In this document: piece after piece, positions 1 to 64,000 of the stretch
How positions within the stretch are numbered: position 1 is the stretch's first letter
How the letters are laid out: the number at the start of each line of letters is the position of its first letter
Assembly: GCA_902613595.1 (NCBI GenBank)
Contig: CACMHY010000001.1
Span: 434,001-498,000 of the forward strand
DNA from: an uncultured Bacteroidota bacterium
Lineage (GTDB): Bacteria > Bacteroidota > Bacteroidia > Flavobacteriales > Flavobacteriaceae
Reading direction: 5' to 3'
Length of the DNA stretch: 64,000 bases
Translations under genes and position numbers: made by a program
The notes under the pieces: model-generated
The model's database searches: none
What the model saw: the letters and a program-made list of their open reading frames with translations, nothing else
Told to the model about the DNA's origin: nothing

Positions 1-398
1 ATGCCCTTCGACGCCCTGACTTATTTTCTTCTGCTGCCCCTTTGAGTGCTTCTTTAGGGCCACAGAGTGTTGAGCAAATGGACGATTATTCTTATCAAAT
101 CTATTGGGGATATAGCAAATCAAATTTTAATAAAAGTGATTTTGAAAAATTTAAGAAAAAAAATAATCCACTTTATCTAATTGATCAAATTGACCAAAAA
201 ACACTGAATTCGGTTAGATGGTATATAGATTGTGGAGATGACGATTATTTATATAAAAATAATGTTTTAATGCACATCAAAATGCGTGAAAAAGGCGTCC
301 GTCACGAATTTCGTATAAGAGACGGTGACCATAATTGGGATTATTGGCGTTCTGCACTTCCATCTGTTCTAGAATTTGTTTCTCAAAGATTCCACTAA
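1..398 (+). CDS. Esterase (PF00756-like alpha/beta hydrolase), 3' part
   Basis: The reading frame is open from base 3 with no stop before it, so the gene starts outside the window and the TTG at 42 is not its start. The first codons give ALRRPDLFSSAAPLSAS, which in esterase D type hydrolases lies just after the nucleophile elbow (GxSxGG), here missing. The motif DCGDDDYLY fits the catalytic Asp region and GDHNWDYW holds the expected catalytic His. The family hydrolyses carboxylic esters, for example acetyl or feruloyl groups on polysaccharides; the substrate cannot be told from this part. It precedes a CotH-like gene on the same strand by 43 bases. The family call is fairly safe; the N-terminus, and so the location, is unknown. 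Confidence 0.8.
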   Translation, partial: ALRRPDLFSSAAPLSASLGPQSVEQMDDYSYQIYWGYSKSNFNKSDFEKFKKKNNPLYLIDQIDQKTLNSVRWYIDCGDDDYLYKNNVLMHIKMREKGVRHEFRIRDGDHNWDYWRSALPSVLEFVSQRFH

Positions 399-441
399 AA
401 AATTTATTCATTAAATTAGCATATAACCAAATTCCAATTTA

Positions 442-1806
442 ATGAGATACATTTCTACCTCACTTATTTTAATTTTTCTGATACGTTGTAGTTCTTGGGA
501 TGAAGACAATCAAAACACTCAATTTCTTAATGATTTCATTGAAGAGGAGACCTCGGTAGAGAAGACTCCTTTAAAGTTGATAAAAATTAATACATATGGT
601 AAAGAGATTGTTGATGAGCCTAAAATCAGTGGCTTCTTTCAAATTTTTCAGGGTAACGATTTAATTGAAGAACATAACATAGGAATTGAAATAAGAGGCT
701 CATCCTCGCAATATTTTCCAAAAAAATCCTATGGCTTTGAAACATGGGACGAATCTGGTGAAGATTTAGATGTTTCATTAGCTGGTTATCCAGAAGAAGA
801 GGATTGGATTCTTTATGGGCCATTTAGCGATAAATCATTGATTAGAAATGTTTTGATTTATAGACTTTCAAATGTCATAGGGAGATACGCTACAAAAACA
901 AGTTTTTACAACCTACAGATTAATGATGAATTTCTAGGTTTATATGTTCTGATGGAAAAAATTAAAAGAGATAAAAACAGAGTTGATATTAGCAAAAATA
1001 GATCAGATGATATAAGCGGTGGATATATTATTAAAATTGATAAAATAACAGGAGATGGAGATACTTTAAATGAGGATATAGCTTTTATGTCGGAATATAC
1101 CAAAGATGGCGTAAAGGGGATTAATAAAAATGTTCATTTTTTATATGAATATCCAAAAAATAGAGATATATCCGATGAACAAAAAAATTATATTCAAGGT
1201 TACATGAGAGGCTTTGAAGATGCCATGGCTTCAGAAAACTTCACTAGCGAGTCTGAAGGCTATAAAAAATACATTGATGTTGATAGTTTTATCGATTTTT
1301 TTATTTTGAATGAGATTACAAGAAATGTTGATGCTTACAGAATTAGTACTTTTATGCATAAAGACATAAATGACAAATTAAAAATGGGTCCTATTTGGGA
1401 CTTTAATATCGCGTTTGGTAATGCAGATTATTGTGAAGGTGGATTAACTAATGGTTGGGCGTATCAATTTAATGAGGCCTGCCCTGCAGATGGGATGCTT
1501 GTTCCTTTTTGGTGGGATAGATTAATGCAAGACCCGTACTTTACCAATGCCCTTGTGGAAAGATGGACGTCTTTAAGATTAAATGAATTATCTGATATAA
1601 ATATAATGGGTATTGTTGATGAACTAGTTGGTGAGTTAGAAGATAGCGATGCAATAACTCAGAATTTTGGCAAATGGTTAATATTGGGCACCTACATTTG
1701 GCCAAATAATTTTATTGGTAATAGACATTCAGAAGAAATTACGTACCTAAAAGAATGGATTGAAGCTAGGCTGTCTTGGATGGATCAAGAAATAACAAAA
1801 TTTTAG
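442..1806 (+). CDS. CotH kinase family lipoprotein
   Basis: A 454-residue protein with a lipoprotein-type signal (cysteine at residue 16, followed by SSWDEDN). The core matches the CotH family (PF08757): IRGSSSQYFPKKSYGFE near residue 85, MEKIKRDKNRVDI near 172 and GPIWDFNIAFGN near 313. CotH proteins have an atypical kinase-like fold; some phosphorylate spore coat proteins. In Bacteroidota they are common surface lipoproteins of unknown substrate, often next to polysaccharide or adhesin genes. The TIM-barrel gene follows after 10 bases, so the two are probably co-transcribed. Kinase activity here is inferred from the family only. Confidence 0.85.
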   Translation: MRYISTSLILIFLIRCSSWDEDNQNTQFLNDFIEEETSVEKTPLKLIKINTYGKEIVDEPKISGFFQIFQGNDLIEEHNIGIEIRGSSSQYFPKKSYGFETWDESGEDLDVSLAGYPEEEDWILYGPFSDKSLIRNVLIYRLSNVIGRYATKTSFYNLQINDEFLGLYVLMEKIKRDKNRVDISKNRSDDISGGYIIKIDKITGDGDTLNEDIAFMSEYTKDGVKGINKNVHFLYEYPKNRDISDEQKNYIQGYMRGFEDAMASENFTSESEGYKKYIDVDSFIDFFILNEITRNVDAYRISTFMHKDINDKLKMGPIWDFNIAFGNADYCEGGLTNGWAYQFNEACPADGMLVPFWWDRLMQDPYFTNALVERWTSLRLNELSDINIMGIVDELVGELEDSDAITQNFGKWLILGTYIWPNNFIGNRHSEEITYLKEWIEARLSWMDQEITKF

Positions 1807-1816
1807 TAAACTAAAA

Positions 1817-2737
1817 GTGAAAAGGAGAAGTTTTTTAAATAGTGGGGCCTTGGGAATACTTGGAATTTCATCCTTTAACTTTAATAATTCGCCTTACAAA
1901 AACCTTGACCATGTAAAAATTTCTTTGACACCTTGGTCAATAATACGCTCAGGATACGAGAGTAATGACCCTCTTGATATAAAATTACTTGAATTTCCTG
2001 GTGTGGCCAAGTCTTTAGGGTTTGACTATATCGATCTTGAGATGGGTCATTTCCCAACTAAATTAAAAACAAGTTATATCAATAAATTGAATAAATCAAT
2101 CGATTTGGCTAGAGTAAAAAGTGCTGTTATGCTAACTGGCGGAAGTGGTGATATTGGGGATAAAGACTTATCAAAACGTAAAAAGGCACTTGAAATTTAC
2201 AAATATTGGATCGATGTTGCTGCAGATTTGAATTGTAGAGCTGTTCGTAACGTTTGTGGTGAGTATATAACCATATCGCATGACGAAAAACTAAAATATG
2301 CAATAGAAGGTGTTGGGGAATTAGCAAATTATGCTAAATCAAAGGGTATAATTCTTTTGATTGAAAATCATAACGGTTATTCTTCCTATCCAATCTGGAT
2401 GATTTCTCTTATGGAAGGTATTAAAATTGACAACTTAGGAATATTAGGAGATTTCACAAATTGGACCCTTAAAAGAAATCCAGATATTTTCTATCCAGAC
2501 CCATACAAAGGATTTGAATTACTTAGTCCCTACATAATGGCGATTAGTGCAAAATCTGAAAAGTTTGATAGTGAGGGCAATGAAACTACGACGGATTACA
2601 AAAGAATGTTTAAAATCTTAAGTAAATCCCCTAATTTTATTTTTGCAGGCGTAGAGTTTTTTGGTAATGGAATTTCAAGAAATCGTGGTGCCCTTCTAAC
2701 CCGTAAACTTATTGAGAAAACATTAAAAAGCATTTAA
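1817..2737 (+). CDS. Exported sugar phosphate isomerase/epimerase-like TIM-barrel protein
   Basis: The start is a GTG; no ATG is available before the conserved part. The N-terminus KRRSFLNSGALGILG resembles a Tat signal, so a periplasmic location is likely. The body fits the xylose isomerase-like TIM barrel (AP endonuclease 2 family, PF01261): an early LEMGH strand, LLIENHNGYSSYP with the usual metal-binding Glu near residue 181, and a GDFTNW Asp strand near 213. Such proteins isomerise or hydrate sugars; relatives in Bacteroidota act in oxidative (3-keto) glycoside degradation. It follows the CotH gene by 10 bases and overlaps the convergent adhesin gene by 4 bases. The exact reaction is unknown. 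Confidence 0.75.
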   Translation: MKRRSFLNSGALGILGISSFNFNNSPYKNLDHVKISLTPWSIIRSGYESNDPLDIKLLEFPGVAKSLGFDYIDLEMGHFPTKLKTSYINKLNKSIDLARVKSAVMLTGGSGDIGDKDLSKRKKALEIYKYWIDVAADLNCRAVRNVCGEYITISHDEKLKYAIEGVGELANYAKSKGIILLIENHNGYSSYPIWMISLMEGIKIDNLGILGDFTNWTLKRNPDIFYPDPYKGFELLSPYIMAISAKSEKFDSEGNETTTDYKRMFKILSKSPNFIFAGVEFFGNGISRNRGALLTRKLIEKTLKSI

Positions 2738-5700
2738 CGAGTTAGATAAATCCATCCCCTTTTATCAATTAATCCATCATTCTCTAAATCTAAAGAGTAA
2801 AAATAACTTCCCTCAGGAACCTGCTGATCTTGATCTGATGGCCAAGTATTTTGATAATTCATTTTATTATAAATCATAACCCCAGATCTAGAATAAATTA
2901 CAAGTGAATTATTAGGGTAATTTATTATTTTGACAATGTTAAATACATCATTTATACCGTCTCCATTATCTGAAATAAACTCACTTACCAAAAATTCATC
3001 GAAATTGTATGAATTTGGATCAATGATATCTGGAACTTCATCATTATCTATATCAGGGTCTTGGCAATCTGGAATTCCGTCACCGTCAAAATCAGGACTT
3101 AAAGAATTTTCGTCTTTAGGATCTGAACCGCATTCTATCTCATGTAAATCGGTCTGGCCGTCATTATCATCATCAATATCACACAAATCACCAAATTTAT
3201 CTTTATCATAATTTTCTTGTAATAAATTAGGCTCTTTAGGACAATTGTCACATAAATCTCCCACTCCATCTTGATCAATGTCTAATTGATCCGCGTTTGA
3301 AATATTGGGACAATTATCATTTACTATTAGATTATAATCTGTGGAGTAAAATATTCCATCTCCATCTTCATCAAGATTTGGAAATTCATTTACATCTAAT
3401 TTATCGGTATTGAAAAAAGATTCTATATCATCATTATAACCATCTCCATCGTCATCATCATCTAAACAATCTGGAATACCGTCACTATCTGTATCAAGCG
3501 GTATTTCCCTATAATCAAGTGGATCTGTTCCACAAATAATTTCATTTTCATCACTTTGTCCGTCATTGTCGTCATCATCGTCAAAATAATCTATGACTAG
3601 ATCCAGATCTGTATCAATGGGAAAATCATCTTCATCAAGGCTATTTGTTCCAACATCATCCTCTAATTCATCTGAAAAACCATCATTGTCGTCGTCATCA
3701 TCCGAGTTATTACCAATTCCGTCATTGTCTGTATCAGTCCATTCATTAGGATCAAATGGAAATGCATCTATCTTATCATCGAACCCATCTCCGTCTGTAT
3801 CAATTGTTGGGGAAGCAGATTCACCTGGAGGATTAGTTGAATTACCGCAGACATTTAAATTATCTGAAACAAAAATATTTACCGTAGCTGAAGCTTTATT
3901 TCCAGATGTATCAGTTACAGAGAAAATAATTTCTTTAAGTCCTAAATTATCACATAAAGGCTTTAAGGGCCTTTGTTTTTTTCGGATACTTTTTGAAGTT
4001 AGTGCTTTATATTGTTTTTGCCGGATTTCTTCCAAAAGGGGTTGGTTTTCAGAAATTACCAATCCAGAGGTTTTAAATTTGAGACCATAGAATTGTATAT
4101 TACAATTGTCAGTACTTCCATTATCAATTAGCTCATAAGGAATATTTAGATCACCCTGGGAATCCAAGGAAACGACTAAGTCCCTTGCTCTAACAACTGG
4201 AGGCTCATTATCAAGAACTGTTACACTTTGAATTTCAGAAGAAGAATTTCCATTAATATCTGTAACACTGTATGTCACAAATGTCGTACCAAGAGGAAAC
4301 TGCAAGGGTGCATCATTTGATGAGTTAAATATTCCACAATCATCATTAATTAGAATTGATCCTAAATTAACATTTGTTGCAAAACAAGAACCCACATCAG
4401 AATTAACAGTTATGTTATCACTTTGAATATTTATAGTGGGTTGTGTAGTATCATTGAATGTAACAAGCTGAGTAGCAGTGACAGTATTTCCAAATGTGTC
4501 ACTCGCCGTCCATGTAATTGTGGTTGTTCCTGTTGGAAAGGAATCAGGCGCATCATTTGAAAAAGTAAATGAACAGTTGTCATTAACTGTTGGTATTCCA
4601 AGAATTATAACACAAGAATTTGATGTTATGTTTGGTGGAGGTGTGATACTAGGTGAAATGTTATCTTCAACTGTGACGCGCTGAAAGGAAACTGAAGTAT
4701 TACTTGCTAAGTCTGAGACACTCCAAGTAACGGTTGTTGTTCCAATAGGATATATATTTGGGGCATTATTAGACACACTGCCAACTGTACAATTATCAGA
4801 AGTAGTTGGATTACCTAAAATAACTCCTGTTGCTTCACACGAATTTATATCTGTAGTAACTACAACATCTGCTGGAGGTGTAATTAGTGGTATAATTGTA
4901 TCAGATACAGTAACCAATTGAGTTGCAGATACAGTATTTCCTGAGGAATCAGTAACTGACCAAATAACAGGGGTTATTCCAATAGGAAATGTTAATGGAG
5001 CATTATTTGTTGGTGTAACAACCCCACAATTGTCTGTTGCAGACGCTACACCAATAGTTAATGAGCAATTTGCTGAAATAATATCTGCGGGGATTGTTAA
5101 AGTTGGACTTTCAACATCAAAAACTGTAATTGTTTGTGATACAGTAGTGGTGTTGCTTGCATTGTCTGTAACTGTCCAAGTGAGGATATTTATTCCTTTA
5201 TTGAAGGTCAATGAGGGCTTATCATTTTCTACCAAAATAATTGAACAATTGTCAGAAGTTGTTGGTGTTCCTACATCAGATTGTGAAAGAACAACTTCAC
5301 ATAATCCTGGATCTGTATTAACTGATATATTAATTGGTGGTGTAACAGTTGGTGGTATGATATCGCTAGGAACTACTGAAATATTTTGTGTTAATCCTAC
5401 AATATTTCCATCTGTTAAAGTTGTGGAAATAGTTACAGAAAAATTTCTAGTAATATTACTTGGTGAATAAAGTTTAGTGAAAGAGAAAGTTGAAGTTGAC
5501 AATCCACTTGATCCAAAATCACCATTGCCAAAATCAAAATCCCAAGATGCTGCTGGAGCCGGTATTGCGTTTACTATTATATCTTCTAAACCCCAATTAT
5601 CCCACACATCACCGTCATTATCAGGCTGATACCACCTAAAAATTGTTGAAGAGGTTTGGGCTGCTGTAGGAATAGCAATATCATTTTCATACCAATCGTA

Positions 5701-6219
5701 CCAAGGAGCACTGTATCCGCTTGCTGTATCCCAATCAGTAAAAATATCTTCCCAGCTGTTGCCCCCGTCAATAGAGAATTGTAAGTAAACTTCTTCATCT
5801 ACTTTTTCTCCGTCTTCGCAACCAGGCCATGGATCATCAGCTCCATACCTAATTAAAAATTCTAGACTACCTCCATATGAAACATCAACTGGATTAGTTT
5901 GAACAAATCTTTTCCCATTATTGGGACCTCCATTTTGAAGTATTGTAGCCCAAAAATAATTCGTGTTTGATGGTGTATTACCTCTTGCTGGATTACACGG
6001 TTGTCCAACAGTGTATGGAGATGACGACCAACCGGTGGGTAGATTTCCATCATTAAAATCAAATTCAGTAACACTATTTTCACTTGGTATATAAACAACA
6101 TTAAAGTTAATTAGAGTTCCACTGCAAGAGGTAGAGGAAACTGTGGTTGAAAATTGAACTTCTTGAGCTAGACTCGAAAAACAAATAAGAAGTAATATGA
6201 ATAAATTACTGTACTTCAA
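2734..6219 (-). CDS. Secreted HYR/TSP3 repeat adhesin with type IX (type B) sorting domain
   Basis: A 1161-residue protein with a signal peptide (cleavage near LAQ, residue 19). After an N-terminal globular region (jelly-roll-like, about 40-215) come a PKD-like stretch (about 225-285), five recognisable HYR repeats (about 290-690, each with a DNC motif and a WxVxDxxxN strand), and a sixth HYR-like unit carrying a basic insertion. A calcium-binding thrombospondin type 3 region with many DxDxDG loops follows (about 810-1075). The last 80 residues (SDNGDGINDVFNI to GWIYLTR) are a CHU_C / T9SS type B sorting domain. The product is expected on the cell surface as a large calcium-stiffened adhesin. 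A small gene overlaps its start by 14 bases on the same strand. Confidence 0.88.
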   Translation of the reverse strand: MKYSNLFILLLICFSSLAQEVQFSTTVSSTSCSGTLINFNVVYIPSENSVTEFDFNDGNLPTGWSSSPYTVGQPCNPARGNTPSNTNYFWATILQNGGPNNGKRFVQTNPVDVSYGGSLEFLIRYGADDPWPGCEDGEKVDEEVYLQFSIDGGNSWEDIFTDWDTASGYSAPWYDWYENDIAIPTAAQTSSTIFRWYQPDNDGDVWDNWGLEDIIVNAIPAPAASWDFDFGNGDFGSSGLSTSTFSFTKLYSPSNITRNFSVTISTTLTDGNIVGLTQNISVVPSDIIPPTVTPPINISVNTDPGLCEVVLSQSDVGTPTTSDNCSIILVENDKPSLTFNKGINILTWTVTDNASNTTTVSQTITVFDVESPTLTIPADIISANCSLTIGVASATDNCGVVTPTNNAPLTFPIGITPVIWSVTDSSGNTVSATQLVTVSDTIIPLITPPADVVVTTDINSCEATGVILGNPTTSDNCTVGSVSNNAPNIYPIGTTTVTWSVSDLASNTSVSFQRVTVEDNISPSITPPPNITSNSCVIILGIPTVNDNCSFTFSNDAPDSFPTGTTTITWTASDTFGNTVTATQLVTFNDTTQPTINIQSDNITVNSDVGSCFATNVNLGSILINDDCGIFNSSNDAPLQFPLGTTFVTYSVTDINGNSSSEIQSVTVLDNEPPVVRARDLVVSLDSQGDLNIPYELIDNGSTDNCNIQFYGLKFKTSGLVISENQPLLEEIRQKQYKALTSKSIRKKQRPLKPLCDNLGLKEIIFSVTDTSGNKASATVNIFVSDNLNVCGNSTNPPGESASPTIDTDGDGFDDKIDAFPFDPNEWTDTDNDGIGNNSDDDDDNDGFSDELEDDVGTNSLDEDDFPIDTDLDLVIDYFDDDDDNDGQSDENEIICGTDPLDYREIPLDTDSDGIPDCLDDDDDGDGYNDDIESFFNTDKLDVNEFPNLDEDGDGIFYSTDYNLIVNDNCPNISNADQLDIDQDGVGDLCDNCPKEPNLLQENYDKDKFGDLCDIDDDNDGQTDLHEIECGSDPKDENSLSPDFDGDGIPDCQDPDIDNDEVPDIIDPNSYNFDEFLVSEFISDNGDGINDVFNIVKIINYPNNSLVIYSRSGVMIYNKMNYQNTWPSDQDQQVPEGSYFYSLDLENDGLIDKRGWIYLTR

Positions 6220-6586
6220 TTACATCAATTTTTGATAAATCAAATTGAATTTTCGGCTCACTTTTACTTTTTATATTTTCGCTTTTAAAAATTCTTAATT
6301 TAATAGGATCATATTCGCACTTCCCTGTCTTTGTTTCAAACGGATCTAGCACAAAAGCTATTTTTTCTTCGAGATTTTCTTCAGAGCCTTTGAAAAAATT
6401 TATTACGTAAGTTTTATTCGTTAAATTTTTTACCCTCATTATATAATACTCGAAGGCAAAGCCATTCTTTCTATCGTCACAAAGCTGGGATTTAAAAGAA
6501 ATTTCTATTTTTTTATCTCCATAGTATGTTTTCCAATCATCTTGATAAAAATTTGAAAAACACAGAAAATAGATAATTAAAATCAT
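6206..6586 (-). CDS. Hypothetical small exported protein
   Basis: A 126-residue protein that I do not recognise. It begins with a short hydrophobic stretch (MILIIYFLCFSNFY) that could be a signal peptide, followed by a mainly beta-type sequence with two cysteines (DLCD-like and GKCEY) that could pair outside the cytoplasm. Its end overlaps the start of the downstream adhesin by 14 bases, so the two are probably translated from one transcript. A role tied to secretion or anchoring of the adhesin is only a guess from position. Codon use and base composition match the neighbours. Confidence 0.6.
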   Translation of the reverse strand: MILIIYFLCFSNFYQDDWKTYYGDKKIEISFKSQLCDDRKNGFAFEYYIMRVKNLTNKTYVINFFKGSEENLEEKIAFVLDPFETKTGKCEYDPIKLRIFKSENIKSKSEPKIQFDLSKIDVIEVQ

Positions 6587-6654
6587 TAGGATTAGATGAT
6601 TTTAATTATAAAATTAAAGATTTATTTATAATATTTATCTAGGTAAAACAAATT

Positions 6655-7317
6655 ATGTTTAAGTCAGTAATCTTTGACATGGATGGAGTAATAATTGATA
6701 GTGAACCTCTTCATAGAAAATCATACTATCTAATGTTTGAAGAACTAAATATAGAAGTAACTGAAGATTTATATGCCTCTTTTACAGGGATGGCGACAAT
6801 GCCTATATGCGAAAAAATTTGTGATTTTTTTTCGTTAAAACAATCACCTGAAATTTTAGTTGATACTAAGCGGAAATACTTTAGCGGGCTTTTTGAAGAA
6901 GGCTATAAGTTGCAGTTAATTAAAGGCGTATTAGAATTAATCAAACATTACTATGAAAATGGAATTACTTTAGTACTTGCGTCTTCAGCATCTATGGAAA
7001 ATATTGAGATGATTTTTAAAAAATTTGACCTCAATCAATATTTTCAGGCTAAAATAAGTGGCGCTGAACTAAAAGAATCGAAACCAAATCCTGAAATTTT
7101 TATAAAAGCGACAAAACTTACTGGAAATTTAAAAGAAGATTGTATGGTAATAGAGGATGCCACCAATGGTATAAGAGCCGCCAAGTCGGCAGGACTTTTT
7201 TGTGTAGCTTATAATGGTGAGGGTTCCTATAATCAAGACTATAGTAAAGCAGACCTTATAATTAATAACTTTAAAAATATCTACATTGAAAAGTTAAAAA
7301 TTATAAAGAATAATTAA
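6655..7317 (+). CDS. HAD-superfamily hydrolase (beta-phosphoglucomutase / phosphatase type)
   Basis: A 220-residue cytoplasmic protein of HAD subfamily IA. All four motifs are visible: FDMDGVIID with nucleophile Asp8 and acid/base Asp10, the Ser of LASSAS, the Lys of SKPNPEIF, and VIEDATNGIRAA for magnesium. The alpha-helical cap between motifs I and II is of the beta-phosphoglucomutase type. Members are sugar-phosphate mutases or phosphatases; the substrate cannot be fixed here. It converges with the TonB receptor and overlaps it by 4 bases. It stands alone on its strand. Confidence 0.9.
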   Translation: MFKSVIFDMDGVIIDSEPLHRKSYYLMFEELNIEVTEDLYASFTGMATMPICEKICDFFSLKQSPEILVDTKRKYFSGLFEEGYKLQLIKGVLELIKHYYENGITLVLASSASMENIEMIFKKFDLNQYFQAKISGAELKESKPNPEIFIKATKLTGNLKEDCMVIEDATNGIRAAKSAGLFCVAYNGEGSYNQDYSKADLIINNFKNIYIEKLKIIKNN

Positions 7318-9560
7318 TTGTACTTCCATCTTAAACCCAAAAAAAACCTTATCCCTTGATTAGATGCAAATACATATGAAGGGTCAAATGTCAATGAGTA
7401 GGGGTTATTTTGAGTTGGTACAACATTGCCGGTCTCATCAAAAACTACTAGCCTATCAAAAGGATCGAAAGATCTCGCAATACTGTTTTCAGGAGGTAAA
7501 AAATTTAGTAGGTTTTTTACACCACCATATGATTCAAATACATTATTCCATGATTTAGTTAATTGAGCATTTATAATATGAAATGTTTTTGAAAAAGAGG
7601 GTCTAGGATCAAGATCTCCGAGTAATGGTAGTTTTAATGGTCCTGTGGTATTACTTGTAATATCTAAAATGATTCCAGAGTTAATCCATTTTTTTTCTAT
7701 TTTCAATACACCTTGGTATCTTTCTGTTAAAAAAGGAGTTGATTTAAAATTTTCTTCTTTTATAAATGAATCAATAAAAGTAGTTCCTAAATTTAAGCGA
7801 ATTCCATTTTGAATTAATAAATTTAGATTTAGTGAAGCACCTTGATTGGTTGAAGTTCCAACTAGATTACTATAAATAATTTTGGTAGGATCTAAATCAT
7901 ATTTTGGAATTATCTTATTAGAAAATTTTGTATAGAAAATACTGAAATCTATATCCAATAATGCCCCTTGTTTGAAGTATAATTTTTTTAATACGTTAGC
8001 ATTAAAATTCCATGATCTTTCAGGGTTCAATTCCTCTAAAAAAACAACGTCCCTTGCACCAGTAAGTGCTGCATGATCTTCAGTAAAGATCTGAGCGACA
8101 CGATAACCTGATCCAAAACTCAATCTTAAAATTGTGCTTTTATCAATATTATTCAATTTATAATTTATCCTAGGGGTTACTATATCCCCATGCAATGAAT
8201 TATAATCATATCGTAATCCAAAAAGAAGAGATTGATACTCATTAAATTTAAGTTCATCCTGAAAAAAAATACCTGGTAAATGGGTATTTGATGGTAGATT
8301 TGAAAATAATTTTTCATTGTAGGTTGCCGTAGTATCATCATCATAAAAGGTATATCTGTAAGCTAATCCAACTAGAAGATTATGCTTTTTAAAACTGTTC
8401 GTCCAAATAAATTGTCCAAAACCAACAGTCTGATTGGCATTGAAATAATTTAATCCGTATACTGAATTTTGATAATGGTCATTAAAACTAAAATATAAAC
8501 TGAGATTCTTATTAATAAGATAATTCCCAAATATTTCAAACCTTGAGGTATAGATACTTTCACCATAAATTTGATCTTTTCCTCTATCTGCTTTGGTCCA
8601 ATTCATTTGACCTCCCCAACGGTCTTCATAAACATATCTGGTAGCTAAAGAAAACTTATTACCAAAAGATAATTTATTGAAAATCGAAATTCTATCTTGA
8701 ATTGTTAGATCCGTGAATCCGTCTTGATTATTATCAATAGGATTTGAGTAATTAAAATAATTTATTCCAAGTAATCCAAAATTTTTATTTGAAAGGCTAT
8801 ACTTATATCCTATATCTGTATTTATTTCCCCCCATCCTGAAACAAAGGAGTCTAAGGAAAGGTTATTAGTATTTTCAGGAATGCTAGTTATTAAATTAAT
8901 TAAACCCCCAATGGCTTCAGAACCATAAAGAGCAGAAGCTGGACCCTTGACAACCTCAACACGATCAATTAATGATCTTGGAATACCTGATAATCCATAT
9001 ACTGTTGAAAGGCCACTTACTATGGGAAGACCATCAATTAAAACCATAGTATAACTACCTTCCTGACCATTTATGTGAATGTCCCCTGTATTACATATAT
9101 TACAATTCAATTGAGGTCTAATACCATTAATATTTTCAAGAGATTCAAAAATTGAAGCTGTAGGATTTGCCTTAAAAAAAGATTGGCTATAAACCTCCAC
9201 TGGAGTTGGACTATCTAACTTAGATACTGGTTTTAATGTTGACGAGACAACAACTTCCTCAAGAGTCTCGTCAGGCAAAAGTTCAATGATCCCAATATCA
9301 AGATTATCTGGAGAAATAATTTTAATCACAGGCTTATATCCAACAAATGAAAAAATCAGTTTTTGACTTTCACTTATATATGAAGTTATTACAAATTGTC
9401 CATCATCATTGGTAATTGTCCCAATGTTAGATTCTTTTAAAAAAATATTAACACCTTTGAGGGGCTTTCCATCAGAAACTACAGAACCTACTAATGAAAA
9501 TTCCTGAGCAAATATTAGACCACCAGCAAAAAGAAAAAAAATAAAAAATCGAATTAACAT
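7314..9560 (-). CDS. TonB-dependent receptor, probable metal uptake
   Basis: The start is placed at the ATG at 9560 (MLIRFFIFFLFAGG, a clean signal peptide ending FAQ), not at the upstream in-frame codon, which would add 17 residues before the signal. Domains in order: carboxypeptidase-regulatory-like domain (GKPLKGVNIFLKES), TonB plug with a Cys pair (NCNICNTGDIHING) and IDRVEVVKGPASALYG, then a 22-strand type barrel ending with an aromatic-rich strand (FFLGLRWKYN). Such receptors bring metal chelates, haem or cofactors through the outer membrane. It is divergent from a DtxR/MntR-type regulator 55 bases away, which points to iron or manganese. The ligand is inferred from context only. Confidence 0.88.
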   Translation of the reverse strand: MLIRFFIFFLFAGGLIFAQEFSLVGSVVSDGKPLKGVNIFLKESNIGTITNDDGQFVITSYISESQKLIFSFVGYKPVIKIISPDNLDIGIIELLPDETLEEVVVSSTLKPVSKLDSPTPVEVYSQSFFKANPTASIFESLENINGIRPQLNCNICNTGDIHINGQEGSYTMVLIDGLPIVSGLSTVYGLSGIPRSLIDRVEVVKGPASALYGSEAIGGLINLITSIPENTNNLSLDSFVSGWGEINTDIGYKYSLSNKNFGLLGINYFNYSNPIDNNQDGFTDLTIQDRISIFNKLSFGNKFSLATRYVYEDRWGGQMNWTKADRGKDQIYGESIYTSRFEIFGNYLINKNLSLYFSFNDHYQNSVYGLNYFNANQTVGFGQFIWTNSFKKHNLLVGLAYRYTFYDDDTTATYNEKLFSNLPSNTHLPGIFFQDELKFNEYQSLLFGLRYDYNSLHGDIVTPRINYKLNNIDKSTILRLSFGSGYRVAQIFTEDHAALTGARDVVFLEELNPERSWNFNANVLKKLYFKQGALLDIDFSIFYTKFSNKIIPKYDLDPTKIIYSNLVGTSTNQGASLNLNLLIQNGIRLNLGTTFIDSFIKEENFKSTPFLTERYQGVLKIEKKWINSGIILDITSNTTGPLKLPLLGDLDPRPSFSKTFHIINAQLTKSWNNVFESYGGVKNLLNFLPPENSIARSFDPFDRLVVFDETGNVVPTQNNPYSLTFDPSYVFASNQGIRFFLGLRWKYN

Positions 9561-9577
9561 TAAATTTAAGTGAGTTG

Positions 9578-9608
9578 TAAAATTAATTAATAGTTTTGCA
9601 CTACAAAA
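9578..9608 (-). promoter_or_regulatory. Predicted promoter of the TonB receptor gene (9560)
   Basis: On the minus strand TTTTG (9608-9604) is followed after 18 bases by TAATTTTA (9585-9578), one base off the Bacteroidota -7 box TAnnTTTG. The same 55-base gap holds TAGTTTTG on the plus strand (9591-9598), a possible -7 box for the regulator. The two predicted promoters overlap, as expected if the DtxR-type protein binds here and controls both genes. No clear operator palindrome could be fixed. Confidence 0.35.
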
Positions 9609-9615
9609 CAATTTT

Positions 9616-10026
9616 ATGCAAAAGACGATAGAAAAAGAAAATTATCTGAAAACATTATATAAGTTAGAAGAAAAGTCTCAGTTAGCCACAGTAACATCAC
9701 TAGCTAATCATTTTAAAGTAAGTAAATCGACAGTATCGAATATGATTAAAAAGTTAATGTTAATGAACCTGGTTGATACTCAGCCATACAAGCCGATATT
9801 ATTGACAAATAATGGGAAAAAGACAGCTGTAGAAGTTATATCAAAACATAGGTTAATTGAACTTTATTTATACGAAAAAATGCAATTTAAACTGGACGAA
9901 GTTCACGAAATAGCAGAGGAGATTGAACATATAAAAAACGCAAAGTTCTTTAAAAGAATGCAGAAAATATTAGGAGACAAAAATATAGACCCACATGGAA
10001 CAATAATTCCAAGATGTAAATTTTAA
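9616..10026 (+). CDS. DtxR/MntR-family metal-dependent transcriptional regulator
   Basis: A 136-residue protein with an N-terminal winged helix (VTSLANHFKVSKSTVSNMIKKL, recognition helix near residues 35-50) and the metal-binding dimerisation domain of the DtxR family (HRLIELYLYEKM, DEVHEIAEEIEH, DPHGTIIP). The C-terminal SH3/FeoA-like domain is absent, so it is the short MntR-like form. It is expected to repress metal uptake genes when Fe(II) or Mn(II) is plentiful. The divergent TonB receptor 55 bases away is its most likely target. Which metal it senses cannot be decided from these residues. Confidence 0.85.
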   Translation: MQKTIEKENYLKTLYKLEEKSQLATVTSLANHFKVSKSTVSNMIKKLMLMNLVDTQPYKPILLTNNGKKTAVEVISKHRLIELYLYEKMQFKLDEVHEIAEEIEHIKNAKFFKRMQKILGDKNIDPHGTIIPRCKF

Positions 10027-10034
10027 TTTATAAT

Positions 10035-10805
10035 TTATCTTAATTCTCTGATCTTTATGTTCTTAAAATATGCTTTTCCTGGATGATCCTGAAAGCAAAT
10101 AAAACCCTCTGAAAATTTTCCAAAGTCATACCACCTTTTATCGCCTAAATATGGATATTCATTTGAGTTATTGAATTTACTTTTGGATAGAGCAGAATTC
10201 CACTCTTGACCTTTTAGTGGAAATTCATTTATTATAATCCCATTTAATTTTACTGATCCCAAATTGTTTCCTTGATCAATTCTTATAAAATAGTTGTTCC
10301 ATTCACCGGCAGGATTATAACTAAAATTACTCACTGGTGAAAACAAGTCATATACAGATCCTAAAAAGTGCTTTTTTTCTTCTAGATCTGTTAAGACATT
10401 ATTTAGTTCAATTTCTCCGCCTAAAACGTCTTGAGGTTTTTCATAAACAGAAGGATCAATAATTTGTATTTCAGGTCCTGTTTGATAAGGATATTTGTAC
10501 TCTTTTTTGTCTGAAACTCCCCACATAAATCCACTATTACCACCTTGTTCAATTTTCCAATCAAATGTAATTTCAAAGCTAGTATAAGTTTTATTCGATA
10601 GAAGACTAGAATCATCTTCACCAGACTCAAGACCTGATATTTTATCAAAAATTAGTATTTCATTTTCTACATACCATCCTGTTTTTGATCCATTGTCTTG
10701 AAAAATGTGCCAACCATCAAGAGAATTATTTTTTATTAATGATACCCATTCCCTTTCTGGTGTTTTACATGAGACAAGTAAAAAAAAGACAATTAATTTT
10801 CTCAT
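10035..10805 (-). CDS. DUF1080 (3-keto-disaccharide hydrolase domain) lipoprotein
   Basis: A 256-residue lipoprotein (lipobox LLVSC, Cys13). The mature part is one PF06439 concanavalin-like beta-sandwich: SLDGWHIFQDNG, FEITFDWKIEQGGNSG, TGPEIQIIDP, AGEWNNYFIRID, FICFQDHPGKAYFKNIKI. Family members cleave 3-keto-glycosides, the products of C3 oxidation of sugars, in the periplasm. It is the last gene of a four-gene operon, 4 bases behind the dehydrogenase-like gene. A second, shorter paralogue lies at 38845-39573. No Gfo/Idh/MocA oxidoreductase, the usual partner, is in the window. Confidence 0.85.
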   Translation of the reverse strand: MRKLIVFFLLVSCKTPEREWVSLIKNNSLDGWHIFQDNGSKTGWYVENEILIFDKISGLESGEDDSSLLSNKTYTSFEITFDWKIEQGGNSGFMWGVSDKKEYKYPYQTGPEIQIIDPSVYEKPQDVLGGEIELNNVLTDLEEKKHFLGSVYDLFSPVSNFSYNPAGEWNNYFIRIDQGNNLGSVKLNGIIINEFPLKGQEWNSALSKSKFNNSNEYPYLGDKRWYDFGKFSEGFICFQDHPGKAYFKNIKIRELR

Positions 10806-10809
10806 TTTC

Positions 10810-11838
10810 TTAATTAAATTTTAACTCTGAGATATTTTTTTTGATCCATTCTTGATTTATCTCACTATCATCAATTATTGTATACCAAAGCTTATCTTTT
10901 GATTTAACAAATTCTTTAAGATTCAATAAAGAATTAATTAAATCATCTTTTTTTATATTCATTGAAAATGGTTGATAAATTAAACCAGATTCATTCATCA
11001 TCTCTGTTATGAAAAGAGGGTCATTATTTTGTAACCTGCTTAAAAGATATATACCAAGTCCAATAATATTTCCATGAATAAAAGGTCTTTTAAGTCTCTC
11101 CTCGAGTTCATAGAACAGGTAATGTTCTGATCCTTCTTCAATTCTAAAATGATCAATAGGAAGACAAATTGTATTTAATGAAATATATGCTTCAACAATA
11201 GCTCTGAAGCCATTATTATTATTTGCTTTTATATTACCTATATTATCGTAAATAAATTCTAATATTTTCTTTCCTCCATTGATAGCTTCAGCCTTAAAGG
11301 GATATTCTGACTTCCCTTTTGAATTAGCATATTCCCAATCAAAAGATGCTGTGTGTATAGAAAACAAATCTCCTACTCCTGCTATGTTTAACTCTTTTGG
11401 AGCACTACGTAAAACATCGTAATCAATAATTAATGGGTTTGGGGTCGCTTCTCCTAAATATTCAACATCATGATTTTTTCTAATACCCGCTGCAGGTGTT
11501 GTAAATGCATCCACACTTAAAATTGTAGGAATAGATATTAATCTTTTCTTTAATTTCCAAGCAATATATTTAGCAACATCAATTGCCATACCCCCACCGA
11601 TACCAAGGATAGTATCAAAATCGGGTAATTTTTTTATTTGGTCCTCAATCCAACTTAACTCTACACTTGTAACGTTAATTACTTTTTCTGGGGATTCGCC
11701 AATTTTATTTTTTACAATTCCCCATGGAATTTCCATAGTAGAAACAACAAATTTACCAATCTCTTTACCAATATTTTTTGAAGAATCATTACCAATTCTA
11801 AGTTCATTTACATTTGTTAATAAACTAAAATACTTCAT
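10810..11838 (-). CDS. Iron-containing/glycerol-1-phosphate dehydrogenase-like enzyme (EgsA/AraM family)
   Basis: A 342-residue cytoplasmic enzyme of the dehydroquinate synthase-like fold. The NAD(P)-binding loop is GIGGGMAIDVAKY (residues 79-91). Three likely metal ligands of the family are present: Asp157 (GVGDLFSIHTA), His239 (GSEHYLF) and His255 (HGNIIGLG). AraM/EgsA enzymes reduce dihydroxyacetone phosphate to sn-glycerol-1-phosphate; relatives act on other polyol or sugar phosphates. Here the gene overlaps the APC permease by 4 bases and sits in an operon with sugar-related genes, so a catabolic polyol/sugar phosphate dehydrogenase is more likely than lipid synthesis. That choice is inference. 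Confidence 0.75.
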   Translation of the reverse strand: MKYFSLLTNVNELRIGNDSSKNIGKEIGKFVVSTMEIPWGIVKNKIGESPEKVINVTSVELSWIEDQIKKLPDFDTILGIGGGMAIDVAKYIAWKLKKRLISIPTILSVDAFTTPAAGIRKNHDVEYLGEATPNPLIIDYDVLRSAPKELNIAGVGDLFSIHTASFDWEYANSKGKSEYPFKAEAINGGKKILEFIYDNIGNIKANNNNGFRAIVEAYISLNTICLPIDHFRIEEGSEHYLFYELEERLKRPFIHGNIIGLGIYLLSRLQNNDPLFITEMMNESGLIYQPFSMNIKKDDLINSLLNLKEFVKSKDKLWYTIIDDSEINQEWIKKNISELKFN

Positions 11839-13220
11839 TCACTAAATTTATATAAGTATACAAAAAAGCCAATAATTAAAAATACAATTAGGGAAATCGC
11901 ATGAATGTATTCAAAATTAAATCCTTCAACAGCTTGACCAGGAAGCAATAAGCAAAGAGCAACAAATACACACCAAATTAATGCAATTATTTTTAGAATC
12001 TTAGGAATTTTATTGATTGTATTCTTTCCAGTTAAAAAAAAAGAAGAAAAAATAATTCCACAATACCCTATGTAACCAGAAATTGCCGATACACTAGTAA
12101 TTATTTCAATTTTATCAAAAATTATAATAAATAAAGTTGAAATAATACCGATAAATAAAAGTGAATTTGAAGGTGATTTATTGTTATCAATAAAACTTAA
12201 CCAATTAGATTTGGGCAATATTGAGTCTCTTGACATAGAAAAAATTAATCTTGATGCCGTCGCCATACATGCAACACCACATGCGAAAATGGCGATAATT
12301 ATAAATATTAGGGTTAATAAATAAATTGGCATTCCAAATTCAAATTGAAGCATGTCAGTTAAATAATTATTATTGATTTTTTCGTAATTATTTGTACTTA
12401 AAAAAACCGTTGATAAAATTATAATTATTAACCCCAAAATTCCTGAACTTATTAATGAATGTTTAATTGATTTTGGAACAGTATTTTTTGGATTATTTGT
12501 TTCCTCTGACATATCGGCAGCAGCTTCAAATCCAGTCAAACACCATGCTCCCAATAAAATTGATAATGCAAAAGATTTGATGTTAAAATCGGGCAGCTTA
12601 TAATCATTAAAATTTAATGATATTTCTAAATCAGTCTTATTAACTAGAAAATATACTAAAAAAATTACCAGCATTACAATACCTATAATTTCAGTTACAA
12701 CACCAATATTATTTATTTTAGAAACTAAGTTTATTCCATTTAAATGAATAAAAGTAATTATCCAAGTTATCAAGACAGATATAAAAAGGCTGCTAACATT
12801 TATGGCAAAATTTTGATAAATAAGATCACTTACCAAAAAACTCAATGCCTTGCATATTCCAGGGAAACCAGTAAGGAATTGCATTAATAATAACCAGCCA
12901 GTTATAAAACCTAATTTTGGTCCAACCAACCTGTAAGACCACTGATAGCCATACCCTGAAATTGGATAATTAACTGATAATTCTGCCATTATTAATGCAA
13001 CTAAAAATTGTCCAGCGAAGACAATAGTCCACGAAATTGGTATAAAGTTCCCAACCTGTGAAAATCCAAAATGAAAATTTGCGAATATTCCAGTAAGTAT
13101 TGATATTAAAGAAAATGATACTGCAAATGAGGAAAATCTCCTCATAGTTCTATTTAATTCCTGCTTATAGCCAAACTTAGCTAATTCTTTAGAGTCATTA
13201 TCATTACTAGACTGGGACAT
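11835..13220 (-). CDS. APC-superfamily amino acid/amine permease
   Basis: A 461-residue inner membrane transporter with about 12 hydrophobic segments. The N-terminus FGYKQELNRTMRRFSSFAVSF, the GYQWSYRLVGPKLGF loop and MSEETNNPKNTVPKSI place it in the amino acid/choline (ACT) branch, which includes GABA and choline permeases. It overlaps the GNAT gene upstream by 14 bases and the dehydrogenase-like gene downstream by 4, so all are one operon. The presumed substrate is an amine, an amino acid or an amino-acid-linked sugar, in line with a fructosamine transporter of E. coli that is also an APC member. Substrate identity is inference. Confidence 0.85.
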   Translation of the reverse strand: MSQSSNDNDSKELAKFGYKQELNRTMRRFSSFAVSFSLISILTGIFANFHFGFSQVGNFIPISWTIVFAGQFLVALIMAELSVNYPISGYGYQWSYRLVGPKLGFITGWLLLMQFLTGFPGICKALSFLVSDLIYQNFAINVSSLFISVLITWIITFIHLNGINLVSKINNIGVVTEIIGIVMLVIFLVYFLVNKTDLEISLNFNDYKLPDFNIKSFALSILLGAWCLTGFEAAADMSEETNNPKNTVPKSIKHSLISSGILGLIIIILSTVFLSTNNYEKINNNYLTDMLQFEFGMPIYLLTLIFIIIAIFACGVACMATASRLIFSMSRDSILPKSNWLSFIDNNKSPSNSLLFIGIISTLFIIIFDKIEIITSVSAISGYIGYCGIIFSSFFLTGKNTINKIPKILKIIALIWCVFVALCLLLPGQAVEGFNFEYIHAISLIVFLIIGFFVYLYKFSE

Positions 13221-13686
13221 GAGATAAAATACCTTTATAAATACCTGGATCTGATCCTTCTATAATTTTAGCTCCAAATGTGGTTTCATAAAACTTGGCA
13301 GGTCCCACTCCACCGATAATTGCATATGCATATCCCATTTCTTTCATAGATTTTAGTGATAAATAAAGTAAAGCTTTACCAATTCCCATCTTCCTGTATT
13401 CTTTAGAAATTCCCATTGGTCCTAAAAAATTTAAATAAGCTGAATCATATGAAGAAAAACCAATAATATTTTGATCTTTTATTGCTATGTAAGTCGATAT
13501 TGGACTTTTTGAAAATGAAACATCCACCTCACTTTTCCAGCCTTCACCAAAATTTTTGTTGACCCAGTTATTTACAAGATATTTTTCTGCAGCCAAAGGT
13601 CTCCTAAAATCTATCTGCTTTTTTAATTTTTCGTACTCCACGCATTCCATTGGAAGGTCATAAAGTTTTACCAGCATGTCTTTCAT
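13207..13686 (-). CDS. GNAT-family N-acetyltransferase
   Basis: A 159-residue single-domain GNAT protein. The acetyl-CoA loop is seen as GISKEYRKMGIGKALL (R/Q-x-x-G-x-G/A form) near residues 92-107, preceded by the beta-4 strand and followed by a C-terminal VGPAKFYETTFGAKII segment. It transfers an acetyl group to an amine; the acceptor is unknown. It is the first gene of the operon that also holds a permease, a dehydrogenase-like enzyme and a DUF1080 lipoprotein, and it is divergent from the SIS isomerase gene, so its substrate may be the compound imported by the permease. Confidence 0.85.
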   Translation of the reverse strand: MKDMLVKLYDLPMECVEYEKLKKQIDFRRPLAAEKYLVNNWVNKNFGEGWKSEVDVSFSKSPISTYIAIKDQNIIGFSSYDSAYLNFLGPMGISKEYRKMGIGKALLYLSLKSMKEMGYAYAIIGGVGPAKFYETTFGAKIIEGSDPGIYKGILSHVPV

Positions 13687-13803
13687 TATTATTTATTTTT
13701 TATTGAAATTTTGTTTAAATCAACTATATCTTTTTATTGAAAGAGATAAAAAATTTTTCCATTTTACAATTAAAAGCTTTTTAAATTTATCTAAAATTTT
13801 AAT

Positions 13804-14520
13804 ATGTACGAATATCATACAGCATCAATAGAACTCTTTGATAAAATAATCAGAAAAAATAAAAATATCCTTCCAAAAGTAATCAGTTGTTTTACTGATG
13901 CAGTTATAAATGATAATCTAATTCATACTTTCGGAACAGGTCACTCACATATGATAGGACTTGAGCTATTTGTGAGAGCTGGTGGTCTTGGAAATATTAA
14001 TGCAATGCTAGATTCAATTGTTATGACTTCTGAGGGTGCAAGAAGAAGTGGAAGCATTGAAAGGATTAGTGGACTAGCAGAAATAATTTGGGATCAACAT
14101 AAAATTTCAAAAAAAGATATGTTTATAGTAATATCTAATTCAGGACGTAATGCTCTTCCAATTGAAATGGCTCAGATAGCAAAGAGAAACGGAAATAAAG
14201 TAATTGCTATAACATCAATTGAACAATCAAAAAAATATCCAACTCGAATTAAAGGACAAAAAAAACTTTATGAGATAGCAGATCTTGTAATTGATAATTG
14301 TGTACCACCTGGTGACGGATTATTAAATATAGGAAATGATGTAACTGGTGCTGCTTCAACAATCGGAGGTTGCTTTATTGTTAATTTAATTGCTTCTGAA
14401 TCAATTAAAAAAGCACACAATCAAGGGATAAAATTGCCAATATATTTTAGTCAGAATATTGATGGTTTTGATAATGAAAGTCTGTACAAAAAATATAAAA
14501 AAAGGATAAAACATCTTTAA
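13804..14520 (+). CDS. SIS-domain sugar phosphate isomerase-like protein (UPF0309 type)
   Basis: A 238-residue cytoplasmic protein with one SIS fold. The phosphosugar-binding loops are FGTGHSH (near residue 42) and ISNSGRNALPIE (near 111), followed by VIAITS. It resembles the UPF0309 group of presumed phosphosugar isomerases rather than GlmS or MurQ. It is divergent from the GNAT-permease-dehydrogenase-DUF1080 operon across a 117-base AT-rich gap. That gap has a 12-base direct repeat (TTTTTATTGAAA at 13697-13708 and 13731-13742) that might be a regulator site. Substrate unknown. Confidence 0.82.
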   Translation: MYEYHTASIELFDKIIRKNKNILPKVISCFTDAVINDNLIHTFGTGHSHMIGLELFVRAGGLGNINAMLDSIVMTSEGARRSGSIERISGLAEIIWDQHKISKKDMFIVISNSGRNALPIEMAQIAKRNGNKVIAITSIEQSKKYPTRIKGQKKLYEIADLVIDNCVPPGDGLLNIGNDVTGAASTIGGCFIVNLIASESIKKAHNQGIKLPIYFSQNIDGFDNESLYKKYKKRIKHL

Positions 14521-14558
14521 TTCATATTTTTTTAAAAAGAAAGATATTTATCAATAAA

Positions 14559-14600
14559 TAAAAAAAATCCGCAACACGTTAAAAAATGGTTACGGATTTC
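14559..14600 (-). terminator. Rho-independent terminator after tRNA-Leu
   Basis: On the minus strand a stem AAATCCG/CGGATTT (arms 14593-14599 and 14565-14571), extended past one mismatch by three more pairs, is followed by a run of T (GCGGATTTTTTTT). It lies directly downstream of the minus-strand tRNA-Gly/tRNA-Leu pair and should end that transcript. It also faces the end of the SIS gene. Confidence 0.7.
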
Positions 14601-14605
14601 AAGTG

Positions 14606-14690
14606 TACTCGGAGCGGGACTTGAACCCGCACGACCGCAATGGTCATTGGATTTTAAGTCCAACGTGTCTACCAATTCCACCATCCGAGC
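14606..14690 (-). tRNA. tRNA-Leu (anticodon TAA)
   Basis: The minus strand folds as an 85-base class II tRNA. Acceptor arms are GCTCGGA (14690-14684) and TCCGAGT (14613-14607), with discriminator A at 14606. The D arm contains GGTAGACAC, the anticodon stem-loop is TTGGACTTAAAATCCAA with anticodon TAA, a long variable arm follows, and the T arm has GGGTTCAAGTCCC. CCA is not encoded. It lies 9 bases downstream of tRNA-Gly. Confidence 0.95.
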
Positions 14691-14699
14691 GAACAAAAG

Positions 14700-14771
14700 A
14701 GCGAAAGACGGGATTTGAACCCGCGACCCTCACCTTGGCAAGGTGATGCTCTACCCCTGAGCTACTTTCGC
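14700..14771 (-). tRNA. tRNA-Gly (anticodon GCC)
   Basis: A 72-base minus-strand cloverleaf. Acceptor arms are GCGAAAG (14771-14765) and CTTTCGC (14707-14701), with discriminator T. The D arm is GCTCAGGGGTAGAGC, the anticodon stem-loop is CACCTTGCCAAGGTG with anticodon GCC, and the T arm has GGGTTCAAATCCC. CCA is not encoded. It is the first of two tandem tRNAs. Confidence 0.95.
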
Positions 14772-14885
14772 ATTTTGGTGTGTAAATGTAAAATAATTTT
14801 ATTCTTTTCTAAATATTAAGATACTTTTTAAACCAAATAATCGAATTTAATTTTAAATTGTTTATCAAATAAATCAAAAGGATAC

Positions 14886-16301
14886 ATGTTAATTTTTAGA
14901 TCAATTCTAATTTTTATTTTATTTTTTTTATCAAATAATCTATTTGCACAAAATATTGATAAACCCTTAAACTTTATTGTAATATTTGCTGATGATCTAG
15001 GTTATGGAGATTTAAGTTCATTTGGAAATCCAACAATAAATACACCCAATCTGGATAAAATGGTATCTGAGGGTCAAAAGTGGACACAATTCTACGCTGG
15101 GTCAAGTGTGTGTACTCCTAGTAGAGCTGCACTTCTTACTGGGCGATTGGCTATAAGAAGTGGAATGACAAGTAGTAAAGCAAGGGTTTTGTATCCAGAC
15201 TCAAAAAATGGTCTTCCAGATTATGAAATCACAATAGCAGAACAATTAAAAAAAGTTAAATACAGAACTGCCTGTATTGGAAAATGGCATTTGGGTCATA
15301 AAAAAGAACATTTACCCCTTAAGCACGGGTTTGATTATTATTATGGTATTCCATATTCAAATGATATGGATGTACCGAAAGATTTAATGAGAAAAAAAGG
15401 TGGCTACTACAATTTTATGAGTAACCCTGAAAATTATATTATTGAAAACTTTCAAGTGCCTTTAATTCAAAATGAAAAAGTGATAGAACGGCCTGCCAAC
15501 CAAAATAATATTACTCGCCGCTATTCTAAAGAGACAATTAAATTTATAAAAGAAAACAGTGACAAATCTTTTTTTATATATCTAGCCCATAATTTACCAC
15601 ATATTCCACTTTTTGCATCAAAAGAAGCCTTAGGTAAAAGTTCCAGAGGGCTCTACGGGGATGTAATTGAAGAAATCGATTATGGAATTGGTGAAATATT
15701 AAAAACTTTAAAAAATGAAGGGCTTGATAATAACACACTAGTTGTTTTTACATCCGATAATGGACCATGGACCGCATATAAGGATAATGGGGGTAGTGCT
15801 GGTCCTCTACGCGCTGGAAAAGGGACAACCTGGGAAGGTGGAATGAGAGTACCAACAATATTCTGGCTGCCCGGAATAATTTCACCTGGAATTATAAATC
15901 AAATTGGCTCAACAATGGACTTATTGACAACATTTAGTAAGATTGCCGGGGTTCCTATTCCTAAAGATCGCCAATTAGATAGTTATGATTTAGGACCAAG
16001 ACTTTTTGAAAATAACCCGACCTCTAGGAACCACATTTTGTATTACAGAGGAAATGAATTATATGCTGTCAGACTTGGTGAATATAAAGCCCATTATATA
16101 ACTCAAGGTGAATATGGTCTCTATGGAGGAAAAAAAATTCATAATCCACCTTTACTCTATAACTTAAACAAAGATGCTTCCGAGAAATATGATATTTCAA
16201 AAGAATACCCAGATGTAATTAAAAAAATTAATCGAATAGTTACAGAACACAAACAAAAAATGATAATTGGAAAAGATCTTTTATTTGAAAGAATTGATTG
16301 A
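14886..16301 (+). CDS. Periplasmic sulfatase (S1 family, Cys-type)
   Basis: A 471-residue protein with a signal peptide ending near LFAQ (residue 22). The active site is CTPSR with Cys76, which must be turned into formylglycine. Metal ligands are seen in FADDLGYGD (Asp36, Asp37) and TSDNGPW, and GKWHLGH is present. It is the arylsulfatase A-like S1 family; substrates in marine Flavobacteriia are mostly sulfated polysaccharides. No polysaccharide utilisation genes adjoin it: tRNAs lie upstream and mutS converges 8 bases downstream. A formylglycine-generating enzyme that could mature it is at 41445-42461. The substrate cannot be told. Confidence 0.92.
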   Translation: MLIFRSILIFILFFLSNNLFAQNIDKPLNFIVIFADDLGYGDLSSFGNPTINTPNLDKMVSEGQKWTQFYAGSSVCTPSRAALLTGRLAIRSGMTSSKARVLYPDSKNGLPDYEITIAEQLKKVKYRTACIGKWHLGHKKEHLPLKHGFDYYYGIPYSNDMDVPKDLMRKKGGYYNFMSNPENYIIENFQVPLIQNEKVIERPANQNNITRRYSKETIKFIKENSDKSFFIYLAHNLPHIPLFASKEALGKSSRGLYGDVIEEIDYGIGEILKTLKNEGLDNNTLVVFTSDNGPWTAYKDNGGSAGPLRAGKGTTWEGGMRVPTIFWLPGIISPGIINQIGSTMDLLTTFSKIAGVPIPKDRQLDSYDLGPRLFENNPTSRNHILYYRGNELYAVRLGEYKAHYITQGEYGLYGGKKIHNPPLLYNLNKDASEKYDISKEYPDVIKKINRIVTEHKQKMIIGKDLLFERID

Positions 16302-16309
16302 GCCTACCT

Positions 16310-18904
16310 CTATTTTTTTGACAATTTTCTTTTAATTTGACTCAATTGCATTAATGCCTCTACAGGAGTCAAATTATCGATGTCTATTTTATAAATCTCT
16401 TCTCTAATCTCCTCAAGTAATGGGTCATCTAAATTGAAAAAAGTCAATTGTAAGTCTGTATTTTCTTTTATTTTCCCATTTTTATTTTCTAAAGAGTGTA
16501 ATTTTTCGAGAACTTTGAGTTTTGCTTTAGCAACTGTTAGAACATGTTTTGGCATACCTGCCATTTTTGCTACATGAATTCCAAAACTGTGAGCACTACC
16601 ACCTGGAATAAGCTTCCTTAAAAATAAAACATCTTCTTTCGTCTCTTTTATTGAAACATTAAAATTTTTAATCCTTTCAAAAGATTGAGCCATGTCGTTT
16701 AATTCATGATAATGAGTAGCAAATAAAACTTTTGGTCTAAAAGGATGCTCATGAAGATATTCAGCAATAGCCCAAGCAATCGAAATTCCGTCATATGTGC
16801 TTGTACCCCTGCCTATCTCATCCAAAAGAACTAAGCTTTCTTTTGAAATGTTATTTAGAATAGATGATGTTTCATTCATTTCAACCATAAATGTAGACGC
16901 TCCCATAGAGATATTATCACTTGCACCAACTCTGGTAAAAATTTTATCTACAATACCTAAAGTAGCCTTAGTTGCAGGAACAAAACTTCCAATTTGTGCA
17001 AGCAATGATATTAAAGCTGTTTGTCGAAGAAGAGCTGATTTACCAGACATGTTAGGGCCTGTTATCATTATTATTTGTTGATTTTCGCGATCTAGCTTTA
17101 GATCGTTTGATATATAGGGTGTTCCTATTGGAAGTTGTTTTTCAATTACAGGATGACGCCCCCCTTTTACGTCTATGGCGGTGTGATCAACCATATTCGG
17201 CTTAGAATAATTATTCTTTTTAGCTGTTTTTGCAAAATTGCTTAGAACATCGCAAAGTGCTATTGCTGAAGCATTTTCTTTAATAATTTCTAATTCGCCT
17301 TGTAAAAGTTTTAATAAGTCTAAAAAAAGATTTTGTTCTAATAATAGAATACGCTCACCAGCATTCAAAATTTCTGATTCAAAAATTTTAAGTTCCTCTG
17401 TAATGTAACGCTCAGCATTAACCAAAGTTTGTTTTCTGACCCATTCATTTGGAACCTTGTCCTTATGAGTATTTCTAACTTCAATATAATATCCAAAAAC
17501 ATTGTTGAATGCTATTTTGAGAGATGGAATTTGAGTACGATCTGTTTCCCTTTCAAGCATGTCGTTTAAATGAGATTGAGACTTGTTTTTTAAACTCCTC
17601 AAAGAGTCTAATTGTTCAGAAAAACCATCTGCAATTACATTACCCTTTGATACTAAAACTGGTGCATCAGGATGAAGTCTTGATTTAAGTGAAGCTATTA
17701 GATTATCCAAACTAGGTAAATTTTGAAACCTTTTTTTCAAAATTTTTGTTTTTCCTTCTTTTATTTTAATTTTTATTTTTTCAACTATTTCTAGCGAATT
17801 TGATAGTTGATTTAGTGCGCGTGGGGAAATCTTTTCGGTTGCTATTTTTGAAATTACTCTTTCAATATCAATTATTTGTTTAAGCGAGGTGTAGACATAT
17901 TCTAAATCAATTTCGTTACCTAAAAACTCTTCAACAATATTTTGTCTTAGCTCAATCAGATTTAATTCTTTTAATGGAAATGTAATCCACTTTCTCAACA
18001 ATCGAGCTCCCATAGCAGTTTGGGTATTATCTATTACATCTATTAGGGAAGCTCCTTCAAGATGATTGGGAGAAAAAAGTTCTAAGTTTTGTTGGGTAAA
18101 TTTATCTAAATGAACATAATTACCTTTATTAATTGGTGTGATTCGATTAATGTGTTGTAATTTATCATTCTGAGTTTCTGATAGATAGTGCATTACAGCA
18201 CCAGCAGCGCTTATTCCTTCGTTATCCTTTTCAATACCAAACCCTTCAAGGGAAGTTGTTTGAAAATGTGATGTTAACTTTTGTCTTGCAGTACTTGTCT
18301 CAAAAGCCCAATCTTCCATATAGAAACATGGATATTGTAAACCGAATTGCTCATTAAAAAATTTTTTCATAGGCTTTGGAACTAATACTTCACTTGGAAT
18401 ATAATTCTGAAGTAATTGCTCAATTTCATTTTTATTTCCATCAGTAACCAAAAAATCTCCCGTTGAAATATCTAAAAATGATATACCAAATTTTTTATCA
18501 AAATAAACTGCGGCTAGATAGTTGTTTTTCTTTTGGTCCAAAACATCTTCGTTAATTAATACCCCAGGAGTAACTAATTCAGTAACTCCTCTTTTAACAA
18601 TTTTTTTAGTTAGTTTAGGATTTTCAAGTTGATCACATATTGCCACACGACAGCCCTCTTTTACAAGTTTTGGTAAATAACTATTTATTGAATGATGAGG
18701 AAATCCAGCCAGTTCAGTTTCACTAGAACTCCCTGCACCTCTCTTAGTTAAAATAATACCAAGTATTTTAGATGCTTTTATAGCGTCGTCACCGAAAGTC
18801 TCATAAAAATCTCCCACACGAAACAATAATAGTGCATCAGGATACTTTGATTTTATCCTGTTATACTGTTTCATAAGCGGAGTTTCTTTTACTTCCTTTG
18901 CCAC
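16310..18904 (-). CDS. mutS: DNA mismatch repair protein MutS
   Basis: An 864-residue protein of normal length. The mismatch-reading Phe-x-Glu motif is FYE at residues 33-35. The ATPase has Walker A GPNMSGKS near residue 610, Walker B LLDEIGRGTSTYDG and the ATHYHEL switch. The C-terminus keeps the short helical dimer region ending in KRKLSKK. It recognises base mismatches and small loops and recruits MutL. It is divergent from the TrmH-type gene by 109 bases and convergent with the sulfatase gene. Confidence 0.98.
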   Translation of the reverse strand: MAKEVKETPLMKQYNRIKSKYPDALLLFRVGDFYETFGDDAIKASKILGIILTKRGAGSSSETELAGFPHHSINSYLPKLVKEGCRVAICDQLENPKLTKKIVKRGVTELVTPGVLINEDVLDQKKNNYLAAVYFDKKFGISFLDISTGDFLVTDGNKNEIEQLLQNYIPSEVLVPKPMKKFFNEQFGLQYPCFYMEDWAFETSTARQKLTSHFQTTSLEGFGIEKDNEGISAAGAVMHYLSETQNDKLQHINRITPINKGNYVHLDKFTQQNLELFSPNHLEGASLIDVIDNTQTAMGARLLRKWITFPLKELNLIELRQNIVEEFLGNEIDLEYVYTSLKQIIDIERVISKIATEKISPRALNQLSNSLEIVEKIKIKIKEGKTKILKKRFQNLPSLDNLIASLKSRLHPDAPVLVSKGNVIADGFSEQLDSLRSLKNKSQSHLNDMLERETDRTQIPSLKIAFNNVFGYYIEVRNTHKDKVPNEWVRKQTLVNAERYITEELKIFESEILNAGERILLLEQNLFLDLLKLLQGELEIIKENASAIALCDVLSNFAKTAKKNNYSKPNMVDHTAIDVKGGRHPVIEKQLPIGTPYISNDLKLDRENQQIIMITGPNMSGKSALLRQTALISLLAQIGSFVPATKATLGIVDKIFTRVGASDNISMGASTFMVEMNETSSILNNISKESLVLLDEIGRGTSTYDGISIAWAIAEYLHEHPFRPKVLFATHYHELNDMAQSFERIKNFNVSIKETKEDVLFLRKLIPGGSAHSFGIHVAKMAGMPKHVLTVAKAKLKVLEKLHSLENKNGKIKENTDLQLTFFNLDDPLLEEIREEIYKIDIDNLTPVEALMQLSQIKRKLSKK

Positions 18905-18990
18905 AAAAATTTTGTTAAAATTTATACTTGAAATTTATAATTTTTTCCAAAAACGGAAGCTTAAAATAAGAACATAAAACTTAGACTGTG

Positions 18991-18998
18991 TATTTTTG
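18991..18998 (+). promoter_or_regulatory. Predicted -7 promoter box of the TrmH-type gene
   Basis: TATTTTTG fits the Bacteroidota -7 consensus TAnnTTTG and lies 15 bases before the ATG at 19014. The in-frame TTG at 18996 falls inside this box, which supports the ATG as the true start. No good -33 element was found. Confidence 0.4.
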
Positions 18999-19013
18999 TT
19001 AATAATACCATTT

Positions 19014-19544
19014 ATGCGTAAACTAAAAAATGAAGAACTAGTTCGAAAATCTATAAAAGATTTTAAAACTTCAGAAAAAGCTCCTTTAATTTTAATTTTA
19101 GACAACGTCAGGAGTTTAAACAATATTGGATCAATATTTCGTATTTCTGATGCTTTTCTAATTGAAAAGATTATACTCTGCGGTATTACTGCTTGCCCTC
19201 CGCATAAAGACATCCATAAAACTGCTTTGGGTTCTACTGAAAGTGTTTCATGGGAATACTATAGTTCTACAATTCAGGCTGTTAAAAAACTTACTAGTGA
19301 AGGTAAATCAGTTTGGGCAGTTGAACAAACCGAAAATGCAACACAACTACAGAATTTCAAACCAATTCCTAAAAAATCGTATTGCTTTGTTTTGGGTAAC
19401 GAAGTTAAAGGAGTTGATCAACAAGTTATTGATTATTGCAATAAAGCTCTAGAAATTCCTCAATTTGGAACCAAACATTCACTAAATATAAGTGTAGCAG
19501 CCGGGATTATTATTTGGGATTTTTTTATCAAAATGAGGCCCTAA
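19014..19544 (+). CDS. TrmH/SpoU-family RNA 2'-O-methyltransferase
   Basis: The start is set at the ATG at 19014 (MRKLKNEELVRKSI). The three SPOUT motifs are present: LDNVRSLNNIGSIFRISDAF, FVLGNEVKGVD and IPQFGTKHSLNISVAAGI, which build the knotted SAM site. It methylates ribose 2'-OH in tRNA or rRNA. At about 176 residues it is the short form without an N-terminal L30e-like domain, as in tRNA Gm18-type enzymes. It overlaps the convergent folK-kinase gene by 17 bases. The exact RNA target is unknown. Confidence 0.9.
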   Translation: MRKLKNEELVRKSIKDFKTSEKAPLILILDNVRSLNNIGSIFRISDAFLIEKIILCGITACPPHKDIHKTALGSTESVSWEYYSSTIQAVKKLTSEGKSVWAVEQTENATQLQNFKPIPKKSYCFVLGNEVKGVDQQVIDYCNKALEIPQFGTKHSLNISVAAGIIIWDFFIKMRP

Positions 19545-20637
19545 AGATTGCTCTTAAAAATTTTTCAAACTCAAATTCATTTTTATTAAAATCTATATTA
19601 TCTAATGAATATTCTAAAATTGGAAACTCAAAATTGTTTATAATTAAGTGATAGCCTTTCTCTAATTTCTGAAGATAAGTAAGCTTTATTTCCCTTTCGA
19701 AAGATCTGCCTCTTTTTTTGATTTGCTGCTCTAACTCTCTAAAATTTTTAGTAAGGAAAATTACCAAACTAGGAATTTTAATCTTATCCACCTTATGGTC
19801 AAAATCTTTTTTAAAAGTATTATAATCATTTTTTTTAAGATTTTGTTTAGCAAAAACAAGACATTTAAAAAAGCAAAAATCTGCTACAACTTTGTCATTA
19901 TTTTGTTGCCAAAAAATTTTATCATTTTCAAAACGATTATTCAAAAAAAATGATTCTGTTCTTAATGCGTGCTTAAGTGGATCTTTGTAAAAATTTTCTA
20001 AATGTGGGTTAGAGTTATAATCCTCTGAATAAAATTTAACTTTGTAATTTTTTGATATCCTTTTAGCTAGAGTTGTCTTTCCTACCCCTATATTTCCCTC
20101 AATTGATATAAAGGGAAATGATTTGAAAATTGGCGGTAGACGTAAATCAAAATTTGTTTGAACAATTTTTATTTTATCTAGTTGATGATAATTTAATTCA
20201 GAAATGGTTTTATGTAAAACTGGATGTTTAAAATTTGGAGCTAAATCTAATAAAGGTTTTAAAACAAAGTTTCTTAAATGTAATTTAGGGTGAGGAATTT
20301 TTAAATCTCTTGAATAAATAATTTCATTGTTATAAAATAGTAAATCTAAATCTATAGTTCTATCCTGGTATCCTTTTTCTGAATATCTTTTTCTACCCAA
20401 TTTATCCTCCACATTTAAAAGTATTTTTAATAAGGCGTTTGGTTTTAAAGAAGTTTTTAAAATAGCACATGCATTATAAAAAGGGGTGCTATCGAAACCC
20501 CAAGAGGGTGTTTCGTAGACATTTGATAATTCTCTTATCGTTACAGGGTGTTCCTCAATTAAAGACAGTGCTTTGTATATAAAACTAATCCTATTTCCGA
20601 TGTTACTACCTAATGAAATTATAATAGGTTCTAACAT
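19528..20637 (-). CDS. folK: Fused HPPK (FolK) - deoxynucleoside kinase
   Basis: A 369-residue fusion. Residues 1 to about 150 are 6-hydroxymethyl-7,8-dihydropterin pyrophosphokinase: SLGSNIGNR at the N-terminus, DRTIDLDLL at 92-100 for magnesium and NFVLKPL at 123-129. Residues about 175-369 are a deoxynucleoside kinase with P-loop EGNIGVGKTT (180-189) and an RGRSFE lid-like segment. The first part makes the folate precursor; the second phosphorylates deoxynucleosides for salvage. The same fusion is known across Bacteroidota, so it is not an assembly error. It is divergent from sppA by 62 bases. Confidence 0.92.
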   Translation of the reverse strand: MLEPIIISLGSNIGNRISFIYKALSLIEEHPVTIRELSNVYETPSWGFDSTPFYNACAILKTSLKPNALLKILLNVEDKLGRKRYSEKGYQDRTIDLDLLFYNNEIIYSRDLKIPHPKLHLRNFVLKPLLDLAPNFKHPVLHKTISELNYHQLDKIKIVQTNFDLRLPPIFKSFPFISIEGNIGVGKTTLAKRISKNYKVKFYSEDYNSNPHLENFYKDPLKHALRTESFFLNNRFENDKIFWQQNNDKVVADFCFFKCLVFAKQNLKKNDYNTFKKDFDHKVDKIKIPSLVIFLTKNFRELEQQIKKRGRSFEREIKLTYLQKLEKGYHLIINNFEFPILEYSLDNIDFNKNEFEFEKFLRAIFRASF

Positions 20638-20672
20638 AAATAAAGTCTAATACTTACAAAGCTACAAAACCC

Positions 20673-20680
20673 TATATTTG
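20673..20680 (+). promoter_or_regulatory. Predicted -7 promoter box of sppA operon
   Basis: TATATTTG matches TAnnTTTG and lies 20 bases before the sppA ATG. It would drive sppA, the queuosine precursor transporter gene and rluF as one transcript. A clear -33 TTTG is not seen. Confidence 0.4.
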
Positions 20681-20699
20681 CACCACCAATTATTACAAA

Positions 20700-22466
20700 A
20701 TGAATTTTATAAAAACTTTTTTTGCATCAGTTTTAGGTTCACTTGCAGCTTTTGGTTTGTTATTAGCTTTAGTATTGATTATAGTTTCAGGTTTTGCAAG
20801 CCTTATTAATACTAACGCAGTAATAAAAACAATTAGTCCTAATAGTATATTGGAATTGGATATGAGGACTCCTATTGTAGAACGTGCTCCTAGAAATAAT
20901 CAAATTCAAAATATTTTAGGATTAAGTGAAAAAGTTATTGGATTACAGGATATAATTTCAGCAATTAAAATTGCTAGTAATGATACAAAGATAAAAGGTA
21001 TAAGTCTTCGTTCTGATTATACAACATCCGGCTGGTCTCAAACCAATAGTATAAGAAATGCGTTAAAGAGATTTAAAGAAAAAGGGAAATTTATTTATGC
21101 TTATGGTGATTTTTTTACTCAAAAAGGCTACTTTCTTTCTTCTATTGCTGATTCAACTTTTATAAACCCTGTTGGCTCACTAGAACTTAAAGGACTTGCT
21201 TCTGAAGTATTGTATTTCAAAGACTTTCAAGACAAATATGGTTTTAAAATGGAGGTAGTTCGCCACGGTAAATATAAAAGTGCTGTAGAACCGTTCCTTC
21301 AAAACGAAATGAGTTTAGAAAACAAATATCAAATAACCACCCTTCTTAAAGACATATGGTCAATTTTAAGAGAAGATATTTCTTTCTCTAGAAATCTTTC
21401 TGAAGATAACCTTGATAAACTCATAGAAACAAATAAAATTTCTATGCCTGAAGAGGCACTAAAATCAAAGCTTGTTGATGGTATTATTTACGAAGATGTT
21501 TTCAAACAAAAAATTAAAGTCCGTCTTGGGCTAGAAGAAAAACAGAGTATCAATAAATTAAAAATTAACGAGGTAAATTCTAGCAAAAGCAGCTACAATT
21601 ATGACGTCAAGGATAGAATTGCTGTTCTTTTTGCTAAGGGACCTATTTTATATGGTGAAGGAACTGAATCAATAATTGCCCAAGAAGTTTTTGTTGAAAC
21701 TTTAGAAGAATTAGCTCAAGATGACTGGATTAAAGCAGTTGTAATTAGGATTGATTCTCCTGGAGGGAGTGCTTTAGTATCAGAATTAATATGGAGATCT
21801 ACTGTTAAATTAAAAGAACAAAAACCTGTAATAGTTTCTATTGGAGATATTGCCGCATCTGGAGGATATTATATTGCAACCGCCGCAGATTATATTTTTG
21901 TGGATCCTATGAGTGTTACAGGTTCAATAGGTGTTTTTGCTACATTACCAAATGCAAAAGGTTTGTTAGATAAAGTTGGAATTCGTGCTCAGTCAGTTCA
22001 AACTCATTCTAACGCACTTGGTTACAGTACATATCAACCCATAACAAAAACTTTCAAAAAACAACTAAAAAAAGGGATTGAAAAAACCTATAATATCTTC
22101 AAAGAGAGAGTAATAAACGGACGCTCTCTAGATCCCAATATCGTAGAAGAACTGGCTCAAGGTAAAGTATGGAGTGGAAAAAGAGCACTAAATCTAGGAC
22201 TAGTTGATGAAATAGGAGACTTGGAAAATGCTATAAATTTCGCTGCAAAAAAAGTAGACTTAAAAAAATTCAATGTCATAGAATTCCCAAAGTTTGAAGA
22301 AAGTTTAGAGAATATGCTTTTAGGACTCTCAATTCAAAGTGAGAGTAATGATTTTTTAGAAAATTTATCTATAAAACAGTTATTACTTAATCTGAGAAAG
22401 TTGGAAACTAAGATTGATCCACAATACATTCAAACTCTTTTACCTTTTGAAATTATTATTCGTTAG
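20700..22466 (+). CDS. sppA: Signal peptide peptidase SppA (long form)
   Basis: A 588-residue membrane-anchored protease of the 67 kDa type, with one N-terminal transmembrane segment (about residues 8-32) and tandem S49 domains. The Ser-Lys dyad is complete: Lys193 in YKSAVEPF (first domain) and Ser387 in AASGGYY (second domain). It digests leftover signal peptides in the membrane. The stop codon is followed at once by the transporter start, so translation is probably coupled. Confidence 0.95.
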   Translation: MNFIKTFFASVLGSLAAFGLLLALVLIIVSGFASLINTNAVIKTISPNSILELDMRTPIVERAPRNNQIQNILGLSEKVIGLQDIISAIKIASNDTKIKGISLRSDYTTSGWSQTNSIRNALKRFKEKGKFIYAYGDFFTQKGYFLSSIADSTFINPVGSLELKGLASEVLYFKDFQDKYGFKMEVVRHGKYKSAVEPFLQNEMSLENKYQITTLLKDIWSILREDISFSRNLSEDNLDKLIETNKISMPEEALKSKLVDGIIYEDVFKQKIKVRLGLEEKQSINKLKINEVNSSKSSYNYDVKDRIAVLFAKGPILYGEGTESIIAQEVFVETLEELAQDDWIKAVVIRIDSPGGSALVSELIWRSTVKLKEQKPVIVSIGDIAASGGYYIATAADYIFVDPMSVTGSIGVFATLPNAKGLLDKVGIRAQSVQTHSNALGYSTYQPITKTFKKQLKKGIEKTYNIFKERVINGRSLDPNIVEELAQGKVWSGKRALNLGLVDEIGDLENAINFAAKKVDLKKFNVIEFPKFEESLENMLLGLSIQSESNDFLENLSIKQLLLNLRKLETKIDPQYIQTLLPFEIIIR

Positions 22467-23168
22467 ATGAACAAAAAAAAAGAAGAGCTAGCAAAGGTAA
22501 TTTACTTTTTACTTTCAGGCCTTTTTATAACCTCTTTGGTTGTATCTAATTTGATTTTTCAAAAGTTCTTTTATTGGTATCCAGCTGACTTAAATATATT
22601 AGGAAATAAACTTTTTGAGCTTTCTGTTGGGATACTACCCTATCCAATTACCTTCCTCATTACCGATCTAATTTCAGAGATTTACGGTAAGAAAAGAGCA
22701 AACCAAGTAGTTATTATTGGAATTTTTGCTTCTTTTTTCTCAATGGGGATATTATTGATGGCAAATGCAGTACCAGCGATCGAAAATTCACCAATTGATG
22801 ATGATACTTTTAATCAAGTTTTTGCCTTTTCACCCATAGCGGTTTTGGCATCAATGATAGCCTATTTAATTGCCCAATTTGTGGATATTCGTATTTACCA
22901 TTTTTGGAAAAAGCTAACAAATGGAAAAATGCTTTGGTTAAGAAATAATTTTTCAACCTTTAGTTCTCAATTTATAGATACTTTCTTAGTTGTTGGCCTA
23001 TTAAGTGTTTTTGGTGTTTTACAATGGAAACTATTTTGGGGACTTGTCATGTCAGGATTCTTGTTTAAAATTATAGTTGCTGCATTAGACACTCCATTAC
23101 TTTATCTTTTTGTAGGAATTTTCAGAAAAACTTTCACCCTAAAACCTACAGATGAACTTGAAATATAG
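22467..23168 (+). CDS. Queuosine precursor transporter (YhhQ/QueT, DUF165)
   Basis: A 233-residue inner membrane protein with about six hydrophobic helices. The family signature is clear in LFELSVGILPYPITFLITDL and EIYGKKRANQVV. YhhQ-type proteins import queuine precursors (preQ0/preQ1) for the tRNA anticodon modification queuosine. It starts directly after the sppA stop and ends 2 bases before rluF, so it is the middle gene of a three-gene operon that also holds an RNA-modifying enzyme. Confidence 0.9.
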   Translation: MNKKKEELAKVIYFLLSGLFITSLVVSNLIFQKFFYWYPADLNILGNKLFELSVGILPYPITFLITDLISEIYGKKRANQVVIIGIFASFFSMGILLMANAVPAIENSPIDDDTFNQVFAFSPIAVLASMIAYLIAQFVDIRIYHFWKKLTNGKMLWLRNNFSTFSSQFIDTFLVVGLLSVFGVLQWKLFWGLVMSGFLFKIIVAALDTPLLYLFVGIFRKTFTLKPTDELEI

Positions 23169-23170
23169 TT

Positions 23171-23902
23171 ATGAAAAAGGAACTAGATGCAATTAGATTA
23201 AATAAATACCTAAGTGAAATCGGTCATTGTTCTAGAAGAGTTGCTGATAAATTGATAAATGAGGGTAGAATTAAAGTTAATGGGAGTACCGCTGTTTTAG
23301 GCCAAAAAATTAGGGCGGGTGACACGGTTGATGTTGATGGTTTGTTAGTTGAAAATAATATGGAAAAGCATGTTTATATAGCATTTAATAAGCCTGCAGG
23401 AATTGTTTGTACAACTGACACCCAGGTTGAAAAAAATAATATTATTGATTACATAAATTACCCAACTCGGATTTATCCAATTGGTCGTTTAGATAAAATG
23501 AGTGAGGGATTAATTTTACTAACTAATGATGGTGATATAGTAAACAAAATTTTAAGAGCTCGTAATAATCACGAAAAAGAATATATTGTTACAGTTAATA
23601 GGCCAGTAAACTCTGAGTTTATCAATAATATGAAAAAGGGAGTTCCTATTTTGAATACAATAACAAAAAAATGTGAAGCAGAACAAATTCATAAAAATCA
23701 GTTCAGAATAATTTTAACTCAAGGTTTAAATCGACAGATAAGAAGAATGTGTGAATATTTTGGCTATAAAGTGATTAAGTTAAAGCGGATTAGAATTATG
23801 AATATAAAGCTTAATACAAAAGTTGGTAGGTATAGAGACCTGACAAAAAAAGAAAAAAAAGTGTTATTTGAAATGACTATTAACTCTAAAAAAGCAGTCT
23901 AA
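23171..23902 (+). CDS. rluF: 23S rRNA pseudouridine synthase RluF-type
   Basis: A 243-residue enzyme with an N-terminal S4 RNA-binding domain (about 6-65: IRLNKYLSEIGHCSRRVADKL) and an RsuA/RluB/E/F catalytic domain. The catalytic Asp is D108 in GRLDKMSEGL. NRQIRRMCEYFGYKVIKLKRIRI near the C-terminus is typical of RluF-like enzymes. It should modify one or two uridines in helix 80 of 23S rRNA or a tRNA uridine. Choosing RluF over RluB/E rests on overall look. It converges with the DUF2797 gene with a 4-base overlap. Confidence 0.85.
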   Translation: MKKELDAIRLNKYLSEIGHCSRRVADKLINEGRIKVNGSTAVLGQKIRAGDTVDVDGLLVENNMEKHVYIAFNKPAGIVCTTDTQVEKNNIIDYINYPTRIYPIGRLDKMSEGLILLTNDGDIVNKILRARNNHEKEYIVTVNRPVNSEFINNMKKGVPILNTITKKCEAEQIHKNQFRIILTQGLNRQIRRMCEYFGYKVIKLKRIRIMNIKLNTKVGRYRDLTKKEKKVLFEMTINSKKAV

Positions 23903-24693
23903 GCAATAAAATTAAGTTTAACTCTTTGGCCTTCATTCGACCGAACATTAAAAACGGTTTGATCTTCAAAAAGCATATATTGAGCCTTTATGCCTATTAA
24001 CTTTCCCTGATAAACAGGGCTCTTTAATAGGTTCAAACTATTAACTTTAGAAGGGTAATATTGTACTGGGAAAAAAATCTTTTCTAAACTCTGCATGGTT
24101 CGTTTATAAGGTTCTAATTCTTTGGGCAAGCATTCTATCGATTTTTTAAAAGCTTCTTCCCATTTAACAGGTGTAATTTCATTTTGCAACATTTTTCTCC
24201 AATTAGTTTTGTCAGAAAAATATTCTTTTAAAGCAACCTCTCCAATGCCAGCAAGGTATCTGTTGGGAACTTCAATTATAGCCATAGCTTCGTGAGCTCC
24301 CTGATCTATCCAACGTGTAGGTATCTGTGTTTTTCTTGTTACACCAACTTTTAGATGACTACTTAATGCAAGATAAATAATATGGGGCTGTAATTGGATT
24401 TTTTTTTCGTACTCCAAATCTCTATCTGCTTGATTTAAATGTGCTTTACTAAGTTCAGGACGCATAACCCAATCTCCTGCAGCTGGATTTTCATAAAAGC
24501 AAGATTTACAAAAACCCTGTCTAAATATTTCAAATTCTTTTGAACATGATAAGCATTCAGACCCTATATGGGAAATATTTAATTTCTTACCAATATGCTG
24601 ATTCAAATGAACAAATCCTTTGTCCATATTTAAGAAATAATTAATTGGATTCTTATATTCGGTAATCATTTTTTTTAATGTCCCCTGAATCAT
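23899..24693 (-). CDS. DUF2797 protein with Cys4 zinc finger
   Basis: A 264-residue cytoplasmic protein of unknown function (DUF2797). A likely zinc site uses Cys47, Cys50, Cys62 and Cys65 (ECLSC and FCKSC). The centre has YLALSSHLKVGVT followed by TRWIDQGA, a pattern that looks like the start of a GIY-YIG nuclease fold; this likeness is my inference. It is conserved in Bacteroidota and some Proteobacteria. It is divergent from the GH3-like gene by 51 bases and gives no operon clue. Confidence 0.85.
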   Translation of the reverse strand: MIQGTLKKMITEYKNPINYFLNMDKGFVHLNQHIGKKLNISHIGSECLSCSKEFEIFRQGFCKSCFYENPAAGDWVMRPELSKAHLNQADRDLEYEKKIQLQPHIIYLALSSHLKVGVTRKTQIPTRWIDQGAHEAMAIIEVPNRYLAGIGEVALKEYFSDKTNWRKMLQNEITPVKWEEAFKKSIECLPKELEPYKRTMQSLEKIFFPVQYYPSKVNSLNLLKSPVYQGKLIGIKAQYMLFEDQTVFNVRSNEGQRVKLNFIA

Positions 24694-24744
24694 TTACTCA
24701 ATAAGATTTATTTAAATTTACAGCGTTAATATAGTAATTATTTA

Positions 24745-26259
24745 ATGCCTATACCCTTATTTAATTCGATTGCATCATGGATTCTCAAAAAGAGAATTCA
24801 TCAGATGGAACTATTCACAAAATATCCAAATGAGGTTCAAAATGAATTATTATTTAATTTATTACGAAATGCTCAAAAAACAGAAATTGGAAAAAAATAC
24901 AGCTTTAGTGAGATAAATTGCTACAATGAATTTAAAAAAAATATTCCCATTTCTACTTACGAGGATGTTGAAGCTGATATTGAAAGGTGCAGAAAGGGAG
25001 AACAGAATATTTTTTGGCCTACTCAAATTAAATGGTTTGCAAAATCTAGTGGAACGACAAATTCAAGAAGCAAGTTTATACCAGTAAGCAATGAAGCTCT
25101 TGAGGATTGTCATTACAAGGCCGGCAAAGATATGTTATGTATATATTTCAATAATAATGAAAACTCACAACTACTTACAGGTAAGTCTTTAAGGCTCGGT
25201 GGAAGCAACGAGTTATATAATAATAATAACAGTTACTTTGGTGATCTCTCATCTATAATAATTCAGAATCTGCCATTTTGGGCAGAATTAAGTAGCACGC
25301 CTAGTAATAAAACTTCTCTAATGCCTGAATGGGAAACAAAGATGAAAGCAATAGTTAATGAATCAATTCCTGAAAAAGTAACTAGCTTGACAGGTGTGCC
25401 ATCATGGATGTTAGTCCTACTTCAGAATGTTTTAAAAGAAACTGGAAAAAGTAATATCTCTCAGGTTTGGCCTGATGCGGAGGTTTACTTTCATGGTGGA
25501 GTCAGCTTTAAACCATATAAGAAATTGTATCAGAAATTAATTCCAAAAAATAATTTTCGATATTATGAAATTTATAATGCATCTGAAGGATTTTTTGGGA
25601 TTCAGGATAAAAACAATTCAGACGAACTGCTTCTTATGTTAGATTATGGAATTTTTTATGAATTTATTCCTTTCAATGGATATAATGAGGATTCCAATAA
25701 AATAATTCCTTTATCTGAAGTTAAATTGGATACTAATTATGCAATGGTTATAACCACAAATGCAGGTCTGTGGCGATATAAAATTGGGGATACAATTCGT
25801 TTTACAAGTTTGTCTCCTTACCGAATACAAGTAACGGGACGTACAAAACATTTTATAAATGTGTTCGGAGAAGAACTTATAATTGATAATGCTGAAAAAG
25901 CCCTCGAAAAAGTCTGTTCTCAAACTAAAAGTAACGTTTTCAATTACACAGCGGGACCTATTTTTATGGAGAAAAATAAACAAGGTGCACATGAATGGAT
26001 TATAGAATTTGATAGAGAGCCTGAGGATCTTTCACTTTTTTGTAGACTTTTTGATAAAGCACTTCAAAATGAAAACTCAGATTATGAAGCTAAAAGATAT
26101 AATAACATGACGTTAAAACCATTAAGGCTTCATAAGGCCCAAAAAGGTTTGTTTTATAAATGGCTATCACAAAAAGGAAAGCTTGGTGGTCAGCACAAAG
26201 TACCTAGGCTTTCTAACTCTAGGGAATTTTTGGACGAATTGTTAAAAATGAATTATTAA
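24745..26259 (+). CDS. GH3 auxin-responsive promoter family protein (acyl-adenylating)
   Basis: A 504-residue protein of the GH3 family, members of the ANL adenylating superfamily. The adenylation loop is [17 protein letters not shown] near residues 100-116, followed by [14 protein letters not shown] and a C-terminal hinge with [12 protein letters not shown] and [15 protein letters not shown]. Plant GH3 enzymes join amino acids to jasmonate or auxin; the bacterial role is unknown. The gene is common in Flavobacteriia. It overlaps the convergent clpX gene by 4 bases. Confidence 0.9.
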
Positions 26260-27485
26260 GAAACTATTTTAAGATCTGAAAACTCTGCATTCGATAACTT
26301 CTGATCTACATAAAGCTTGGTAACCTTTAATTCTTTAATCTCAGTATTAGGAAGCTCATACATTGCATCATTTAATATTGCCTCACACAACGATCGTAAA
26401 CCTCTCGCTCCAAGCTTAAATTGAAGAGCCTTTTCAACTATATAATCTAACGCCCCGGGAGTGAATTGTAAGTTTATTTGATCCATCTGAAACAACTTTA
26501 CGTATTGCTTTATAAGCGCATTTTTTGGAGATGTTAAAATTAGCCTTAGTGCAACATTATCTAATGGATTCATGTAAGTTAATACTGGTAATCTACCAAT
26601 AATCTCAGGAATTAATCCATAAGATCGGATATCTCCAGGTGTAATATGTCTTAGTATTTCATCTTTATTAAAATGTACTTTTTCAAAAGTATTTTTGTAG
26701 CCTATAGCCTTAATATTTAAACGTTTATTTATATGAGTCTCTATCCCGTCGAAAGCTCCACCAGCAATGAACAAGATATTTGATGTATCTAATTCAATAA
26801 ATTTTTGATCTGGGTGTTTTCGACCGCCTTTTGGAGGTACATTTACAATAGTTCCTTCTAATAATTTTAATAAAGCCTGTTGCACCCCCTCACCTGAGAC
26901 ATCTCTTGTAATAGAAGGATTGTCACTTTTACGAGCAATTTTATCAATTTCATCTATAAAAACAATTCCCCTTTGAGCGCGATCAAGATCATAGTCAGCA
27001 GCTTGAAGTAGTCGAGTGAGAATACTTTCCACATCTTCACCTACATAACCAGCTTCAGTTAAAACTGTTGCATCTACAATCGCTAATGGTACATTTAAAA
27101 ATTTTGAAATCGTTTGTGCTAAAAGAGTTTTTCCTGTTCCTGTTGGGCCAACAATCAAAATATTACTTTTTTGTATTTCAATGTCATCTTCTTTCGAATC
27201 TACTTGAAGCAAACGTTTATAGTGATTGTAAACAGCTACGGCTAATACACGCTTCGAAACATCTTGTCCTACAACATATTCGTCCAAAAAAGCCTTAATT
27301 TCCTTTGGTGGTTTTAATTCAATATTTACTGAATTAGATTCTTGTTCAGAGGATTCTTCAACTAATATTCCGTGAGCTTGAATAATGCAACTATTACAAA
27401 TGTGTGCATCTAAACCAGCAATAAGTAATTCGGTATCAGATTTAGGTTTACCACAAAACGAACAATTTAATTCAGACTTGCTCAT
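26256..27485 (-). CDS. clpX: ATP-dependent protease ATPase subunit ClpX
   Basis: A 409-residue AAA+ unfoldase of normal length. The N-terminal zinc domain uses Cys8, Cys11, Cys30 and Cys33. Walker A is GPTGTGKT (113-120), Walker [10 protein letters not shown], and the [10 protein letters not shown]-like sensor loop and LGARGLR sensor 2 are present. It unfolds substrates and feeds them to ClpP. It follows clpP by 9 bases in the tig-clpP-clpX order. Confidence 0.98.
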
Positions 27486-27494
27486 GGTTAAGAT

Positions 27495-28160
27495 TTATTG
27501 TGGTGCATTTTTAAGCACTTCGTCGACCATTCCATAATTCTTAGCCTCCTCTGCTTTCATCCAATAATCTCTATCACTATTTTCTGTGACTTTCTCCTTA
27601 CTTTGCCCAGAGTGTTTTGAAATTATTTGATATAACTCGTCTTTAAGTTTCAATATCTCCCTCGCTGTGATCTCTATATCTGAAGCTTGACCTTGAGCAC
27701 CACCTAAAGGTTGGTGTATCATTACTCTTGCATGTGGAAGTGCAGAACGCTTTCCTTTTTGACCTGCACATAATAAAACTGCTCCCATCGATGCAGCAAT
27801 ACCTGTACAAATTGTAGCGACATCTGGAGTTACAAATTGCATCGTATCATAAATTCCTAGACCGGCATAGACCCCTCCGCCTGGAGAATTGATATACATC
27901 TGGATATCACGTGAAGAATCTGTACTCTGCAAAAATAATAGTTGTGCCTGAATTATATTAGCAACCTGGTCATCTATAGCAGTACCCAAAAACATTATTC
28001 TATCCATCATTAGGCGAGAAAAAACATCCATCTGGGCTACATTCAGTTGTCTTTCTTCTATGATGTAGGGAGTCATACTGCTTACAATTTTGTCATAGTA
28101 CATTGCATTAACACCGTGTTGCTTCGTTGCATATTTTTTAAATTCTTTACCGTAGTCCAT
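27495..28160 (-). CDS. clpP: ATP-dependent Clp protease proteolytic subunit ClpP
   Basis: A 221-residue serine protease. The catalytic triad is visible as Ser124 (AASMGAVLL), His149 (MIHQPLGG) and Asp198 (SDRDYWM). The N-terminus is a little longer than E. coli ClpP, which matches other Bacteroidota. It forms the double-heptamer chamber used by ClpX. It lies 32 bases after the trigger factor gene and 9 bases before clpX, so the three are very probably one operon. Confidence 0.98.
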   Translation of the reverse strand: MDYGKEFKKYATKQHGVNAMYYDKIVSSMTPYIIEERQLNVAQMDVFSRLMMDRIMFLGTAIDDQVANIIQAQLLFLQSTDSSRDIQMYINSPGGGVYAGLGIYDTMQFVTPDVATICTGIAASMGAVLLCAGQKGKRSALPHARVMIHQPLGGAQGQASDIEITAREILKLKDELYQIISKHSGQSKEKVTENSDRDYWMKAEEAKNYGMVDEVLKNAPQ

Positions 28161-28192
28161 TTTCTATATTTTCATCAAAATTAATGAAATTA

Positions 28193-29524
28193 TCAAGCTT
28201 TACCGTAAGCTTCTTTTATAAAGACATCAAAACCAACTTTTTTCTGCTTTAGGGGTGCTTTCTCTAAATAAAACTTTAGCATCTTTTCACCTATTAATTG
28301 CTCTGAAATCCTTTTTGTTTCCTCCTGGTTTGTTAAAACTTTAGATACCAATGCGTCAACTTGTTTTTTATCAATATTTTGTCCATATTGTTTCATTTGA
28401 TTTTCCACAATTCCCTTAGCATAATTTTGAAGCTCTTCAAACGTGTAATTAAGATTGTTTTCTTTTATTATTTTACCCTCAATAAGTTGATAACGTATTC
28501 CTTTTTCTGACTTTTTAAATTCTTCTTCTGCCTCTTTTTCTGATAGGGGTTCTTTTCCTGAATTTTGAATCCAATTCTTTAGGAAGTCTTCGGGGAGTTT
28601 AAATTTGGTCTTTTCAACTATGGTTTCAGATATATCATTTATTAGTTTTTGATTTGATTGCGGCTTAAATTGGTTTTCTAAACCTATTTTAATTTTTCCC
28701 TTCAGATCGTTTTCGGTCTTAACTGTACCCTTCTGATACAATTTATCGAAAAGTTCTTGGTTTAATAATGCAGGAACTCTTTCATTTATTTCTTTAATTT
28801 CGATTGTAATTTCATTTGCAGAAATTTCCTCCAATTTATTGTCATCAAAATTAGTAAAACGTTTCATTGTGTTGCTCTCCTTAAAAAGACCCTTAATTTT
28901 TATTTGAAATATTTTGCCGACACTTGCAGCTTTAAGTTCATTAATAGCTTTTTTAGATTTTATTTCTTCCAGTTTAAAATTGCCAATTTTGTTTATCCCT
29001 ATGCTCTCATTTTTAAATTCTGCAATAATTTCATATTTTTTTTGAACTTTTTCACGCGTTACTAATTTCCCATATTGATTTCTTAAATAATCCAATTGCT
29101 CCTGAATCATTTTCTTATCTGGTTCAATTTGATAGCGTGTTACTTTTTTTAAAACATTAAGATTGATATCAAATTTTGGTGATAGACCTAACTCAAATTC
29201 AAATGTCATTTTTTCAGCTCTCCAATCAAGAAAATCTTTGTTATTTCTGGGCATTGGACTACCAAGTAATTCAATTTTTTCTTTTTTAATATATTTTTCT
29301 AAATTTTCAGTTATAAGCTTATTAACTTCATCTGCTTTTACAGCCTTTTGATATTGTTTCTTAATGATACCCAGTGGTACATTCCCTTTCCTAAATCCTG
29401 GTATATTCGCTTTTTTTCGGTAATTATTTAGAACTGAATTAACTTTTGATTCATAATCTTTACCCTCAATTTCTATTTTGATAACTGCATTAAGATCATC
29501 AATTTTAGTTTTTCTTATGTTCAT
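28193..29524 (-). CDS. tig: Trigger factor
   Basis: A 443-residue ribosome-bound chaperone. The N-terminal ribosome-binding domain carries a GFRKGNVP loop (in IPGFRKGNVPLGIIKKQYQKA), close to the family signature GFRxGKxP. The central FKBP-like domain is divergent, as usual in Bacteroidota, and the C-terminal helical arm ends in KEAYGKA. It shields new chains at the ribosome exit. It is the first gene of the tig-clpP-clpX unit, with a good promoter upstream. Confidence 0.95.
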   Translation of the reverse strand: MNIRKTKIDDLNAVIKIEIEGKDYESKVNSVLNNYRKKANIPGFRKGNVPLGIIKKQYQKAVKADEVNKLITENLEKYIKKEKIELLGSPMPRNNKDFLDWRAEKMTFEFELGLSPKFDINLNVLKKVTRYQIEPDKKMIQEQLDYLRNQYGKLVTREKVQKKYEIIAEFKNESIGINKIGNFKLEEIKSKKAINELKAASVGKIFQIKIKGLFKESNTMKRFTNFDDNKLEEISANEITIEIKEINERVPALLNQELFDKLYQKGTVKTENDLKGKIKIGLENQFKPQSNQKLINDISETIVEKTKFKLPEDFLKNWIQNSGKEPLSEKEAEEEFKKSEKGIRYQLIEGKIIKENNLNYTFEELQNYAKGIVENQMKQYGQNIDKKQVDALVSKVLTNQEETKRISEQLIGEKMLKFYLEKAPLKQKKVGFDVFIKEAYGKA

Positions 29525-29544
29525 GAAGCGTTAATTTTAGTGGC

Positions 29545-29575
29545 CAAAATTACACTTTTTTTATTATCACAACAA
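29545..29575 (-). promoter_or_regulatory. Predicted promoter of tig-clpP-clpX
   Basis: On the minus strand TTGTTG (29575-29570) precedes a perfect -7 box TAATTTTG (29552-29545) by 17 bases, or 20 from the first TTG. The box lies 20 bases before the tig ATG. This is one of the best fits to the Bacteroidota promoter form in the window. Confidence 0.5.
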
Positions 29576-29672
29576 GGATTTAAATGTCAGGCCACTAACT
29601 CAGAATAGAGATAATTTAATAATACAAAAAAGAAAAGATTAAACCTTTAGGATTTAAATAACAATTTTCAAC

Positions 29673-29680
29673 TATATTTG
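29673..29680 (+). promoter_or_regulatory. Predicted -7 promoter box of rpsP-rimM
   Basis: TATATTTG is a perfect TAnnTTTG and lies 50 bases before the rpsP ATG, leaving a leader of about 45 bases. A weak TTTAG at 29646-29650 could serve as -33 element, with rather long spacing. Confidence 0.4.
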
Positions 29681-29698
29681 CCAACCGAATTAATATTT

Positions 29699-29715
29699 AA
29701 GGATCGAGTATCCTT
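29699..29715 (+). promoter_or_regulatory. Hairpin in the rpsP leader
   Basis: AAGGAT and ATCCTT form a perfect 6-base-pair stem with the 5-base loop CGAGT, ending 15 bases before the rpsP start. Ribosomal protein operons are often controlled by leader structures, so this may be a feedback site or may only position the ribosome. No T-run follows, so it is not a terminator. Confidence 0.35.
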
Positions 29716-29730
29716 GTTAATTAATATGTT

Positions 29731-30693
29731 ATGCCACTAAAATTAAGACTTCAGAGACACGGAAAAAAAGGAAAACCATTTTATTGGCTTGTTGCTGCCG
29801 ATTCTCGAGCAAAAAGAGACGGTCGCTACCTAGAAAAAATTGGTACCTACAATCCTAATACAAACCCAGCTACTGTAATAATTGACATCGATCGTGCAGT
29901 TGAATGGTTGGAAAAAGGAGCTCAGCCTACAGATACTGCTAGAACACTTTTATCTTACAAAGGAGTGATGTTAAAACATCACCTGAATGGCGGAGTAAGA
30001 AAAGGGGCTATTACCCAGGAAATAGCTGATAAAAAACTTGCTGATTGGCTAAAGGAAAAAGAAGCAAAAATTCAGACCAAAAAAGATAACTTGTTAAAAG
30101 CCAGTGAAGAAGATAAAACAAAAAGGCTGGATGCCGAAAAACAAGCAAGTGAGAAAAGACTCGAGGACGCCGCTGCAAAAGAGGCAGCAGCAACCCAAGA
30201 AGCTCCTTCCACTGAAGTGAATCCTGCTGCTGAAGAGGCTTCTGCTAATGGAGAAAAGCCTGATGTTGATGAGGCTAGTGCTGCTGAAGAAACACCTTCC
30301 ACTGGTGAGGCTACTGCAAGTGAAGAAACGCCTGCTTCTGAAGAGGCTCCTGCTACTGAAGAAACCCCTGCTTCTGAAGAAACACCTACCACTGATGAGG
30401 CTCCTGCTACTGAAGAAACCCCTGCTTCTGAAGAAACGCCTACCACTAATGAGGCTCCAGCTGCTGAAGAAACACCTTCCACAGATGAGGCTACTGCAAG
30501 TGAAGAAACGCCTGCTTCTGAAGAGGCTCCTGCTACTGAAGAAACCCCTGCTTCTGAAGAAACGCCTACCACTGATGAGGCTCCTGCTACTGAAGAAACC
30601 CCTGCTTCTGAAGAGGCTCCTGCTACTGAAGAGGTGTCTGGTAAAGACAATGAAACAGCTGAAGGTGAGAATAACTCTAAAAATACTGACTAG
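29731..30693 (+). CDS. rpsP: Ribosomal protein S16 with long acidic repeat tail
   Basis: Residues 1 to about 85 are a normal S16 (MPLKLRLQRHGKKGKPFYWLVAADSR is split by the standard KRDGRYLEKIGTYNP loop). A Lys/Glu-rich helical part (about 105-150) is followed by a repetitive acidic tail to residue 320. Bacteroidota S16 usually has a C-terminal extension, but this one is unusually long. The tail is built of hexapeptides of the form [ST]-[ED]-E-[TA]-P-[AST]. At DNA level it contains an 18-base unit and a higher 180-base period. S16 binds 16S rRNA during small-subunit assembly; the tail probably stays disordered on the ribosome surface. rimM follows by 17 bases. Confidence 0.93.
   Translation: MPLKLRLQRHGKKGKPFYWLVAADSRAKRDGRYLEKIGTYNPNTNPATVIIDIDRAVEWLEKGAQPTDTARTLLSYKGVMLKHHLNGGVRKGAITQEIADKKLADWLKEKEAKIQTKKDNLLKASEEDKTKRLDAEKQASEKRLEDAAAKEAAATQEAPSTEVNPAAEEASANGEKPDVDEASAAEETPSTGEATASEETPASEEAPATEETPASEETPTTDEAPATEETPASEETPTTNEAPAAEETPSTDEATASEETPASEEAPATEETPASEETPTTDEAPATEETPASEEAPATEEVSGKDNETAEGENNSKNTD
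30311..30635 (+). repeat. Tandem repeats in the rpsP tail (18-base unit, 180-base period)
   Basis: The stretch starting ctactgcaagtgaagaaacg at 30311 recurs at 30491, exactly 180 bases later, and stays the same for about 130 bases with one mismatch. Within it, 18-base units coding for six residues repeat in frame. All units keep the S16 frame and also leave two other frames open. Confidence 0.85.
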
Positions 30694-30710
30694 ACTAAAA
30701 TACTGTTCCG

Positions 30711-31229
30711 ATGAAAAAGGAGGAATGCTTTTACATTGGCAAAGTTATAGGGAAATATAGTTTCAAGGGAGAGTTATTGGTCAAAACAGATAGTGACAAT
30801 CCGGAGCAGTATACTGAATTAAAATCAATTTTTATTGAACTTGGTAACGCATTGGTGCCTTTTATTATAAATAGTGTACAACTGCATAAATCACAGTTAA
30901 TCAGGATTCGATTCGAAAACGTAACAAACGAAATAGAAGCAGATAAATTGATAAAAAAAGATGTTTACCTACCATTAAGTTATCTTCCAAAATTGAAAGG
31001 GAAAAAATTTTATTATCATGAAGTAATCGGTTTTTCAATTATGCATAATAAAGAAAATTTGGGAGCAATTGTAAGAATTCATGATCAAGGTCTACAGGCT
31101 CTATTTGAAATAAAAAAATATGATGGATCTACATCCTTAATTCCAATTCACGATGATTTTATTATAAATGTTGATCGTGGAAAAAAAAATATATCTGTTG
31201 AAATACCAGATGGTTTACTAGAACTGTGA
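30711..31229 (+). CDS. rimM: Ribosome maturation factor RimM
   Basis: A 172-residue protein with the RimM N-terminal barrel (FYIGKVIGKYSFKGELLVKTD near residues 6-26) and a C-terminal PRC barrel (FYYHEVIGF, GAIVRIHDQG, IPIHDDFI). It helps assemble the 30S head around S13/S19 and 16S helix 33. It follows rpsP, its usual neighbour; trmD and rplS, common next genes elsewhere, are absent here. Confidence 0.95.
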   Translation: MKKEECFYIGKVIGKYSFKGELLVKTDSDNPEQYTELKSIFIELGNALVPFIINSVQLHKSQLIRIRFENVTNEIEADKLIKKDVYLPLSYLPKLKGKKFYYHEVIGFSIMHNKENLGAIVRIHDQGLQALFEIKKYDGSTSLIPIHDDFIINVDRGKKNISVEIPDGLLEL

Positions 31230-31236
31230 ACATTTC

Positions 31237-33597
31237 CTAAAAGAATAAAACGAATCCAAAGGTGGGTAAGGGTGAACTATTTCCTTCTTGATTAGACACA
31301 GGAACTAAATTTCTAGGCATTATAATTGTGCCATCCGGATTTCTGTTTAATCCATATTCTTGTGGAGTAGGATTTGGTTGAGCTAAAAAATTTTGTATAT
31401 CGAAATATAAGTTGAAGGAAAGATTCTTAAAATTCCATTTTTTATCTATTCGAATATCTGCAAGATTGAAAGCATCTAGTCTAAATTCCCCGAGTGTGTC
31501 ATAATCTAGAATAATTTCTGGATATGAAATAGTACTAGCAGTAATATCAACCGGAACATAAGGATTTTTCCCAGCATACCTCCAGCGAGCACTTATCTCC
31601 CAATTTCTTTTTAGTTTGTAACCTCCTGAAAATGAAATAAGATGACGACTATCCCATACTGATGGTCTTAGAATCCCATCAAGACCGGAAAATTTACTAG
31701 AAAAATATGTATAGGCCAAAATACCATAAAAGTTTTTGGCTAACTTTTGTTGAAATAAAAATTCCAAGCCAGATGTTTTACCTTCTCCAATAGATTGGAT
31801 AGCTTCGTTGCCAAGAACCTCAAACCCTCCTCCTTTATTAGCAAGTGATACCGCATCAATCAAAGAAACAGGAAATTGAGAATAATTTTTCAAAAATCCC
31901 TCTACAGTTAATCTTGAAACCGATGTTAGATTATATTCTAAACCAGCCACGTAGTGTTCACTTTTAGTGTATTGTGTAGATTTATTAACAAAAACTGATG
32001 AGTTGTTCTGAAAACCCAACATTGTATAGGTTGGAATTTTAAAATACCTACCAATGGAAGCATTAAATTTCCATTTTTGATCCTCGGAAAGGGAATATGA
32101 AAATGAAAGTCTTGGGGAAAAATTGTCAATTAAATTTGAGCCTGTTGAAAAGGTGTCAGCATCAGTTCTTATACCTAAAGAAATATTTAGCCTTTGATTA
32201 AAAAAATTATTACTTGCTTTTAGAAATAAACCATATTTAAAAAAATTTAAATCTGCTTCATAAAATATATTTTCTCTTAAAAAACTTGTTCCATTTTTAT
32301 AACTTGAATTTTGAACGTTAAATCCTACGGACCATTTCAAATTATTTACAAATTGTGTTAGGTTGAAACGCAATTTGGTTTCCCACTCATGAGAATCATT
32401 TTGAAAAACAATTCCGTTTTTATTTACATTGTCAAGATATCTTGAAAAAATATTTCCTAGCCTGTTTGAGCTAAGAGCTGTAGATGTGAATCCATTACCC
32501 TTTTTGAAGTTTTTCCTCCATGACAATCCCACTGTAGTACTTCTCTGTTCGATAATTGGTACTTGCTCAAGTGTTGCTTGTTGCTCTGCATCAAACTCAT
32601 CTGGCTGCTTGACAGAAAAATTGTCAATTGAGCCCAAACCTATAAAAGTTAATGTGTTATATTGATCTAATTCGTGTTTTACTTTCCATTGATAATCCCA
32701 ATAATCAGGTCGAATTGGCAGTCCAATTAGTTCAAAAAGAAATTGCAAATAACTTCTTCTTGCCGAAAATAAAAAGGTAGTTTTTGATGGTTCAGATTTA
32801 TTTTTTCTAAAAAGAGGACCTTCTAAGGTTAGTCCTGCTTCACTAGCCCCAAATCTAAAATTACCACCAAACCTGTTTGGGTCTCCCTCTCTTTGCTGGA
32901 ATGATAAAACACCTGAAAGCGGATTATCAAATTCTGCACCAAATGCAGAGCTTGAAAGAGTTACTTCCCTAATAAATGAAACATTAATCATACCTACAGG
33001 TCCACCTGCACTCCCTTGGGTACTAAAATGATTAATGTTTGGAATTTCAATCCCATCTAAATAATAAACCGTTTCATTAGGTGCTCCCCCTCTAATAATA
33101 ATATCATTTCTAAAGCCTCCTATTGAAGGAGAAATACCCGGCATGCTTTGTACTACTTTAGTAATGTCATTATTACCTCCAGGATAAGTTTCAATTTCAA
33201 CAACTGAAAAGGTTTGGGTTGATAAGGGAGTTTCACTGTTTGTTTTGAAAGGATTACTTGAAACTATAACTTCATCAAGATCTTCGGATAGTTCATTTAA
33301 CTCAAATATTAAAGGAATATTTCCAGCTGATTTTACAATTACATTAAATTGTTTAGTGGTTTGATATCCTAAAAAGCTTGCCTCTACATTATATGACTGA
33401 AAGGGTATATTATTTAAAACAAAATATCCATTTGAATCTGTAATAGTTCCAATATTTGTACCCTCTAAAATTATTGTAGCTCCTTGTAGTGGTTGCTGAG
33501 TTTTTACATCAACAATACGACCATTAAGTGTCCCTGAGTTTTGAGCAAAAACAATCTTAATGCCTACAAATAGATATAATATTAGTAGTTTTTTCAT
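31237..33597 (-). CDS. TonB-dependent receptor
   Basis: A 786-residue outer membrane receptor. A signal peptide (ending VFAQ, residue 19) is followed by a carboxypeptidase-regulatory-like domain (about 24-110, QPLQGATIILEGTNIGTITDSNG is its core), a plug domain (GGFRNDIIIRGGAPNETVYYLDGIEIPN) and a barrel ending LPTFGFVLFF with the terminal Phe needed for BAM insertion. No SusD partner is next to it, so it is not of the SusC type. The ligand is unknown. It is divergent from the Rieske lipoprotein by 78 bases. Confidence 0.88.
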   Translation of the reverse strand: MKKLLILYLFVGIKIVFAQNSGTLNGRIVDVKTQQPLQGATIILEGTNIGTITDSNGYFVLNNIPFQSYNVEASFLGYQTTKQFNVIVKSAGNIPLIFELNELSEDLDEVIVSSNPFKTNSETPLSTQTFSVVEIETYPGGNNDITKVVQSMPGISPSIGGFRNDIIIRGGAPNETVYYLDGIEIPNINHFSTQGSAGGPVGMINVSFIREVTLSSSAFGAEFDNPLSGVLSFQQREGDPNRFGGNFRFGASEAGLTLEGPLFRKNKSEPSKTTFLFSARRSYLQFLFELIGLPIRPDYWDYQWKVKHELDQYNTLTFIGLGSIDNFSVKQPDEFDAEQQATLEQVPIIEQRSTTVGLSWRKNFKKGNGFTSTALSSNRLGNIFSRYLDNVNKNGIVFQNDSHEWETKLRFNLTQFVNNLKWSVGFNVQNSSYKNGTSFLRENIFYEADLNFFKYGLFLKASNNFFNQRLNISLGIRTDADTFSTGSNLIDNFSPRLSFSYSLSEDQKWKFNASIGRYFKIPTYTMLGFQNNSSVFVNKSTQYTKSEHYVAGLEYNLTSVSRLTVEGFLKNYSQFPVSLIDAVSLANKGGGFEVLGNEAIQSIGEGKTSGLEFLFQQKLAKNFYGILAYTYFSSKFSGLDGILRPSVWDSRHLISFSGGYKLKRNWEISARWRYAGKNPYVPVDITASTISYPEIILDYDTLGEFRLDAFNLADIRIDKKWNFKNLSFNLYFDIQNFLAQPNPTPQEYGLNRNPDGTIIMPRNLVPVSNQEGNSSPLPTFGFVLFF

Positions 33598-33675
33598 GCT
33601 ATAAAAATACGACTAAAACAATTTTAAAATTTATTTTGTTTATATTTTTTTAATTATCTTTAAACAAAAATTGTT

Positions 33676-34128
33676 ATGAAAAATAGAAGAAACTTTTTAA
33701 AGACCGCATGCAAACCAATAGTTTTAGCAACATTAGGAATCCCTATAATCGAAGCATGTTCTTCAGAAGATGATTCATCTGTTTCTACACAAACAACATC
33801 TTCTTCAAATAATTCTTCATCTCAAGGAGGTACAAGCACTGAACTGATAATTGATTTAGATGATAATACATTTTCTAGTTTACAGGAAATTGGAGGTTGG
33901 TTGAACTTTACTTCAGAAAATATATTATTAGTAAGAATTAGTGATAGCGAGATTAGAGTATTTGATAACGCTTGTCCTCACCAGGGAACAAGAAATCAAT
34001 GGTCTTTTGATGGTACTAATTTCACTTGTGCTCGTCATGGGAACTCGTTTGGCGCAACTTGTAGTGGATCTATGCGGTGTTTTGATACAAGTTTAGATGG
34101 AAATATCCTTACTGTAGATTTGGGATAA
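33676..34128 (+). CDS. Rieske [2Fe-2S] domain lipoprotein
   Basis: A 150-residue protein with an RRNFLK segment (Tat-like) and a lipobox ending at Cys28 (IIEAC), then a Ser/Thr-rich linker (30-55). The Rieske cluster ligands are Cys100 and His102 (CPHQG) and Cys118 and His121 (CARHG). Cys129 and Cys135 are extra. Small exported Rieske proteins are taken as electron carriers; here no oxygenase or cytochrome gene adjoins. It stands between a divergent TonB receptor and a convergent hypothetical gene 4 bases away. The Tat-like signal fits export of a folded cofactor protein. Confidence 0.88.
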   Translation: MKNRRNFLKTACKPIVLATLGIPIIEACSSEDDSSVSTQTTSSSNNSSSQGGTSTELIIDLDDNTFSSLQEIGGWLNFTSENILLVRISDSEIRVFDNACPHQGTRNQWSFDGTNFTCARHGNSFGATCSGSMRCFDTSLDGNILTVDLG

Positions 34129-34132
34129 TAAG

Positions 34133-34693
34133 TCAATTTTTTTTTGATGCTTTTCTCTCAAATTTTCTTTGCTCTTTTTGTCTGTTCTTTTGTTCAATGG
34201 CATTAATTGCATCTTGTTTTTCCTTTTCTCTCTTGTCGAACTGTTGACGAAGTTCATTTAAATCCTCATTGCCTATTTTCTGCTGGTCACTAGCTTGTAA
34301 AGCTCCATCCTCAATACTAAAGCTTGCATTTTGGGTTTGTTTACGCATAATTTCTTGTGCTGACTTTAAATTATAATAAACTCCCGGATCAATCATTTTA
34401 TTAGCAACATAATGCTGCTTATTTTTTTTATCCCAACGAACAAATACAAATCCACCTGTGACAGAATCTAATTTTACTCGAAAGACATGCGAATAATTTG
34501 GAAGGCTTTGATAAACCTCGATTTTTTCAGGTACATAACCTGCAACATATAAAAGCTCTTGAACAAATGCAGTTTGAGTAACTAATGATGGATCATTATA
34601 ATTTCCTTCTATTAAAGTTTCATCTTGTGCAACAACAAATAATGTACTTGTTATAGAGAACAATAATAATTGTAGTACTTTATTGTTAATCAT
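34133..34693 (-). CDS. Hypothetical exported protein with charged C-terminal helix
   Basis: A 186-residue protein that I do not recognise. It has a signal peptide (cleavage near VVAQ, residue 23), a compact middle part (about 30-110) and a highly charged helix or coiled coil at the C-terminus (QQFDKREKEKQDAINAIEQ). It lies 66 bases downstream of the ZnuD-like TonB receptor on the same strand and may be in its transcript. Its end nearly meets the Rieske gene. Function unknown. Confidence 0.7.
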   Translation of the reverse strand: MINNKVLQLLLFSITSTLFVVAQDETLIEGNYNDPSLVTQTAFVQELLYVAGYVPEKIEVYQSLPNYSHVFRVKLDSVTGGFVFVRWDKKNKQHYVANKMIDPGVYYNLKSAQEIMRKQTQNASFSIEDGALQASDQQKIGNEDLNELRQQFDKREKEKQDAINAIEQKNRQKEQRKFERKASKKN

Positions 34694-34759
34694 TCACAAT
34701 GAAAATTTTATATCACTTAAAGTTATTATAAATATTTTAAGATAAAATTACGTTGGTGA

Positions 34760-37180
34760 TTAATAATTAAAATTAAGTTGAATTTGGAGATTTCTTCCCA
34801 ACTCAGATGAATAGTAACGCATTCTGTTAAGATAGTCTCGATAATCGCTATTTAAAATATTTTGGGCTATCAATCTTAAATTAGTTGTAAGATTTTTTTG
34901 ATTCCTTATTTGTAACGAGAAAATAGCATCAAGTCGATGAAATCCAGAAGGAGACTCGCTAACATCAACTGTTTTTGAAACAATTGTTCCCTCCTCTATA
35001 TAATCAAAAATGAAATTAGAGTCTGGAAATCTATTTTGTTTTGCGCTTATGTGATTGGATATCTCAAAAGTCCATTTACTCTTTTTGGGTGAAAATTTTA
35101 ATTTTTGAAAAGAATTTAGAGGGGGAATTAAAATTAGAGGCTCAGAATTTAATATGTCCTGGGCATATACATATGAAGCTCCAATATCAAATCTAAGATT
35201 TTCTATTATTGATTGAGAATAATTAAGATCAATACCTGTCAAAAAAGCATCTGTACTCTTGTATGTCCATACTGGAAAAGCGCCTCTGATAGTCTGTTCT
35301 AATCCTGTTGGTTCTATGAAAATGTAGTTAAAAGTTTTTGAAACAAAAGGCTCTAATGACCAATTATAATTTGGTTTAGTTTTGGATAAACTCAAAAGAA
35401 ATTTGTGACTTGTCTCGGGATTTATACTTAAGTTCCCGTATTCAATAGCCGCCATGGCATGATGTAATCCATCACTAAATAATTCAGAAGGATTTGGCGC
35501 TCTTTGGGACAAGATGTAAGAAATATTAAATTCAGAATTATCTGATATTTTTTTTGAAATACCAGTTTGCGCGGAAACATTTAGATAATTGAATTTTGGG
35601 TTTACTAGAATTTGATTTGCAAAATCGGTTCCTGTTTCAAATTCATTAAATAATGTATCGTAATTTCTTTCTTCCCAGTTTGACTTGTAATAATATTTTT
35701 TAGCATCATAAGCCACATGATCTAGTCTTAATCCCCACTCCCATAAAAAGGAGTTGGATTCCTGATAGCTTCCTAGAATATAGATTCCATTCTCTAGCTT
35801 AATATAATCAGGAATTAGTCTTTTTACACCAGTATCTGGAGTAGAAAAGTTGTCTTGAATTAATCCATTGTATCCAAATTCAAAGTCCCAATTTTCCATT
35901 TTTATATTTGAAAAACCTAACATTAAATTATGAGTTTTAAGTAATAAATCAACTACCGGTATATTTGTTCTACCACCTCTTCTTATATCAAACTCTTTTC
36001 GTTTGTTGTTTTGATAGCTATATCCAAAATCAAGTATAACATCATTTTTGAAGGATCTGAAATATTTAAATGTTAACCTTTGATGACTGGCTCTTTGATT
36101 TGGGGCCCCTATGTTATATGTAAAATCCTCAACTATATTTGGTTCGCTGGAATTAAGTGCATAAAATAAATCTTGGACATTACCAATATGTGATGCCTTT
36201 AGAATTCCTGGCTCTAAATTATAATTTGAATAGTTTAAATTCCATCCTTTTGAAACCAAATCCTTTCCAAGTTTTATTGAAAAATCTACTTCTTTAAATC
36301 CAGTATTTGATAGGATATAATTTGGAGTATTAAAGTCTCCATATCTTTTACCTGTAAAATTTCCATTTATATAAAATCCATTTGAATAATTTTTTTCAAG
36401 TCTAGATCCAAATTTACCTCCCCAACCATTAGATTCTAAATTTATAAATGAAGTTCCGAAAAGTGTATCTCTTAAAACTTTTCTTTTGGAACTTAAGATA
36501 ATTGAACCTGCAGATGTATCTCCACCGTATTTTAAAGCAGCAGCCCCTTTTATAAGTTGAATTGTTTCAAAAGAATCGAAATCAATATTTGGTGCATGGT
36601 CAGGGCCCCATTGTTGATCATACTGCCTAAATCCATCGGTCACAATACCAACTCTACTTCCATACATGCCGTGAATAACTGGCTTACCAATTGAATTTCC
36701 AGTTTTTAAAATTGATGCTCCGGGGATATAATTTAATGCATCAACCAAAGTATTACTTCCATATGAATTAATTTCACTTATATCGACTAAAACTTCCTGA
36801 ACTGATTTTCTAGTTCGAGAAAGCCTAGAGTCAGATACTATAATTTCTTCTAATTCATTTATATGGTGTTCTAATTTTAAATCAAATATTTTGTTTTCTT
36901 TAAGATTAATGTTTTTGGTTTTTGATTTACAATTTGGATGGCTAATATTTAAAATATATCTACCAGGACATATTCCCTCTATTTTGTATTCTCCATTTAG
37001 ATTCGTTTGTGAAAAAAAATTGGTACCCTCAATTTGTATAAGGGCACCAATTAAAAAAGAGTCATCGTGAAAGTCAGTGACTTTGCCTTTTAAAAATAAA
37101 TTGCATTCTTGACTATAAGTAAGATTCCAAATTAATAAACAATTCAGAATAACATATAGATATATTGATTTGTGTTTCAA
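34760..37180 (-). CDS. TonB-dependent receptor, ZnuD-like, probable zinc uptake
   Basis: An 806-residue receptor with a signal peptide, a carboxypeptidase-regulatory-like domain (about 30-110) and a plug with the pattern KPVIHGMYGSRVGIVTDG then QQWGPDHAPNIDFDSF, resembling zinc receptors of the ZnuD group and their Bacteroidota relatives. The barrel ends with LQIQLNFNY. It starts one base after the stop of an upstream lipoprotein gene, so they are translated together. A Fur-family regulator is divergent from this pair and a palindromic operator lies between. The neighbours include His-rich proteins, so zinc is the favoured substrate; this is inference from context. Confidence 0.85.
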   Translation of the reverse strand: MKHKSIYLYVILNCLLIWNLTYSQECNLFLKGKVTDFHDDSFLIGALIQIEGTNFFSQTNLNGEYKIEGICPGRYILNISHPNCKSKTKNINLKENKIFDLKLEHHINELEEIIVSDSRLSRTRKSVQEVLVDISEINSYGSNTLVDALNYIPGASILKTGNSIGKPVIHGMYGSRVGIVTDGFRQYDQQWGPDHAPNIDFDSFETIQLIKGAAALKYGGDTSAGSIILSSKRKVLRDTLFGTSFINLESNGWGGKFGSRLEKNYSNGFYINGNFTGKRYGDFNTPNYILSNTGFKEVDFSIKLGKDLVSKGWNLNYSNYNLEPGILKASHIGNVQDLFYALNSSEPNIVEDFTYNIGAPNQRASHQRLTFKYFRSFKNDVILDFGYSYQNNKRKEFDIRRGGRTNIPVVDLLLKTHNLMLGFSNIKMENWDFEFGYNGLIQDNFSTPDTGVKRLIPDYIKLENGIYILGSYQESNSFLWEWGLRLDHVAYDAKKYYYKSNWEERNYDTLFNEFETGTDFANQILVNPKFNYLNVSAQTGISKKISDNSEFNISYILSQRAPNPSELFSDGLHHAMAAIEYGNLSINPETSHKFLLSLSKTKPNYNWSLEPFVSKTFNYIFIEPTGLEQTIRGAFPVWTYKSTDAFLTGIDLNYSQSIIENLRFDIGASYVYAQDILNSEPLILIPPLNSFQKLKFSPKKSKWTFEISNHISAKQNRFPDSNFIFDYIEEGTIVSKTVDVSESPSGFHRLDAIFSLQIRNQKNLTTNLRLIAQNILNSDYRDYLNRMRYYSSELGRNLQIQLNFNY

Positions 37181-37726
37181 TTACTCAACTATAGACACTG
37201 GGATATCGATGGAAACATCATTATACCCTCCAAAACCTTCTCTTGTTGTAGCATTAAAATTTGTTGGTTGATGTATTAAATATACTCTCACCAAACCAGT
37301 TCCAGTGGAACTCGTATTCCAAACACTATTTAAAAGAACACCTCTACCTCCGTCTTTAGTATCATTAGAAGCTGATGTTACATTAACAGAAACTTCTGCA
37401 AACTCATAAAATACTTGGTGCTCGTCAGCTTCCTCAATTACCTCAAGTGTTACATCTTCAATATCGTTTGGATCACTACTATCTATGAATCTTATTCCAA
37501 CGTTATGATCGGTATTTACTTTTAAACTAATTGTCTGGGAGTTCATTTCACTCAAATCCCAGTCAACTGTTTGTGATGTTCCGTCTGCAGATTCAATAGT
37601 GAGTATAACATTTGAAATATACTCTTGCTCGTTTATAGCATCTGGATCGTCTTTACTACATGAGACAATAAAAAGAAAAGCTAAAAAAAGAATTTTTGCT
37701 TTTTTAAATTTTGTGTAAAATTTCAT
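37181..37726 (-). CDS. Lipoprotein partner of the ZnuD-like TonB receptor
   Basis: The start is set at the ATG at 37726 (MKFYTKFKKAKILF). The longer in-frame version would translate the poly-A tract and the operator region. Signal and lipobox FIVSC give a lipoprotein of 181 residues. The mature part is beta-rich and contains EVIEEADEHQVFYEF, a pattern I recognise from small Bacteroidota lipoproteins coded just before TonB receptors in metal loci. It may pass the metal to the receptor. Function not shown for any member that I can name. Confidence 0.7.
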   Translation of the reverse strand: MKFYTKFKKAKILFLAFLFIVSCSKDDPDAINEQEYISNVILTIESADGTSQTVDWDLSEMNSQTISLKVNTDHNVGIRFIDSSDPNDIEDVTLEVIEEADEHQVFYEFAEVSVNVTSASNDTKDGGRGVLLNSVWNTSSTGTGLVRVYLIHQPTNFNATTREGFGGYNDVSIDIPVSIVE

Positions 37727-37758
37727 AATAAATTTTTTGGTTAAATGATTTAAATTAA

Positions 37759-37773
37759 TGCAACTCAGTTGCA
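37759..37773. promoter_or_regulatory. Predicted Fur/Zur-type operator (7-1-7 palindrome)
   Basis: TGCAACTCAGTTGCA is a perfect inverted repeat with arms of 7 around a single central base, the form of Fur-family boxes. It lies 33 bases upstream of the lipoprotein-TonB receptor operon and 53 bases upstream of the divergent Fur-family gene, so one regulator could control both. I did not see the same box elsewhere in the window. Confidence 0.6.
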
Positions 37774-37825
37774 AAAATAAGTACTTTTTTTTTTTTTGAG
37801 GAAAAAAAATAAATAAATTTGTTAT

Positions 37826-38215
37826 ATGGGTATACATAGAAAAACTTCTTCACTTAATACCTTGTTAAAGGAATTCAATAATGATATAAGCGCTATCACA
37901 GTTGTAGATCTTGTAAGTCGTTTAGGAGATAAAATGAACAAAACAACTATCTATCGTATCCTCAACAAGCTAGAAGAAGACTCTATATTACATTCATTTT
38001 TTGGGAAAAATGGGTTAAAGTGGTATGCAAAATGTGATGGGTGTTGTAATAGCAAGCCTGAATCAATCTTAAATAAATTTCGTCCACATTTTCAATGTCT
38101 TAGTTGTGGTAAAATAGATCGCCTTAACATAGAAATGAAATTACCAAAAGTGACTGATCAAAAAGTTAGTGTATCGCAATTATTGATTCAAGGAAGATGT
38201 GAATCATGTAATTAA
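37826..38215 (+). CDS. Fur-family transcriptional regulator (probable Zur)
   Basis: A 129-residue Fur-like protein: N-terminal winged helix (MNKTTIYRILNKLEEDSIL near 37-55) and a short dimer domain with the structural zinc cysteines Cys91/Cys94 (CLSCGK) and Cys125/Cys128 (CESCN). The HFQCLSCG motif is typical of Fur, Zur and PerR. A further CDGCC at 70-74 is unusual. Its position beside a ZnuD-like receptor and His-rich proteins argues for Zur over Fur. A TAAATTTG box (37814-37821) lies only 4 bases before the ATG, so the mRNA may be nearly leaderless. Confidence 0.82.
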   Translation: MGIHRKTSSLNTLLKEFNNDISAITVVDLVSRLGDKMNKTTIYRILNKLEEDSILHSFFGKNGLKWYAKCDGCCNSKPESILNKFRPHFQCLSCGKIDRLNIEMKLPKVTDQKVSVSQLLIQGRCESCN

Positions 38216-38258
38216 TTGATATTTTTCATTCATAAGAAACTTCATTTAAATTTTAGAT

Positions 38259-38300
38259 AAAAAAATTGGCCTTACACAAATATGCAAGGCCAAAATCATT
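38259..38300 (-). terminator. Rho-independent terminator between Fur-family gene and His-rich genes
   Basis: TTGGCCTT (38266-38273) and AAGGCCAA (38286-38293) form a perfect 8-base-pair stem with a 12-base loop. On the minus strand it is followed by a T7 run, so it ends the His-rich lipoprotein transcript. On the plus strand no good T-run follows, but it may also act weakly for the Fur-family gene. Confidence 0.75.
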
Positions 38301-38325
38301 ATTGTAGTTAAATAATTGTTTTTGC

Positions 38326-38460
38326 TTAAGCAATATTAGCCGAAGAATCTTCTACTAATGCAGAATGATCATGTCCATCGTGATCATCATGATCGTCATC
38401 TTCACATGAAATAACAGCGAAGGATGCAAAAGCAAATAATAACAATAAGTATTTTTTCAT
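38326..38460 (-). CDS. 44-residue His/Asp-rich lipoprotein, putative metal binding
   Basis: A short gene read from the minus strand: MKKYLLLLFAFASFAVISC is a complete lipoprotein signal (Cys19), followed by EDDDHDDHDGHDHSALVED, with five His and many Asp in 15 residues. The mature peptide has only 26 residues. Such a tag should bind zinc, copper or nickel at the membrane surface. It lies 29 bases after the His-rich membrane protein gene on the same strand and before a strong terminator, close to the Zur-type regulator. Its length, signal and context support a real gene. Confidence 0.72.
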   Translation of the reverse strand: MKKYLLLLFAFASFAVISCEDDDHDDHDGHDHSALVEDSSANIA

Positions 38461-38489
38461 TTTAAAAAGTTTTAATTGTTAGTTAATAT

Positions 38490-38834
38490 TTAATAATTAC
38501 CGAAAAAAAAATTCGGTGGACCTCTATCTTTTAGATTATTGAAAATCAATCTATTGTAAATAGAAGTATTATTAAATATGTACCTAAATAATGTTTGAGC
38601 ATTATTTAAGATTATTTCACTATTAAAATGATATTCAACTAAAGGCTGGTAATAAACATCTAGAAAATCATTATGCTTATTATAATTATGAATGTGAGTC
38701 TGTTCATGAGAACATTCAATATTATCTGAGTGGTAGCTAAAGGCGTGCTCTAGTTTCAAACCCATAGGGGTTAAAAACATAGCTGCTAAAAAAATTGAAA
38801 TGAATGAATAGAGATAACTGATATTTGGATTCAT
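38490..38834 (-). CDS. Small His-rich exported or membrane protein, metal locus
   Basis: A 114-residue protein with one hydrophobic segment (about 8-28) that may be a signal or anchor, then a His/Cys cluster: His30, His35, Cys41, His43, His47, His49 and His54. The C-terminus KDRGPPNFFFGNY has the RGPP ending that I know from small hypothetical proteins of Bacteroidota metal resistance or uptake loci. It lies 10 bases after the DUF1080 gene and 29 bases before the His-rich lipoprotein. Metal binding is likely; the exact role is unknown. Confidence 0.65.
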   Translation of the reverse strand: MNPNISYLYSFISIFLAAMFLTPMGLKLEHAFSYHSDNIECSHEQTHIHNYNKHNDFLDVYYQPLVEYHFNSEIILNNAQTLFRYIFNNTSIYNRLIFNNLKDRGPPNFFFGNY

Positions 38835-38844
38835 TGTTTTCAGG

Positions 38845-39573
38845 CTACAATCTTCTTATTTTAATATTTCTATATGACACGGTTCCTGGCTCATGATCCT
38901 GAAAAGATATATGCCCTTTCTTATATTTTCCAAAACCCGACATCTCATTAAATTTACTATTTTTCACCATAGCATCCCACTTATCTCCAGACAAAGGAAA
39001 ATTATTTATTTCAGTACCATTAAGTATTACTTTACCTTGATTTGTTTCATAGTTTACAGTAATGTGATATTGATTCCACTCACCTGCTTTTTTTGAAGCG
39101 ATGCTGTTAGGAGGACTCATGGCATACAGAGCACCCACTGTATGTTTTTGATTATTAGGGTCATCACCATAAATATCAGCATCTATCACTTGAATTTCAG
39201 GACCAGTCTCGTGCGGATTTTCATATTCTTTATCTTCACTTACTCCCCATATAAAACCACTATTTGAATTTTTAGAAATCTTCCACTCAAACTTTATTTC
39301 AAAACTTGTGTATGTTTCATCTGTAGTTAGGCTTTTGTTTCCGTCACCCTTAGCATCTTTATAGTTAAATGTATAAACTCCATTTTCAACGATCCATCCG
39401 CTCTTTTCTCCGCCCTCATTCTGGTAAATATGCCACCCTTTAAAGCTATCGTCTTGTGAAAGAAGCTCCCAGCTTGACTCAGGCTCCTTTGCAGTCTCTT
39501 TACTACTTTCTTGAGAGATTTGTTTACAACTTACAAATACAATTGATAAAAGAATAGTCAGTCTATATATCAT
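38845..39573 (-). CDS. DUF1080 (3-keto-disaccharide hydrolase domain) lipoprotein, second copy
   Basis: A 242-residue lipoprotein (lipobox FVSC, Cys16) with a short acidic linker and one PF06439 domain: DSFKGWHIYQNEGG, FEIKFEWKISKNSNSG, TGPEIQVIDADIYG, AGEWNQYHITVN, HISFQDHEPGTVSYRNIKI. It is clearly paralogous to the protein at 10035-10805 but lacks that protein's extra loop before the PVSNF region. It probably cleaves a 3-keto-glycoside in the periplasm. It precedes the His-rich genes by 10 bases; this may be chance packing rather than shared function. Confidence 0.85.
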   Translation of the reverse strand: MIYRLTILLSIVFVSCKQISQESSKETAKEPESSWELLSQDDSFKGWHIYQNEGGEKSGWIVENGVYTFNYKDAKGDGNKSLTTDETYTSFEIKFEWKISKNSNSGFIWGVSEDKEYENPHETGPEIQVIDADIYGDDPNNQKHTVGALYAMSPPNSIASKKAGEWNQYHITVNYETNQGKVILNGTEINNFPLSGDKWDAMVKNSKFNEMSGFGKYKKGHISFQDHEPGTVSYRNIKIRRL

Positions 39574-39662
39574 TATAGAAATGTTTATACAAAAATAATG
39601 AATTCTTTAAGAGTCATAAACTTTATTGAAGTAAAGATGTAAACAAAAATTTGAAATAAAAC

Positions 39663-40616
39663 TTAAAGCTTTCGAGCTTTTAGTTTTTCCGTCAATTTTG
39701 GAACGATCTCAAATGCATCCCCAATAATCCCATAATCAGCCGCTTTAAAAAAAGGTGCTTCTGGATCATTATTAATTACAACCTTGACTTTTGAGGAATT
39801 AATCCCGGCTAAATGTTGAATTGCACCTGAAACGCCGACCGCTATATACAAATTTGATGCAACAGGCTTACCCGTTTGACCTACGTGTTCACTGTGAGGT
39901 CTCCATCCCATGTCAGAAACTGGTTTAGAACAAGCAGTAGCTGCACCTAAAACCTCAGCCAAGTCTTCAATAAGATTCCAGTTTTCTGGTCCTTTTAATC
40001 CACGTCCGCCTGAAACAACAATATCTGCGTCTGCAATAGTGACTTCACCTTTTAATCTATGTACCTCAGTTACTTTTAAACTTTTAGTTGATGATAGATA
40101 TGTGCCTTTTAAATATTCACAAGTTTTATTTTGTTCTTTTAATCCAAAAGAATTGGATGAAAGAGATAAAATTACACGGTCTTTTAAACTTTTATTCTCA
40201 TTATATGCCTTATTTGTAAAACAAGAGCATTTAACTTGAATAGGGTCATATTTTGTCGGTAATCCAACTACATTTGAGATATAGGCTGAATTAATTTTAA
40301 CAGACAAAATCGGTCCTAAATATCTTCCATCAGCAGTTGAGCTTACTATAATTATGCTTGCTTTTTCCTTTTCTATTAGTTGGGAAATACTATCACTATA
40401 ACTTTCTACATCAAAAAAATTGTCCTCTTTTGTTTCTATATTATAAAATTTATCAATTCCGTATGACTCAAGTATTTTGGTGTTATTAATATTGAATCCT
40501 ACTCCAACTAACTCATAACCTCTAGCATCAGCTACAGCTCTGGAATAAGAAGCTATCTCTAAACCTGTTTTTTTTACATCTCCGTCTTGTGATTCAATAA
40601 ATGCAAGTATTTTCAT
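39663..40616 (-). CDS. etfA: Electron transfer flavoprotein alpha subunit
   Basis: A 317-residue protein with the ETF alpha N-terminal domain and the C-terminal FAD-binding domain: VVSGGRGLKGPENW, GATACSKPVSDMGWRPHSEHVGQ (read as two adjoining motifs), VGQTGKPVASNLYIAVGVSGAIQH and NNDPEAPFF. It forms the FAD-holding heterodimer that takes electrons from acyl-CoA dehydrogenases and passes them to ETF-quinone oxidoreductase. It follows etfB by 9 bases. Confidence 0.96.
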   Translation of the reverse strand: MKILAFIESQDGDVKKTGLEIASYSRAVADARGYELVGVGFNINNTKILESYGIDKFYNIETKEDNFFDVESYSDSISQLIEKEKASIIIVSSTADGRYLGPILSVKINSAYISNVVGLPTKYDPIQVKCSCFTNKAYNENKSLKDRVILSLSSNSFGLKEQNKTCEYLKGTYLSSTKSLKVTEVHRLKGEVTIADADIVVSGGRGLKGPENWNLIEDLAEVLGAATACSKPVSDMGWRPHSEHVGQTGKPVASNLYIAVGVSGAIQHLAGINSSKVKVVINNDPEAPFFKAADYGIIGDAFEIVPKLTEKLKARKL

Positions 40617-40625
40617 TTTTTTACT

Positions 40626-41372
40626 TTATAGAACTTTGGCTTCATTTTCAAGTAGTTTAATTAATTCATCAATATTATCTGAATCGACGAGTTTAACTGG
40701 ACCTTTTTCATCAGGTTTTTTAAAAGTTAGAATTTCAGTTGCTGGTTTAATTTCATTTGGAGATATTACTTCTAGTGATTTTTGTCGCGCTTGCATTATT
40801 CCACGCATATTTGGTATTATAAGATCTTTCTCTTCAACCAATCCTTTTTGAGCACCAATAACAACTGGTAGGGAAGCTTTCAGACTTTCCTTACCGCCGT
40901 CTATTTCTCTCTGTAAATCAACTTTGTTTCCGTCTATTTCTAAATGAATACAATTTGCTAAATATGGCATTCCACAAAGTGTGGCAAGTATTCCGCCTAC
41001 CATACCTCCGTTATAATCAATTGATTCTCTTCCTGTAATAATAAGATCATAGTTTTTATCCTTGCAAATAGTTGACAAAACTGATGCTACCTGAAAACCG
41101 TCTTTTGCTTGAACATTAACTCGAAGTGCTTGGTCAGCCCCAATAGCAAGGCATTTTCTTAAAATAGGATCACAGCTTTCATCCCCAACTGTTACGACTG
41201 TAACTTTTGCTCCTGATTTTTGCTGAAGCCATATGGCACGCGTCAGTCCAAATTCATCGTTTGGATTGATTACAAATTGAACACCCTGAGAATCAAAGGA
41301 AGAATTATCCTCTTTAAAATTAATTTTGGAGGTTGTATCAGGAACACAACTAATACATACAAGAATATTCAT
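40626..41372 (-). CDS. etfB: Electron transfer flavoprotein beta subunit
   Basis: A 248-residue subunit with the family signature VISPNDEFGLTRAIWL-like stretch (INPNDEFGLTRAIWLQQ) near residue 35, the AMP-binding region DLIITGRESIDYNGG, and the leucine-rich loop near 190-200 used for partner docking (IMQARQKSLEV). It pairs with EtfA. It is the first gene of a two-gene operon that starts just behind a strong terminator of the xylBA-FGE unit. Confidence 0.96.
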   Translation of the reverse strand: MNILVCISCVPDTTSKINFKEDNSSFDSQGVQFVINPNDEFGLTRAIWLQQKSGAKVTVVTVGDESCDPILRKCLAIGADQALRVNVQAKDGFQVASVLSTICKDKNYDLIITGRESIDYNGGMVGGILATLCGMPYLANCIHLEIDGNKVDLQREIDGGKESLKASLPVVIGAQKGLVEEKDLIIPNMRGIMQARQKSLEVISPNEIKPATEILTFKKPDEKGPVKLVDSDNIDELIKLLENEAKVL

Positions 41373-41400
41373 TTAAATACAATTTTAATCTAATGTAATT

Positions 41401-41427
41401 AAAAAAATGACACTGTGTCATTTTTTT
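41401..41427 (-). terminator. Terminator of the xylBA-FGE operon (perfect 27-base palindrome)
   Basis: Arms of 13 bases (41401-41413 and 41415-41427) around one central T form a perfect inverted repeat, AAAAAAATGACAC then GTGTCATTTTTTT. On both strands the stem ends with T7, so it can end transcription in either direction. It lies 18 bases after the stop of the FGE gene, as expected for that operon's end. The core ATGACACTGTGTCAT could also be read as an operator for etfBA. Confidence 0.75.
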
Positions 41428-41444
41428 AGAATATTTCATTTAGT

Positions 41445-42461
41445 TTAATTAATGTCTTTAACCAATCTAAATCCAGTATGTTGGAGTCCTGTGTCTGGTG
41501 AGGATTTCATTCTAGCTGAAACCCTATATCCAGAACAATACGAATCATTGCACAAAAAAGATCCTCCTCGCATGACCTTTTGTTTCAGATAGGGTTGGTA
41601 AGGATCATTAGGTTTCTCTGGCCCTTTTGGATTTAATAATTTCTGATCTTTGATTTTTGAATAATAATTAAAATCATACCAATCAGAACACCATTCCCAA
41701 ACATTCCCTGCCATATCATAAAGTCCAAAAGAATTTGGCTCAAATGAACCAACAGGAGCTGTATAAAAAAATTTATCTCTTTGTTCATTAAAATAGGGGA
41801 AACTCCCCTCCCAGGAATTTAATTTTGGAGAGCCAGAATTCAAATCTTCATTACCCCAAGGGTAAATTGAATTTTTCCTACCTCCTCGAGCAGCCCATTC
41901 CCATTCAGCCTCAGTTGGTAATCTTTTCCCTGCCCATCTAGCGTAGGCATTGGCATCATACCAAGATATATGGACAACTGGATGGTCATCCTTTCCTTCT
42001 ATGTTGCTGTCTGGTCCCATAGGATGTTTCCAATTTGCCCCGGGTTGCCACTTCCACCATTGATTATGTGAATTTAAATTTATAGGACCTTGTGAAGAAA
42101 CAAATATTAATGAAGCTGCTTTGAAAAGAGAGTCATGTGGCCTTGGGGTATTTGGAGGGAGTTCCTTTTTAATTTCCTCCCAGTTGGGGGGAATTTCTGC
42201 TGTTGTAATATAACCTGTTGCTTCAACAAATTGGGTAAATTCTCCATTAGTCACCTCGTTTTGATCAATCCAAAAAGAATCTACATGAACAAGATGCTTT
42301 GGCGATTCATCTTTTCTTGAGAATTTGTCTTCACTGCCCATAAAAAAACTCCCCGAGGGAATCAATACCATTCCTTCCCTTTTGATTATTTTCCTTTTAA
42401 CTTTATATTGTCTACATCCAAAAAATAAAATTGAGATTAATATTACTAGGCGTAGCATCAA
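41445..42461 (-). CDS. Formylglycine-generating enzyme (SUMF1/FGE) lipoprotein
   Basis: A 338-residue protein with a lipoprotein signal (FFGC, Cys16) and one FGE-sulfatase domain (PF03781): PSGSFFMGS, FWIDQNEVTNGEF, RLPTEAEWEWAARGG, YDMAGNVWEWCSDWY. The catalytic pair is kept: Cys304 and Cys309 in GGSFLCNDSYCSGYR, matching Cys336/Cys341 of human FGE. This sets it apart from the many FGE-like proteins without the cysteines, such as GldJ and GldK. It should oxidise the sulfatase Cys with O2 and copper. A lipid-anchored site outside the cytoplasm is unusual. It lies 3 bases after xylA. Confidence 0.85.
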   Translation of the reverse strand: MMLRLVILISILFFGCRQYKVKRKIIKREGMVLIPSGSFFMGSEDKFSRKDESPKHLVHVDSFWIDQNEVTNGEFTQFVEATGYITTAEIPPNWEEIKKELPPNTPRPHDSLFKAASLIFVSSQGPINLNSHNQWWKWQPGANWKHPMGPDSNIEGKDDHPVVHISWYDANAYARWAGKRLPTEAEWEWAARGGRKNSIYPWGNEDLNSGSPKLNSWEGSFPYFNEQRDKFFYTAPVGSFEPNSFGLYDMAGNVWEWCSDWYDFNYYSKIKDQKLLNPKGPEKPNDPYQPYLKQKVMRGGSFLCNDSYCSGYRVSARMKSSPDTGLQHTGFRLVKDIN

Positions 42462-42464
42462 ATA

Positions 42465-43790
42465 CTATATAAATTGATTAATTATGTTTTCAAAGAGTTC
42501 CTGTTTTCCGCTTATTTTTTTTGGGGATTTCGAGTTGGATGCAATTTCATATAAATTCTCCAAAGTCAGTTTTCCACTCTCAAACTGTTTTCCGTTACCA
42601 CTGTCAAAAGAATTATATCGGTCTTTTCTCAGCTTAAGGAATTCTGATTGAGTAAGTATTTTCTCTGCAGTTAGTATTGCCCTAGCAAAAGTATCAGCTC
42701 CTCCAATGTGTGCATGAAAAATATCATCCAAATCTGTGGAATTCCTTCTAATTTTTGCATCAAAATTTATTCCTCCACCTTGTAATCCTCCGGATTGTAA
42801 AAAAACAAGCATTGCTTCTGTAACCTCATAAATATTTATAGGAAATTGATCAGTATCCCATCCATTTTGATTGTCTCCTCTATTAGCATCAATACTACCT
42901 AGCATCCCAGAATGTGCTGCTATAGCTAATTCGTGCTCAAATGAGTGCTGAGCCAATGTTGCATGGTTAACCTCAATATTTAACTTGAAATCTTTCTCTA
43001 GTCCATAAGCTCTTAAAAAACCAATGGCTGTTGCTGCATCAAAATCGTACTGGTGTTTCATAGGTTCCATTGGTTTGGGCTCTATAAAAAAGGTTCCCTT
43101 AAATCCCTGACCACGAGCATAATCTCTGGCCATTGACAACATTTTAGCCATATGATCTAACTCTCTGTTAATGTCTGTATTTAGTAAGGACATGTATCCT
43201 TCCCTTCCACCCCAAAAAACATAATTTTCTCCACCAAGTGCAATAGTTAGGTCTAATGCCATTTTAATTTGAGCGCCTGCACGAGCTACAACTTCAAAAT
43301 CTGGATTCGTTGCTGCACCATTCATATAAATTGGATTAGAAAAGCAGTTTGCAGTTCCCCAAAGGACCTTTACACCTGAGTCCTTTTTCTTTTGAGAAAT
43401 ATAATCAGCAATTTTATGTAAACGCTTTTCAGTTTCTATCAAATTATCTGCTTCATCTACTAAATCAACATCATGGAAGCAGAAATAATCAAAACCTAAC
43501 TTTGTAATTAATTCAAATGCTGCATCTGCTTTATTACGTGCTCTTTGCAATGGATCATTTGATTGATCCCATGGAAATTTTTGTGTTCCAGGGCCAAATG
43601 GATCTGCTCCCTGTCCGCAAAAGCTATGCCAGTATGCAATAGCAAACTTAAAATGCTCTTGCATTGTTTTGCCCATCACTAATTGATCTGGATTATAGTA
43701 TTTGTAAGCAAAAGGGTTGTCAGATTCTTTTCCCTCATAATTTACTTTACCAACTCCTTTATAAAATTCTTTATCGCCTGTAATTATCAT
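42465..43790 (-). CDS. xylA: Xylose isomerase
   Basis: A 441-residue class II xylose isomerase. Visible motifs are KFPWDQS near residue 74, the catalytic [10 protein letters not shown] stretch, [33 protein letters not shown] with metal-binding Glu, and [20 protein letters not shown]. It turns D-xylose into D-xylulose. Its start overlaps the xylB end by 4 bases, so the two are translationally coupled. Confidence 0.98.
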
Positions 43791-45274
43791 TGATTTATAT
43801 TTAATTTATTATGTAAAATTTTTTTCCATTTATCATAAGCTATTTTATACTCTTCGTTTTTGATTTGGGGTTCTATAGTTTTGATTTTGTCATTATTACC
43901 TATGGAGGTGCTTAACTCTTCCATAGACTTAATATTAAGACTTGACGCCCTCGCAGCTCCAACTGCTCCCGTAGTATTAAATATTTCAACTGGCTTACCT
44001 GTTAATGAAGAAAAAGTGGTAGTGAAAACTTCGGATTGGAAAATATTATCATTTCCTGCTCTAATTAACTCTGCATTTAGACCATCTTTATTCATTATTT
44101 CCATTCCATAAACAAAAGCAAAGGCTATGCCCTCTAAAGTCGCTCTAAAAAGATGGGACTCATTATGCAAATTTAAGTTTAGATCACTTAGATGGGCGCC
44201 TAAATTTTTATTATTCAACATGCGTTCAGCTCCATTTCCAAAGGGCAAATTTACGAGTCCGTTACTTCCAATTTCAACTGAACCTGCTAAGTTATTCATT
44301 GCATCAAAATCATCAATTTTGGTCAATTTTTTTAACCAACTGTAAAAAATACCCGCTCCATTAATGCATAAAAGGGTTCCGATTCTAGGTTCTTCTAGTG
44401 TATAATTTACGTGAGCAAAATGATTTAATCTTGAAAATTCTTTTGAATCAATTTTATCACTAACAGCAAAAATAACACCAGATGTGCCGCCAGTTGCAGC
44501 CACTTCTCCTGGTTTTAGAACATTTAAAGATAGTGCATTGTTTGGCTGGTCTCCAGCACGATATCTAATCGGAATTCCAATTGGTAAACCAGTAGCTTTT
44601 GCTGCTACATCGGTTACAAATCCTTGGTTTTGAAAGTTACTAACTAAAGATGGAGTTAAACTGGTATCTAAATCAAAAAATTCAAGTAGCCAATTTGCTA
44701 CTTTTTTTTCTTTATAATCCCATAAGATTCCTTCCGATAATCCATTTATTGTTGTATTAATTTCACCAGTCAACTTATAAGCAATAAAATCTCCTGGCAA
44801 CATAAAGTTCGACACCCTCTCATAAATTTTTTCTTCGTTGTCTTTTACCCACTTAAGTTTTGAAGCGGTAAAATTTCCAGGAGAATTTAATAATTGTGTA
44901 CCGTATTTAATTTCACCTATTCCCTTTGCTGCCAAATTCCCGATTTCGACCGCTCTGCTGTCACACCATATAATTGAATCTCTTAATAATTCACCTTTAT
45001 TATCTACTAAAACTAAACCATGCATTTGATATGAAATACCAATAGCAAGGATATCTTTTGATAAAATTTTATTTTCATAAAGGATGCGTTTTGTGGCTTT
45101 GCAAAGACAGTCCCACCAAAGGTTGGGATCTTGCTCAGCCCAATCAAATTTACGTGCTTTAATTAGCATTTCATCTTCAGGTTCGGATACTGTAACGATT
45201 GAATTGTTCGTTTTTTCATCTACCAAAGCAACTTTTACCGATGAGCTCCCTATGTCATAGCCTATATAATACAT
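43787..45274 (-). CDS. xylB: Xylulokinase
   Basis: A 495-residue FGGY-family sugar kinase: N-terminal [17 protein letters not shown] phosphate-binding loop, [25 protein letters not shown] (substrate contact), and the C-terminal ATP region [12 protein letters not shown]. It phosphorylates D-xylulose to feed the pentose phosphate pathway. It is the first gene of the xylB-xylA-FGE unit. No XylR or xylose transporter gene is next to it. Confidence 0.95.
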
Positions 45275-45431
45275 TAAGCAACCTTAATAAATTTTTTTTG
45301 AAAATGTGATTCAAATTAAATATAAAGAAAACTTTTTGGGCATCATTGAAATAGTTGACTTTATACATAATTCTCATTTAAATTTAATTTATCTAATTTT
45401 AGTTTAATGAATAAATAACTATAGATAACTA

Positions 45432-46499
45432 ATGAAATCAAAAAAATCAATTTTAACTAGACGTAAATTTTTTAAAAATACTGGAATAGCTGCTTTAGGA
45501 CTTAGCTTTGGCACAAACAAGTCTTGGGGAGCGCCCGCTTACATACCAAATTTTTTGAAACCAAATTCAAAAATTAATGGAATACAAATAGGAGTAATTA
45601 CTTATTCGTTTCGGGGCATGGAAGATCAAAGTGCAGAAGCGACACTTCAATATATTTTAGACTGTGGTATTAATGCAATTGAATTGATGGGTAATGTAGC
45701 TGAAAATTATTTAAGAAAGCCACAATATGAAATTGATCGAAGAACTCTTAATAGACTTATTAGATTAGATAGAAAAAAGGAAATATCTCGGGATGAAAAA
45801 AAACAATTAGCCGATTTGAAACAACAACAAAAATCTTACGAAAAAGCAGCCGCAAATTGGAAAAAAAATAGAGATCCAAATGATCTTTTTAAGCTTCGCA
45901 AAATGTTTAATGATGCTGGAGTTGATATTTATGCATTTAAACCAGACGATTTATTAGGTAGTAAAAACTCAGATGCTGATATTAGCTATGCAATGAAAGC
46001 AGGGAAAGTTCTTGGAGCAAGTCATATAACTCTTGAGTTACCGGGTCCACCTTATGGTCCTAAAGATCCAGAGCATACTTTAAGACTAGGGAAATTAGCT
46101 GAAAAAAATGATATTAAAGTAGCCTACCATGGGCACACTCAGCAGCACGCAAAATGGTGGGACACCGCACTAAAACAATCAGAGAGTAATGTTATGAATC
46201 CTGATTTGGGTCATTATATTGCTGCTGGAAATACTGATGTATTCGAATTTTTATCTAAAATGAATAAAAAGATTTACAGTATGCATATTAAAGACCGTAC
46301 AACCCCTGCTAATGGTCAAAATTATACTCCTTTTGGTAAGGGGGACACTCCAATAGTTGATGTATTACAACTTATGAGAGATCAAAAATATTCTTTTCCT
46401 GCTACGATAGAATATGAGTATAAAACACCAAAAAATTCTACTATAATTAATGAAATTAAAAAGTGTGTTGATTATTGTAAGGATGCTTTAGAATCGTAG
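45432..46499 (+). CDS. Tat-exported sugar phosphate isomerase/epimerase-like TIM-barrel protein
   Basis: A 355-residue protein with a good Tat signal (TRRKFFKNTGIAALGLSF near residues 9-26). The body is a PF01261 barrel: GVITYSFRGM, CGINAIELMGN, HITLELPGPPYGP, KVAYHGHTQQHAKWWD, NPDLGHYIAAGNTD, YSMHIKDRT, IEYEYKT. An extra helical insert (about residues 97-145, with many Lys) lies after the second strand. Relatives act in periplasmic or cytoplasmic 3-keto-sugar breakdown. It is divergent from xylB by 157 bases and convergent with the GGT gene. The substrate is unknown. Confidence 0.82.
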   Translation: MKSKKSILTRRKFFKNTGIAALGLSFGTNKSWGAPAYIPNFLKPNSKINGIQIGVITYSFRGMEDQSAEATLQYILDCGINAIELMGNVAENYLRKPQYEIDRRTLNRLIRLDRKKEISRDEKKQLADLKQQQKSYEKAAANWKKNRDPNDLFKLRKMFNDAGVDIYAFKPDDLLGSKNSDADISYAMKAGKVLGASHITLELPGPPYGPKDPEHTLRLGKLAEKNDIKVAYHGHTQQHAKWWDTALKQSESNVMNPDLGHYIAAGNTDVFEFLSKMNKKIYSMHIKDRTTPANGQNYTPFGKGDTPIVDVLQLMRDQKYSFPATIEYEYKTPKNSTIINEIKKCVDYCKDALES

Positions 46500-46509
46500 T
46501 TAGAACTTT

Positions 46510-48105
46510 TTAATCTATATAGTAATCTACAGTTCCCTCCCAGTCAGGATCAGCAGAACCAAACCATGAGTTTGATATAGAATCGTAAGAAATAGCATGC
46601 ACCCTACCAAACCTAGCTTTTTCATCAACTAGTTTGACAGGATATTCATTTTGGCCCAGGTCTGCATTTAAAGATTTTACCTCATCATGATCTTCTATCC
46701 AAAGCGAATCTTCGTAGGGATAAATTCTTGGAAGCATGAGCGATGTATTCAGATCTTTTTTCTGAGACAAATATCTATGTGCCACTTGTGTGATCGCAGT
46801 AGGAATTCTGCTTCCTCCTGCTGCGCCAAGTGCAAGTTGAACTTTTCCATTTTTCATAAACAATGTTGGCGAAATGTGCGAGTTGGAACGATCACCGGGT
46901 TTGTATTCTCCTAAATATCCTCCAAGGCTTACTGCATATAAAAATCCAAGACCTTTTGTGGCTACTTTTGAGCCCATAGTTGGTCCAATAGTTTGTGTTA
47001 GACTGACTACATTACCCTTTTTATCTGCAGTGGTAAGATGTGTTGTATGACCGTCTGCTATCCATGAGTAAGGTATTTTCTTATCTGTATTTTTAACTAT
47101 ATCAATTTGGTTATTTTCAATTTTTTTTGCCCAAATTTTTGCTTCATCATAACTTAAGATTTTTGAAAGTGAATCTAAGTTTTCTTGAAAATCTCTATAC
47201 CTGTATGCTAGTGAAGTAGCCTTTCCAAATTTTAGAGCCCATTCGTTCTCAGAAACAGAAAGGTTTAAATTATCTATAATCTGTAAGATTTGAATGGTTA
47301 TTGCTCCGAATGAGGGAAGATTCAAAGAGAAAATATCATTTCCATCAAAAAATCCCTTTAATACTTTTGAATCAAGTGCACTGTAATTCTTTAAATCTTC
47401 AATTGTTAGAATGCCACCATTGGATTGAATATCACTAACAATTTTTCTTGCAATTTCACCCTCATAAAATCCTTTTTTCCCCTCATTTGCTATTTTTTTT
47501 AAAGTCTTCGCTAGATCCATCTGTATTACTAATTCTCCAGATTTAAAAGAATTACCATCAGAATTTAAAAAATGGAATTTAGACCCCTCAAATTCAAGAA
47601 GATATTTTTTTACATTTTTCTGCCTTTCGGCCTCTAACGGAAGAATTCTAAACCCTTTTTCAGCAAATTCAATTGCTGGATTCATAACCTTTTTAAGAGG
47701 CAAGGATCCATAACTTTCATGAAGTTTTAAAAGACCTGCTACAACTCCTGGAACTCCAATAGTTTTATATCCATAACTATATTTTTCATCCATTTTTTTG
47801 TAATTGATTGGAACTTGAGTGGAAGCATCTACTCCACCTATTTTACTGGAGGAAGTCCTGTATATGGCTTGAAGACGACCGCCAATACCACTCATACTGG
47901 GCTCTACTACAGCAAGGGTGAAAGCAGCTGCAACCGCAGCATCAAAAGCATTTCCATTTTGTTCATATATTTTTTTTCCAGCCTCAGATGCTAGGGGATG
48001 TGCTGAAGATATTGAACTATTAGTAATCACATTTTCAATCCTTTTAGTACAAGAAAATGATACTAGAAATAAGACTAATAATGATTTTTTAAAATTTTTT
48101 TTCAT
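46510..48105 (-). CDS. Gamma-glutamyltransferase lipoprotein
   Basis: A 531-residue N-terminal nucleophile hydrolase with a lipobox (SFSC, Cys19). The autocleavage site and nucleophile are Thr354 in GHTTHLTTAD. Other motifs are AAFTLAVVEPSMSGIGG (gamma-glutamyl binding), NLPSFGAITI and ALGAAGGSRIPTAI. It splits glutathione and other gamma-glutamyl compounds outside the cytoplasm and gives glutamate plus a Cys-Gly peptide. It is divergent from an exported RidA-like gene 106 bases away. The tail is slightly longer than in E. coli Ggt. Confidence 0.92.
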   Translation of the reverse strand: MKKNFKKSLLVLFLVSFSCTKRIENVITNSSISSAHPLASEAGKKIYEQNGNAFDAAVAAAFTLAVVEPSMSGIGGRLQAIYRTSSSKIGGVDASTQVPINYKKMDEKYSYGYKTIGVPGVVAGLLKLHESYGSLPLKKVMNPAIEFAEKGFRILPLEAERQKNVKKYLLEFEGSKFHFLNSDGNSFKSGELVIQMDLAKTLKKIANEGKKGFYEGEIARKIVSDIQSNGGILTIEDLKNYSALDSKVLKGFFDGNDIFSLNLPSFGAITIQILQIIDNLNLSVSENEWALKFGKATSLAYRYRDFQENLDSLSKILSYDEAKIWAKKIENNQIDIVKNTDKKIPYSWIADGHTTHLTTADKKGNVVSLTQTIGPTMGSKVATKGLGFLYAVSLGGYLGEYKPGDRSNSHISPTLFMKNGKVQLALGAAGGSRIPTAITQVAHRYLSQKKDLNTSLMLPRIYPYEDSLWIEDHDEVKSLNADLGQNEYPVKLVDEKARFGRVHAISYDSISNSWFGSADPDWEGTVDYYID

Positions 48106-48211
48106 TGCTTAATTTTTTCTTTGCGGGATAATATTAATCTTATTAAGTAAAAATATAATTCATAAAAAATCTTATTGATTTTGTAAATTGCGAATATCTA
48201 AATTACCACAT

Positions 48212-48760
48212 ATGAATTTAAGAAATCTTGTGATTTTTTCACTATTATTTTTTTGCTGTAAACAAAATCAAAGTAAAAATCAGGTTGAGAATAATTTAGA
48301 ATATAATCCTGAAAAAAGATTAGAGCAATTAGGTATAAAAATACCTGAGGTATCACCTCCTGTAGCAAATTATGTTAGAGTAGTAAGGTCAGGAAACTTA
48401 TTATTTCTCTCTGGTAGTGGTCCAAAAAAAGCAGATGGCTCATATATAACTGGTAAATTAGGTAAAGAATTGACAATTGAGGATGGTTATCAAGCAGCAT
48501 GGCTAACTGGGGTAAACCATATTGCTACATTAAAATCTGAACTTGGAAATTTAAACAGAGTCAAAAGAATTGTTAAAGTTTTGGGAATGGTAAACTCTAC
48601 TCCAGAATTTCAAGATCAGCCAAAGGTAATAAATGGTTTTTCAGACTTAATGGTTGAAGTTTTTGGTAACCGTGGTAAACATGCGCGATCTGCAGTTGGC
48701 ATGGCTTCGTTACCAATTGGGATTGCAGTAGAAATTGAGCTTATTGTTGAAATCGAATAA
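48212..48760 (+). CDS. Exported RidA/YjgF-family protein
   Basis: The start is set at the ATG at 48212 (MNLRNLVIFSLLFFCCK, a lipoprotein-like signal with Cys15/16); the TTG 24 bases upstream is less likely. The mature part is a RidA fold (YjgF_endoribonc-like group): FLSGSGP near residue 69 and GKHARSAVGMASLP with the active-site Arg of the family. Cytoplasmic RidA hydrolyses reactive enamines and imines. An exported form next to gamma-glutamyltransferase, on the opposite strand, hints at imine or peptide chemistry at the cell surface, which is inference only. Confidence 0.82.
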   Translation: MNLRNLVIFSLLFFCCKQNQSKNQVENNLEYNPEKRLEQLGIKIPEVSPPVANYVRVVRSGNLLFLSGSGPKKADGSYITGKLGKELTIEDGYQAAWLTGVNHIATLKSELGNLNRVKRIVKVLGMVNSTPEFQDQPKVINGFSDLMVEVFGNRGKHARSAVGMASLPIGIAVEIELIVEIE

Positions 48761-48770
48761 ATCTTAACAG

Positions 48771-50390
48771 CTATCTCATATCTGATTTTATCCACTCTAA
48801 AAATAATTCTACATTTTTTTTTGAGTCCTCATTTATCTCTTGAAAAGGCTCCCTAAAATTATATTTTGACTTAAAAAATTCTGAAAACATATATGCAGAA
48901 ATTTCATTAGGGTGGTCCAGACCTCTTGACAAAGGATAAGATCGAGTATAGAATGAAAGTTCTTGTAAGGGCTGATTTACTAATTTATTTTCAGATTTTA
49001 AAACAGAGTATTCCCCATTTTTCTCTTCTACATGGAAAGCCAAATCTATAAAATCTCTACCCATTTTCGGTATCTCAATATTTTTTTTTAGAAGTGTTCT
49101 TAACCAAAAAAACTTGTTTTCATTTTGAGGGTCCTTAATTAACCACTCAGCTAAAGGTGCATCTGGATTTGAAACTTGATTTAGTATTATTTCGTTCTCA
49201 TCCTTTACTTTTTGTTTTACAAATTTCCAATTTTCTGAATAAAGCTTATCAAATTTTGTTTTGAAGGTTCTTTGAAGAGAATGCATCTGTTCATGCACCA
49301 ATAAGCCGCCCAAAGAAGTTACTAATTTTCTTTCATTATTCTTATCTAGTTTTTCACTCCAATTAGAAGAAAGCTTGTCAAGATAGGCTTGACTTAAAAT
49401 AATATATGTTCCTCTAGTATGGGCAAATCCACCACAAAGCCAATTTTGAATTTTGATAAATCTCCAAGGTTGACGGGCCATAAGATTTATTCTATTTTGC
49501 AATAACCAATCATTTGTTTTCTCAACAACAAATGATAGTATTTTTTTTTCTTTTTCACTAAACTCCATTACCGCTGAAGAGAATTTTTCTCTTGCAAATT
49601 TTCGAGCAGAATTGATATTTTTTGGAGATTTTTGCTGAACAAAGGTGGTAATCTCGCGAGTCTGAAGTTTTGAAAAATAAGGCTCAAAAGTTTCATCTAA
49701 AATTGCTTTTTTGCCTTGAGATGGGCTTAAAAAATTAATCCTTGAATGAAAAAGAGGACTTTTTTTGATCTGATCCATTTGATATTGATTAAGACTAAAT
49801 TTTGGGTCAATTCTATCTTCAAAATCTCCCTCCCCTTGAATATTTGGTAAAGAATCGTTCACATTAGAATCATCGATAGCATGCTTTAGTCCCAAATTGT
49901 GTCCTATTTCGTGAGCTAAAACAAATGCTTCCATATACTTTTTTTCTAATCCCTTGTATTTGCTTTCATTACCAAGAACTATAAATACTAGATTTCCATT
50001 CATCATTCCACGTCCGGTTGGACCTTTATTTCCATCAATAGCATTTACAAAAAACATGTTTATAATATCACCTTGACCTTTCAGAATTTTTTCTTCTCTT
50101 GCAATTGAAACTATACTGTCTAGATTAATTTTTCCATCTCTAGCATGTGTATTATTAAAATAAATTGGTTCTAGATAATGAAAGTCTAAATCTAATTTAG
50201 AATATGCTCTATTGACTAACCGATTGGACAGATTTATTTTTGATGGCTTATCACCTATATCTGATCGAGTTATTATTGGTTGAACAATAATAACATTGGA
50301 ACTAAGCTTTTTATACGGTGCCTTTTTACAGGGTAAAATTACGGTGCAACACAAAGTTAATAAGACTAAAAATCCATTCTTGTTCAACAT
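48771..50390 (-). CDS. Lipoprotein with two zinc metallopeptidase sites
   Basis: A 539-residue protein with a lipoprotein-like signal (candidate Cys at 14, 15 or 21). The N-terminal half has the metzincin site HEIGHNLGLKH (His160, Glu161, His164, His170), like matrixins or reprolysins. The C-terminal half has a second site HEQMH (366-370) with a likely third ligand Glu497 in NEISAYMFSEFF, a gluzincin-like arrangement. The middle (about 225-340) is helical and Lys-rich. Two unrelated zinc proteases in one chain are unusual, and I do not recognise the full architecture. It converges with the RidA-like gene. Confidence 0.75.
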   Translation of the reverse strand: MLNKNGFLVLLTLCCTVILPCKKAPYKKLSSNVIIVQPIITRSDIGDKPSKINLSNRLVNRAYSKLDLDFHYLEPIYFNNTHARDGKINLDSIVSIAREEKILKGQGDIINMFFVNAIDGNKGPTGRGMMNGNLVFIVLGNESKYKGLEKKYMEAFVLAHEIGHNLGLKHAIDDSNVNDSLPNIQGEGDFEDRIDPKFSLNQYQMDQIKKSPLFHSRINFLSPSQGKKAILDETFEPYFSKLQTREITTFVQQKSPKNINSARKFAREKFSSAVMEFSEKEKKILSFVVEKTNDWLLQNRINLMARQPWRFIKIQNWLCGGFAHTRGTYIILSQAYLDKLSSNWSEKLDKNNERKLVTSLGGLLVHEQMHSLQRTFKTKFDKLYSENWKFVKQKVKDENEIILNQVSNPDAPLAEWLIKDPQNENKFFWLRTLLKKNIEIPKMGRDFIDLAFHVEEKNGEYSVLKSENKLVNQPLQELSFYTRSYPLSRGLDHPNEISAYMFSEFFKSKYNFREPFQEINEDSKKNVELFLEWIKSDMR

Positions 50391-50451
50391 AAATTAAATG
50401 TTATAAACTAAAATTAATCAAACTTTGCTATCAAAATAATTCTGTTAATCG

Positions 50452-50533
50452 TACCTCGGGTGGGAATCGAACCCACACTCTCGAAAGAACTGGATTTTGA
50501 ATCCAGCGCGTCTACCAATTCCGCCACCGAGGC
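50452..50533 (-). tRNA. tRNA-Leu (anticodon CAA)
   Basis: An 82-base class II tRNA on the minus strand. Acceptor arms are GCCTCGG (50533-50527) and CCGAGGT (50459-50453), with discriminator A. The D arm contains GGTAGACGC, the anticodon stem-loop is CTGGATTCAAAATCCAG with anticodon CAA, the variable arm is long, and the T arm has GGGTTCGATTCCC. CCA is not encoded. It is a single gene, not next to the other leucine tRNA. Confidence 0.95.
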
Positions 50534-50615
50534 ATATGTTAAGAAAGTTTTTTAAAAATAGTGAAATATTTTTTTAGGTTTTGTTCTAAAAACTACTCCC
50601 CGCAAAATTTATTTT

Positions 50616-50623
50616 TAAATTTG
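50616..50623 (+). promoter_or_regulatory. Predicted -7 promoter box of prs
   Basis: TAAATTTG matches TAnnTTTG and lies 16 bases before the prs ATG, giving a leader of about 10 bases. No good -33 element was found. Confidence 0.35.
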
Positions 50624-50639
50624 CATTATATTCTCTTTA

Positions 50640-51572
50640 ATGAAAACTCCAGCTAAAATCTTTGCCTGTAATCAAAGTAAGCTACTTGCTTCAAAAATCT
50701 CAGATCATTTTGGAATACCTGTGGGAAAAGTAAATTTCTCAAGATACAGTGATGGTGAATTTCAACCTTCATTTGAAGAATCAGTTCGTGGAGCAAGGAT
50801 ATTTATTATTGGATCCACACAACCCTCTTCCGAGAACTTAATGGAAATGCTATTAATGTTAGATGCAGCCAAAAGAGCATCGGCAAGACATATTACAGCT
50901 GTGATGCCATATTTTGGTTGGGCTAGGCAAGATAGAAAAGATAAACCTAGAGTTCCCATAGGTGCAAAATTGATTGCAAAGTTACTGGAGGCTGCCGGTG
51001 CTACCCGAATTATTACAATGGACTTACATGCTGACCAAATACAAGGATTTTTTGAAAAGCCTGTTGACCATTTATTTGCCTCTACGATTTTTCTTCCATA
51101 CATAGAGTCATTAAAATTATCAAATCTTACAATTGCCTCTCCAGATATGGGCGGATCAAAAAGAGCATACGCCTACTCAAAATATTTGTCAAGTGAGGTA
51201 GTAATTTGTTACAAACAAAGAGAAAAAGCAAACAAAATTTCACGTATGGAACTTATTGGTGATGTAAAAGGTAAAAATGTAATTTTGGTAGATGATATGG
51301 TAGATACCGCTGGTACACTGACAAAAGCAGCTACTCTTATGAAAGATCGGGGAGCTATTTCAGTCAGAGCAATTTGTACTCATGCTCTTCTTTCAGGAGA
51401 CGCTTACGATAAAATTGAAGAATCTGAACTTGAAGAGTTAATAGTAACTGATTCTATACCCCCAAGAATTAGTCACAATAAAGTAAAAGTATTATCTTGC
51501 GCCCCATTATTCGCTGAAGTAATGCACAATTTGCATTTCAACAAGTCGATAAGTTCAAAATTTATAATGTAA
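50640..51572 (+). CDS. prs: Ribose-phosphate pyrophosphokinase
   Basis: A 310-residue PRPP synthase. Motifs are FSRYSDGEFQPSFEESVRG, the flexible-loop/ATP region MPYFGWARQDRKDKPR, ITMDLHADQIQGFF, ASPDMGGSKRA and the PRPP loop VDDMVDTAGTLT. It makes PRPP for nucleotide, His and Trp synthesis. It is followed after 12 bases by rplY, an order usual in Flavobacteriia. Confidence 0.97.
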   Translation: MKTPAKIFACNQSKLLASKISDHFGIPVGKVNFSRYSDGEFQPSFEESVRGARIFIIGSTQPSSENLMEMLLMLDAAKRASARHITAVMPYFGWARQDRKDKPRVPIGAKLIAKLLEAAGATRIITMDLHADQIQGFFEKPVDHLFASTIFLPYIESLKLSNLTIASPDMGGSKRAYAYSKYLSSEVVICYKQREKANKISRMELIGDVKGKNVILVDDMVDTAGTLTKAATLMKDRGAISVRAICTHALLSGDAYDKIEESELEELIVTDSIPPRISHNKVKVLSCAPLFAEVMHNLHFNKSISSKFIM

Positions 51573-51584
51573 TAAAATAATATT

Positions 51585-52244
51585 ATGAAATCAATAACCA
51601 TTAAAGGTTCTAAAAGAGAAAGCGTGGGCAAGGTTGCTACAAAGGCCCTACGTAATGCTGGAAGAGTTCCCTGTGTTCTTTATGGTGGTGGTGAGTCTTA
51701 TCACTTCTCTGCTCAGGAACTTGATTTCAATAAACTAGTCTATACTCCTAATGCACACACTGTTGAGATCATACTTGATGATAAAACAAAAATCAACGCA
51801 ATTTTACAGGATATACAATTTCATCCACTCACAGACAGAATTTTGCATGTTGACTTTTACCAACTTTTTGAGGACAAAGAAATTTCAATGAATATTCCTG
51901 TTAAAATCGAAGGTTCCGCTCCTGGTGTATTAAATAGCGGAGGCGTTTTATCTATTAATAAGAGAAAACTACGCATAAAGTCATTACCTAAAGATTTACC
52001 GGATTTCATCACTGTAGATATATCTAATTTAGAATTGGGAAATAAACTTTACACCTCTGAACTTCAAAATGAATCTTACACTATTTTACACCCAGATAAC
52101 ACTGTTGTTTGTCAAGTAAGAACATCCAGAGCCTCAATAAAAGAAGAAGAAGAGATTGTAGCTGAAGGAGAAGTAGAATCTGATGCAAGCTCAGAAACTC
52201 CTACTAAAGAAAGTGGTGAAAGTGAGGCCAAAGCTGAAGAATAA
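51585..52244 (+). CDS. rplY: Ribosomal protein L25 (general stress protein Ctc form)
   Basis: A 219-residue long-form L25: N-terminal 5S rRNA-binding domain ([29 protein letters not shown]) and a C-terminal beta domain ([15 protein letters not shown]), followed by an acidic Glu/Ser-rich tail of about 30 residues. It binds 5S rRNA in the large subunit. A strong terminator lies 21 bases downstream. Confidence 0.95.
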
Positions 52245-52265
52245 AAATATTTTTCACAAAATTCC

Positions 52266-52300
52266 AAGCATGTGGTAATTCAATCACATGCTTTTTTTAT
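52266..52300 (+). terminator. Rho-independent terminator after rplY
   Basis: AAGCATGTG (52266-52274) and CACATGCTT (52285-52293) form a perfect 9-base-pair stem with a 10-base loop, followed by T7. It separates prs-rplY from pth, although pth starts only 9 bases later. Confidence 0.85.
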
Positions 52301-52308
52301 TTTAGAAA

Positions 52309-52923
52309 ATGCAATTTCTAAAAAACTTATTTAAAAAAAAGGTTTCTAAACTTAACATGAAAAAGTATTTAATTGTGGGTCTCGGAAATATCGGTGAAGA
52401 ATATAAAAATACTAGGCACAATATTGGTTTTGAAATTCTTAATAAACTCGTAGAAAAAAATGAAACAGATTGGGAAGTAAAAAAATTAGCTGACTATTCT
52501 TCATTTAGAAAAAAAGGATACCAATTTTTACTTATTAAGCCTTCGACTTTTATGAATAAAAGCGGGAAGGCAGTCCGCTATTGGGCATTAAAAGAAAAAA
52601 TTCCTTTGCAAAACATTCTAATTATAACAGATGACTTACATCTTCCCTTTGGCATCTTAAGGTTAAAATCTAAGGGAAGTCCAGCCGGTCATAATGGACT
52701 AAAAGATATAGAGAATCAACTGAATACCTCAAATTATCCTAGACTTAGATTTGGAATTGGGCAGAAGACTAGACCATTTGATCAAGTAAAATTTGTTTTA
52801 GATCAATGGAACGAAACAGAAAAAACCAGAATAAATAAGCGAATTTCAGTTTGTACAGAAGCTATCGTATGTTTCGGTTTAGAAGGTATAAACATTGCTA
52901 TGAATAGGTTTAATGGTAAATAG
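52309..52923 (+). CDS. pth: Peptidyl-tRNA hydrolase
   Basis: A 204-residue enzyme. The catalytic site is seen in LIVGLGNIGEEYKNTRHNIGFE (the His of TRHNIG is the general base), KPSTFMNKSG and GSPAGHNGLKDIE. It releases peptides from tRNA that dropped off the ribosome. The N-terminus has about 16 extra residues (MQFLKNLFKKK) as in other Flavobacteriia; the inner ATG at 52357 is the other possible start. A terminator ends just before it, so it may need its own promoter or read-through. Confidence 0.93.
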   Translation: MQFLKNLFKKKVSKLNMKKYLIVGLGNIGEEYKNTRHNIGFEILNKLVEKNETDWEVKKLADYSSFRKKGYQFLLIKPSTFMNKSGKAVRYWALKEKIPLQNILIITDDLHLPFGILRLKSKGSPAGHNGLKDIENQLNTSNYPRLRFGIGQKTRPFDQVKFVLDQWNETEKTRINKRISVCTEAIVCFGLEGINIAMNRFNGK

Positions 52924-53598
52924 CTATTGTGTTTCAAAACTAAATATTTTAGAGTAAGAACTGTTATTGCTTTTGTCTGTTGTCCTAATTTGCCAAAAAT
53001 ATGTTGAGTTGGAATTCAATTGTATAGAAATTTGACTTGTGCTTAAATCTTCTTTTTCAAGATTTAAATTCTCATCTTGAACACCAATGTAAAAGTCATA
53101 GGATTCGATATCATTATCTAAATCTAAACCTTTCCAACGAAATAAGATTTGATTTTCATTAGTTAAGCTTACTGAACTATTGTTCAAAGGATATAGTAAT
53201 GAAGCTGGAAAGGGAATATGACTTTCATTTGGTATTCTTTCAAGATAAAATTCCCAAACTTCACTATTTTTTGTCACTGTTGTAAAATCTGATTTTGAAC
53301 GAACAAACCAGCTATAGGGTGCACCTGCTGAAATTACTAATGAACTATTTAAAAGTGGTGTATTAGAAATAAATTTTTCTTTTGTTATAGAGTTTTCAAC
53401 TATTAATTCGTATTGATCCGCGTTTAGAGCTTCTGTCCATTCAAAACGTACTTGGCGGTCGATATCATTAATCCTAACAGCATTTGCACAAGACTCAAAG
53501 TTTTTTGGATAAATTAAAGAAACACTTTCAGGGTCCAAGGCAGTGTCAGAGACACAATAGAAAAACATAATACTGAAACAAACTGAAAATTTTCTCAT
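52924..53598 (-). CDS. Fibronectin III-like lipoprotein next to the secreted protease
   Basis: A 224-residue protein with a short lipoprotein-like signal (MFFYC, Cys15). Two Fn3-type beta-sandwich repeats follow: about 25-115 (VRFEWTEALNADQYELIVE, YSWFVRSK) and about 125-224 (ILFRWKGLDLDNDIESYDFYIG, YFWQIRTTD). It overlaps the end of the M12B-like protease gene by 4 bases, so they are probably translated as a pair. It could anchor or assist that protease; function not known. Confidence 0.72.
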   Translation of the reverse strand: MRKFSVCFSIMFFYCVSDTALDPESVSLIYPKNFESCANAVRINDIDRQVRFEWTEALNADQYELIVENSITKEKFISNTPLLNSSLVISAGAPYSWFVRSKSDFTTVTKNSEVWEFYLERIPNESHIPFPASLLYPLNNSSVSLTNENQILFRWKGLDLDNDIESYDFYIGVQDENLNLEKEDLSTSQISIQLNSNSTYFWQIRTTDKSNNSSYSKIFSFETQ

Positions 53599-56500
53599 TT
53601 CTTGATAAGTTTATGATTTTCAATGTGATCATTATAATCTATCTTTAATATATAAATTCCCGCAGGTAAAAATTGCATTGGAATTTCAACTAGTCCATAA
53701 AAACTGTTAACACTTTTTTTAGACCAAAATAAATCTCCATTACTCGAAAATAAATAAATGTCTGGTAATGAATGTTTTGGTAAAACTATTTTTATTAAAT
53801 CAGATACAGGGTTAGGATAAATCCTTGCCTTTTCTGTTAGATTATACCATTTTTCAAATATCCCTTGGCAATCCTTATCAGTTCTAACTTCTATTCGATT
53901 TATTTTTTCATTTACTGGTAATTGAATATTATTCTGATTTGACACTTTATACGATTTGTCATTTAACATTATGTCGTAGTGTTTACCCCCGGATAAACCA
54001 ATATTTAAAACACTTAGAAATGGATTATATTCAGCTTGAACAGATAATTTTTCTGGAGCATTAATCTCTGTTTCGTAACAATATTGAAAGTCTGGATAAT
54101 TATCTACACTTACGCAAACATTATATGAACCTGGCTTCAAATTTTCAAGAACTTCACCTAATATTGAAAAATTAAATGTTTTATAAAAACCGTTTGGTCC
54201 ATTTATTTCTGTTGAGTATGTAAAATCAGCTCTAGCATTAAAAAATAAAGTTCCATTATCCTGATCTGGACATGTTACATCATTTTTTATTATAGAGATA
54301 TTCTGAGTTGAAAAAAGGTCACAAATATCTCCTATCCCGTTATTATCAATATCTGACTGATCTTCATTTGTTACGAATGGACAATTGTCCTTACTATCTG
54401 AAAATGAATCATTATCACTATTATTTTCGACATTTCCTTCAACACAAAAATTAAGTTTAAATTGAAGAAGGGTACCCGTATCATCTTGATACTGATCTAA
54501 AACTATAAGTTTCCATGTACCATAGGACGAAGTCCCATATAGAATACTTAAATCTTGTAAAGGAACAAATGAACCTGTAAACGGGGGTTGGCTTTGAATA
54601 ATATTTAAAGTAGCCTCTTGATCAAAAGTAGTTTGTGTATAATTATCTCCCGCGTCTCCCAAAGCCCTGCTTAATAGAATACGCTCTCCATTTGGTGCTT
54701 CCAAATACAAAGTAAGATCATCGGTATAAGAGTGATCTAGATCAACTAAAACGTCTAAATCTATAATTGTAGAATTAAAATCTACTTCTATAGAAGATAA
54801 GGTTTCACCATCCTCATTTTCTGTAGCATCTTCTATATCATTTGGTAAATCGTCTGAATTTCTGACTTCACAGGAAATTGAATTCGTTCTAAATGTAAAA
54901 ACTTCAGAAAAATTTCCAATCTCACAGTTGTTTTGGCTTTGGATTCGCCAATAATAGTTTGTTTCTGATTTTAATTTACCCAATTGAAATTGTGATGATG
55001 TTAATATAGTATCGATTACTAAACTTTGAAAATCTTGATCATTAGCAATTTGAATTCTACTATTATCTATATTCGAATCACTCTCCCAGGACAAAACAGG
55101 ATTCAAACTGACATTGTTTGAATTATTTTCAGGCGACAAAATATAAGCAGTTCCTATTTCACCGTTACGCTGCTCCAAAATAAATGGAAATTGTTCTGAG
55201 CCTGAAGAAAATTGTGCTTCAAGAGCGAGGTTATAATCCCCAGTTTCTAGGGTGTTTAGACCACTGATTTCCAAATATCCTAAACTATCACTTTCAATAA
55301 ATGAAGCTTTTGAAAATTTCACATCAATGTTTGGCGGTTGAGGATTAAGTTGTAGGGTAAATGGTTCTTCGAAATTATTATATTTTTTTATTTCAAATGT
55401 GAATCGCTGTACATCACTACCACAATTCTCTCTTACAAATGTATCCAGATTTAAAATTAAATCTCTGGACTCAATTTTAAAATCACTTGAATTTATTGCA
55501 AAGAAAATATTATTAGCTGGCTTAATCATTAATCTAGCCTGATCAGTATTAATTTCATTTGGAATAATTACTCTAGAAAATCCATTATTAATTATCCCGT
55601 TCGCAAGTTCAATTGGAAAGCTTTCTCCACCATCTACAGATAAAGTGATATTTACATGTGATGCATTTATAGGATTTTGATTCGTTTTCGCAACATCCCA
55701 AAAGATATTTTCAATGGAGCCTCCTTTTAAAGATAGTCCTAATTCATTTTGAGAATTAATTTTAAAAGGTCCAGCATTTGCATAAGAAGTTATCTCAATT
55801 GAATCTTGAGCAACTAATGATAAAGTAGGTGTTTTTTTTCTAACTGTTAGACCCCATTTCATTTTTCTTCCAATAAGCGGAACAGTTTCCCAATCACTAC
55901 CTATGCTTGGGTTTTGTTCTGTTAATTCACTATCCAATATTCTCTTTAAGTTTGGAATTGTTCTTTGAGGTGAAATATTCGGTGGTAAAGATCTAGCCAT
56001 TGAACCAACCGGATTATAAGGTCCAAAATTGCTAGATGTAATTTCTCCACTATCGAGTTGTTCCCAACAATAAGTAAAATTCTCATCTTCTAAATTCGAA
56101 GATAAATCAACCTTTAACTCATATGGCGTACCAATGGGAATAATATAATTTTGACCTGCATCGAAACTAAATATATCTGAGGATAAACTCTCAGTAGTTC
56201 CACAATTTATCGAGTCAACATAGTTTAATATGCTAAGAATACTATAGTAATGAAAATAGGGATCTCCATGTTGCTGCAGGTCGTCAGGTCCTGTGATCCC
56301 TGCATAAGCCATAATCGTAGATCCACTGCCAGGCTCAACGTTAAAGCCAGTTCCTTCAGTCTCAAAAGAATAGGTGTGATATGCTCCAAATTGATGCCCT
56401 ATCTCATGACCCACATAATCAAGATCAAAATAATCGTTGCGATATTCCCCCCCATATGTATCCCTAAATGGGTGAGTAGAAAACCCTTTACCCTTTGAGC

Positions 56501-57437
56501 CTTTTAAGCATACAGAACCAATTTTGCCAGCATCTCCATTTGGTTCTCCATAGTCAAAAAGATGACCAATATCATAATTTTCATCGCCTAAAACATCATC
56601 TAAAGTCCTTTGAAGCTCAGAACCAAAATTTCCTGTAAAAGGATCTTGATCTGTATCTTCATAAATCAAACTATCATCGGAAACTAGTTCAAGACGTATA
56701 TTTAAATCCCTTTCAAAAATTGAATTAATTCTATTTAGAGTACTTGCTATGGCTGCAAGTGCATCTTCTTTATTTGAACCATTACTCTGATTATTATCAC
56801 CCCAATAATTAGTATACTCCGCAGTTGTAGCGATTGCAATACGAAATGTTCGAATTTTCTGTCTAAATGACTGATTATTTAATTTAAAACTTTCTGGCTT
56901 CTTCTTATTTTTTTGTACTTCTGTTTTACAAAATAAATTGGAAGAATTAAATTCTTTTCTTTTTAAATAACTGTAGTGCAAATTTTTATTTCCTTTCACG
57001 GGTTGAATAAATAAATCAGGACTGCTTTTAAAATGAATCCAAGCGTTGATTCCTCCCTGTTGGGTACTCAATCGAACTTGTACATCTTTACGGGTCTTAC
57101 TTACCCCTTTGAAAGTTTTAATTTCTGGATATTTTTTTGATAATTTTTCAGAAAATAATGGTACAGGTTTAATTTGAAAAATTTCTTCTTTTCCTGTTTC
57201 ATTAGGCAGAGAAATTTCTGTCACAAAATCTCCCTTTTGGGTAAAGTCTTTTTTAAAGAAATCTTTTGGGATTAAATAATAGTTTTCACTTAACTCAACA
57301 AATGAAATTAAATTTTTATTTGGATTTTCTACTTTTATCCATTTGTCTTGACTAAGAGTTATATTTATAGATAGACTAATAAAAATAACCCATATAATCA
57401 ATGGCTTTTTAGGGTAGTAAATATTTTCATTTTCCAT
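53595..57437 (-). CDS. Secreted reprolysin-like (M12B) metalloprotease with type IX (type A) sorting domain
   Basis: A 1280-residue protein. Order: signal anchor (about 12-30), propeptide-like region (about 31-195), metzincin domain (about 196-410) with HEIGHQFGAYH (His344, Glu345, His348, His354) and Met-turn TIMAYAG (Met376), an Fn3-like repeat near 770-850, a proprotein convertase P domain near 875-1000 (LDHSYTDDLTLYLEAPNG, GTWKLIVLDQ), a short TSP3-like Asp-rich loop near 1010-1035, and a C-terminal T9SS type A sorting domain (ARIYPNPVSDLIKI to ENHKLIKK). It should be secreted and degrade proteins for food. A Fn3-like lipoprotein gene overlaps its end. Confidence 0.92.
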   Translation of the reverse strand: MENENIYYPKKPLIIWVIFISLSINITLSQDKWIKVENPNKNLISFVELSENYYLIPKDFFKKDFTQKGDFVTEISLPNETGKEEIFQIKPVPLFSEKLSKKYPEIKTFKGVSKTRKDVQVRLSTQQGGINAWIHFKSSPDLFIQPVKGNKNLHYSYLKRKEFNSSNLFCKTEVQKNKKKPESFKLNNQSFRQKIRTFRIAIATTAEYTNYWGDNNQSNGSNKEDALAAIASTLNRINSIFERDLNIRLELVSDDSLIYEDTDQDPFTGNFGSELQRTLDDVLGDENYDIGHLFDYGEPNGDAGKIGSVCLKGSKGKGFSTHPFRDTYGGEYRNDYFDLDYVGHEIGHQFGAYHTYSFETEGTGFNVEPGSGSTIMAYAGITGPDDLQQHGDPYFHYYSILSILNYVDSINCGTTESLSSDIFSFDAGQNYIIPIGTPYELKVDLSSNLEDENFTYCWEQLDSGEITSSNFGPYNPVGSMARSLPPNISPQRTIPNLKRILDSELTEQNPSIGSDWETVPLIGRKMKWGLTVRKKTPTLSLVAQDSIEITSYANAGPFKINSQNELGLSLKGGSIENIFWDVAKTNQNPINASHVNITLSVDGGESFPIELANGIINNGFSRVIIPNEINTDQARLMIKPANNIFFAINSSDFKIESRDLILNLDTFVRENCGSDVQRFTFEIKKYNNFEEPFTLQLNPQPPNIDVKFSKASFIESDSLGYLEISGLNTLETGDYNLALEAQFSSGSEQFPFILEQRNGEIGTAYILSPENNSNNVSLNPVLSWESDSNIDNSRIQIANDQDFQSLVIDTILTSSQFQLGKLKSETNYYWRIQSQNNCEIGNFSEVFTFRTNSISCEVRNSDDLPNDIEDATENEDGETLSSIEVDFNSTIIDLDVLVDLDHSYTDDLTLYLEAPNGERILLSRALGDAGDNYTQTTFDQEATLNIIQSQPPFTGSFVPLQDLSILYGTSSYGTWKLIVLDQYQDDTGTLLQFKLNFCVEGNVENNSDNDSFSDSKDNCPFVTNEDQSDIDNNGIGDICDLFSTQNISIIKNDVTCPDQDNGTLFFNARADFTYSTEINGPNGFYKTFNFSILGEVLENLKPGSYNVCVSVDNYPDFQYCYETEINAPEKLSVQAEYNPFLSVLNIGLSGGKHYDIMLNDKSYKVSNQNNIQLPVNEKINRIEVRTDKDCQGIFEKWYNLTEKARIYPNPVSDLIKIVLPKHSLPDIYLFSSNGDLFWSKKSVNSFYGLVEIPMQFLPAGIYILKIDYNDHIENHKLIKK

Positions 57438-57499
57438 TACTGACTTTCAAGTCGTAGCTAAAAATAAACAAACTAATTCTTCCATTATTGATATTAACG

Positions 57500-57507
57500 T
57501 ACTTTTG
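57500..57507 (+). promoter_or_regulatory. Predicted -7 promoter box of ribF
   Basis: TACTTTTG fits TAnnTTTG and lies 26 bases before the ribF ATG. It sits in the 96-base gap divergent from the protease gene. No -33 element at normal spacing was found. Confidence 0.35.
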
Positions 57508-57533
57508 TTAGACAAATTTGATTAGTTTTTTAG

Positions 57534-58469
57534 ATGGATATAATTCACGGAATTCAAAATTACTCTTCCCCATCAAAATCAATTCTTACTACAGGAACTT
57601 TCGATGGTGTTCACATTGGACACCAAAAAATTATAAATACCTTAGTGAAGGATGCCAAACAGAAAAAACTTCGCGCAAATCTATTGACCTTTTTCCCGCA
57701 TCCAAGAATGATTTTGAAAAGCAATACAAAAATTAAATTAATTGATACTTTAAATGAAAAAGAAGCAATCTTAAGAAAACTAGGAATTGATAATCTTATA
57801 ATCCATCCTTTTTCATTGGAATTTTCAAAACTCAGCGCCACTGAATATGTAAAAGACATATTAGTTGGGAAGTTTAAAATTAATTCTCTGTATACAGGCC
57901 ACAATCATCGTTTTGGAAAAAATAAAGAAGCAAGCGTTGACGATATGATTTTATTTGGAAAAAAATATGGCTTTGAAGTATTAACTGTGCCTGCTGAAAA
58001 TATATCATCAACAACAGTTAGCTCAACTAAAATAAGAGATGCTATAATCAATAGTAATTTTAAAAAAGCAAAAAAATTTTTGGGACGTGACTATGAACTC
58101 AATGGTATCGTAGCTAAAGGGAAAGGTTTAGGAAAAACTATAAGTTTTCCAACAGCAAATTTAGAAATTAAAGAACCCTATAAATTAATACCATCAAAGG
58201 GTGTTTATCTTGTTAGGGTAAATTATAAAAATAAATTTTATGAGGGCATGATGAATATTGGCACTAGACCAACAATTAACGGAATTAATCAAACACAAGA
58301 AGTACACTTATTCAATTTTAATGAAAATATTTACGGAGAATATTTAAGGGTTCATTTTTTGAAAAAAATCCGTGATGAAAAAAAGTTTAATTCTATCGAA
58401 GACCTAAAAAACCAACTTAATCAAGATAGGGATAATTGTAAAAGAAGCTTGTCTATATTTAAAGGGTAA
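57534..58469 (+). CDS. ribF: Bifunctional riboflavin kinase / FAD synthetase
   Basis: A 311-residue two-domain enzyme. The N-terminal FAD synthetase has TTGTFDGVHIGHQKII (nucleotidyltransferase HxGH motif) and SSTKIRDAI; the C-terminal riboflavin kinase has GKTISFPTANLEI and MNIGTRPTI. It turns riboflavin into FMN and FAD. serS follows on the same strand after 34 bases. Confidence 0.96.
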   Translation: MDIIHGIQNYSSPSKSILTTGTFDGVHIGHQKIINTLVKDAKQKKLRANLLTFFPHPRMILKSNTKIKLIDTLNEKEAILRKLGIDNLIIHPFSLEFSKLSATEYVKDILVGKFKINSLYTGHNHRFGKNKEASVDDMILFGKKYGFEVLTVPAENISSTTVSSTKIRDAIINSNFKKAKKFLGRDYELNGIVAKGKGLGKTISFPTANLEIKEPYKLIPSKGVYLVRVNYKNKFYEGMMNIGTRPTINGINQTQEVHLFNFNENIYGEYLRVHFLKKIRDEKKFNSIEDLKNQLNQDRDNCKRSLSIFKG

Positions 58470-58503
58470 AATAAAATTGCTTTATTTTTGAATAAAAAAC
58501 TAG

Positions 58504-59775
58504 ATGCTTGGCTTAAAAAATATTCAAGAAAATAAAAAGTCAATTATTAATGGATTGAAGAAAAGAGGCTTTGATTCTTCAAAAATTATTGAAGAAATTA
58601 TTAATCTTTATAAAAAAAGGAAGGATACACAAACAGATCTAGATAATCGATTAGCAGCTTCTAACAAAATTACCAAGGAAATAGCAATGCTATACAAAAC
58701 AGGTGAGACTAAAAAAGTAAGTAGTCTAAAAGAAAAAAATATTAGTCTTAAAAGTTTTACAAGAGAACTCCAAGAGCAACTTATTGAGATTGAAAAAAGT
58801 TTAATAGAATTAAGAATTCAATTACCAAATGTACCCTACGATGTTGTTCCAGATGGAAATTCAGATAAAGATAACGAAGAAGTCTTTAAGTCAGATTTAA
58901 CGACTGAATCAAAAATTAATTATCTTCCTCATTGGGAGCTTGGAAAAAAATATGATATAATTGATTTTGAATTGGGAAACAAAATTTCTGGAGCAGGATT
59001 TCCAGTCTATAAGGATAAAGGAGCAAGATTGCAGCGTGGGTTAATTAATTATTTTCTTGATAAGAATATTTCAGCGGGTTATAAAGAAGTTCAAGTGCCA
59101 ATTTTAATTAATGAATCTTCAGGTTTTGGTACTGGTCAACTCCCAGATAAGGAAGGACAAATGTACCATGTAAATAAAGATAACCTTTACCTAATACCAA
59201 CTGCTGAAGTTCCAATAACAAATATTTATCGTAATAGTTTGTTAGATTCCAAAGAACTTCCAATTGCTCTAACAGGCTACACCCCCTGTTTTAGGAGAGA
59301 AGCTGGCAGCTACGGATCACATGTAAGAGGATTAAATAGACTTCATCAATTTGATAAAGTTGAAATTGTAAGAATTGAGGAACCCAAAAATGCATTAAAT
59401 GCTTTAGAGGATATGGTAAATCACATAAAATCTATTTTAAATGAATTAAAACTACCATATCGTATTTTGAGACTTTGCGCTGGAGACTTAGGTTTTTCCT
59501 CTGCTTTGACTTATGATTTTGAAATATATTCGATTGGACAAAGTAAGTGGCTTGAAGTAAGTTCTGTATCAACATTTGATAGTTTTCAAGCAGAACGTCT
59601 AAAATTGAGATACAAAAATTCTAAAGGAAAAAAGGAACTCTTACATACCTTAAATGGAAGCTCATTAGCAGTTCCTAGGATTGTTGCAGGTATATTAGAA
59701 AATTTTCAAGACTCAAATGGAATAAATCTTCCCAAAGTTTTGATTCCTTATGCCGGATTCAAAAAAATTCAATAA
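58504..59775 (+). CDS. serS: Serine--tRNA ligase
   Basis: A 423-residue class II synthetase. The N-terminal coiled coil (about 30-105) binds tRNA-Ser. Motif 2 is seen in GYTPCFRREAGSYGSHVRGLNRLHQFDKVE (in two adjoining parts) and motif 3 in LNGSSLAVPRIVAGILE. TAEVPITNIY marks the serine pocket. Length is normal. Confidence 0.97.
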   Translation: MLGLKNIQENKKSIINGLKKRGFDSSKIIEEIINLYKKRKDTQTDLDNRLAASNKITKEIAMLYKTGETKKVSSLKEKNISLKSFTRELQEQLIEIEKSLIELRIQLPNVPYDVVPDGNSDKDNEEVFKSDLTTESKINYLPHWELGKKYDIIDFELGNKISGAGFPVYKDKGARLQRGLINYFLDKNISAGYKEVQVPILINESSGFGTGQLPDKEGQMYHVNKDNLYLIPTAEVPITNIYRNSLLDSKELPIALTGYTPCFRREAGSYGSHVRGLNRLHQFDKVEIVRIEEPKNALNALEDMVNHIKSILNELKLPYRILRLCAGDLGFSSALTYDFEIYSIGQSKWLEVSSVSTFDSFQAERLKLRYKNSKGKKELLHTLNGSSLAVPRIVAGILENFQDSNGINLPKVLIPYAGFKKIQ

Positions 59776-59846
59776 ACTGGAATTTGTAGTACTGAATTAA
59801 AAATCTTTTAATTGATTTTAAAGTAATCTTTAACTAAGTATTCCAG

Positions 59847-59888
59847 AAAACTAATAAAAAGAAAAAGATTAGTTTTGGGCTAATGCCC
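59847..59888 (+). promoter_or_regulatory. Hairpin pair between serS and rsmA
   Basis: AAAACTAAT (59847-59855) and ATTAGTTTT (59868-59876) make a perfect 9-base-pair stem with a 12-base loop, followed at once by GGGC-TAAT-GCCC (59877-59888). ATTAG at 59868 could also pair with CTAAT at 59880-59884, so two folds exclude each other. It may be a serS terminator with a weak U-run, or a leader structure for rsmA. The evidence is base pairing only. Confidence 0.4.
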
Positions 59889-59908
59889 ATTAATAAAGTA
59901 TTATTTAA

Positions 59909-60700
59909 TTGAGAAAAAAAATCAAAACAGTTCGTGCGAAAAAAAAGTTAGGCCAACATTTTTTAAAAGACATAAATATTGCAAAGTTAATTTCTGACAC
60001 CTTGACTTTTGAAAACTATAATAAAGTCATTGAGATTGGACCTGGAATGGGAATATTAACCCAGTTTTTAATTTCTAAAACTGATGACTTAAATCTAATT
60101 GAAATTGACAAAGAGGCTGTAAAATATCTTGTAGAAATATATCCTAATCTAAAAAGTAAAATTATTGAAGGAGATTTTTTGAAATTTGACTTAAATAAAG
60201 TTTTTGGAAACAAACAATTTGCTATTATTGGGAACTTCCCGTACAATATCTCAACCCAAATTATATTTAAAACTCTTAAACATAGAGATCAAATTCCATT
60301 TTTTTCTGGGATGTTTCAAAAAGAGGTAGCAGAAAGGATTTGTGAGTCTCCTGGATCAAAAAAATATGGGATTATTTCAGTTCTTACTCAATTATTTTAC
60401 AAAACTGATTTACTTTTTGATGTATCTCCAAAAGTATTTAATCCTGTTCCAAAAGTTTATTCTGCAGTTATTCAGCTTGTAAGAAAAGATTGTACCACTT
60501 TAGCGTGTAACGAGCAACTCCTATTTAGAATTGTTAAGTTAAGCTTTCAGCAACGTCGTAAAACTCTTCGCAATAGTTTAAAAAGTTTTATTATGTCTGA
60601 AAAGTTAAGAGAAGATAGTATCTTTGACAAACGCCCTGAGATGCTCTCAGGTTCTGACTTTGTCCAAATTACTAAATGGATTGACAATGGCAACATTTGA
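59909..60700 (+). CDS. rsmA: 16S rRNA (adenine(1518)-N(6)/adenine(1519)-N(6))-dimethyltransferase
   Basis: A 263-residue KsgA/RsmA protein. The start is a TTG: a stop codon (59906-59908) precedes it directly in frame, and the conserved KKLGQHFLKD follows within 20 residues, so no ATG start is possible. SAM motifs are EIGPGMGILTQFL and GDFLKFD; NFPYNIS is the catalytic N-x-P-Y. It methylates two adenines near the 3' end of 16S rRNA. It overlaps mgtE by 14 bases. Confidence 0.95.
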   Translation: MRKKIKTVRAKKKLGQHFLKDINIAKLISDTLTFENYNKVIEIGPGMGILTQFLISKTDDLNLIEIDKEAVKYLVEIYPNLKSKIIEGDFLKFDLNKVFGNKQFAIIGNFPYNISTQIIFKTLKHRDQIPFFSGMFQKEVAERICESPGSKKYGIISVLTQLFYKTDLLFDVSPKVFNPVPKVYSAVIQLVRKDCTTLACNEQLLFRIVKLSFQQRRKTLRNSLKSFIMSEKLREDSIFDKRPEMLSGSDFVQITKWIDNGNI

Positions 60701-62045
60701 AATTAATGAAATTTTTTTAATTGAGATAAGAGACCTTGTTAAAAAGCAGGATAACATTCGTATTAAAAGAAAACTTGGTCAAGCTCACTATGCAGATTTG
60801 GGAGAAATTATTGAAGCCGTCTCTCTTAATGAAGCAACATATTTAGTAAAAGTTTTAGGAAGCGATAAAACCGCGGATGCGTTAGCTGAGGTTAACCCTG
60901 ATATTAGAGAAGGAATTTTGGAAAAACTTTCAGCAAAGGAAATTGCTAAAGAAGTTCTAGAACTTGACACCGACGATGCAGCAGATATTATCCTTGAACT
61001 TCCTGAAGAGAGACAAGAGAAAGTAATGTCTCAGATTACAGATGATGAACATGTAAGTGACATTCGTGATCTGCTTAAATACGAAGAAAACACTGCAGGT
61101 GCTTTAATGGCAAAAGAATTAGTTAAAGTAAATGAAAACTTAAGTGTTCTAAAATGTTTAAATGAAATGAGAGCTCAGGCAGGAAACGTCACAAGAGTTC
61201 ATTCTATTTATGTTGTTGACGAAAAAAACTTACTCAAAGGAAGACTTTCCCTTAAAGATTTAATTACTGCAAATTCAAAAGCTAAAGTTAAAGATATATA
61301 TATCCCAAAGGTAGATTATGTTACAGTTGATCAAGAATCTGATGAGGTTGCAAAAATTATGTCAAAATATGATTTGGAAGCAATTCCAGTTGTAAATAAG
61401 AAAAAAGAATTGTTGGGACGAATTACGATCGACGACATTGTCGACTTTATAAAAGAAGAGGCAGACAAAGACTATCAACTAGCAGCTGGTATTTCAGCTG
61501 ACGTTGTAGCAGACGATAAAATATTAGATTTAGTTAAAGCAAGACTTCCTTGGCTTTTCCTTGGTCTATTAGGTGGCATAGGAAGTGTTTTTATTTTACA
61601 AGATTTTGAAGCAATTATGGAACAACCTATGTTGCGCAATTTATTTTTTTATACACCACTAATCGCTGCAATGGCTGGTAACGTTGGAGTTCAATCTTCA
61701 GCAATTATAGTACAAGGTATAGCTAATGATATAGTAAAGGGATCACTATTTAATATTTTAGTTAAAGAAATTGGTCTCAGTCTAATAAATGGACTAGCTC
61801 TAGCTGTGGTTATCCTTATTTTTGGTCAATTTATAAATCAATCTTTTCTTGTCAGCACAACGATTGCTGGATCTATGGTATTAGTAATTTTAGTTGCTTC
61901 ACTTGTAGGAACGTTCGTTCCAATAATTCTTAACAAACAAGGTATTGATCCTGCAATAGCTACTGGTCCATTCATAACTACTGCTAACGATATTTTTGGA
62001 ATTTTTCTGTTTTTTTATTTTGCAAAAATAATTTTAGGGTTCTAA
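60687..62045 (+). CDS. mgtE: Magnesium transporter MgtE
   Basis: The start is set at the ATG at 60687 (MATFEINEIFLIE); the frame is open further upstream only inside rsmA. The order is MgtE N-terminal helical domain (about 20-125), two CBS domains (about 130-250, MSKYDLEAIPVVNKKKELLG) and a five-helix membrane domain with GGIGSVF and PLIAAMAGNVGVQSS. The Asp-rich N- and CBS parts sense magnesium and gate the channel. It overlaps rsmA by 14 bases and the next gene by 1 (TAATG). Confidence 0.95.
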   Translation: MATFEINEIFLIEIRDLVKKQDNIRIKRKLGQAHYADLGEIIEAVSLNEATYLVKVLGSDKTADALAEVNPDIREGILEKLSAKEIAKEVLELDTDDAADIILELPEERQEKVMSQITDDEHVSDIRDLLKYEENTAGALMAKELVKVNENLSVLKCLNEMRAQAGNVTRVHSIYVVDEKNLLKGRLSLKDLITANSKAKVKDIYIPKVDYVTVDQESDEVAKIMSKYDLEAIPVVNKKKELLGRITIDDIVDFIKEEADKDYQLAAGISADVVADDKILDLVKARLPWLFLGLLGGIGSVFILQDFEAIMEQPMLRNLFFYTPLIAAMAGNVGVQSSAIIVQGIANDIVKGSLFNILVKEIGLSLINGLALAVVILIFGQFINQSFLVSTTIAGSMVLVILVASLVGTFVPIILNKQGIDPAIATGPFITTANDIFGIFLFFYFAKIILGF

Positions 62046-63001
62046 TGAAGAGACCCAAGATTCTCCACGTTGACGAAAACCACCCGATTCTTTTAGATGA
62101 CTTAGAAAAACTGGGTTTTGAAAATGTTATATCATATCAAACTCCTCTAAGTGAAATCATGAAGAGTATAGAACAATATCAGGGTATTGTAATACGAAGT
62201 CGCTTCACTATTGATAAACTAATTTTAAAAGCTGCAAAAAAACTTAAGTTTATTGCTCGGGTGGGATCAGGACTAGAAAATATAGATGTAAAATATGCTA
62301 GTTCAAAGAAAATACATCTAATTAACTCACCTGAAGGAAATCGAAATGCAGTTGGAGAACACGCTCTTGGCATGTTATTAAGTTTGATGAATAAGCTACA
62401 CACCGGTCACCAAAAAATAGTAAACGGCTCTTGGATAAGAGAAGAACACAGAGGCTTCGAATTAGAAGGAAAAACATTAGCTATAATTGGTTATGGAAAT
62501 ACCGGAAAAAGTTTTGCAAAAAAATTAGCAGGCTTTAATAACCTAAAAATTCTTTGTTATGATATAAAGTCAAATCTAAGTGATGAAATAACATCTCAGG
62601 TTAGTCTTGAAGAAATAATTAATAAGGCCCAAATATTAAGTTTACATCTTCCACAAACAGAAAAAACTATAGGGTTTTTTGATAAATTATTCATAGAAAA
62701 AATGAAGAATCCATTCTGGCTAATAAATACCTCAAGGGGAAAAGTAGTTGTTACAGACGATCTAGTTAAAGGATTAAAATCAAATAAAATATTGGGAGCG
62801 GGATTAGATGTTCTCGAGTATGAATCTAATTCATTTAATTCACTGAGAAATTCAAATAAAATCACTCCATCTCTTGAATACTTAATTAAATCTGATAAAG
62901 TTTTGTTAAGCCCACATGTAGCTGGTTGGACTTACGAAAGCCATAAAAAATTAGCTTCAATAATAATTAGAAAAATTAAAGAATTAAGATTAACAAATTA
63001 A
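62045..63001 (+). CDS. D-isomer specific 2-hydroxyacid dehydrogenase (SerA-like)
   Basis: A 318-residue NAD-dependent dehydrogenase. The nucleotide loop is IGYGNTGKSFAKKL (G-x-G-x-x-G), the active-site Arg is in INTSRGKVV, and the catalytic His is in LLSPHVAGWT; IARVGSGLENID is the substrate-side motif. It looks like short D-3-phosphoglycerate dehydrogenases without an ACT domain, but glyoxylate or hydroxypyruvate reductase is also possible. It overlaps mgtE by one base (TAATG). Confidence 0.85.
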   Translation: MKRPKILHVDENHPILLDDLEKLGFENVISYQTPLSEIMKSIEQYQGIVIRSRFTIDKLILKAAKKLKFIARVGSGLENIDVKYASSKKIHLINSPEGNRNAVGEHALGMLLSLMNKLHTGHQKIVNGSWIREEHRGFELEGKTLAIIGYGNTGKSFAKKLAGFNNLKILCYDIKSNLSDEITSQVSLEEIINKAQILSLHLPQTEKTIGFFDKLFIEKMKNPFWLINTSRGKVVVTDDLVKGLKSNKILGAGLDVLEYESNSFNSLRNSNKITPSLEYLIKSDKVLLSPHVAGWTYESHKKLASIIIRKIKELRLTN

Positions 63002-64000
63002 ATAACGAATTGAGCTGTCTGTTCTGTTCTTTGTTCTAATAAAATTGGCTTTCCAATACTTTTAATAAAATTTGACGATTCTTGATTATAGTGTCTGATT
63101 GTGAATAGATCGACTCCTTGATTAACTTCTACATTAAACCTAGCGCGTAGAATCAGTAATAACTCTTCTAATTTTCTATATTTATTACTAATACAAACTG
63201 AAAAACTGATTGCAGAGTTTTGAATAAGCTCGACTGGCATTTGATACTCATGCAATAGTCTAAAAATATAGCTAATATTTTCCTCGACTATAAATGAAAA
63301 GTTAATCGTTGAGAGTCGAAGCAAGACTTGATTTTTTTTTACAATGTAGCAAGGCATAAAAGGATCTAAATTTTTCCCCTTTGACACTACAGTTCCAGCA
63401 TTTTTTGGATTTTCAAAAGATTTTACATAAAGTGGTATTTCTTTTCTTTGCAATGGTTGAAGGGTTTTTGGATGGATTACTGATGCCCCGTAAAAAGCAA
63501 GCTCTATTGCTTCCCTATAAGATATTTGCTTTAATAATTTGGTTTCTTTAAACACCCTAGGATCACCATTTAAAACTCCGGGAACATCTTTCCATATTGT
63601 TAAAGATGATGCATTTAAAGCATGTGCAAATATTGCAGCAGAATAATCTGAGCCCTCTCTGCCCAATGTAGTTGTAAAATTATTTGAATTACTTCCAATA
63701 AAACCCTGAGTTACAGCCAGAGAACAGGTTTTTAGATTATTTAAAATATTTTTATTTGTTAACTCCCAATTTAAATTTGCAGCACGATAATAATCATCGG
63801 TTTTTATACACTCTCTAGAGTCAATCCAATGACATTCCAATCCAGTAAATTTCATAAATTCATGCACTATTTTTGAAGATAAAAGTTCTCCAATACTTAC
63901 AACTTGATCATAAACAAAACTGTAGTTTGGAGACTTATTTGATTTTAAAAATCCATTCAATTCATCAAAAAGTTTATGTATAATTTCTTCAATCTTAGCG
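62998..64000 (-). CDS. Aspartate kinase, 3' part (gene runs off the window)
   Basis: The frame stays open to the right edge (AKIEEIIHKLFDE precedes the TTG at 63960), so the true start is outside. Motifs of the kinase domain are VTQGFIGSN, TTTLGREGSDYSAAIFAH and WKDVPGVLNGDPR, followed by a C-terminal ACT region (about the last 120 residues). The N-terminal KFGG motif is missing here. It makes aspartyl phosphate for Lys, Thr and Met synthesis. It converges with the dehydrogenase gene, overlapping by 4 bases. Whether a homoserine dehydrogenase is fused is excluded by the stop at 62998. Confidence 0.9.
   Translation of the reverse strand, partial: AKIEEIIHKLFDELNGFLKSNKSPNYSFVYDQVVSIGELLSSKIVHEFMKFTGLECHWIDSRECIKTDDYYRAANLNWELTNKNILNNLKTCSLAVTQGFIGSNSNNFTTTLGREGSDYSAAIFAHALNASSLTIWKDVPGVLNGDPRVFKETKLLKQISYREAIELAFYGASVIHPKTLQPLQRKEIPLYVKSFENPKNAGTVVSKGKNLDPFMPCYIVKKNQVLLRLSTINFSFIVEENISYIFRLLHEYQMPVELIQNSAISFSVCISNKYRKLEELLLILRARFNVEVNQGVDLFTIRHYNQESSNFIKSIGKPILLEQRTEQTAQFVI

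Follow-up and report, generated by a model that had tools for sequence, protein, structure and literature searches.

A Candidate Zinc-Uptake Operon beside a Zur-Type Regulator in an Uncultured Ocean Bacterium

Organization of the Locus

A Fur-family regulator, a TonB-dependent receptor, a lipoprotein, proteins of 44, 114 and 186 amino acids and a palindrome lie together in the window, that is, the whole stretch of 64,000 nucleotides analyzed, which comes from an uncultured ocean bacterium. The gene pair of receptor and lipoprotein probably takes up scarce zinc across the outer membrane. Every part named in a first-pass annotation of this DNA was located, and the palindrome is exact:

34133-34693, minus strand: secreted protein of 186 aa, no assigned function (Pfam scan, gene order)
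34760-37180, minus strand: TonB-dependent receptor, ZnuD/OprC group, with CarbopepD_reg N-terminal domain (Pfam/NCBIfam, alignment A3)
37181-37726, minus strand: partner lipoprotein, 181 aa (alignment A1, 26 sequences; AF2 model, pLDDT 84)
37759-37773, no strand: perfect palindrome of 7-1-7 form separating the divergently transcribed lipoprotein and regulator genes; proposed Zur-type operator (exact)
37772-37779, minus strand: TATTTTTG, matching TAnnTTTG, candidate promoter element of the lipoprotein and receptor genes (spacing kept in relatives)
37814-37821, plus strand: TAAATTTG, -7-like element of the regulator gene (TAnnTTTG in 54/54 loci examined)
37826-38215, plus strand: Zur-type Fur-family regulator, 129 aa (PF01475, alignment A2, residue counts, AF2, Foldseek)
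38266-38293, minus strand: hairpin resembling a terminator, between the 44-aa and regulator genes, which converge (consensus scan)
38326-38460, minus strand: 44-aa His/Asp-rich lipoprotein, SCEDDDHDDHDGHDH (homologs, purifying selection, own palindrome in four genomes)
38490-38834, minus strand: small membrane protein of 114 aa with an H..C..THxH pattern (sequences of relatives, gene order)

No Pfam family scored above cut-off for the partner lipoprotein or for the 44-, 114- and 186-aa proteins. The 186-aa gene is a conserved neighbor downstream of the receptor gene, both across the genus and in G020, and neither Pfam nor gene order gave a link of its product to metals. The 114-aa membrane protein carries a C-terminal R(A/G)PP, and its gene often stands in front of this receptor type.

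The Receptor and Its Partner Lipoprotein

The receptor combines Plug and CarbopepD_reg domains (Pfam) and begins with a TTG directly after the lipoprotein stop codon. It matches Neisseria ZnuD (PDB 4RDR) across plug and barrel (hmmsearch E 2.6e-21), and since it scores 54.2 bits with the NCBIfam ZnuD model NF038289, against a cut-off of 950, we call it ZnuD-like rather than ZnuD. The high-affinity zinc ligands of ZnuD, as given in the passage cited, are D99, H100, E340 and H499 (PMC4557270; D99 is our reading, being the residue before H100, where the passage prints D90, and the numbering is the chain index minus 14). The plug pair D/E192 and H193 and the barrel residue H571 (numbered by alignment A3, which begins at residue 3) align with D99, H100 and H499, and both His are present in 17/17 receptors; near the E340 position lie the invariant E394 and D396, with a correspondence that is not clear-cut. 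Comparison shows the three putative zinc ligands to be equivalent to those of ZnuD at the level of aligned residues. The plug motif reads QQWGPDHAP, in general form W-G-x-(D/E)-H-A-P. Unlike ZnuD, the window receptor has a CarbopepD_reg domain (C24, H36, C69, H79, C82, H103 and H104 conserved in 17/17) and a lipoprotein neighbor, and it lacks the His-rich loop 3, its translation holding no His-rich loop cluster of the ZnuD kind. TonB receptors for zinc belong to the Caulobacter Zur regulon in the part of its description cited (PMC4176598), a likeness at the level of regulon content.

The copper importer OprC (PDB 6FOK) falls in the same receptor group and, among solved relatives, stands about as close as ZnuD. 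In the passages cited, the metal sites of the two lie at similar places, that of OprC being CxxxM-HxM (PMC8610252). These likenesses would suit the same architecture serving a metal other than zinc (copper, cobalt, nickel or a metal-ligand complex) sensed by a regulator with altered ligands, which we judge unlikely. The window receptor differs from OprC in lacking the CxxxM-HxM site, has neither Cys nor Met in its plug motif, and contains 5 Met and 4 Cys, beside 16 His, in 804 residues, so OprC-type copper import was lowered among the candidates. The aligned ZnuD ligands and the missing copper ligands together favor the ZnuD-like receptor of the first-pass annotation.

The partner lipoprotein has a lipobox ending ...FIVSC, and the ATG at 37837 reported by the ORF tool is not likely to be its start. 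After the lipobox cysteine (C23), residues D26, E95, E99, H103, H152 and D170 are invariant throughout alignment A1. The AF2 model is an Ig-like beta-sandwich; a fold search returned no match at E ≤0.001, and its best listed rows were generic Ig-like sandwiches. Lipoprotein-assisted TonB receptors are familiar from SusCD, TbpAB and HmuY/HmuR, where the lipoprotein gene lies next to that of the receptor. The present pair shares this gene arrangement; SusD, HmuY and TbpB were absent among the fold matches listed for its lipoprotein, an absence that excludes nothing. The lipoprotein was found in 52/120 family genomes, and a receptor homolog adjoins it in 19 of the 20 family loci read (L085-L104; the L092 receptor is split into two ORFs, and the L088 contig stops inside the lipoprotein), which supports reading it as a constant partner of the receptor.

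The Regulator and the Company of Its Orthologs

The regulator reaches 26.3 bits with PF01475 (cut-off 23.1), and Foldseek matched its AF2 model best to 7ne9 (E 2.5e-7), a structure whose title names the zinc sensor of a marine cyanobacterium; PerR and Fur followed closely. Because it scores 13.6 bits, against a cut-off of 167, with NCBIfam PRK11639, it is not filed as an E. coli-type Zur. Like the Zur proteins of Streptomyces, Mycobacterium and E. coli, it has a Fur fold, a structural Zn(Cys)4 site (C91, C94, C125 and C128, present in 105/105 regulators) and a sensory-site cysteine aligned with C79 of ScZur, namely C70 (Cys in 99/105), which falls opposite position 79 of PDB 3mwm by our own count. 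The C79S change abolishes binding by ScZur in the review passage cited (PMC6103462). The 105 rows comprise 31 chosen ones and 74 of the 80 named loci described below, L176-L180 and L248 being omitted as genomes thought already covered. The window regulator, to which that of G125 is identical, also retains H56, C73 and H88 and carries R86 and R99 at positions that are near-invariantly His and Cys in relatives. H86 is replaced by Arg or Leu in all five inserted regulators compared, which share the loss of H86 and C99 and have gained an extra C74; zinc sensing could therefore be weakened or changed in them, and these substitutions count in favor of a non-zinc metal. The loss of H86 and C99 also sets the inserted regulators apart from Zur, as do the length of the window regulator, only 129 aa, and the operator TGCAACTnAGTTGCA. 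The regulator tree was built on few alignment columns, and its bootstrap is unsettled.

Neighbors were counted at 80 named ortholog loci, the best 80 of 335 confirmed, a set with some near-duplicates, some loci cut by contig ends and some genomes shared with the family sample; the counts are of sequence clusters, one representative of each having been scanned. MerC was commonest (60/80 loci), which taken alone speaks for a metal other than zinc; a FolE paralog (GTP cyclohydrolase I, 42/80) and the cobW/COG0523 GTPase (26/80) point to zinc, and the frequent presence of all three enters the case for zinc. MacB-like FtsX permeases occurred at 15/80 loci and TonB receptors at 13/80, the window's clade included (their cluster representative scores 145 bits with NCBIfam ZnuD, cut-off 950). 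In the review passages cited, Zur regulons include yciC/zigA, folE2 and TonB receptors (PMC6103462); the FolE neighbor here is PF01227, unlike the folE2 family of that review. Comparison shows a linkage of the regulator to these putative zinc genes, as in Zur, and ortholog neighborhoods holding genes of the zinc-scarcity type support a zinc-scarcity regulon for those orthologs. Taken with the fold, the Cys4 site and C70, such company is consistent with the Zur-type regulator annotated earlier. The mercury-resistance family name borne by merC might instead suggest metal efflux or detoxification. We regard this as extremely improbable: TonB receptors import, no efflux pump is found among the genes of the locus (Pfam), and the orthologs keep company with genes of the zinc-scarcity type. 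Within the window's genome, the receptor operon is the only zinc-type target located for the regulator; in sister genomes, no site of at least 11/14 lies within ~1.5 kb on either side of merC (G125, G146, G149, G155) or of the COG0523 GTPase (G125, G146, G149).

The Palindrome and Promoter Geometry

The palindrome, TGCAACT-C-AGTTGCA, shares the 7-1-7 form with the operators of some Zurs in the review passage cited (PMC6103462). It is the sole exact copy in the window's genome (1.90 Mb, 85% complete), with 0.006 expected from window base composition, and this scarcity, together with recurrence upstream of regulator orthologs, ruled out a chance palindrome. No second site within one mismatch was found in that 85%-complete genome. 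A wider regulon there found no support in a scan of sites up to two mismatches, ~15% of the genome being missing: of seven two-mismatch sites, six fall within ORFs and one (L003) spans the gap between convergent gene ends. One of the former, that of L309, is just 54 bases past the start of its ORF and thus a possible operator if the true start is later.

Among the 80 named regulator loci (best 80 of 335), a site of at least 12/14 stands within 200 bp upstream of the ortholog in 75 and an upstream site of at least 13/14 in 70; the best site is at -66/-67 in 50 of the 75. The family sample, which overlaps the named set, agrees, with the palindrome upstream of the regulator in 20/20 loci read (of the 22 places outside G000 that hold a close ortholog, all but G011 and the second G086 copy; close meaning E below 1e-28). 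Exact copies occur in 14/120 family genomes. The 21 genomes with a close ortholog account for 12 of these (Fisher p 2e-9), and the other two (G030, G096) lack one; the palindrome read backwards, as a control, occurs in 0/120.

The motif TAnnTTTG is the -7 promoter element of Bacteroidota. At the locus, the TATTTTTG element shares 2 bases with the palindrome, and a box -6 spacing of the two recurs at 46/54 regulator loci and at the lipoprotein promoters of G125, G149, G155, G156 and G147; before the regulator, TAnnTTTG stands at box +54/+55 at all 54 loci examined. At the lipoprotein promoters of G156, G147, G138 and G144 the palindrome overlaps a TATATTTG element, in G146 the -7 element is altered, and in G148 and G154 the palindrome lies ~100 bases from the lipoprotein start with no -7 element at the usual place. 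Comparison shows a shared geometry of predicted operator and promoter, and recurrence at mostly fixed positions upstream of regulator orthologs argues for the palindrome being an operator.

Three States of the Locus within One Genus

The genus tally covers 26 loci with a visible lipoprotein start, from 38 genomes (L149, L157 and L173, whose contigs do not hold the lipoprotein, fall outside it; G144 shows only 22 lipoprotein residues, and the G141 lipoprotein runs off the contig). Fourteen loci have neither palindrome nor regulator at the lipoprotein, six have the palindrome with no regulator beside the lipoprotein (G156, G147, G148, G154, G138, G144), and six have both (G000, G125, G149, G155, G146, G141). 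A regulator is encoded in the genomes of 9/12 palindrome loci versus 0/14 palindrome-free ones (p 7e-5, for related and thus not independent genomes); in G147, G148 and G154 (57-79% complete) the palindrome is present and no close regulator was found. Comparison shows these three states as deduced from gene content, and because some loci are bare, some have the palindrome alone and some have both, we read them as an older receptor-lipoprotein operon that a Zur-type regulator has captured, with the states probably succeeding one another in that order. An ancestral six-gene unit was rejected: gene order in relatives does not hold regulator and receptor together, their adjacency being seen only in six genomes of one genus. 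Of the co-occurrence expected in relatives, the association of lipoprotein with receptor thus stands widely, and that of regulator with receptor does not.

The palindrome might merely autoregulate the regulator gene, the receptor operon being a chance neighbor. Regulators of this family do ordinarily have such a site upstream, and 14/26 genus receptor loci do without it; yet in the six genomes with no adjacent regulator the palindrome at the lipoprotein promoter is not autoregulatory, and in three merC operons (of Polaribacter irgensii, a U. croceus MAG and, at 12/14, G151) such a site precedes a receptor and lipoprotein of a related subtype (28% and 29-33% identity), which makes autoregulation alone very unlikely. 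Elsewhere in the family, 0/20 receptor-lipoprotein loci have a palindrome of at least 13/14, so the receptor is not generally under such control; L104 has a 12/14 site before the gene two upstream of the receptor.

The 44-aa Protein

Compared with ten congeners, the 44-aa ORF gave dN/dS of 0 to 0.2 in the nine comparisons with computable dS, two comparisons having 8 synonymous and 0 nonsynonymous changes; on this sequence evidence it behaves as a real gene under purifying selection. Homologs occur in 12 congeners and, outside the genus, in G065 and G095, and the gene lies beside or ~1 kb from the receptor operon in three genera. Its identification as a PG1828 lipoprotein was rejected (NCBIfam 23.9 bits, below the cut-off of 50). 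A palindrome of its own precedes the gene in G138, G141, G144 and G147, which suggests that it belongs to the same response, as annotated earlier. With this selection, proximity and putative operator, and with six invariant acidic or His residues outside the lipobox of the partner lipoprotein, a surface relay could be imagined, in which the His-rich peptide passes zinc to the lipoprotein and the lipoprotein to the receptor. We find it doubtful, given that the lipoprotein adopts no more than a generic Ig-like sandwich fold and that no 44-aa gene was found at 12/14 palindrome-free genus loci, so that the receptor pair occurs without it. The peptide may be a zinc buffer.

Proposed Mechanism and Significance

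Overall, on comparative evidence, we suggest as the likely reading a zinc-uptake operon, of lipoprotein and ZnuD-like receptor, under an adjacent Zur-type repressor acting through one operator. When zinc suffices, zinc-loaded regulator would bind 37759-37773, a site whose start falls within the -7 element of the promoter for lipoprotein and receptor, and so would silence this promoter and probably the regulator gene as well. Under zinc shortage, the regulator would release and the pair be made; the receptor would then move Zn2+ inward using TonB energy, while the lipoprotein, perhaps at the cell surface, may capture or present zinc at the outer membrane. More tentatively, and at less than even odds, the locus may be a self-contained, single-operator module: a Zur with a re-tuned sensory site, out of an old regulon, controlling only one receptor-lipoprotein operon in five genomes including the window's, whereas G141 has four sites; a lipoprotein of a new class (invariant D/E/E/H/H/D) that captures zinc at the surface as partner of ZnuD-like receptors; and a 44-aa HDDHDGHDH lipoprotein that serves as a peptide of zinc scarcity and, in sister lineages, has a Zur promoter to itself.

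Surface ocean water holds little zinc, and the acquisition of this metal by pelagic Flavobacteriaceae is therefore of wider interest. The operator and promoter geometry is testable for many marine Flavobacteriaceae, ZnuD-like receptors gain a candidate zinc lipoprotein partner, and one genus offers receptor loci that are bare, with operator, and with operator and regulator for comparison side by side. Literature text searches, in part among the matches listed, found no publication on a Zur regulon of Bacteroidota; the main text of a 2018 Zur review has no word beginning "bacteroid" or "flavobact" (PMC6103462), and a Riemerella ZntR paper, in the passages cited, reports TonB receptors changed in the zntR mutant and mentions Zur only generally (PMC11960050).

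Locus Layout and Promoter Geometry

Comparison of loci and sequences gives good support to the zinc/Zur reading of the first-pass annotation, all of whose named parts lie in the window where it placed them; its island of six genes as a unit gives way to a model where an older receptor-lipoprotein operon would have been captured into a Zur-type regulon. The host genome comprises 24 contigs (1.90 Mb, 85% complete); an uncultured relative, Bacteroidetes bacterium SCGC AAA795-G10, has exactly the same regulator. Given that the TTG start of the receptor abuts the lipoprotein stop without a gap, the two genes are very likely one transcript. The regulator is transcribed divergently from this pair. 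Between them lies the 7-1-7 palindrome, which begins 47 bases upstream of the lipoprotein gene and 67 upstream of the regulator gene. From its conserved position, the palindrome is the proposed operator of the window's regulator family. A site matching at least 12/14 lies upstream of the regulator in 20/20 family-sample loci read, and within 200 bp upstream in 75 of the best 80 of 335 regulator loci (70 at 13/14 or better), two sets that overlap; among the 80, 50 loci have their best site at -66/-67 and 9 have it at -28/-29. Of 120 family genomes, 14 contain an exact palindrome; a close regulator ortholog is present in 21, and 12 of the 14 belong to these (Fisher p = 2e-9). The palindrome read backwards, as a control, has no copies in the 120. 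Two genomes hold exact palindromes without a close ortholog (G030:C9:35921-35935 and G096:C6:104630-107677; G and L numbers denote sampled genomes and loci). TAnnTTTG, the Bacteroidota -7 consensus, occurs in the regulator direction at +54/+55 from the palindrome in all 54 loci with a -66/-67 site, and on the opposite strand at -6 in 46 of these 54. The window keeps both matches:

37814-37821, + strand, -7-like element on the regulator side, TAAATTTG
37772-37779, - strand, -7-like element on the lipoprotein side, TATTTTTG

Since the -6 element is kept at the palindrome, a protein bound there would overlie the lipoprotein promoter at its start region. Many relatives have a second site at -28, which the window lacks.

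Regulator Neighbours and Residues

A zinc-type regulon is well supported for this regulator family by its gene neighbourhoods. Around the 80 orthologs, with each neighbour cluster named from one scanned representative, we find MerC (60 loci), GTP cyclohydrolase I FolE (42), ABC ATPases (32), cobW/COG0523 GTPases (26), MacB-like FtsX permeases (15), and TonB receptors (13, window's clade counted; the representative scores 145 bits against NCBIfam ZnuD, cut-off 950). Zur targets in a review include yciC/zigA, folE2, and TonB receptors (PMC6103462); FolE here is of the PF01227 type, and the folE2 parallel is thus functional rather than by family. Alongside the structural Cys4, the regulator has a Cys that aligns with C79 of Streptomyces Zur, reported there as essential (PMC6103462). 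The inserted regulators, those beside the receptor operon, form one clade (100/98) in the regulator tree. The five compared (window, G155, G149, G146, and G141) carry a four-residue insertion and are the only ones of 105 rows to lack H86 and to possess C74; C99 is missing in these and in L024. In G000 (the window's genome), G125, G149, G155, and G146, the palindrome at the receptor locus is the sole genomic site with at most one mismatch; G141 has four. The altered residues and single site may reflect a Zur whose sensing has changed and whose targets have shrunk to one, or else drift in small genomes once the regulon was lost. Several uncharacterised genes that recur as neighbours across L176-L255 are candidates for zinc-scarcity functions: clusters c9, c10, and c13, a 145-aa protein encoded behind the FtsX permease, and His-rich lipoproteins next to a second ZnuD-like receptor.

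Three Locus States Within the Genus

The proposed regulon capture of the older operon draws on three locus states, whose order we infer. Fourteen loci have neither palindrome nor regulator: 12 carry a 3-keto-disaccharide hydrolase family gene (KDH), membrane protein, lipoprotein, receptor, and the 186-aa protein gene, with no 44-aa gene, several with extra genes interposed (KDH is fragmentary in L154), and those of G137 and G122 have the 44-aa gene added. Several palindrome-free loci (L147, L150-L152, and other genus loci) show a ~225-aa gene between the receptor and the 186-aa gene and a ~218 + ~232 aa pair before KDH, found in none of the palindrome-bearing genus loci read. In the second state (G156, G147, G148, G154, G138, and G144) the palindrome precedes the lipoprotein with no adjoining regulator; a regulator lies elsewhere in G156, G138, and G144, beside merC in G156 and G144. 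In the third (G000, G125, G149, G155, G146, and G141) the regulator has the 44-aa gene on one side and the lipoprotein gene on the other, and G141 has a second regulator copy elsewhere (L163). A further palindrome precedes the 44-aa gene in G138, G144, G147, and G141. In G125, G146, G149, and G155, merC stands beside a methyltransferase-like gene (our own reading), without palindrome or regulator, in a setting close to that holding the regulator in G144 and G156. Regulator-bearing genomes contribute 9 of 12 genus loci with the palindrome versus 0 of 14 without (p = 7e-5), a value that counts related genomes, since there is one clade of inserted regulators and the palindrome-bearing loci are probably one lineage.

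Neighbours conserved in the genus are a Rieske [2Fe-2S]-domain protein (PF00355, 33676-34128), convergent with the 186-aa gene, and a second TonB receptor with a CarbopepD_reg domain (31237-33597); KDH (PF06439, 38845-39573) is often the upstream neighbour of the gene for either the membrane protein or the 44-aa protein.

Operator control of receptor-lipoprotein genes gains further support from merC operons that lie behind a palindrome-type site and include a related subtype of receptor and lipoprotein, 28% and 29-33% identical to those of the window. Such operons occur in Polaribacter irgensii, in a Urechidicola croceus MAG, and in G151 (12/14 site). In the Polaribacter irgensii locus (L243, 8480-14244) the regulator-merC-folE block is present twice; one of the two blocks is followed by receptor and lipoprotein, and its folE is split into two short ORFs.

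Receptor, Lipoprotein, and 44-aa Protein

The best solved-structure profile matches of the receptor are 9gbc (mainly plug and N-domain), ZnuD, and OprC; a single-sequence search likewise places OprC and ZnuD nearest. Profile alignment sets D192-H193 onto ZnuD D99-H100 and H571 onto H499, and in 17/17 receptors H193 and H571 are kept, with Asp or Glu at 192. ZnuD ligands are printed in one passage as D90/H100/E340/H499 (PMC4557270); we read D90 as D99, because the chain numbering puts an Asp right before H100. The receptor would resemble ZnuD at three ligand positions and lacks the copper ligands of OprC. Its N-terminal domain has invariant C24, H36, C69, H79, C82, H103, and H104.

The lipoprotein, present in 52/120 family genomes, is modelled with good confidence (pLDDT 84) as a single Ig-like sandwich, and a fold search with this model yielded nothing with an E-value of 0.001 or below. 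The 26 aligned sequences share C23 (lipobox), D26, E95, E99, H103, L150, H152, G166, and D170. Of 20 loci read, 19 have the receptor next to the lipoprotein, and the remaining one, L088, is cut by a contig end; a small H..C..THxH membrane protein is often ahead of the block, and serC/serA-like genes, from translations read by eye, are nearby in about half.

The motif of the 44-aa protein suggests zinc binding. Its gene is under purifying selection, recurs in 12 congeners, and also lies near lipoprotein-receptor genes in two other genera (G065 and G095), in G065 ~1 kb from the pair on the other strand.
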